Shown in pieces: positions 1-24,206 of a stretch of DNA of 24,206 nucleotides. A model generated the notes under the pieces. It saw only the letters and a program-made list of their open reading frames with translations. It was not told where the DNA came from and did not search any database. Within the stretch, counting starts at the first letter, position 1. The number at the start of each line of letters is the position of its first letter. The DNA lies in the IMG/VR virus record IMGVR_UViG_3300020371_000053, positions 1 through 24,206 of that record; one strand, given 5' to 3'. The translations under genes were made by a program, and so were the position numbers. The DNA comes from a virus.

Positions 1-2
1 AA

Positions 3-74
3 TCCCAAGTAGCTCAGTGGCAGAGCCGCCGACTGTTAATCGGCTGGTCGCTGGTTCAAATCCAGCCTTGGGAG
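3..74 (+). tRNA. tRNA-Asn (anticodon GTT)
   Basis: The cloverleaf folds by eye. The acceptor stem TCCCAAG (3-9) pairs with CTTGGGA (67-73), and G74 is the discriminator base. The anticodon stem GCCGA/TCGGC (28-32 and 40-44) closes loop CTGTTAA with GTT at 35-37, which reads Asn AAC/AAT codons. The T arm carries TTCAAAT. No CCA is encoded, so the 3' end must be added by the host enzyme. Phage tRNAs of this kind usually support translation of late genes; that role is inferred. Confidence 0.95.
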
Positions 75-201
75 TAAAGGGACTGGAATGCATCCTGGCT
101 CACATCTCCGAGAGAAAAAAGAATCGGAACAACAACCCATGTGAGAGAGAGGTGGGATCCCTCTTGAGCCTCCCCTGCTGACGAGTGGGGGATATTTCCC
201 A
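75..201 (+). other. Structured spacer between two tRNA genes
   Basis: No coding sequence is evident. Several complementary segments are visible: CTCACAT (99-105) with ATGTGAG (139-145), enclosing CCGA (108-111) with TCGG (124-127); GAGAGG (147-152) with CCTCTT (160-165), giving a 7-base loop; and TCCCCTG (171-177) with CAGGGGA (200-206). The last pairing invades the 5' acceptor strand of the following tRNA-Ala. The segment may be a processing or regulatory element of the tRNA transcript, or a small structured RNA. No known RNA family was recognised. Confidence 0.35.
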
Positions 202-274
202 GGGGAATTAGCTCAGTTGGTAGAGCACCTGCTTTGCACGCAGGGGGTCAGCGGTTCGAGTCCGCTATTCTCCA
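202..274 (+). tRNA. tRNA-Ala (anticodon TGC)
   Basis: The acceptor stem GGGGAAT (202-208) pairs with ATTCTCC (267-273), including one G-T pair, and A274 is the discriminator. The anticodon stem CCTGC/GCAGG (228-232 and 240-244) closes loop TTTGCAC with TGC at 235-237, which reads Ala GCN codons. The D arm (GCTCAGTTGGTAGAGC) and T arm (GGTTCGAGTCC) are canonical. No 3' CCA is encoded. It is probably co-transcribed with tRNA-Asn upstream. Confidence 0.96.
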
Positions 275-299
275 TATATAATAGGAATTGGATGAGAAT

Positions 300-1028
300 A
301 TGTTTGAGCTAAGTGATGCGATGGAGGTCGCTCAAATTGATAACATCGGACCAAATGCTGTTACTTGTATTGTTGTCGATAACCTTTATGCAAATCCAGA
401 TGAAGTTAGAAGATTTGCACTAGAACATAGGGACGAAGCGGGAAAGATTAATGAATACTGTGACTATGGTGATCGGTTAGCAATTAAGCATAAGGACATC
501 CGCAACATAAAAGAAGTTGTTGATGATTTTGTTAGGAACCGTGCTATCTGGAATAACTGGTATGATGAGTTATCATACGAAACTAACTGGCATGATGCCG
601 AGTTTCTAGTAAATTTCACCAGTCACCAAACTTTAGTCAATAACCCATTTGGGTTAGTTCCACATCAAGACACATATCTAAGATTCCAACTACCAAGTAG
701 ATTTGGAGTTGTAATCTATTTGAATACTCCTGAGGAATGTGAGGGAGGCACAAACTTTTATAGTTACCTTGGCAAACAAGGAGTTGAAAGATCTTTGTTA
801 TATGAAAAACAGTTTAGAGATATGACAGGTGCTGATAACAAATGCACAGAGACATATCAAGATTTGTTCAATCAACTTCAAATATCCTCTGCACTAGAAA
901 TTGAAGCAGAGATTGGAATGAGATATAATAGAATGCTCATTTACCCTGTAGATGTTCTTCATGCACCAAGTATGGCTCCTGGATGGTTCAAAGATCATGA
1001 AAGGATTGCACAGGTAATGTTCTTATGA
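300..1028 (+). CDS. 2OG-Fe(II) oxygenase-like protein, DUF6445-type
   Basis: This 242-residue protein resembles the 2-oxoglutarate/Fe(II) oxygenase-like phage family that I know as DUF6445. Numbered from the ATG at 300, the candidate metal ligands are H122-Q-D124 and H221, with R235 as the likely 2OG-binding arginine. The motif EGGTNFY, shortly after the HxD strand, is typical of the family (compare RGGTAFY in the paralogue at 9002). The N-terminal VVDNLYANPDEVRRFAL matches the usual start of such proteins. I chose ATG 300, with GGATGAG just upstream, over an in-frame TTG at 288. The gene overlaps the next by four bases (ATGA-type), so the pair is probably translationally coupled. The substrate is unknown: protein, sugar and nucleic acid are all possible. 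Arg codons are mostly AGA/AGG. Confidence 0.75.
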   Translation: MFELSDAMEVAQIDNIGPNAVTCIVVDNLYANPDEVRRFALEHRDEAGKINEYCDYGDRLAIKHKDIRNIKEVVDDFVRNRAIWNNWYDELSYETNWHDAEFLVNFTSHQTLVNNPFGLVPHQDTYLRFQLPSRFGVVIYLNTPEECEGGTNFYSYLGKQGVERSLLYEKQFRDMTGADNKCTETYQDLFNQLQISSALEIEAEIGMRYNRMLIYPVDVLHAPSMAPGWFKDHERIAQVMFL

Positions 1029-1609
1029 ACCAAAACCTATTGAAGTATAATCATGAAGTCATTCCGAACTTTATTTCTTCTATAGATGCAAAGAATCTGG
1101 CAGAAGAATTCAAAGTAAATGACAATTATTACAAATTTAAGGGAGATACTCAGGCACCCAATTCTGCTTCTTCATATAACTATCTCCCTTCATTAGAATT
1201 ATTAGTCAATAAGGTATCTGAAGTAAGTCGTATTGCTGGAGAACAAGTCCTCCCAACATTCTCTTATGGTAGGATTTATCGCAAGGGAAGTAAACTCAAG
1301 AAACATATAGATCGTCCCTCAAGTGAGGTGACTGTTACACTACATCTTCATGGAGATAAACCATGGCCAATTTGTATTGAAACACCAGATGGCGAGGAAG
1401 TATGTGTTGATCTAAATCCTGGTGATGCTATGATCTATCTTGGTTGTATTGCGAAACATTGGAGACCAGAATTTAAGGGAAGTGAATATACTCAGTTTAT
1501 CCTCAACTATGTTAGAAGTCGTGGTTGTTATGGTGTTACTTATTTTGATAAAGCAAACTGTGATGGAAGACCAGATATTCTAAAGAAAGAGTATGATTTG
1601 CACAGGTAA
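1025..1609 (+). CDS. 2OG-Fe(II) oxygenase, prolyl-4-hydroxylase-like
   Basis: This 194-residue protein has the double-stranded beta-helix signature of the prolyl 4-hydroxylase-like superfamily. The strand YGRIYRKGSKLKKHID gives the HxD ligands (H94, D96). LNPGDAMIYLG precedes the distal histidine H145 in KHWRPEF, followed by strand TQFILNYV. R147 or a nearby basic residue may bind 2-oxoglutarate. The length fits a single catalytic domain. The ATG overlaps the stop of the upstream oxygenase gene. A promoter-like sequence and a terminator follow the stop codon, so this gene ends its transcript. The hydroxylation substrate cannot be deduced. The neighbouring fiber gene makes a structural protein a candidate, but that is speculation. 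Confidence 0.8.
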   Translation: MNQNLLKYNHEVIPNFISSIDAKNLAEEFKVNDNYYKFKGDTQAPNSASSYNYLPSLELLVNKVSEVSRIAGEQVLPTFSYGRIYRKGSKLKKHIDRPSSEVTVTLHLHGDKPWPICIETPDGEEVCVDLNPGDAMIYLGCIAKHWRPEFKGSEYTQFILNYVRSRGCYGVTYFDKANCDGRPDILKKEYDLHR

Positions 1610-1626
1610 TTTTTTTGTGATATAAT
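1598..1626 (+). promoter_or_regulatory. Possible extended -10 promoter
   Basis: TATAAT (1621-1626) is preceded by TGA, making an extended -10 (TGnTATAAT). TTGCAC (1598-1603) lies 17 bases upstream as a weak -35. Initiation near 1633 would be followed almost at once by the terminator at 1650-1681. It would therefore yield only a very short RNA, unless read-through supplies the fiber gene. Confidence 0.35.
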
Positions 1627-1649
1627 TATCATGTGTGAAGGAAGTGCGA

Positions 1650-1681
1650 CCTCTCTGACCTCAGGGTCGGAGGGGTTTTTT
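1650..1681 (+). terminator. Rho-independent terminator
   Basis: Bases 1650-1660 pair with 1665-1675 (11 pairs including G-T pairs) around loop TCAG, followed by a run of six T. It separates the upstream oxygenase pair from the tail-fiber gene, which has its own late promoter just downstream. Confidence 0.85.
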
Positions 1682-1687
1682 CATTGT

Positions 1688-1694
1688 CTAAATA
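1688..1694 (+). promoter_or_regulatory. T4-type late promoter motif (CTAAATA)
   Basis: CTAAATA lies 31 bases upstream of the fiber ATG at 1725, directly after a terminator. T4-like cyanophages use a short -10-like late motif of this form, read by the phage late sigma factor gp55. The same motif type recurs upstream of other likely virion genes in this window (8975, 13082 minus, 13093, 16881, 21618). Confidence 0.65.
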
Positions 1695-1724
1695 CAGAAA
1701 GGAATCATATATTGAGCAGATAAA

Positions 1725-4700
1725 ATGCCTCTATCAAGATTAGAAAATTTTCTAAAGAACGCTGAAGGTAATATTCTATATGTAAATCCAAGCGATTTTG
1801 ACGCTACTGATAGTATTGAAAACCGTGGTAACTCGCAGACGAGACCCTTTAAGACTATTCAAAGAGCATTGATTGAGGCTGCTCGTTTCTCTTATCAGAC
1901 GGGTAAAAATAATGACAAAATCGACAGAACAACTATTCTGGTTTTTCCTGGCGTTCACTACATTGATAACAGACCAGGATATACTGTAACAAATAACAGT
2001 GGAACTGCTGAATTTAAGGTAAGAAAGAATGCTGGTTGGCAACCTGCTGACCTGACTCAGTTCACTTCTGAGACCAACTTTGATGTTCTAGATCCCAATA
2101 ACGAACTCTATAAGTATAACTCTACGGAAGGTGGAGCAATTCTCCCCCGTGGTACTTCTATCATTGGTTTAGATCTCCGTAAAACTAAACTGAGACCACT
2201 ATATGTACCCGATCCTCTAGATGATAACCAGTTATATGGTGGTATTCTTCGTGTTACTGGTACTTGTTACTTTACCGCTTTCACGATCTTTGACGCAGAT
2301 ATTTCTAGAACTGCATATTACGACTACGATAGCAATACCAAAACTCCTACATTCTCTCACCACAAACTTGCTGCATTCACCTATGCAGATGGTGTAAACA
2401 ATGTACTAATCAATGGAACTGACTCTGGTCTAACTGACCTGGATATGTTCTACTTTAAGGTAGCAAAAGCTTATGGTGATGCTTCTGGTAGACCAGTTCC
2501 CGACTATCCTACATTTGATGATTTTGAACCAAGTGTAGACGAATTTAGAATTGTTGGTGACCTTGCTGCTGACCCTGTTGGTATTACCTCCATTAAGGCA
2601 GGTGATGGTAACACTCCTAGCAACATCATTACTGTCGATACAACCAAAGCGCATGGACTATTCAAGGATACTCCTGTTCTTATTGCTGGTATCACAACAT
2701 CTGTTAACTCATACAACGGATCCTTCCTAGTTGAGGAAGTTATCAGCGATACTGAGTTCACATATCTCGCTCCTAGTGTACCTATTACTGCACTACCAAC
2801 CCCTCAGGAGATTCAGAATTCGTCTGTAATCATCGAACCTGATACTGTTGGTTCTGCATCACCTTACGTCTTTAACTGTTCTCTACGTTCCGTATATGGT
2901 CTTAATGGACTAGATTGTGACGGTGATAAAGCCACTGGATTCAAATCCATGGTTTGTGCTCAGTTTACGGGTATCTCTATTCAAAAGGATGATAATGCTT
3001 TCATTCTTTATAATCCAGACACTGCTGTCTTCAACGATGACCTGAGTGTATCTGATTCAGATAGACCTCTACACTCAAACTCTAAGGCAATCTATAAACC
3101 AACGTTTGAAACCTCTCACATGAGAGTAAGGAACAACGCTGTTGTTCAGTTGGTTTCTATCTTCGCTATTGCATATGCACGTCACTTCCATGCAGAAAGA
3201 GGTGGTGACGCATCTATTACTAACTCTAACTCCAACTTTGGACAAACTGCTCTGGAGTCTAGTGGTTTCAGACCAGAGTCTTTTAACCGTGATGATGTTG
3301 GATATATCACTCACGTTCTTCCACCTAGAGAGATTCCAAAAGCAGAAACTACTGCATCCTGGTTAACACTTGACACACAGAAGACTGTTGGTGTTGGTAT
3401 TACCGACAGACTATATCTTTATGGTTATAACACTGAGGAAATTGTTCCACCTGCAGAAATTGACTCCTATAAAATTGGTGCTAAACTGAAGGACAAACTG
3501 TTCCTTTCTGTTATTAACACCCTAACTGGTCAAGCAGTTCAAGAAATTTATGAGACTCCTATTCTCATGCAAGTTCCTTCTGGAACAGGTGTTGAGGCAG
3601 AAAAAGAATACCAAGTCATCAGAAATTCTGGTGTTAATGCCATTATTTCTAACGTTATCTCCCTAAAAACAAATCACCAGTTTGTTAATGGTGAGAAGAT
3701 TAGAGTATTTTCTAACACTGGTGAAACTCCAAACGGTATTCAAAATGATAAGATCTACTATGCCATTGCTGGTGGTAATCTTGCAGCAAATAGAATTCAG
3801 TTAGCATCCACTTTCAATGATGCTCTTGCTCGTAGACCTCTCACTGGATTATCAAATGGTGGTGGTGAATTAACTGTTAGATCTAGAGTTTCCGATAAAA
3901 AGCCAGGAGATCCTGGACATCCAATTCAGTGGGATGGCGTCAATAATCAATGGTATATCTTGGGTCACCCAAGTGAAACCTTTAACCAAATCTTCCCAGC
4001 ACTTAGAACTATTGGTGCAGGTGTTATTGGAGATGAAACTGGTTCTACTTACGTCAGTCGTAGAGTAGACAATAGATCTCTGATTGATAGATTGTATCGT
4101 GTTAGATATGTTCTGCCTAAGGAACATGTTGATGCTCGTGCTCCTAAACCTGGATTTGTTCTACAGGAATCTAAAACTGTTGGTATTGGTAGTGCATCCT
4201 TCCTGACTGCTGATCTATCTAACCCAACTCAACTTAAGAATCTAAAGATCATTAAGAATGCTACATTTAGTGGCACATCTATTACGATTGAAACAGAACT
4301 CCCTCACAGATTGATGGCGGGTGATCAGGTTAAGATCAAGAATGTTGAGTCTGTTAATAATCCACTCAATACTTACAAAGTTGGATATAACGGTGAATTT
4401 GAAATCGATCAGATCGTCTCCAGTAAATCATTCAAAATTGCTGGAATTACAACTGATCCTGGTTTGTTCCTCAATGAAATTAACGAGAGAACAACACAAC
4501 AACAGATCGAAGATCTTCCTGTAGTTGAAAGATCCAAGGCATTCGACTCTCTATATGTCTATAGAGTACAAGAATCTAAACCACATATTCCTGGAACTTC
4601 TGGGCAAGATGGTGTATATAATTTGACTCTTGTTTGTGGTTCTATTCCTCTGGATAAGGATCTTGGTTTCGGTGTATCTACAAAGTCTTTCTCTCAAGAT

Positions 4701-7700
4701 ATTAGAAATCTTTATCCACAACAGGATAGAGATAACTATGAGTCTGATCCACAACCATCTATCACTCATGCTGACGCAAGTGTTATTGGTAATGTAATTT
4801 CTAATGATAGAAAACTATCCCTAACCCGTGAAGCACTTGGATACTTCATGCAAGGTCAGAGAGTTGGTTATGCTGTTACTGGTGCAGTTATTACTGGTAC
4901 AGGTAACACCACTCTCACAATGTTCACTGATGCTGAACACCACTTCAATCAGATTAAGAGTCTGAGTATTGTAAATCCTGGTGCAGGATATAATAATGGT
5001 TCTGGTATTGCAACTGTTATCTATGCTGCAGATCTTGAGAACGTTGCTCTAACTGGTAAGAAGGCATCTGCTAAGGTACAAATCTCTGCTGCAGGTACTG
5101 TTACTAGTGTAGAGATTGTTGATGGTGGTACTGGTTATGGTATCGGAAATACCATGACTATTTCTGCTTTCCCAGCAGGAGCACCTACAACTAATGCTGT
5201 TGTTGAAGTTACTGGTGTATTTGATAATGTGTATGATGGTATGCATCTATCTGGTTTCGCAGATCCTATTCTGAACGGAACATTTAAGATTGTAGATATT
5301 CCATCTTCTAAATCTATTTCTGTTGAGATTCCCCAAGAAAGAGGACTTGGACCTTACTATACAGAAAGAGATGATAGAAGACTGCCAACATATCACCTGG
5401 CAAACATTGGTGTTGGCGTAACCTATATCCACGTTGTTAATAGAGATGAAGGCACAGTACAGATTCTGACTGATGCAAACCACACTCTAGTTGCTGGTAA
5501 TTGTTTCACCATTCAAGGAACTGGAAACACTAACTGGGATGATCAAATCTTTATTGTTGATGATGTTGATCAGAGCAATCCACTAAGAAGTATTCACTTT
5601 AATGTTGGTGTTCATACTGTTGGTTTTGTAACCGCATATGATACAATCAACGCTAGATTGTTCGGTACTGGTATCAGTGCAAATGCCAAGACTCTTGGTT
5701 TGGGTGAAAACAACCTTGCTGGTAGAGCATCTTACTTCTATACTGGTATTTCTACCACAGTTTCTGCTCCTATCACAACAACAGATACTCAACTTACTCT
5801 GACTTCTACAGAAGGATTTAGTAAGGGTGATTATATTATTGTTGGATCGGAAATCATGCGATTCACCAACGATAACATTAATAATGTTCTCCGTGGTCAG
5901 TTTGGTACAGTCAACACATCTGCTCCTGTTGGAGCAACCATCAAAAAGATTGATGTTCTACCAATGGAATTGCGTAGACCATCTATTCTTCGTGCATCTG
6001 GTCATACATTTGAATATCTTGGTTATGGATCTGGTAACTACTCCACATCTCTGCCACAAAAACAGGATAGAGTTTTAACAGACCAAGAAACACTTGCTGC
6101 ACAGAAGAAAGAACTTGATGGTGGTAAAGTTGTCTACACTGGTATGAATGACAGTGGTGACTTCTATACTGGATATAAGAGACTATCTTCGATTACTGGT
6201 GAAGAAGAAGTTGTTGGCGCGCCAATCTTTACTTACACTGGTGATGATGCAGAGGCAGAAGGAACCAAGAGAGTTTCGGGTGTATTTGATGAAATTCTTG
6301 TTAGAGAATCCATCACAGTTGAGGGTGGCGACAATAACAATAGAACATCACAGTTCTATGGTCCTGTAAACTTTACAGAGAAACTTTCCAACAGTTCTGA
6401 TGATGGTATTGAGACTAAGAACTTCTTCCTGAGAGGTAATGCACCTCAGGGTAAATTGATGACCGTTGGTATTCAAACTCCAACTGGTGCTGCTCGTCCT
6501 GGAGACCTTTCATTTACTGGTATTCCCGACAATGGCGGATATGTTGGTCATATCTATGCTGAGGGTGATTGGAGAAGATTTGGTGTTATTTCTAGAGAAA
6601 AGAATAGAAACTTCTATACTGTAGATAAAGTTGCTATTGGTGCTAGTGATGGTTCTACATTCACATGGAGAGACACATTAGAAGTTAATGGTGTAACCAA
6701 ACTCGATCACTTATTTGTTGCTGGTATTGTTACCTTTGCATCCAACCAGACATTCTCTGGTGTCACATATGACTCTATTGTTGTTAAACAGGTTGCAAAC
6801 TTCTATGCATACAACTTTAGTGGTGGATTCTCTGATGAAGGAATCAAGTGGGAGAACTATGGTTATTATACAATCGTTGATGAAGGTGGAACAGCAAGAC
6901 TCCATAATGCTGAGGTTGTTGGTACTTATGTTTCCTTCAAGTCAGGTTGTAAAGTTGATTTCCTTGGTGAAATTACTTCTGGTTACACTGGCATTAACTC
7001 CATCAAGGGTGACATCACCTGTAGTAATATCTCGGTAAGAGAACAGGATCCTCTCAATGGTAGTGGTAAGTTCTTTGCTGAAGATCTCACAGTTCAAACT
7101 GGTTTTGCTACTGATTTCAATGTTGGATCTACTAATGGTGGAGTTCTGACAGTTGGTAATAGATCAGGATCCACACTTAATGGTCATGCAAACATTGTAA
7201 GTATCACTGGTCCTGGTATGCCAAATGATACTGGTGGAGGTGCTGTTGCACTACCACCACAAGCTGGCGGTGAAACATATCAGGGTGTTTCTAGAGTTGC
7301 TATTACTAGTGCATACATGAATGTTGGTGTTATCACTAACTTCCATGCACCTGCTGTTTCTCATCTACATGAACCAAGAATTGCAACAGGTATTGCAACT
7401 GCCTTTGAAGTTACAAATAGTCTAACTGTTAATGATACTGGTTCTAGTGCAACTATTGCCACTCTGAACTTCACCACTGGTACTGGCACAGATCTAACCT
7501 TAAGTGGAGATATAGAAGCTCAAGGATCTTCCTCTGTTGCAAGACTCAGAGAAATTGAATTTGATACTCAAATTGTTGGTCCATCTGGAATCATCAATAA
7601 CATCAAGGCCACCACACTAAATCCAAAAACTAACAGTACTCTCACAATCAATGCCACTGATGTAACTATCACAAACAGTCTAACAATCAGTGCTAGTGGT

Positions 7701-8978
7701 TCTACTGGTAGAATTAACGATTTTGCAACGAAGGAAATTAATGTTGACGCTAATGGTGAAATTAACACACCTAAGTTGACAGTTGGTAATGCTAGTGCAG
7801 ACCAAAATGCTGACGCTAAGATTAGATATCTGAATGGATATACTGCTCAGGGTGTCACCCAACTTGATATTAATTGTGGCAATAATGGTAAGGTAACTGC
7901 CTTCCAGTTAATTTCCACCACTGCTGGTGGAGTCGCACCATTTGTAGTTACTTCTACCACCAAAGTCAATAATCTAAATGCTGACTTACTTGATGGTATG
8001 AATACATCTTCTACCAATCAAAGTTCTGCATCGATTGTTAGTAGAGATAGTTCTGGTAACTTCAAAGCTAACCAAATTACTGCAACGAAGTTCATTGGAG
8101 GAGAATTCAGTGGTACTAACTGTTCATTCTCTAATGTAAATGCTAGTAAGTTTACAGGTCCGTTAACGGGTAATGTAACAGGAACTGCATCTAATGCAAC
8201 CAAAGCAGTAGATGTTGATGTTGCAAAAGGTGTTCTATACAACACTGGACAAACTGCAACACAAGTCTCTAGTAATTTCTATTATGAGTCAAATACACTA
8301 TATGCTCCTCTCTTCCAAGGTAGTTTCAAAGGTAATGGTTCTCAAGTAACCAACATTAATGCCGACAACATTACCAGTGGATCGCTACCAGCAAGTCTAA
8401 TTGACAACTTAGATGCAAGTAAGATTACAAGTGGAACTCTTAATAAAGATAGAATCCCAACTCTGAACCAGGATACAACTGGTAAAGCAGCTAAAGCAGA
8501 TGAGGTTCTAGTTGCTGGTGGAGGTCTCAGTGGCAGTTGGAATTATATTATCATGCAGAATGGAACTGGTATCAATCATCATACCAGAATGAGAGTTGAT
8601 GGTTCCCTTAAGTGGAACAATAGTAGCAATACATTGAGTGCTGCTGGTGATATTATTGCGTTTGCATCAGATGATAGACTTAAGTCTAATAAAAAGACTA
8701 TTGAAAATGCACTTGAAAAAGTACGTTCCCTAAGTGGTTTCACATTTAACTTCAATGAAACTGGCGAGGAAATTGGTCATCCAATGGCACCTAGACATGC
8801 TGGTGTTTCTGCTCAAGAAGTTGAAAAAGTTCTCCCAGAAGCAGTAAAACCTGCACCAGCAGATGAGAAGTACCTCACTGTTCAATATGAAAAACTTGTT
8901 CCTCTGCTCATTGAAGCAATCAAGGAACAGTCTGACCAGATCGATTCTCTCAGACAGGAGATTGAAAAACTGAAATAA
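1725..8978 (+). CDS. Giant tail fiber with C-terminal S74 chaperone domain
   Basis: This 2417-residue protein is a likely virion fiber or receptor-binding structure. The N-terminus (residues 1-60) has a start common in cyanomyovirus fibers, with PFKTIQRALIEAA (41-53) as in right-handed beta-helix/pectate-lyase-like folds. Most of the length is Gly/Thr/Asn/Ser-rich beta sequence with motifs such as VDGGTGYG and NPGAGYNNG. Near residue 2149 lies GNVTGTASNA, a motif typical of phage fibers. The C-terminus (about 2313-2417) is an intramolecular chaperone of the endosialidase type (Peptidase_S74). SDDRLK supplies the expected Ser2315-Lys2320 pair five residues apart, and the last 25 residues look like a coiled coil. 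The family trimerises the fiber and then cuts itself off just before the serine. A late promoter lies upstream. Oxygenase genes flank it on both sides. Confidence 0.9.
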   Translation: MPLSRLENFLKNAEGNILYVNPSDFDATDSIENRGNSQTRPFKTIQRALIEAARFSYQTGKNNDKIDRTTILVFPGVHYIDNRPGYTVTNNSGTAEFKVRKNAGWQPADLTQFTSETNFDVLDPNNELYKYNSTEGGAILPRGTSIIGLDLRKTKLRPLYVPDPLDDNQLYGGILRVTGTCYFTAFTIFDADISRTAYYDYDSNTKTPTFSHHKLAAFTYADGVNNVLINGTDSGLTDLDMFYFKVAKAYGDASGRPVPDYPTFDDFEPSVDEFRIVGDLAADPVGITSIKAGDGNTPSNIITVDTTKAHGLFKDTPVLIAGITTSVNSYNGSFLVEEVISDTEFTYLAPSVPITALPTPQEIQNSSVIIEPDTVGSASPYVFNCSLRSVYGLNGLDCDGDKATGFKSMVCAQFTGISIQKDDNAFILYNPDTAVFNDDLSVSDSDRPLHSNSKAIYKPTFETSHMRVRNNAVVQLVSIFAIAYARHFHAERGGDASITNSNSNFGQTALESSGFRPESFNRDDVGYITHVLPPREIPKAETTASWLTLDTQKTVGVGITDRLYLYGYNTEEIVPPAEIDSYKIGAKLKDKLFLSVINTLTGQAVQEIYETPILMQVPSGTGVEAEKEYQVIRNSGVNAIISNVISLKTNHQFVNGEKIRVFSNTGETPNGIQNDKIYYAIAGGNLAANRIQLASTFNDALARRPLTGLSNGGGELTVRSRVSDKKPGDPGHPIQWDGVNNQWYILGHPSETFNQIFPALRTIGAGVIGDETGSTYVSRRVDNRSLIDRLYRVRYVLPKEHVDARAPKPGFVLQESKTVGIGSASFLTADLSNPTQLKNLKIIKNATFSGTSITIETELPHRLMAGDQVKIKNVESVNNPLNTYKVGYNGEFEIDQIVSSKSFKIAGITTDPGLFLNEINERTTQQQIEDLPVVERSKAFDSLYVYRVQESKPHIPGTSGQDGVYNLTLVCGSIPLDKDLGFGVSTKSFSQDIRNLYPQQDRDNYESDPQPSITHADASVIGNVISNDRKLSLTREALGYFMQGQRVGYAVTGAVITGTGNTTLTMFTDAEHHFNQIKSLSIVNPGAGYNNGSGIATVIYAADLENVALTGKKASAKVQISAAGTVTSVEIVDGGTGYGIGNTMTISAFPAGAPTTNAVVEVTGVFDNVYDGMHLSGFADPILNGTFKIVDIPSSKSISVEIPQERGLGPYYTERDDRRLPTYHLANIGVGVTYIHVVNRDEGTVQILTDANHTLVAGNCFTIQGTGNTNWDDQIFIVDDVDQSNPLRSIHFNVGVHTVGFVTAYDTINARLFGTGISANAKTLGLGENNLAGRASYFYTGISTTVSAPITTTDTQLTLTSTEGFSKGDYIIVGSEIMRFTNDNINNVLRGQFGTVNTSAPVGATIKKIDVLPMELRRPSILRASGHTFEYLGYGSGNYSTSLPQKQDRVLTDQETLAAQKKELDGGKVVYTGMNDSGDFYTGYKRLSSITGEEEVVGAPIFTYTGDDAEAEGTKRVSGVFDEILVRESITVEGGDNNNRTSQFYGPVNFTEKLSNSSDDGIETKNFFLRGNAPQGKLMTVGIQTPTGAARPGDLSFTGIPDNGGYVGHIYAEGDWRRFGVISREKNRNFYTVDKVAIGASDGSTFTWRDTLEVNGVTKLDHLFVAGIVTFASNQTFSGVTYDSIVVKQVANFYAYNFSGGFSDEGIKWENYGYYTIVDEGGTARLHNAEVVGTYVSFKSGCKVDFLGEITSGYTGINSIKGDITCSNISVREQDPLNGSGKFFAEDLTVQTGFATDFNVGSTNGGVLTVGNRSGSTLNGHANIVSITGPGMPNDTGGGAVALPPQAGGETYQGVSRVAITSAYMNVGVITNFHAPAVSHLHEPRIATGIATAFEVTNSLTVNDTGSSATIATLNFTTGTGTDLTLSGDIEAQGSSSVARLREIEFDTQIVGPSGIINNIKATTLNPKTNSTLTINATDVTITNSLTISASGSTGRINDFATKEINVDANGEINTPKLTVGNASADQNADAKIRYLNGYTAQGVTQLDINCGNNGKVTAFQLISTTAGGVAPFVVTSTTKVNNLNADLLDGMNTSSTNQSSASIVSRDSSGNFKANQITATKFIGGEFSGTNCSFSNVNASKFTGPLTGNVTGTASNATKAVDVDVAKGVLYNTGQTATQVSSNFYYESNTLYAPLFQGSFKGNGSQVTNINADNITSGSLPASLIDNLDASKITSGTLNKDRIPTLNQDTTGKAAKADEVLVAGGGLSGSWNYIIMQNGTGINHHTRMRVDGSLKWNNSSNTLSAAGDIIAFASDDRLKSNKKTIENALEKVRSLSGFTFNFNETGEEIGHPMAPRHAGVSAQEVEKVLPEAVKPAPADEKYLTVQYEKLVPLLIEAIKEQSDQIDSLRQEIEKLK

Positions 8979-8981
8979 ATA
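8975..8981 (+). promoter_or_regulatory. T4-type late promoter motif (ATAAATA)
   Basis: ATAAATA overlaps the stop codon of the fiber gene (TAA 8976-8978) and lies 21 bases before the ATG at 9002. It probably drives the 9002-11387 unit late in infection. Confidence 0.6.
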
Positions 8982-9001
8982 CCAGAAATGGTGATTTTGT
9001 G

Positions 9002-9766
9002 ATGCACATTAATTACGTAGATCCTGACGATATTAAAGTTAATCCAGATGCTGTCATCAACAACAAAAAGATAGGAGAAAAGAATCATTCTCTTATTGTT
9101 GTTGATGACTTTTTAGTGGATCCAAATAAATTTATTGAGAACTTTGTTCAACATGTTCCTGTTACCCTAAACAGAGTAGCAGATGACTCTATAATGCCTG
9201 GATGGATTGGAGAAATTGATCCTAGATTGAAAGAAGTTGATGCTGCATGTACTCAACTTTTGGATATGTATACCGACTTCGATATTCCAGATAATGAAAT
9301 TGATAGGTATCGTTGGAACTACCAATTAAACGTAATTCATGGTGGTTCTGAGGTTGTAAAAAAATCATTACAACCACATATTGATCCAGCAATGTATGCA
9401 TGGGTTTTATATCTAAATCAAGATGATGATTGTAGAGGTGGTACAGCATTCTACAAACATTCTATGTCTGGGGATATGAACCTAGAACATATCGATAAGT
9501 CTTGGAAAAGAACTGCGGATTATTGGAAATTTAAGGAATGGCAATTTGAAACTATTAGAGATACTCAGAATGATTATGTAGAGTTTGATTCTGATAATAT
9601 GGATGATGCTTGGGAAGAGTATCACTTTGAACCAATGAAATTCAATAAATTGATTCTCTATCCATCATACATTTATCATACTGCCCTTATGAAACAAAAC
9701 TGGTTTTTGGACACTCCAAGAATCAGTGTATCTGGATTTATTCATCACTCATGGTTCAACAATTAA
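9002..9766 (+). CDS. 2OG-Fe(II) oxygenase-like protein, DUF6445-type
   Basis: This 254-residue protein is a distant paralogue of the product of 300-1028. Counting from the ATG at 9002, H126-I-D128 and H226 are the probable iron ligands and R240 the probable 2OG-binding arginine. CRGGTAFYKH follows the HxD strand, and KFNKLILYPSYIYH carries the distal histidine. The N-terminal VVDDFLVDPNKF matches the family start. A GTG at 8999 immediately before is a less likely start. The gene follows a late promoter in the fiber stop codon and overlaps the next gene by 16 bases. Its place between fiber and adhesin-like genes suggests action during virion assembly, but this is inference and the substrate is unknown. 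Confidence 0.75.
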   Translation: MHINYVDPDDIKVNPDAVINNKKIGEKNHSLIVVDDFLVDPNKFIENFVQHVPVTLNRVADDSIMPGWIGEIDPRLKEVDAACTQLLDMYTDFDIPDNEIDRYRWNYQLNVIHGGSEVVKKSLQPHIDPAMYAWVLYLNQDDDCRGGTAFYKHSMSGDMNLEHIDKSWKRTADYWKFKEWQFETIRDTQNDYVEFDSDNMDDAWEEYHFEPMKFNKLILYPSYIYHTALMKQNWFLDTPRISVSGFIHHSWFNN

Positions 9767-10320
9767 AAGATCATATTCATACCCATAATAATGTTCTGAG
9801 TACATCTGATCACAAGCACTTCTTAGATCTGTGTAGTAAATTTGAGTTTGAGTTTACTGAACCAAGAGATGTATTTTATAGTCTAGAATCTATGAGATCA
9901 CATATATGTCTAGATCGTGATGAACATAGAGATCTATGGAATTTATGTCACAAAGTGATGCTGAAAACTATTCCACAGATATATCATCATTATCAAGATA
10001 TTTTACCTAAAGATGATGATCTTTACGATAAATATAGTGGATACTGGTTATGTAAGTATCCTGAAGGTAGTGGCATATCTTATCATGCAGATCTTGACGG
10101 TGATGCTGGTTCAGTTACTGTTTCATATGCAATCAATGATGATTATGAAGGTGGAGAATTGAGATTCTGGAAAGAGTTGAGTTTGGAAAAAGAATCCAAC
10201 TCTGTTCACATCTATCCAAGTAATTTTTTATATCCACATGAAGTAACGCCAGTAACTGCGGGTACAAGATATTCGATAGTTTGTTGGTTTGGTTATCAAA
10301 AAGGACAAGATTGGAGTTAA
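9751..10320 (+). CDS. 2OG-Fe(II) oxygenase, prolyl-4-hydroxylase-like
   Basis: This 189-residue protein is a single double-stranded beta-helix domain. YHADLDGD gives the HxD ligands (H112, D114). YEGGELRFW is the usual strand after the first ligands, and HIYPSNFLYPHEVTPVTAGTR contains the distal H163 and 2OG-binding R173, ten residues apart as in prolyl and lysyl hydroxylase relatives. The N-terminal 90 residues look helical and are not recognised. The ATG at 9751 lies inside the end of the upstream oxygenase gene, which suggests coupled translation. The next gene starts two bases after its stop codon. Confidence 0.82.
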   Translation: MVQQLKDHIHTHNNVLSTSDHKHFLDLCSKFEFEFTEPRDVFYSLESMRSHICLDRDEHRDLWNLCHKVMLKTIPQIYHHYQDILPKDDDLYDKYSGYWLCKYPEGSGISYHADLDGDAGSVTVSYAINDDYEGGELRFWKELSLEKESNSVHIYPSNFLYPHEVTPVTAGTRYSIVCWFGYQKGQDWS

Positions 10321-10322
10321 AA

Positions 10323-11387
10323 ATGGTAGAACTAGAAAGACTTGAAAGAGTACAACAATCAGGAAAATATCCCAATCTTCTTACATCCACCGATGTTGAG
10401 AATGTCAAGGCGGTTGTTGAAGCAAATCCAAGTCTATTTGCTTATGGTTGGTCCGATAAAAGATCCACAAGAAGAGATTCTGGTGCAACTTTTTCAAAGA
10501 GATCTGATGGAACTAACCTCTATGGATTCTGGTTCAATCATCCAGCAAGAACTGGAAATCATAGACTTTGGGATGGTCACATTTTAAGAAATAACTTATT
10601 TAATTATTCATCTGAAGAGATTGGTTATTGGTTTAGCGCAGATGATCTTACATATCCAGAGGAAGAACATATTAGTCTGGATTCTGTGCCATTATTTGAA
10701 CCATCTATTATGAATCTATGTTCTCTCGCTTCAGAAATCACAGGGAGAACTCAAGTTGCCGATCTAAAAAATGCACTAGACCTTATTAAGAACATAGATG
10801 ATCTAGAAGATCTCGATTATACTATTAATTACATTATTGTAAACAGAAAGAGACAGACACTAGAAATTGGACTAGAAAAAACCGAAAATGAAACTAGATT
10901 TACTCCATTAGTAGAACATTTAACAACAGAAGGTACTGGTGCGAGAAGAAATTGTATAGCAGTTTCTGAACTTATTCAAAGAGATTTTTTAAGTCAGAAT
11001 GGAGACAATGTTACATCGTTTACTCTGAAGTATGGACCAGGAGGATTGCCAGAAGAAACTACTTTTGTTATTTCAACAACACATAGTAAACTTGCTCCAG
11101 TAGGTACTTCGCCGCAAGATAACTATCAAGTCTTCCAATCAAGATCTGCATCACATAGAAACTTTGTCTGTGGAACATCAAGTATTTGCAATGAATATGG
11201 TTGGATTAAAGAAGTCATTAAAAATGAGATCGACATCTGGGAAGATGAAGATCTCTTAGAAAATGTTTATGGAGTAACTAAGATTACTGCTAATGAGTCT
11301 GGAACTGTAACTGAAATTATCTATGGATTTAGTGGACCAAAAAGTGGCAATCAACCAACGTTTACAGCACCACTGATTAAAGATTAA
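10323..11387 (+). CDS. Unknown protein in late fiber-region operon
   Basis: I do not recognise this 354-residue protein. It is soluble-looking and acidic, with no signal peptide or membrane segment. Features include a Trp/Gly/Asn-rich stretch (LYGFWFNHPARTGNHRLWDG, about residues 67-86), a Leu/Asp-rich helical stretch near the middle, and a beta-rich C-terminal part. I chose the ATG at 10323 because it sits just after the upstream stop codon; in-frame codons from 10281 would overlap the oxygenase gene. It is the last gene of the late unit that begins at 9002. Its stop codon overlaps the stop codon of the convergent glycine-rich gene. Position suggests a fiber accessory or virion protein, without direct evidence. 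Confidence 0.7.
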   Translation: MVELERLERVQQSGKYPNLLTSTDVENVKAVVEANPSLFAYGWSDKRSTRRDSGATFSKRSDGTNLYGFWFNHPARTGNHRLWDGHILRNNLFNYSSEEIGYWFSADDLTYPEEEHISLDSVPLFEPSIMNLCSLASEITGRTQVADLKNALDLIKNIDDLEDLDYTINYIIVNRKRQTLEIGLEKTENETRFTPLVEHLTTEGTGARRNCIAVSELIQRDFLSQNGDNVTSFTLKYGPGGLPEETTFVISTTHSKLAPVGTSPQDNYQVFQSRSASHRNFVCGTSSICNEYGWIKEVIKNEIDIWEDEDLLENVYGVTKITANESGTVTEIIYGFSGPKSGNQPTFTAPLIKD

Positions 11388-13057
11388 GTGAGTCTAAATC
11401 CTCCACTATGACTGGTGGTAAAGTTACCAAAACCGCCACCACCGCCGCCATTTTGTCCATCTCTTCCATTGCGGTCGCCTCTGAAACCGCATCCGCCCTC
11501 TTGCTCTCTGCCGTTTTCTCCTTTTCCTCCCTTTTGTCCGCCTGATCCATTGCTACAGAAGTTACCTCCTGAACCTCCATCACCACCTCTACCACCTTTT
11601 CCTGCTCCACGTCCTTCTCCGCCTTGACCGCCTTGACCACCTTCTCTGTAATCACCTTGATTCATTTGTCTCCAAGAACTTCCAGTCCAACGGTATCCTT
11701 TTCCTGATCCACCTCGGCCTCCATCGCCGCCTCTTCCTCCCTTACCACCATTTTTTTCACATTTTTTCTTACTGCCCCAGCAGAAGTAACCTGAACATCT
11801 TTTAACGGAACCGTGTCCTCCACCTCCGCCATCTCCTCCGCGACCACCGCCGCCTCCACCACCACCAGCACCTCGAATCCTATTGGTGAAATCACCATTG
11901 CGAATCTCTAAGTAAGAAGCAACGTGCATAGCGTGTCCACCTGCTTGACCACCTCCACCATTTTCACTCCCAGGATCTCCAGCAAAACCAAGAACTTTTC
12001 CATTTACTCTAAGTTCATTGTCTCCACCAGAACTATTATTCCATCTAAATCCTGGTTGAGACTGACTCAATGAACCACAGTGTCCAGTGATAACAATTCT
12101 TTTATTAAAAGAAGTATTTGTCCAAATTGTTTCGTTATTAACAATTTGCCATCGTGCATTTAAGTGTGCAAAGTTACCGTTGCAATTATAAACAACACCA
12201 GTAGCAACATCTCTTAGTTCTGATGCAGCAAATCGACCACTAGTAGGAACCTGATTGTTAACACTAACATTAACAACCGCTTTACCTCTATAGTATTCCG
12301 ACAGTTTGACAGGATTACTTCCACCTAACTGTTCTTGGAAACCACTCCATTTCAGATCACCACTACCGCCAAATTTTCTCGTGTAGTTTGTGACAACCTG
12401 TCCACCACCAATCTCAAAGTCTGCAATTTGATTACCTCCTCCAAGTGCCTGTTGAAGTTCTGGAGAAAGATCCGAAATCTGTTCCCCATTCATCATCGCA
12501 GTGCGAGGATACTTGAGAGTGAAAGATTCTGTCTTAGTATCTACAGACATGGCAAGATCTCCCTCATCAATATTGACATGATGTAAAGTCTCATCATCAC
12601 TGTCTATGATGTAGATCTTATTTTTATCGCCATCATATCTTCCAGCAAATGCAGAGATCCATCTCGCACAGTCTCTAAGATCTCTATTTGATTTGTAAGG
12701 GACTCCATTATCTCTAAAGATACAGTCTACAAATACAATATCGCCAGATGAGTGACCAACAAACTTTCCAATGGGTCCATCATCAGCAAAAGGTGTATTT
12801 TCTACAAATGTTCCTCTAATTATAATGTTGTGTTGACCGTTGGTTCTTTTTTCATCATAAAAGTCATGTTGAAACCACACATAACACTTGAAATCTCCTA
12901 CAGTTGAGAGTGTCTTATACACCTGCTCATCTGCCATGTATGAATAGTAATTAATAGGCATTTCGGGAGGAACAGGATTGTTGTCAATCTCTTCTTCCTT
13001 ACGATGTTCTTCTAAAGAATATGTACCCTCAAACAATTCTTCGTTGTTATCCAACAT
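11384..13057 (-). CDS. Glycine-rich adhesin-like tail protein
   Basis: This 557-residue protein ends in a long glycine-rich region (about 357-547) with runs of Gly and many GGxGGxGG patterns, interrupted by a Cys/Lys-rich insert (CSGYFCWGSKKKC, 421-433). Residues 252-258 are LSEYYRG, a short motif seen in many phage tail proteins, here between beta-rich segments. The N-terminal 200 residues are acidic and not recognised. Glycine-rich sandwiches of this sort form the receptor-binding part of T-even gp38 adhesins, so a host-recognition tip is the best guess. Homology to gp38 itself is not shown. The gene is transcribed alone on the minus strand from its own late motif (13082-13088) and converges on the gene at 10323. 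No clear Shine-Dalgarno sequence precedes ATG 13057. Confidence 0.8.
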   Translation of the reverse strand: MLDNNEELFEGTYSLEEHRKEEEIDNNPVPPEMPINYYSYMADEQVYKTLSTVGDFKCYVWFQHDFYDEKRTNGQHNIIIRGTFVENTPFADDGPIGKFVGHSSGDIVFVDCIFRDNGVPYKSNRDLRDCARWISAFAGRYDGDKNKIYIIDSDDETLHHVNIDEGDLAMSVDTKTESFTLKYPRTAMMNGEQISDLSPELQQALGGGNQIADFEIGGGQVVTNYTRKFGGSGDLKWSGFQEQLGGSNPVKLSEYYRGKAVVNVSVNNQVPTSGRFAASELRDVATGVVYNCNGNFAHLNARWQIVNNETIWTNTSFNKRIVITGHCGSLSQSQPGFRWNNSSGGDNELRVNGKVLGFAGDPGSENGGGGQAGGHAMHVASYLEIRNGDFTNRIRGAGGGGGGGGRGGDGGGGGHGSVKRCSGYFCWGSKKKCEKNGGKGGRGGDGGRGGSGKGYRWTGSSWRQMNQGDYREGGQGGQGGEGRGAGKGGRGGDGGSGGNFCSNGSGGQKGGKGENGREQEGGCGFRGDRNGRDGQNGGGGGGFGNFTTSHSGGFRLT

Positions 13058-13081
13058 GCCTAATATGGTCTACGTTAGCCT

Positions 13082-13088
13082 TATTTAT
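13082..13088 (-). promoter_or_regulatory. Late promoter motif for the minus-strand adhesin gene
   Basis: TATTTAT on the plus strand reads ATAAATA on the minus strand. It lies 24 bases upstream of the minus-strand ATG (13057). It forms a mirror pair with the plus-strand motif at 13093-13099, separated only by CCTA. Confidence 0.65.
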
Positions 13089-13092
13089 CCTA

Positions 13093-13099
13093 ATAAATA
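13093..13099 (+). promoter_or_regulatory. Late promoter motif for the small coiled-coil gene
   Basis: ATAAATA lies 21 bases before the ATG at 13121 and is the plus-strand half of a divergent late promoter pair. Confidence 0.65.
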
Positions 13100-13120
13100 C
13101 TAAAAAACGTGAGATTTATC

Positions 13121-13291
13121 ATGGCAAACTATCAAGCAGAACTTACTCAACGCGCTGAGTCATTAAAAATTGAATTGCAGGAAATGCAAAAGAGTTTTGA
13201 ACTGAAAAGAGAAGAGTTTCTCAAAGTTCAAGGAGCATTAGAAATGCTTCAAGTATTGGAAAAGGATAAAGCAGAAGAGGATGATGATTGA
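13121..13291 (+). CDS. Small coiled-coil protein
   Basis: This 56-residue protein is charged and almost entirely predicted helix, with heptad-like spacing from about residue 5 to 50 and an acidic tail ending EEDDD. It has no membrane segment. I chose the ATG at 13121, which follows the late motif by 21 bases; a GTG at 13109 would add four residues. It is the only gene between the divergent late promoter and the terminator at 13325, so it forms a one-gene late transcript. Similar short proteins are common in cyanomyoviruses, but I cannot name a function. A minor virion or scaffold component is possible. Confidence 0.75.
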   Translation: MANYQAELTQRAESLKIELQEMQKSFELKREEFLKVQGALEMLQVLEKDKAEEDDD

Positions 13292-13324
13292 ACTCTGACA
13301 GAGTAATTGTATCAAGATGCCAAG

Positions 13325-13350
13325 GGTCGGTCAAGTGCCGACCCATTTTA
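13325..13350 (+). terminator. Rho-independent terminator
   Basis: GGGTCGG (13325-13331) pairs with CCGACCC (13339-13345) around loop TCAAGTG, followed by ATTTTAATTT. It ends the one-gene late transcript and insulates the early promoter 22 bases downstream. Confidence 0.8.
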
Positions 13351-13371
13351 ATTTCTTATGGGTTGGGGGGT

Positions 13372-13400
13372 TGACAATCCTGCCATAACCTGACATACTA
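13372..13400 (+). promoter_or_regulatory. Sigma70-like (early) promoter
   Basis: TTGACA (13372-13377), a perfect -35, is followed after 17 bases by CATACT (13395-13400), a four-of-six match to the -10. The predicted leader (about 13407-13462) contains the small hairpin GGGGTTTCCCC (13414-13424). It would drive the DUF262-HNH operon using host RNA polymerase. Confidence 0.7.
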
Positions 13401-13462
13401 CTTTTGTCTGACGGGGTTTCCCCACGACGACACACACTACAGTCCCTACACGGATTCTTATT

Positions 13463-14947
13463 ATGTCTGGCAAAATTACAGAAGTCGCAGTAAAAGATCT
13501 CTCCACCCGCAAGGTGATGCAGAAGGTCACACAATTCGCTACACTCAAAGATTTTTCTCGAATCGTCAAACAAACTGGTCGCGATTGCACGGTACAACGT
13601 GAGTCTGTTTGGCGTTTCATTCCTGATAAACAGTCCAAGTATATGAGTGCCCTTGCACAAGGTTACTCCGATACTTCCATCTTTCACCTCATCAACCTTG
13701 AGAAATCGGTAGAGATTCTTGAACCGATTGCTCTTTCTTCTGGTGTTCCCCAAGATCTGCAATTCATCGATCACCAGAAGTTGTTCATCTCAAAAGGTTT
13801 CAACTGGGTTCACATCGACGGTGGCAATCGTTCCGATACCATTATGGATTGGTACGACAATAAGATTGCTCTTCAACCTGGAAACTATGTGATCCCTACT
13901 GGTGAAGGTGATCTGGTTCGCTACACTCTGAACAAGACAAACTACTTCACCTATGAAGTATGTTGTGAAGAGTTTCCTGCTCTGGTTGAGTTTATCGACA
14001 ACCAAACGATTGCATGGATCGAGTATTCTGGTCTCAATCGTGAAGAACGTCGCGATTTGTTTGAACGTCTGAATGATAACGAGAACCTCAACACTGAGGA
14101 ACTTCGTAACTGCAGCACATCTGAGATCTGCACAAACATTCGTGAACTGAACTATAAGTACAAGGATCGCTTTGTACTTGACAATGAGAAGAAGACTTTT
14201 GTTCTCAAGTCTAATGCAGAACGCTACAAGTTCTGTGCATACCTTGCATCTCTCCTGAACTTCTATACTTTCCGTGGTCAGGTTGATGCTTTCTCTCCCA
14301 AGACTCTCGACTCTGATTACAACTCAAACTCTGAGGCAGAGAACAACTTCAAAGACTTCAAAAAGTTCTTTGAATCTACTTTCATGCCGATGGTAAAGTA
14401 TATCGGTGATTTCACCAAACTTGGTGGTGCTCGTAACCGTCTGATTGATCTTTACTGTGCTCTGGTTGAAATCTATGCAGAGGGTGATGAACTTCATCGT
14501 CTAGATAACAACAAACTGGACTATCAATCCTTCCTTGAGTGTTATCTTGAGTTGGTTGGTAAGTATTGGGGTGAGGAAGAAGCACGGTTCGAGACTGGTC
14601 GTTCTTCCTGTAAGTTCAAGGATCTGTATGGTGCTAACACCAATTACAAGATGAAGCACCGTCTGGAACTTATCCGTAATGAGTTCATCCCCATGTTGAA
14701 AGAACGTGGTATTGTTGTCACTAAGGATAAGACTCGTTATTTCCCTCAGGAATGGCGCCGTATCTTGTGGTCTCGTCAACAGGGTAAGTGTGCTCTGACT
14801 GGTGAAATCATCCCCATCACTGATGTTGAGAACGGTGATAAGGTTCACATCGATCACATCATTCCCCACTCAAAAGGTGGCAAGACAGTGATGGAGAATG
14901 CTCAACTTACCCTTGCTGGTCCTAATATGGAAAAGAGTAACAAATGA
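13463..14947 (+). CDS. DUF262-HNH endonuclease-like protein
   Basis: This 494-residue protein has two recognisable ends. The N-terminal half looks like DUF262 (ParB/sulfiredoxin-like fold, found in GmrSD and other nucleotide-dependent nucleases): QRESVWRF near 46-52, IDGGNR at 118-123 in place of the usual DGQQR, and LFERLNDNENLNTEELRN (199-216), matching the family's second signature. The C-terminus is an HNH nuclease motif: C443, D464-H465, N479 and N488, ending six residues later. The third HNH position is N, and only one of the usual zinc cysteines is present, so a zinc-free HNH fold is likely. All of the roughly 28 Arg codons are CGN, unlike the neighbouring oxygenase genes. It begins the early operon and overlaps the next gene by four bases. 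Roles in host DNA attack, exclusion of rival phages or mobility are all possible. Confidence 0.8.
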   Translation: MSGKITEVAVKDLSTRKVMQKVTQFATLKDFSRIVKQTGRDCTVQRESVWRFIPDKQSKYMSALAQGYSDTSIFHLINLEKSVEILEPIALSSGVPQDLQFIDHQKLFISKGFNWVHIDGGNRSDTIMDWYDNKIALQPGNYVIPTGEGDLVRYTLNKTNYFTYEVCCEEFPALVEFIDNQTIAWIEYSGLNREERRDLFERLNDNENLNTEELRNCSTSEICTNIRELNYKYKDRFVLDNEKKTFVLKSNAERYKFCAYLASLLNFYTFRGQVDAFSPKTLDSDYNSNSEAENNFKDFKKFFESTFMPMVKYIGDFTKLGGARNRLIDLYCALVEIYAEGDELHRLDNNKLDYQSFLECYLELVGKYWGEEEARFETGRSSCKFKDLYGANTNYKMKHRLELIRNEFIPMLKERGIVVTKDKTRYFPQEWRRILWSRQQGKCALTGEIIPITDVENGDKVHIDHIIPHSKGGKTVMENAQLTLAGPNMEKSNK

Positions 14948-15519
14948 CTTCATATCCACTATTTCCAACTCTAGTGGAAGAGTATGACCTTTCGGGGTCC
15001 TCTGCTCTTTCCACATTTAAGGAGATTATTGATACTCAGGGACAGAAAGGACATCACTTTCTTGCTGTCACTGGGGAATCAAGTCATGGTCGTTGGGATC
15101 CATTTAGAGTTGATGGATCCCGTCCATTGGTTGATCTCGTAGTGGAATGTATGCAGCACTATGTTGATAAGGTACAATTAAATCCAATCATGATTGGTAA
15201 TGCATGGTATAATGAGTTGCCTCCTGGTGGTTGGACAAAGAGACATCGCCATGAGTTTAGTACAATTAGTGGTGCATTATATTTGAAGTTGCCAAAAAAT
15301 AGTGGAGATCTTTATTTCGTTTCTCCTCTCCAAGGATATAGAATGTGTGAGTTACATAATGGTCCATCAGAATGGAATGAGTATGAACATGACATGCCAA
15401 TTAAAGAAGATCATTTATATCTTTTCCCTAGTTGGTTAGAGCATGGTAGTAGAGAAAATAAGAGTGATGAGAGTAGAGTGACCGTTAGTTTTAATACCTC
15501 ACCATATTTCCCCGATTAA
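14944..15519 (+). CDS. 2OG-Fe(II) oxygenase, TIGR02466/2OG-FeII_Oxy_5-like
   Basis: This 191-residue protein fits the putative 2OG-Fe(II) oxygenase family common in cyanophages. Visible signatures are NAWYNELPPGGWTKRHRH with H101-x-H103 (this family has HxH where others have HxD), ISGALYL directly after, LYLFPSWLEHGS with distal H167, and R178 in SRVTVSFN as the likely 2OG ligand. It opens with YPLFPTLVEEYDL, the usual start of the family. The ATG overlaps the stop of the nuclease gene, and the next gene starts five bases after its own stop codon, so all three are probably one operon. The substrate is unknown. Confidence 0.85.
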   Translation: MTSYPLFPTLVEEYDLSGSSALSTFKEIIDTQGQKGHHFLAVTGESSHGRWDPFRVDGSRPLVDLVVECMQHYVDKVQLNPIMIGNAWYNELPPGGWTKRHRHEFSTISGALYLKLPKNSGDLYFVSPLQGYRMCELHNGPSEWNEYEHDMPIKEDHLYLFPSWLEHGSRENKSDESRVTVSFNTSPYFPD

Positions 15520-15524
15520 CAATA

Positions 15525-16238
15525 ATGGAAATTTTTGAAATTCTACCATCACCTCTCGCCGTAGTACCTTGTCCCTTTCATGAAAAAATGAAAAGGACAA
15601 TTTTTGATGAGATGGAGAAAATAAAGGATACTGATTGGACAAAATGGGGATCTGATGAACTAAAACATATGGACTCATGTTCATTTCTCGATCTACCTGA
15701 GTTGGAAAGATTGTCCATTTGGATTGAGGAACAAGCAGAGATATTTTGTAGAGAAGTTAAAGGAGATCACCTTGTAGATGGTGTCATCGTAACTGATAGT
15801 TGGTTAAATGTTTGTGCTCCTGGCGGTATGCAGGGACCACATTATCACACTAATTCATATCTTAGTGGACTCTATTATGTTAATTTTGACGCAGACATTC
15901 ATGCGCCAACGTATTTCTATAAGACACAGAGTTCCCATATGTTTGCTCCATCGACTCCGAACATATCACTGATGACTGATAAGAATACAAAATATACTGA
16001 ACCTCAACCATTTACGGCACAAGAGGGAGAGTTAATCTTATGGTCATCGGAATTGATTCATGGATATAAACCCAATCAAGGAGATACTAGGGTTACATTA
16101 TCTTTTAATATAATGCCTAAGGTTGTAACTAGTGGAGAGTATGGGTGGAAGGTTGAGAAACTGTCCCCCAGAGACCGTCTGGCATGTGTGGAGAACAAAA
16201 AATCTGGTAAGATATGGGGAGTTCCACATTTCCAATGA
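15525..16238 (+). CDS. 2OG-Fe(II) oxygenase, TIGR02466/2OG-FeII_Oxy_5-like
   Basis: This 237-residue protein is a paralogue of the preceding product. It shows SWLNVCAPGGMQGPHYH with H106-x-H108, LSGLYYVNF, GELILWSSELIHGY with distal H179, and R189 in TRVTLSFN. It is longer than its neighbour because of an insertion after the HxH strand and a basic C-terminal extension (about 200-237) that is not recognised. Tandem arrangement and order suggest an old duplication followed by strong divergence. Its stop overlaps the start of the small gene at 16235. Confidence 0.85.
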   Translation: MEIFEILPSPLAVVPCPFHEKMKRTIFDEMEKIKDTDWTKWGSDELKHMDSCSFLDLPELERLSIWIEEQAEIFCREVKGDHLVDGVIVTDSWLNVCAPGGMQGPHYHTNSYLSGLYYVNFDADIHAPTYFYKTQSSHMFAPSTPNISLMTDKNTKYTEPQPFTAQEGELILWSSELIHGYKPNQGDTRVTLSFNIMPKVVTSGEYGWKVEKLSPRDRLACVENKKSGKIWGVPHFQ

Positions 16239-16393
16239 CCTACTCATTTACTGCCACAGTTCGCACACAAAATGAAGGTCTCAAACAATTTGTGTTTGAG
16301 TCTATCTCTATGAACGCACAAGATGCAAAGATTCAGTGTGAATCTATGACTGGCGGTGAGGTTGTTCACATCCGACCGACCAATCTCTCCTAA
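16235..16393 (+). CDS. Small unknown protein (52 residues)
   Basis: The frame opens with an ATG overlapping the upstream stop (ATGA) and runs 52 codons to TAA 16391-16393. The product starts MTYSFTATVRTQNEG and ends EVVHIRPTNLS. It looks like a small soluble alpha/beta protein with no membrane segment. The tight coupling to the oxygenase gene and the regular codon pattern support a real gene. Function is unknown. About 77 bases without a clear promoter or terminator follow. Confidence 0.65.
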   Translation: MTYSFTATVRTQNEGLKQFVFESISMNAQDAKIQCESMTGGEVVHIRPTNLS

Positions 16394-16470
16394 CCACCTG
16401 TTAAAGTGTCACACAGACGCTCCTAGAGGGGTCTCAGGGGTGTATTCTATAAAGGTCAAAGAGATCAACC

Positions 16471-16884
16471 ATGACAACCACAACCACCACAAGTGTTCTG
16501 AGTCGTGCTGAGTCACTCTGCGAGGCATTGGTTCAAAACTTCATCAAATACTCGATCAGATCTCACTTGCGTAGTGCTCTGACTTCTGATACACTTTATG
16601 GGTCCAAGTATCATCAACAACGTGCAGAAGAACTTGAGAATGGTATTGGTGCCTATAAGTTCTACATCGAGAGTGGACGTAAGTACCACAAAATCTGGAT
16701 GGAGACTGATGACAACTCCCGATCAGTTCATGCATTTGTTGATAAAGTGACTGGTGATGTATATAAACCTGCATCAGTCAAATCACCCGCTAAAGGTGTT
16801 CGATTCAATCTCATGAATGATGCCTCTTTTAATCAGGTTATCTCTACATGTGATTGGGCAGGTAGTTACCTTTACATGCGATAA
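16471..16884 (+). CDS. Unknown phage protein (137 residues)
   Basis: This 137-residue protein begins with a run of Thr (MTTTTTTS), continues as a predicted helical stretch (ESLCEALVQNFIKYSIRSHL) and ends in a beta-rich part with WMETDDNSRSVHAFVDKVTG and SYLYMR. It has no signal peptide or membrane segment. I know proteins of this type only as conserved cyanophage hypotheticals. AAGAGATC upstream of the ATG could serve as a weak ribosome binding site. Its stop codon overlaps the late motif for the next gene. Confidence 0.7.
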   Translation: MTTTTTTSVLSRAESLCEALVQNFIKYSIRSHLRSALTSDTLYGSKYHQQRAEELENGIGAYKFYIESGRKYHKIWMETDDNSRSVHAFVDKVTGDVYKPASVKSPAKGVRFNLMNDASFNQVISTCDWAGSYLYMR

Positions 16885-16887
16885 ATA
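16881..16887 (+). promoter_or_regulatory. T4-type late promoter motif (ATAAATA)
   Basis: ATAAATA overlaps the upstream stop codon (TAA 16882-16884) and lies 23 bases before the ATG at 16910, the same arrangement as at 8975. Confidence 0.6.
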
Positions 16888-16909
16888 AACCGCTCACATA
16901 GAACTTATT

Positions 16910-17200
16910 ATGGCAGATCAACGCGCTTCCGTACATACACAGGAACGACTACAAAAACAACTAAGTGCCACAATGGCAACGGTAGGTGAAATTGACCGCC
17001 GTCTTGGTGAACTAGAACAACTGGTTTTAGGTTCAATTCACAAAACTCAGGCAGATGTTGTGCATCTTGCTAATGAAGTTGGTGCAATCCGTGATAAGAT
17101 TGCAGTTGGTGAAAAGTTTGACATGGTAACACCAGTTGCCACAGGTCCAGACGAAACACAACAAGGAAACGCTCAACAACAACCACCCGATTTTCTCTAA
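16910..17200 (+). CDS. Small coiled-coil protein, probably late
   Basis: This 96-residue protein has a helical, coiled-coil-like body (about residues 12-70) and a polar, Gln/Pro-rich tail ending PPDFL. Hydrophobic residues recur with heptad spacing through GEIDRRLGELEQLVLGS and VVHLANEVGAIRDKIA. It follows a late-promoter motif, so it may be a virion or assembly protein. No specific function is recognised. The small gene at 17203 starts two bases after its stop codon. Confidence 0.7.
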   Translation: MADQRASVHTQERLQKQLSATMATVGEIDRRLGELEQLVLGSIHKTQADVVHLANEVGAIRDKIAVGEKFDMVTPVATGPDETQQGNAQQQPPDFL

Positions 17201-17202
17201 TT

Positions 17203-17349
17203 ATGAACAACGAATTTGAGTATCAGTACAATGATTTCGATGAACTTTATGAAGCAATGATGGAAACTGGTCCCGAAGATTGGTTGCCTAGTAGTGGTAT
17301 CCGAGAGACTTTTGATCCCGAAACTGAAAAGATGCTCCGTCAGTTCTGA
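17203..17349 (+). CDS. Small acidic protein (48 residues)
   Basis: The frame runs from ATG 17203 to TGA 17347-17349. The product is very acidic, with a Tyr/Asp/Glu-rich N-terminus (MNNEFEYQYNDFDELYEAMM) and GPEDWLPSSGIRETFDPE near the C-terminus. It lies two bases after the upstream stop and just before a strong terminator, as expected for the last gene of a transcript. Function unknown. Confidence 0.6.
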   Translation: MNNEFEYQYNDFDELYEAMMETGPEDWLPSSGIRETFDPETEKMLRQF

Positions 17350-17374
17350 CCATGTGACGGTTATCACTCTGTCC

Positions 17375-17400
17375 ACCCCCTTGTGAAAGGGGGTTTTTTT
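17375..17400 (+). terminator. Rho-independent terminator with GTGA tetraloop
   Basis: CCCCCTT (17376-17382) pairs with AAGGGGG (17387-17393) around loop GTGA, extended by A17375-T17394, and is followed by seven T (17394-17400). It ends the 16910-17349 transcript. The -35 box of the next promoter lies in its apex. Confidence 0.88.
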
Positions 17401-17409
17401 GTGTATAAT
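17381..17409 (+). promoter_or_regulatory. Sigma70-like promoter inside a terminator
   Basis: TTGTGA (17381-17386) and a perfect TATAAT (17404-17409) are 17 bases apart. The -35 box overlaps the terminator loop and the spacer holds the 3' arm and T-run. Initiation near 17416 would give a leader of about 15 bases before the TTG start of the helicase. Confidence 0.65.
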
Positions 17410-17430
17410 AGTTCTATCGACGGAACGACT

Positions 17431-18636
17431 TTGACCATCACACTTCGCCCGCATCAGGAACGCATCATCAACCGTATGCTTTCCTACAACAAAGGTCAAG
17501 TGATTGTGCCCACTGGTGGTGGCAAGACTCTGACCATGATTATGGACACCAAGAAACGCCATGAAGTTATCAACAACGGCACTACCACCGTTGTTGTTGC
17601 TCCCCGTATCTTACTTGCAGAGCAACTGTGCTCTGAGTTCATGGAGGTTATTGATCCTAACAACAGTGATCCTTATCTGCATGTGATGCATGTCCACAGT
17701 GGTGAGACACATTACACTAGCACAACTAATTCTGATAAGATTCACCTCTATGCTAATTGTGCTCGTAGTATGGGTGAGAACTGCATTATCTTTACCACTT
17801 ATCATTCACTCCATCGTGTGATGAATGCTGACATCGAAGTCAACACAATCTACTTCGATGAAGCACACAACAGTGTGCAGAAGAACTTCTTTCCTGCCAC
17901 TGAGTTCTTTGCAGAGAACGCAGATCGTTGCTATTTTTATACTGCAACTCCCAAACATTCTCTGACTCCTAAGAAACCAGGAATGAATGATGGCAAAGTT
18001 TATGGTCAGGTTCTTATCAATGTTCCTGCTCCTGAACTTGTTCAACAGGGTTACATTCTCCCTCCTAAAGTTGTAGTTAAGAAACTGCCCTTGGTTAAAG
18101 GTCGCAAGGTCATGTATGCGGAGGATGCAGACAACTTGCTTGAGACTATTGATGACAATAACATCAATAAAACTCTGATCTGTGCTCGTACTACGAAACA
18201 GATTATTGGTCTTTTGTCTCAGTCTGACTTCTGTCTTCAACTTCGCAAACGTGGTTATTCTTGGATGACGATCACATCTAAGACTGGTGCAATCATTGAC
18301 GGTAAGAAAGTCAATCGTGAGCAATTCTTCGATACTCTCAATGCATGGGGTAAAGATGACACCAAGAAATTTGTAGTCATTCACCACTCTATTCTGTCTG
18401 AGGGTATCAACGTCAGTGGTCTTGAGGCAGTCATTTTCATGCGTAACATGGACTACATTGGTATCAGTCAGAGCATCGGACGTGTGATCCGTTTGGGTAG
18501 CACTGAGAAGACTTTTGGTCTTGTTTGTATTCCTACCTATGACTCTGTTGGTATCAGCACCGCCCGCAAAGTGCAGGCAGTTGTTGATGTTGTCTTCAAT
18601 CAAGGTCAACCTGCTATTAGTGAGATTCGTCGATAA
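17431..18636 (+). CDS. Superfamily II DEAH-box helicase (UvsW/ResIII-like)
   Basis: This protein of about 401 residues has the full helicase motif series: LRPHQERII (residues 5-13), Walker A PTGGGKT (27-33), VVAPRILLAEQL (motif Ia, near 55-66), DEAH (143-146), TAT (171-173), SEGINVSGLEAVIF (near 324-337) and motif VI QSIGRVIRLG (347-356). It resembles the UvsW/type III restriction helicase branch but lacks a separate N-terminal domain, being shorter than T4 UvsW. A role in recombination or replication-fork processing is likely; calling it UvsW itself would overreach. I chose TTG 17431 because GTG codons at 17383 and 17401 fall inside the terminator and promoter. All of about 19 Arg codons are CGN. 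Its stop overlaps the next start (TAATG). Confidence 0.85.
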   Translation: MTITLRPHQERIINRMLSYNKGQVIVPTGGGKTLTMIMDTKKRHEVINNGTTTVVVAPRILLAEQLCSEFMEVIDPNNSDPYLHVMHVHSGETHYTSTTNSDKIHLYANCARSMGENCIIFTTYHSLHRVMNADIEVNTIYFDEAHNSVQKNFFPATEFFAENADRCYFYTATPKHSLTPKKPGMNDGKVYGQVLINVPAPELVQQGYILPPKVVVKKLPLVKGRKVMYAEDADNLLETIDDNNINKTLICARTTKQIIGLLSQSDFCLQLRKRGYSWMTITSKTGAIIDGKKVNREQFFDTLNAWGKDDTKKFVVIHHSILSEGINVSGLEAVIFMRNMDYIGISQSIGRVIRLGSTEKTFGLVCIPTYDSVGISTARKVQAVVDVVFNQGQPAISEIRR

Positions 18637-18842
18637 TGTGGAGAATATGGGCAAAAGCATTAGGTGAAAAGTATGGACGAAATGACAGAGAGGCAGATAT
18701 TATTGCTGGCATACGCACCCTTATTTTTGTTTCTTACTTGGTCACTAACTGCTTTATTGTATCTGGCGTAATTCGCCACTGGAATAACATACCAAATGAA
18801 AAACAAGTATCACAATCACAACTCAACTCTTTTAGATCCTGA
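18636..18842 (+). CDS. Small single-pass membrane protein
   Basis: This 68-residue protein has a basic N-terminal helix (MWRIWAKALGEKYGR) and one hydrophobic segment (about residues 28-47, through LIFVSYLVTNCFIVSGVI), followed by a polar tail. The start overlaps the helicase stop by one base. The C-terminal 15 codons overlap the next gene. A similar small protein is familiar from cyanomyoviruses, without known function. It probably sits in the host inner or thylakoid membrane. Confidence 0.65.
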   Translation: MWRIWAKALGEKYGRNDREADIIAGIRTLIFVSYLVTNCFIVSGVIRHWNNIPNEKQVSQSQLNSFRS

Positions 18843-19044
18843 ACCATTGCTATCATATGTTTCACCAGATGGCATGTGGGCAATAGTACCAGCAGGAAAG
18901 AAGTTTGCTCTAATTCATCATGGAAAGATTATTGATTATGGTAGATCTTTCCAGAGCACACAAAATAAGATGCTTCGGTATCAAAAACCAATGAAGAAAG
19001 TGTCACAGAGCAAGAGGAACGCGCTCTCTGATGCCTTACAATAA
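18796..19044 (+). CDS. Small basic unknown protein (82 residues)
   Basis: This 82-residue protein has a compact beta-rich middle (SYVSPDGMWAIVPAGKKFAL, then IHHGKIIDYG) that looks like a small folded domain, and a Lys/Gln/Ser-rich tail. It starts 47 bases inside the upstream gene in another frame. The alternative, a shorter upstream protein, cannot be excluded. Function unknown. The basic tail might contact nucleic acid. Confidence 0.6.
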   Translation: MKNKYHNHNSTLLDPEPLLSYVSPDGMWAIVPAGKKFALIHHGKIIDYGRSFQSTQNKMLRYQKPMKKVSQSKRNALSDALQ

Positions 19045-19063
19045 CACTGTCACACAAACCAAA

Positions 19064-19282
19064 ATGACTAAGACTAAAACCAAACGAGTTTCAGTGACTC
19101 CACTATCTCGTAAGGCAAAGAATCGGTTTGCTAATGAGATGAATAGTTTCCATACTTGCACTGTTGAAGGTCAACGTGAGATGGCAGATGGTTCTCAGTG
19201 GTTGTTTCTGAAATCACTCAACGAATGTTACTTTTTCTGGGTAAATGCCAAAGGTAACATGGACTGGAAAGTTGAACGTTGA
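19064..19282 (+). CDS. Small unknown protein (72 residues)
   Basis: The product begins MTKTKTKRVSVTPLSRKAKN and ends YFFWVNAKGNMDWKVER, a basic N-terminus followed by an aromatic beta-rich part. I chose ATG 19064; an in-frame ATG at 19031 would overlap the previous gene and add 11 residues. No clear Shine-Dalgarno sequence precedes either. Function unknown; it resembles a conserved small cyanophage protein. Confidence 0.65.
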   Translation: MTKTKTKRVSVTPLSRKAKNRFANEMNSFHTCTVEGQREMADGSQWLFLKSLNECYFFWVNAKGNMDWKVER

Positions 19283-19326
19283 CAAACTAATCAAATCACA
19301 CTAAACTCAAACAAATGGAGTCTATC

Positions 19327-19548
19327 ATGATTGACAAAATTCGTGACAACTGCCTTGACAATCTAGAAAACACTTATGCATCACGTCTAGAAGTATTGGT
19401 TGATGAAGATCGATACGATGATGCAAGAGCAATCGTAAGTGAGATGGTTGTTGATGATGCAGAAGAACTTGAGTGGACTTTCATCGATGATATGAGTCAG
19501 TTCACTGATGCTGACATTCCACATTTACATTGGTCAGAAAGTGAGTAA
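19327..19548 (+). CDS. Small acidic unknown protein (73 residues)
   Basis: The product is strongly acidic and helical (MIDKIRDNCLDNLENTY..., VDDAEELEWTF, SQFTDADIPHLHWSESE). I chose ATG 19327 because GGAG (19317-19320) is well placed upstream as a ribosome binding site. An ATG at 19315 would add four residues. The acidic, DNA-mimic-like composition is notable but not evidence of function. The stop TAA overlaps a GTG that may start the next small gene. Confidence 0.65.
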   Translation: MIDKIRDNCLDNLENTYASRLEVLVDEDRYDDARAIVSEMVVDDAEELEWTFIDDMSQFTDADIPHLHWSESE

Positions 19549-19672
19549 AGACAAAAGGGTCAGTCAACATGTAACTGACCCACTTAAAGCACACCTTAAG
19601 TTCTTAAAACAATTAAAAAAAGATCTTAAGAAACCAGGCACTAAACTTCGCAAACGAGACAAACGAAAATGA
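19541..19672 (+). CDS. Possible tiny, highly basic protein (43 residues)
   Basis: An open frame runs from GTG 19541 to TGA 19670-19672. It overlaps the upstream stop by eight bases and the oxygenase ATG by four (ATGA). The product is very rich in Lys/Arg, ending KKPGTKLRKRDKRK. The perfect bridging of two genes by short overlaps argues for a real gene in this compact genome. The GTG start and the lack of a good ribosome binding site argue for caution. A perfect hairpin lies in its first third. It could be a small nucleic-acid-binding protein. Confidence 0.45.
   Translation: MSKDKRVSQHVTDPLKAHLKFLKQLKKDLKKPGTKLRKRDKRK
19557..19581 (+). repeat. Perfect 8-bp inverted repeat (hairpin)
   Basis: GGGTCAGT (19557-19564) pairs with ACTGACCC (19574-19581) around loop CAACATGTA. 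There is no T-run after it, so it is not a standard terminator. It may act as an RNA processing or stability element between the acidic gene and the oxygenase gene. Confidence 0.5.
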
Positions 19673-20244
19673 CTGTAGCACAACTTAATCTCTTCGGCAT
19701 TCCTGTTAATAGGATTACTCTGCCTGATTGGGATAAACTTAAACCACAGTTGCTTGAGATGATTGATCTCGATGGTGATGAATATAAAAATGAAACATGC
19801 ACAACTGATTTCTTTCATGTTGGTGCCTTCGATGGTAAAGGTCGTGCAAATGGTCATCCATACCTAGAAAAGTTCTGGGAGTTGGTTGGTCCATCGATTG
19901 AAGAATGTTGGCAGATGATGAGTCTACCACCACACAAAGATCCTAGTGAGATTCAACTTTGGTCTCAGAGATATTATCGTGGAGATTATCATGACCTACA
20001 TAATCATGGGTTTGGTAATATGTCAGGCGTTCTTAATCTTGAACATGATCCTGCACTACATTCCTCCACTAGGTTACAATGTCCATACCTAGATCCTCTC
20101 TATGGTAGACTCACAATGATGGAACTGCCAGATGTTAATGAGGGTGATATTATTCTATTCCCTGCTGCTTTAGGTCACGAATCTACTGCAAATCTTCATG
20201 ATGAACCTAGGACAATTATGTCATTTAACATTCCTATTCAATAA
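19669..20244 (+). CDS. 2OG-Fe(II) oxygenase, TIGR02466-like
   Basis: This 191-residue protein is the seventh oxygenase-like product in the window. YRGDYHDLHNHGFGNMSGV holds H111-x-H113 followed by the family's MSGVLNL strand. GDIILFPAALGHES has distal H170, and R181 in RTIMSFNIP is the probable 2OG ligand. LNLFGIPVNRITLPDW is a typical family start. It is more diverged from the pair at 14944 and 15525 than those look from each other. The gene sits in a helicase-led early-type transcript, unlike the oxygenases near the fiber. The next gene starts one base after its stop codon. Confidence 0.8.
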   Translation: MTVAQLNLFGIPVNRITLPDWDKLKPQLLEMIDLDGDEYKNETCTTDFFHVGAFDGKGRANGHPYLEKFWELVGPSIEECWQMMSLPPHKDPSEIQLWSQRYYRGDYHDLHNHGFGNMSGVLNLEHDPALHSSTRLQCPYLDPLYGRLTMMELPDVNEGDIILFPAALGHESTANLHDEPRTIMSFNIPIQ

Positions 20245-20245
20245 A

Positions 20246-20413
20246 ATGTACCATCTCGATTGTTTACTAACAAAGGATCAGTATGCTATCTTAGAAGATG
20301 CATTGTATTATTATTCAGAGTCAAAGTCTGAAGCAAATGATGATGCAAAAGTGATTGCAATCGAACAACTGGAGACACTAATTGAAGAAAGCGCGAGAAA
20401 AGTTCCCGTATGA
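20246..20413 (+). CDS. Small acidic helical protein (55 residues)
   Basis: The frame from ATG 20246 encodes a 55-residue protein (MYHLDCLLTKDQYAILEDAL...) that looks like two short helices, with a Glu/Ser-rich middle and ending ARKVPV. The ATG follows the oxygenase stop codon by one base, which decides the start over codons further upstream in the same frame. Its last 32 bases overlap the TTG-started gene at 20382. Function unknown. Confidence 0.65.
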   Translation: MYHLDCLLTKDQYAILEDALYYYSESKSEANDDAKVIAIEQLETLIEESARKVPV

Positions 20414-20546
20414 AATGTTTCCCATTCGATTGGAAACTAAAGAGGTTGTGTGTCACTTTCAGTGCATGGAACACGCTCAGACGTATATAAAGAGACATAA
20501 ACTTAGAAAACCAAAGTATAAACTAGAAGAAAGACCCTCCGAGTGA
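20382..20546 (+). CDS. Small basic protein with TTG start (54 residues)
   Basis: The frame opens right after a stop (TAA 20379-20381) at TTG 20382, with GGAG (20371-20374) seven bases upstream as a good ribosome binding site. The product reads (M)KKAREKFPYEMFPIRLE..., then VCHFQCMEHAQTYIKRHKL and a basic tail ending EERPSE. I recall the YEMFPIRL motif from short cyanophage hypothetical proteins, which supports the upstream TTG rather than the internal ATG 20415. The stop codon lies in the terminator loop. C and H residues (CHFQC, EH) might bind a metal, but a full site is not evident. Confidence 0.65.
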   Translation: MKKAREKFPYEMFPIRLETKEVVCHFQCMEHAQTYIKRHKLRKPKYKLEERPSE

Positions 20547-20558
20547 GGGTCTTTTTTT
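20531..20558 (+). terminator. Rho-independent terminator
   Basis: AAGACCCTC (20531-20539) pairs with GAGGGTCTT (20545-20553) around a five-base loop, followed by seven T (20552-20558). It ends the helicase-to-small-gene transcript; the last gene's stop codon lies inside it. Confidence 0.9.
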
Positions 20559-20567
20559 ATGGCAAAT

Positions 20568-20736
20568 CGCCTTTTATATAAAAAGCGTTCAAAAACAGCA
20601 GCATCATCGTTTTGGGGGTGTGCTTATATAAAAACTGTCACATAGGGGACAGACATGGCGTTTTCTGTGAGTTATTATATACTCATGAAAAACACCCACC
20701 TCGAGCACCCAGAAGACGCGATTTTATATAATCGCG
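20568..20736 (+). repeat. Four phased TATATA boxes, two in 20-bp palindromes
   Basis: TATATA occurs at 20575, 20625, 20676 and 20725, spaced 50, 51 and 49 bases. The first is the centre of a 20-base inverted repeat (20568-20587, one mismatch) with CGC/GCG ends. The last lies in CGCGATT (20717-20723) paired with AATCGCG (20730-20736), inside the coding region. No good -35 box accompanies them. They span the terminator-gene gap and the start of the ligase-like gene, and may be operator or promoter sites. Confidence 0.5.
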
Positions 20737-21614
20737 AGACTTTTGACAAAATGCTTCATTTTTTGCGTGATCGTAGCAGCACTGCCACTGTAAAGTGGGA
20801 CGGTGCTCCTGCTATAGTATTTGGCACATATGAAGGAAAATGGTTTGTTGGTACTAAAAGTGTATTCAACAAAGTAAAAGTCAAGATTAACTATAGTCAT
20901 AATGATATAGAAGTCAATCATGGCGATTCTCCTAGAGTTGCTGCTATCTTACATACATGTTTTGAATGTTTGCGTAAAACTCCTGGTATTTGGCAGGGTG
21001 ATTTTATAGGTTATGGCGGCACTAATAGTTTCACTCCCAACACTCTTACATATAACTTTGACGAGACGATTGATAAGGGTATTGTTGTAGCAGTTCATAC
21101 TCATTATCAGGGTAAGGATCTCAAGACAATGTGTGCTGATTTCAATGCTCAGTGGGATAGATATGAACGTGGAAGTAATACTCGATACTTGAACACTGAT
21201 GCACACTTTACCGCCCGTAGTCGTAGAATTGACTACCTTATTAATTTTGCTTCTATGGTTGCAAATTTTGTTAGATTTCCTGATGAAAAGAGAGGAAAAG
21301 AACTGAAAGTTGCAGTCAATAAGTGTATCCGTGAGGGTACAGATATTGCCAATGCAGGTATGGGTCCGACCATGACATTGCTCTACAAAACTATCATGGA
21401 GATCAAGCGATTGATGATGAAGGGTATCACCTCTGATGAGAACGTTCAAGTTCAGTTTGAGGGTGAAGATTGTGACCATGAGGGTTATGTTGTAACCAAT
21501 AATCATGGCACTTACAAACTAGTCAACCGTCGTGAGTTTTCATATCGTAACTTCACCACCGCCAAAAAGTGGTTGGACAATGGTAAACCAATCGCTTTCA
21601 ATGTTAGGAACTAA
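20655..21614 (+). CDS. Nucleotidyltransferase/ligase-like protein (DUF6267-type)
   Basis: This 319-residue protein resembles the phage family I know as DUF6267 and carries what look like the motifs of covalent nucleotidyltransferases (DNA/RNA ligases, capping enzymes). Motif I is VKWDG with K47, followed by APAIVFG. VGTKSVFNK (65-73) may be the next strand, GDFIGYG (115-121) a possible motif III, EGYVV (276-280) motif IV and YKLVNRREF (287-295) motif V. The conserved region begins HLEHPEDAIL (15-24). ATG 20655 has AGGGGA upstream; ATG 20685, which would start MKNTHLEHP, is an alternative. It is transcribed apart from its neighbours, between a terminator and a late gene. It could be an RNA- or DNA-repair ligase or another nucleotidyltransferase; activity is unproven. 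Confidence 0.7.
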   Translation: MAFSVSYYILMKNTHLEHPEDAILYNRETFDKMLHFLRDRSSTATVKWDGAPAIVFGTYEGKWFVGTKSVFNKVKVKINYSHNDIEVNHGDSPRVAAILHTCFECLRKTPGIWQGDFIGYGGTNSFTPNTLTYNFDETIDKGIVVAVHTHYQGKDLKTMCADFNAQWDRYERGSNTRYLNTDAHFTARSRRIDYLINFASMVANFVRFPDEKRGKELKVAVNKCIREGTDIANAGMGPTMTLLYKTIMEIKRLMMKGITSDENVQVQFEGEDCDHEGYVVTNNHGTYKLVNRREFSYRNFTTAKKWLDNGKPIAFNVRN

Positions 21615-21617
21615 ATC

Positions 21618-21624
21618 CTAAATA
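21618..21624 (+). promoter_or_regulatory. T4-type late promoter motif (CTAAATA)
   Basis: CTAAATA lies three bases after the upstream stop codon and 24 bases before ATG 21648, as in the fiber promoter at 1688. Confidence 0.6.
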
Positions 21625-21647
21625 AGTTATCCTATTTTTTAACCACA

Positions 21648-21854
21648 ATGACAAGATTTGGAGATCTGCTGGGTGGGAAGTCTGCACCCGAACCAACACC
21701 TGCTGCGGCACCTGAAATTGAGGAAAAAACCGTAGTTATTAAAGATGAACCCAAAATGATGGACTTGGAAGAGTCTGACGGTGCAGATGTGCTGACTGAA
21801 GATAAACCAGAAGAGAAAAAAGCAGATAAACACTATAATTTTATCAGAGAGTGA
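21648..21854 (+). CDS. Small acidic late protein (68 residues)
   Basis: The product starts MTRFGDLLGGKSAPEPTPAA, has a Pro/Ala-rich linker, then a highly acidic stretch (about residues 25-57), and ends KHYNFIRE. It looks largely disordered. A late motif lies directly upstream and an 8-bp hairpin overlaps its stop codon, so it is probably a single-gene late transcript. It could be a virion or assembly factor; function unknown. Confidence 0.7.
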   Translation: MTRFGDLLGGKSAPEPTPAAAPEIEEKTVVIKDEPKMMDLEESDGADVLTEDKPEEKKADKHYNFIRE

Positions 21855-21880
21855 GTGGACAGTCGGATAAAGTGTCCACT
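21854..21880 (+). repeat. 8-bp inverted repeat after the late gene
   Basis: AGTGGACA (21854-21861) pairs with TGTCCACT (21873-21880) around an 11-base loop. No T-run follows, so it may be a weak or factor-aided terminator or an RNA end-protecting hairpin. The next promoter begins six bases later. Confidence 0.5.
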
Positions 21881-21885
21881 ACCGC

Positions 21886-21914
21886 TTGAAAACTGACCTG
21901 ATCCGTGCGATATT
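21886..21914 (+). promoter_or_regulatory. Sigma70-like (early) promoter
   Basis: TTGAAA (21886-21891) and GATATT (21909-21914) are separated by 17 bases, the spacing also seen at 13372 and 17381. Initiation near 21921 would give a leader of about 90 bases before ATG 22012, with several complementary segments. Confidence 0.5.
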
Positions 21915-21962
21915 AAAGAAGTGGAGGGGAGACCCGACACAACACACCGAGAGGTAAATCAA

Positions 21963-22022
21963 ATGTGTCTCCTTCCGCGAGACCGCCTCTCTCACATTTT
22001 CTTCTTCATTCATGTCAACTAA
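21963..22022 (+). CDS. Possible leader peptide (19 codons)
   Basis: ATG 21963 has a good Shine-Dalgarno sequence, GAGAGGT (21949-21955), and runs 19 codons (MCLLPRDRLSHIFFFIHVN) to TAA 22020-22022, overlapping the next gene's start by 11 bases. The downstream ATG 22012 has no Shine-Dalgarno sequence, only a T-rich stretch. GAGAGG (21949-21954) is fully complementary to CCTCTC (21986-21991) inside the short frame. A translational-coupling or attenuation leader is possible; chance cannot be excluded. Confidence 0.35.
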   Translation: MCLLPRDRLSHIFFFIHVN

Positions 22023-22428
22023 CGCTCGCATTGGTCTTCAACTTAACGGTGGAATTGTCAGTGTTTATCATCACTGGGACGGTTATCCTCAGTGGTTGGG
22101 TGTTCAACTCACCACAAAATACACCAATAAAGAAGACATTGCCGAACTGATTGATGGTGGCAACATGTCATGTATCGCTTCTGATACTGACTGGAATCGT
22201 AAAGAGTGTAAAGAACACGTTCAGTATTATACTGGTCGTGGTGAATCTATCGACGAAAATGCACCTAAACTTGCTGAGTCGATGACCGAGTATTTTGAGC
22301 AGTGTGACAACTGCGGTGCAGAATACGCTTACGTTTTTGACAACGGTGAGTGGTTCTGTTATGATACTAAAACTTGGTCCGATTCTTTCGGTCAACTTGT
22401 TGACATCCCTCAGGAGGTTTCAGCATGA
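22012..22428 (+). CDS. HWDGYP-motif conserved phage protein
   Basis: This 138-residue protein belongs to a family seen widely in phages, recognised by the N-terminal pattern RIGLQLNGGIVSVYHHWDGYP (residues 6-26) followed by a conserved LG. The middle contains NRKECKEH and a Tyr-rich stretch. The C-terminal part has CDNCGAEYAYVF (98-109) and an aromatic beta segment around WFCYDTKTW. The two close cysteines could bind metal, but a second pair is not obvious. Function is unknown to me. It heads an operon from the promoter at 21886. AGGAGGT near its end serves the next gene, whose ATG overlaps its stop. Confidence 0.75.
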   Translation: MSTNARIGLQLNGGIVSVYHHWDGYPQWLGVQLTTKYTNKEDIAELIDGGNMSCIASDTDWNRKECKEHVQYYTGRGESIDENAPKLAESMTEYFEQCDNCGAEYAYVFDNGEWFCYDTKTWSDSFGQLVDIPQEVSA

Positions 22429-22565
22429 GAATTGCACTTTCTGCCATCGTTGTTATGATTGGTGCTCACATGTTGATCAGCATTCTTGACTCTAACATGA
22501 TGAAGACCATTGAAACTCGGAATGAGAAACTATGTCAAATGGATCAATCGCTCTGCCAAAAGTAG
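22425..22565 (+). CDS. Small membrane protein (46 residues)
   Basis: The frame from ATG 22425 to TAG 22563-22565 encodes an N-terminal hydrophobic segment (about 3-21: IALSAIVVMIGAHMLISIL) followed by a polar tail with two cysteines (C37, C44). The perfect Shine-Dalgarno AGGAGGT (22412-22418), six bases upstream, is the strongest in the window. The ATG overlaps the upstream stop, and the last 34 bases overlap the next gene. It could be a signal-anchor protein in the host envelope, or a lysis-related peptide; function unknown. Confidence 0.7.
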   Translation: MRIALSAIVVMIGAHMLISILDSNMMKTIETRNEKLCQMDQSLCQK

Positions 22566-22777
22566 ATGTTCCAATGAGAATTATAGGCAGCATTCTTGTG
22601 ATTGCTGCCTATTTTGTTGTCTTGCATGTAAATGTATATCTTGGCGTGACAATGAACCTCATTGGTGATACACTGTCAATGCCATATTTCATAAGAACTA
22701 AATCCTATGACGTTGTGGTAATGCTTACATTCCTCATGGTCATTGGTCTCTCTAAATTAGTATCAACTCTGTCATGA
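22532..22777 (+). CDS. Membrane protein with two hydrophobic segments
   Basis: This 81-residue protein has two likely transmembrane segments, about residues 16-40 (RIIGSILVIAAYFVVLHVNV and following) and 58-79 (SYDVVVMLTFLMVIGLSKL), joined by a polar loop. It has no signal peptidase site. It overlaps both neighbours (34 bases upstream, four downstream), so the three genes are probably translated together. It could pair with the single-pass protein just upstream. Function unknown. Confidence 0.7.
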   Translation: MSNGSIALPKVDVPMRIIGSILVIAAYFVVLHVNVYLGVTMNLIGDTLSMPYFIRTKSYDVVVMLTFLMVIGLSKLVSTLS

Positions 22778-23073
22778 CTGAAGAAAAAACTGAACAACGC
22801 AAAGCAAAACTTTCTGATTCTTTTGGTGGCACTGTAGAGAAAAATATCCCAGAAGATGCTGAATGGATTGATGATGCTTTTTACATTAAAAAGACACGTT
22901 TCGGTCTCTATACTTCCATTCTAAAAGAACCTCTCGGTCAACATTTTATCACTGGACTAGAGTATGAAGCAGTGCTAACTATGTCACGTTGGCATCTTAA
23001 ATGCCTGCAAGATGGATCGCTTGATGATTACACTCGCGTCGTCAATTCTGGTGTCGTTGGTGGTAAACTGTGA
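22774..23073 (+). CDS. Unknown phage protein (99 residues)
   Basis: This 99-residue soluble protein has a charged N-terminus (MTEEKTEQRKAKL), a compact middle (WIDDAFYIKKTRFGLYTSIL) and a helical part with Trp and Cys (TMSRWHLKCLQDG). It overlaps the preceding gene by four bases and the next by four (GTGA). I recognise no domain. Confidence 0.7.
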   Translation: MTEEKTEQRKAKLSDSFGGTVEKNIPEDAEWIDDAFYIKKTRFGLYTSILKEPLGQHFITGLEYEAVLTMSRWHLKCLQDGSLDDYTRVVNSGVVGGKL

Positions 23074-23357
23074 TTGAACTTCCTCCCGATTTTATCCATG
23101 AACCACCAGCAGGATTCAGATACAAAGTTAAAGACTTTAAGCGTAATGTGCTTTCTATTTGGTTACACCATCCCGATTGTTACAGTTATACTAGCGATCC
23201 TGTTGCTACGATTTGGGGATTTTACAACACCAAAAAACAGCAGTATTATGCGCCAAGAAATGCTAAATCAGTGGGTGACCCCGTAGACATCAAAAATACA
23301 CGCAATTATACTGCTATGCAAATTCATTACAAAGGTTTGGAGTCTTTCTTTTGTTAG
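23070..23357 (+). CDS. Unknown phage protein with GTG start (95 residues)
   Basis: The GTG at 23070 overlaps the upstream TGA (GTGA), which fixes the start. The product, (M)IELPPDFIHEPPAGFRYKV..., is rich in Tyr/Trp/His/Pro and looks like a small beta-rich domain (NVLSIWLHHPDCYSY, then TIWGFYNTKKQQYYAPRNAK). Its end overlaps the TTG start of the epimerase gene by seven bases. Function unknown. Confidence 0.7.
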   Translation: MIELPPDFIHEPPAGFRYKVKDFKRNVLSIWLHHPDCYSYTSDPVATIWGFYNTKKQQYYAPRNAKSVGDPVDIKNTRNYTAMQIHYKGLESFFC

Positions 23358-24058
23358 TATTAATCACAGGACATAAAGGTTTCATTGGTAGACATGTATA
23401 TGCTGATTGGCAACAACAATTAGGCAAAGAATGTGTGCATGGAATTGATATTCCTGATGATATTGCCAATTTCAATGGTGGAAACTATGATCTAGTCATC
23501 CACCTTGCGGCATTTGCTAACATTCGTGAGAGTTTAGCATTCCCACACAAATTCTATGAGAACAATGTAACAAAGGCCCGTAAGTTGTTCGATTGGTGTA
23601 GAGAAACTGACACACTGTTAATGTATGCCTCATCGAGTGCAGTTGATGGAAAATACTGGGAAAATCCATACGCAATGAGCAAATGGATCAACGAAGTTAT
23701 GGCGCCTCCTAACTCTATTGGAATGAGATTCACCACAGTATATGGTGAGAATAGTCGCCCAGACATGATGTATAGAATGCTTGAGGATAAGACTGCCACT
23801 TATGTAACAAACCACACCAGAGATTGGATTCACGTTGAAGATGTATGTTCTGCCATTCGTTATCTTTCTTCTAGTACGATTAGAGGTCCTGTATCAGTTG
23901 GGACTGGCGTCTCAGTTAGTGTAAAAGAGTTGGCAAATAAAATGGGTATGGGTCATCTACCAGTCAGAAAACTGACCCCAGGTGAGAGACAAGATAACAC
24001 GGCAGATGTTACACTATTGCGTAGCACTGGATGGAATCCAACTCACAAATTATTATGA
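23351..24058 (+). CDS. Short NAD-dependent epimerase/dehydratase (extended SDR)
   Basis: This 235-residue protein has the extended short-chain dehydrogenase pattern: the N-terminal NAD(P)-binding ITGHKGFIG (5-13, glycines 7, 10 and 13), VIHLAAFANIRES (49-61), active-site SSSA (94-97) and the YxxxK catalytic pair Y107-K111 (YAMSK), then RFTTVYGENSRP (126-137) and WIHVEDV. These act on nucleotide sugars (epimerisation or dehydration). It is shorter than the usual 300 or more residues, mainly in the C-terminal substrate-binding part, so the substrate is uncertain. TTG 23351 is the only start that keeps the first strand. The last four bases overlap the next gene. A role in host surface or phage glycan metabolism is inferred. 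Confidence 0.82.
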   Translation: MLVLITGHKGFIGRHVYADWQQQLGKECVHGIDIPDDIANFNGGNYDLVIHLAAFANIRESLAFPHKFYENNVTKARKLFDWCRETDTLLMYASSSAVDGKYWENPYAMSKWINEVMAPPNSIGMRFTTVYGENSRPDMMYRMLEDKTATYVTNHTRDWIHVEDVCSAIRYLSSSTIRGPVSVGTGVSVSVKELANKMGMGHLPVRKLTPGERQDNTADVTLLRSTGWNPTHKLL

Positions 24059-24206
24059 AAGAGTTTGATTATGACCTTGATTACAAACAACTTGATTTTA
24101 CAGATGAAGAAACTCGCAAACTTTATCGCATTGGAAGGGGAGAACAAGGAGTGCTATTGGTACGCCCTTACACTAACGATATATGCGCTCATTGGCGATT
24201 TGTAGA
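24055..24206 (+). CDS. DUF4385-like protein, truncated by window edge
   Basis: The frame from ATG 24055 (overlapping the epimerase stop) stays open to the window end for about 50 codons. The start (MKEFDYDLDYKQLDF) and the pattern LYRIGRGEQGVLLVRPYTND followed by WRF closely match what I remember of the DUF4385 family found in cyanophages and some bacteria. Function of that family is not known to me. Only the N-terminal third or so is present. Confidence 0.7.
   Translation, partial: MKEFDYDLDYKQLDFTDEETRKLYRIGRGEQGVLLVRPYTNDICAHWRFV

What the first reader, a model, noticed from the sequence alone, without database searches (positions are those of the whole stretch)
20655..21614. DUF6267-type protein with apparent ligase/capping nucleotidyltransferase motifs
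VKWDG (motif I), VGTKSVFNK, GDFIGYG, EGYVV (motif IV) and YKLVNRREF (motif V-like) occur in the order expected for covalent nucleotidyltransferases. If K47 is nucleotidylated, this would be an RNA/DNA ligase-like or nucleotidyl-transferring enzyme of unknown substrate, a plausible phage repair or anti-defence activity. The roughly 150 residues between motifs III and IV are an unusually large insertion.
Basis: partly seen in the sequence, partly recalled or inferred. Interest (0 to 1): 0.62.

Follow-up and report, generated by a model that had tools for sequence, protein, structure and literature searches.

The report
Predicted missing ligase of marine cyanophages
An unnamed gene carried by nearly every T4-like virus of marine cyanobacteria is predicted to fold like RNA- and DNA-joining enzymes, which could explain how these viruses manage without any recognised ligase of their own.

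Summary
Window 20655-21614 (+) encodes a 319-aa Pfam DUF6267 protein with covalent-nucleotidyltransferase motifs in order: K47-x-D-G (I), K68 (Ia-like), G-D116-F (III), H148 (IIIa), E276-G-Y-V (IV), K288 (V). These residues are near-invariant across the family. Two AlphaFold2 models (31% identical; pLDDT 85 and 91) both align best to polynucleotide ligases: Naegleria RNA ligase (Z 9.2, 8.2), T4 Rnl2, T4 Rnl1, Trl1, DNA ligases. Sequence-profile comparison with T4 ligases is not significant, so the assignment rests on fold plus motif register.

DUF6267 is essentially a core gene of T4-like cyanophages (tallies match uvsX: 371/61/24 against 374/61/24 records) and usually sits in the replication cluster. 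All seven cyanophages tested, and Methylophilales phage Melnitz-1, lack the six known ligase families searched. A 2010 review left open whether cyanomyoviruses carry an unrecognised ligase. DUF6267 also travels with, and in phage S-PM2 is fused to, a HIGH-superfamily nucleotidyltransferase.

Best reading: a new family of RNA-ligase-like covalent adenylyltransferases with a helical insertion and no OB-fold. Nucleic-acid joining is likely; the substrate is unknown. Nothing biochemical is shown.

The parts
20655..21614 (+). DUF6267 gene, 319 aa, predicted RNA-ligase-like covalent nucleotidyltransferase
20685..20717 (+). N-terminal conserved peptide MKNTHLEHPED (aa 11-21); H15 and H18 near-invariant; in the structural alignment ranges it falls on the 'SSLENH' start of T4 Rnl2
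20790..20804 (+). Motif I V-K47-W-D-G, predicted nucleotidylated lysine
20847..20873 (+). VGTKSVFNK (aa 65-73), motif Ia-like; K68, F71 invariant
20994..21017 (+). Motif III Q-G-D116-F-I-G-Y-G (aa 114-121); compare GEFAGPG of T4 Rnl2; Asp replaces the usual Glu
21081..21110 (+). Motif IIIa strand (aa 143-152) with near-invariant H148; RLIG1 also has His at IIIa
21222..21422 (+). Helical insertion between IIIa and IV (aa 190-256), with invariant N222 and K251; larger in long members
21480..21494 (+). Motif IV E276-G-Y-V-V
21513..21539 (+). Motif V Y-K288-L-V-N-R-R-E-F; one lysine only, R292 invariant where aligned

Best explanation
DUF6267 is a new family of the polynucleotide ligase / RNA capping superfamily, closest in fold to the catalytic domain of Rnl-type RNA ligases. 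Inferred mechanism: ATP binds between the two beta-sheets; K47 attacks the alpha-phosphate, releasing PPi and leaving Lys47-AMP; D49, D116, E276 and K288 help hold metal and nucleotide; AMP passes to a 5'-phosphate end (App-N), and a 3'-OH attacks to seal the strand. The helical insertion between IIIa and IV (67 aa here, about 130 aa in long members) would stand in for the missing OB or C-terminal domain in substrate binding. In T4-like cyanophages, which lack recognised ligases, it would be the phage's own strand-sealing enzyme, working on RNA (nicks or cleaved tRNA) or on nicks made during replication and recombination. Shown here: sequence, motifs, near-invariance, predicted fold, core distribution, synteny, absence of other ligase families in the genomes tested. 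Inferred: nucleotide, lysine adduct, ligation, substrate.
For: Motifs I, III, IIIa, IV and V in order and near-invariant. AF2 model pLDDT 85.3, pTM 0.82; VIA-align Z 9.2 to Naegleria RNA ligase (3.6 A over 177 residues), 7.6 T4 Rnl2, 7.4 T4 Rnl1, 7.2 Trl1 and TbREL1, all 50 rows ligases. Second model, 31% identical, pLDDT 91.1, same ranking. Local register with T4 Rnl2: SSLENH/THLEHP, KIHG/KWDG, GEFAGPG/GDFIGYG, EGYV/EGYV, KCKNSKF/KLVNRREF. RLIG1, a proven RNA ligase, also lacks the RNA-binding domain, has His at IIIa and has Naegleria ligase as its top fold match (PMC11494293). Core gene: tallies 371/61/24/4/2 (DUF6267) against 374/61/24/4/2 (uvsX) for Synechococcus/Cyanophage/Prochlorococcus/Methylophilales/Pelagibacter records. 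Usual place gp43-uvsX-gp41-mazG-X-DUF6267. No PF01068, PF09414, PF01653, PF09511, RLIG1 or RtcB ligase over cut-off in seven T4-like cyanophages plus Melnitz-1, with T4 gp30, rnlB and rnlA found as controls. The missing cyanomyovirus ligase is a stated open point (PMC2984593).
Against: Profile-profile comparison with T4 Rnl1, Rnl2 and gp30 is not significant, and a PDB sequence search finds nothing. Foldseek E-values to ligases are weak (best 0.02), and for the long model plain Foldseek is swamped by the helical insertion. Stenotrophomonas DLP6 and Pseudoalteromonas XG4 carry a gp30-type DNA ligase as well as DUF6267, and XG4 also Rnl1- and Rnl2-type ligases, so it is not simply a substitute. 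Motif III has Asp, and motif V lacks the second lysine. Host LigA could serve the phage (suggested in PMC2984593). The tight link to a HIGH nucleotidyltransferase is not typical of ligases.
Confidence: 0.6

Rival explanations
1. Covalent nucleotidyltransferase that does not join nucleic acids. Lys47-NMP is passed to a small molecule, a protein or an RNA 5' end (non-canonical cap), in one pathway with the partner HIGH nucleotidyltransferase.
For: Both modules are found in 10 of 10 genomes searched. A HIGH motif lies downstream within 4 kb in 33 of 129 loci with enough DNA. Fused 591- and 728-aa proteins are listed for S-PM2 and metaG-MbCM1, and phrog_455 itself spans both modules. HIGH enzymes make NMP-diphosphate-X compounds (general knowledge; cites NDP-sugar and NAD roles).
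Against: All close fold matches are polynucleotide ligases. The two genes lie far apart in the window's own group and in XG4, so a tight pathway is not required everywhere.
Confidence: 0.22
2. RNA or tRNA repair enzyme countering host anticodon nucleases, as T4 Rnl1 with Pnk counters PrrC (a sub-case of the best explanation).
For: Closest folds are RNA ligases, including tRNA ligases. Minimal ligases such as RLIG1 join tRNA. Some bearers also have other ligases, which suggests specialised roles.
Against: No kinase/phosphatase end-healing partner was recognised by Pfam or NCBIfam among the neighbours tested. The usual gene location is the DNA replication cluster. No PADLOC match.
Confidence: 0.3
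3. Phage DNA ligase that seals nicks during replication and recombination (a sub-case of the best explanation).
For: Near-universal in T4-like cyanophages, usually next to gp43, uvsX and gp41; no gp30 or LigA-type gene in those genomes.
Against: ATP-dependent DNA ligases need an OB-fold with motif VI, and none is present. Fold is closer to RNA ligases. DLP6 and XG4 keep a gp30-type ligase alongside.
Confidence: 0.2
4. Inactive or binding-only relic of the ligase fold.
For: Motif III Asp and a single motif V lysine depart from the usual pattern.
Against: Catalytic lysine, D49, E276 and K288 are near-invariant over the whole family; a relic would drift.
Confidence: 0.06

Closest known systems
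RLIG1 / C12orf29 RNA ligases (PF17720; human, Yasminevirus)
   Same: KxDG motif I, His at IIIa, Glu at motif IV, motif V Lys 13 residues after IV (12 here), no RNA-binding domain; top fold match is also Naegleria RNA ligase (PMC11494293).
   Different: Motif III Glu in RLIG1, Asp here; III-IV spacing 66 against 160; no PF17720 match in DUF6267 genomes.
Rnl2-type RNA ligase (T4 gp24.1, TbREL1) and Naegleria RNA ligase
   Same: Best fold matches; N-terminal LE(N/H) peptide, G-[DE]-F-x-G-x-G motif III, EGYV motif IV.
   Different: No Rnl2 C-terminal domain and no Naegleria N-terminal OB domain; motif V K-x-V instead of K-x-K; III-IV 160 against 105 residues; no significant sequence match.
T4 Rnl1 (gp63)
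   Same: KxDG motif I, EGYV motif IV, IV-V spacing 13 against 12; fold Z 7.4.
   Different: No Rnl1 C-terminal all-helical domain; PF09511 does not match.
ATP-dependent DNA ligase (T4 gp30, PF01068)
   Same: Catalytic core fold (Z 5-6) and motifs I, III, IV, V.
   Different: No OB-fold with motif VI, no DNA-binding domain; PF01068 does not match.

Membership tests
Polynucleotide ligase / capping superfamily (covalent nucleotidyltransferases) | Motif I KxxG lysine with motifs III, IIIa, IV, V in order, conserved | tested here: met
Polynucleotide ligase / capping superfamily (covalent nucleotidyltransferases) | ATP-grasp/ligase nucleotidyltransferase fold | tested here: met
   Two AF2 models; VIA-align tops are all ligases
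Polynucleotide ligase / capping superfamily (covalent nucleotidyltransferases) | Lysyl-NMP intermediate | not testable with these tools
   needs biochemistry
Rnl2-type RNA ligase (PF09414) | Significant sequence-profile match | tested here: not met
   Pfam scan lists only DUF6267; hhalign with T4 Rnl2 family not significant
Rnl2-type RNA ligase (PF09414) | C-terminal Rnl2 domain after motif V | tested here: not met
   protein ends 31 residues after K288, the last 11 at low confidence
Rnl1-type RNA ligase (PF09511) | Significant sequence-profile match | tested here: not met
RLIG1 (PF17720) | Significant Pfam match | tested here: not met
   (only DUF6267 listed at E<=10)
ATP-dependent DNA ligase / GTP capping enzyme | OB-fold domain with motif VI after motif V | tested here: not met
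   too few residues after motif V in nearly all members
DUF6267 (PF19782) | Score over gathering cut-off | tested here: met
   261.6 bits against 27

The most novel reading that the evidence does not exclude
DUF6267 with its HIGH-superfamily partner is a two-enzyme nucleotidyl-transfer system, fused in some phages, in which the HIGH enzyme makes a dinucleotide or activated cofactor that the covalent enzyme uses as its NMP donor or attaches to nucleic-acid ends. That would be a donor-coupled ligase or capping system of marine T4-like phages not described before.
Probability: 0.12. Interest if true: 0.85.

Novelty: new variant of a known kind. Interest (0 to 1): 0.62.

Why it matters
T4-like cyanophages are among the most abundant marine viruses. 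Their published analyses note that the T4 DNA ligase homologue is missing and leave open whether a distant one exists (PMC2984593). DUF6267 is a near-universal gene of unknown function in this group, and no paper in the searched library names it. A ligase assignment gives a directly testable answer, offers a possible new RNA- or DNA-joining reagent, and links a large uncharacterised phage family to a defined chemistry with a predicted catalytic lysine.

Tried and rejected
Sequence routes to known ligases failed: phmmer and profile search of PDB sequences, hhalign against T4 Rnl1, Rnl2 and gp30 (the Rnl1 and Rnl2 alignments hit motif IV/V in register but without significance). Plasmids: no match. 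PADLOC: no match, so no evidence of a known defence role. NCBIfam: only a spurious weak match. RLIG1 was considered as the parent family, but no PF17720 match was found. Whole replacement of gp30 was considered and weakened, because DLP6 and XG4 carry both. The plain Foldseek search with the long model was uninformative. A literature search for the cyanophage cytidyltransferase plus RNA ligase found nothing.

Full report
What was checked. The ORF at 20655-21614 (+) encodes 319 aa and belongs to Pfam DUF6267 (E 2e-77) and phrog_455 of unknown function. Nucleotide comparison with two close relatives gives dN/dS of 0.16 and 0.11, so the protein is maintained.

Conservation. In 38 viral relatives fetched with patterns that do not include motif I, K47, D49, G50, D116, E276, G277 and K288 are invariant. 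They stay invariant in a wide set that includes Pseudoalteromonas, Stenotrophomonas and Methylophilales phage proteins at 27-30% identity. A larger set of 193 adds near-invariant K68, H148, N222, K251, R292 and N299. That larger set was partly selected on motifs I and IV, so it is independent evidence only for the other positions. Members missed by the selection still show K-x-D-G wherever that region is present in the retrieved DNA.

Fold. An AlphaFold2 model from the 38-sequence alignment has pLDDT 85.3 and pTM 0.82. Foldseek against the PDB lists only ligases, or complexes containing one, in its 50 best, with weak E-values (0.02 and up). VIA-align gives Z 9.2 for Naegleria RNA ligase (3.6 A over 177 residues), then T4 Rnl2 7.6, T4 Rnl1 7.4, Trl1 and TbREL1 7.2, and ligases in all 50 rows. 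Z of 7-9 alone is middling; the uniformity of the list and the motif register are what carry weight. A second model, of a 402-aa member 31% identical to the window protein (pLDDT 91.1), again ranks Naegleria ligase (8.2), T4 Rnl2 (7.3) and Trl1 (7.2) first, although plain Foldseek was distracted by its long helices. Against viral models, beyond DUF6267 itself, a Siphoviridae RNA ligase appears with probability 0.98. Sequence-profile alignment to T4 ligase families was not significant, but the Rnl1 and Rnl2 alignments fell on motif IV or IV-V in register.

Anatomy. Core spacings from K47 are: Ia K68 +21, III D116 +69, IIIa H148 +101. In T4 Rnl2 they are +20 (R55), +64 (E99), +84 (F119). III to IV is 160 residues, against 105 in Rnl2 and 68 in Rnl1; the extra length is helical (aa 190-256) and grows to about 130 residues in long members. 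After motif V only about 10-35 residues remain in nearly all members (31 here), so neither an OB-fold with motif VI nor an Rnl C-terminal domain is present. Together with His at IIIa this is most like RLIG1, the recently proven RNA ligase that lacks an RNA-binding domain (PMC11494293), but Pfam RLIG1 does not match. Motif III carries Asp rather than Glu, and motif V has one lysine.

Genome context. In ordinary T4-like cyanophages the gene lies in gp43-uvsX-gp41-mazG-X-DUF6267-cytidyltransferase, and the pairing is kept in Melnitz-1 and Stenotrophomonas DLP6. In the window's own group (Sf-FS3, 94% identical) it sits alone after a 2OG oxygenase, and the cytidyltransferase is about 110 kb away. 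All 10 genomes searched have both modules. In S-PM2 the two are fused: the 591-aa S-PM2 protein is listed in BFVD, and in record NC_006820 the DUF6267 part is split over two CDS with the C-terminal piece in frame with the HIGH domain. Record tallies for DUF6267 (Synechococcus 371, Cyanophage 61, Prochlorococcus 24, Methylophilales 4, Pelagibacter 2) match those for cyanophage uvsX (374, 61, 24, 4, 2). These are tallies, not record-by-record pairings, but they make it essentially a core gene.

The missing ligase. Six-frame searches with PF01068, PF09414, PF01653, PF09511, PF17720 and PF01139 find no match over cut-off in seven T4-like cyanophage genomes and Melnitz-1, while T4 gp30, rnlB and rnlA are found. 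A review of T4-like cyanophages states that g30 homologues are not found and that either distant homologues are unrecognised or, as its authors think more probable, host ligase is used (PMC2984593). DUF6267 fits the first option. Against a simple substitution, DLP6 and XG4 have a gp30-type ligase as well, and XG4 also has Rnl1- and Rnl2-type ligases.

Verdict. Covalent nucleotidyltransferase fold: about 0.9. Nucleic-acid end joining as the main reaction: about 0.6, with RNA slightly ahead of DNA on the fold evidence and DNA ahead on gene location. Non-ligase transfer with the HIGH partner: about 0.2. No biochemical step has been shown, and only alignment ranges, not coordinates, were available for the structural superposition.

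Noticed in passing
window 288-1028, 1025-1609, 8999-9766, 9751-10320, 14944-15519, 15525-16238, 19669-20244: Seven 2OG-Fe(II)-oxygenase-like or DUF6445 ORFs in 24 kb; six have a Pfam match (2OG-FeII_Oxy_3/_5 or DUF6445), 1025-1609 none. An unusually dense set whose targets are unknown.
   Followed up: partly
window 13463-14947: 494-aa protein with a C-terminal HNH_4 (Cas9-type) domain; the N-terminal part has no Pfam match.
   Followed up: no
window 11384-13057 (-): 557-aa minus-strand protein with a very glycine-rich C-terminal half, adhesin-like in composition.
   Followed up: no
L082 6004-7783 (S-PM2 NC_006820): DUF6267 is split between two annotated CDS, the second labelled cytidyltransferase; a 591-aa S-PM2 protein with both modules is listed in BFVD.
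   Followed up: partly
BFVD H8ZNG8 (Synechococcus phage metaG-MbCM1): A 728-aa DUF6267-like fusion is annotated 'NrdB ribonucleotide reductase A subunit', which appears to be a misannotation.
   Followed up: no
L086 4569-5912 and counterparts upstream of DUF6267: A gene at the same upstream position (305-447 aa, phrog_1462 and others) has no Pfam or NCBIfam family over cut-off in the phages tested; it may belong to the same module.
   Followed up: partly
L264 (Nonlabens xiamenensis 188-kb contig): A contig filed under a flavobacterial genome carries DUF6267 followed by the HIGH enzyme; probably a phage.
   Followed up: no
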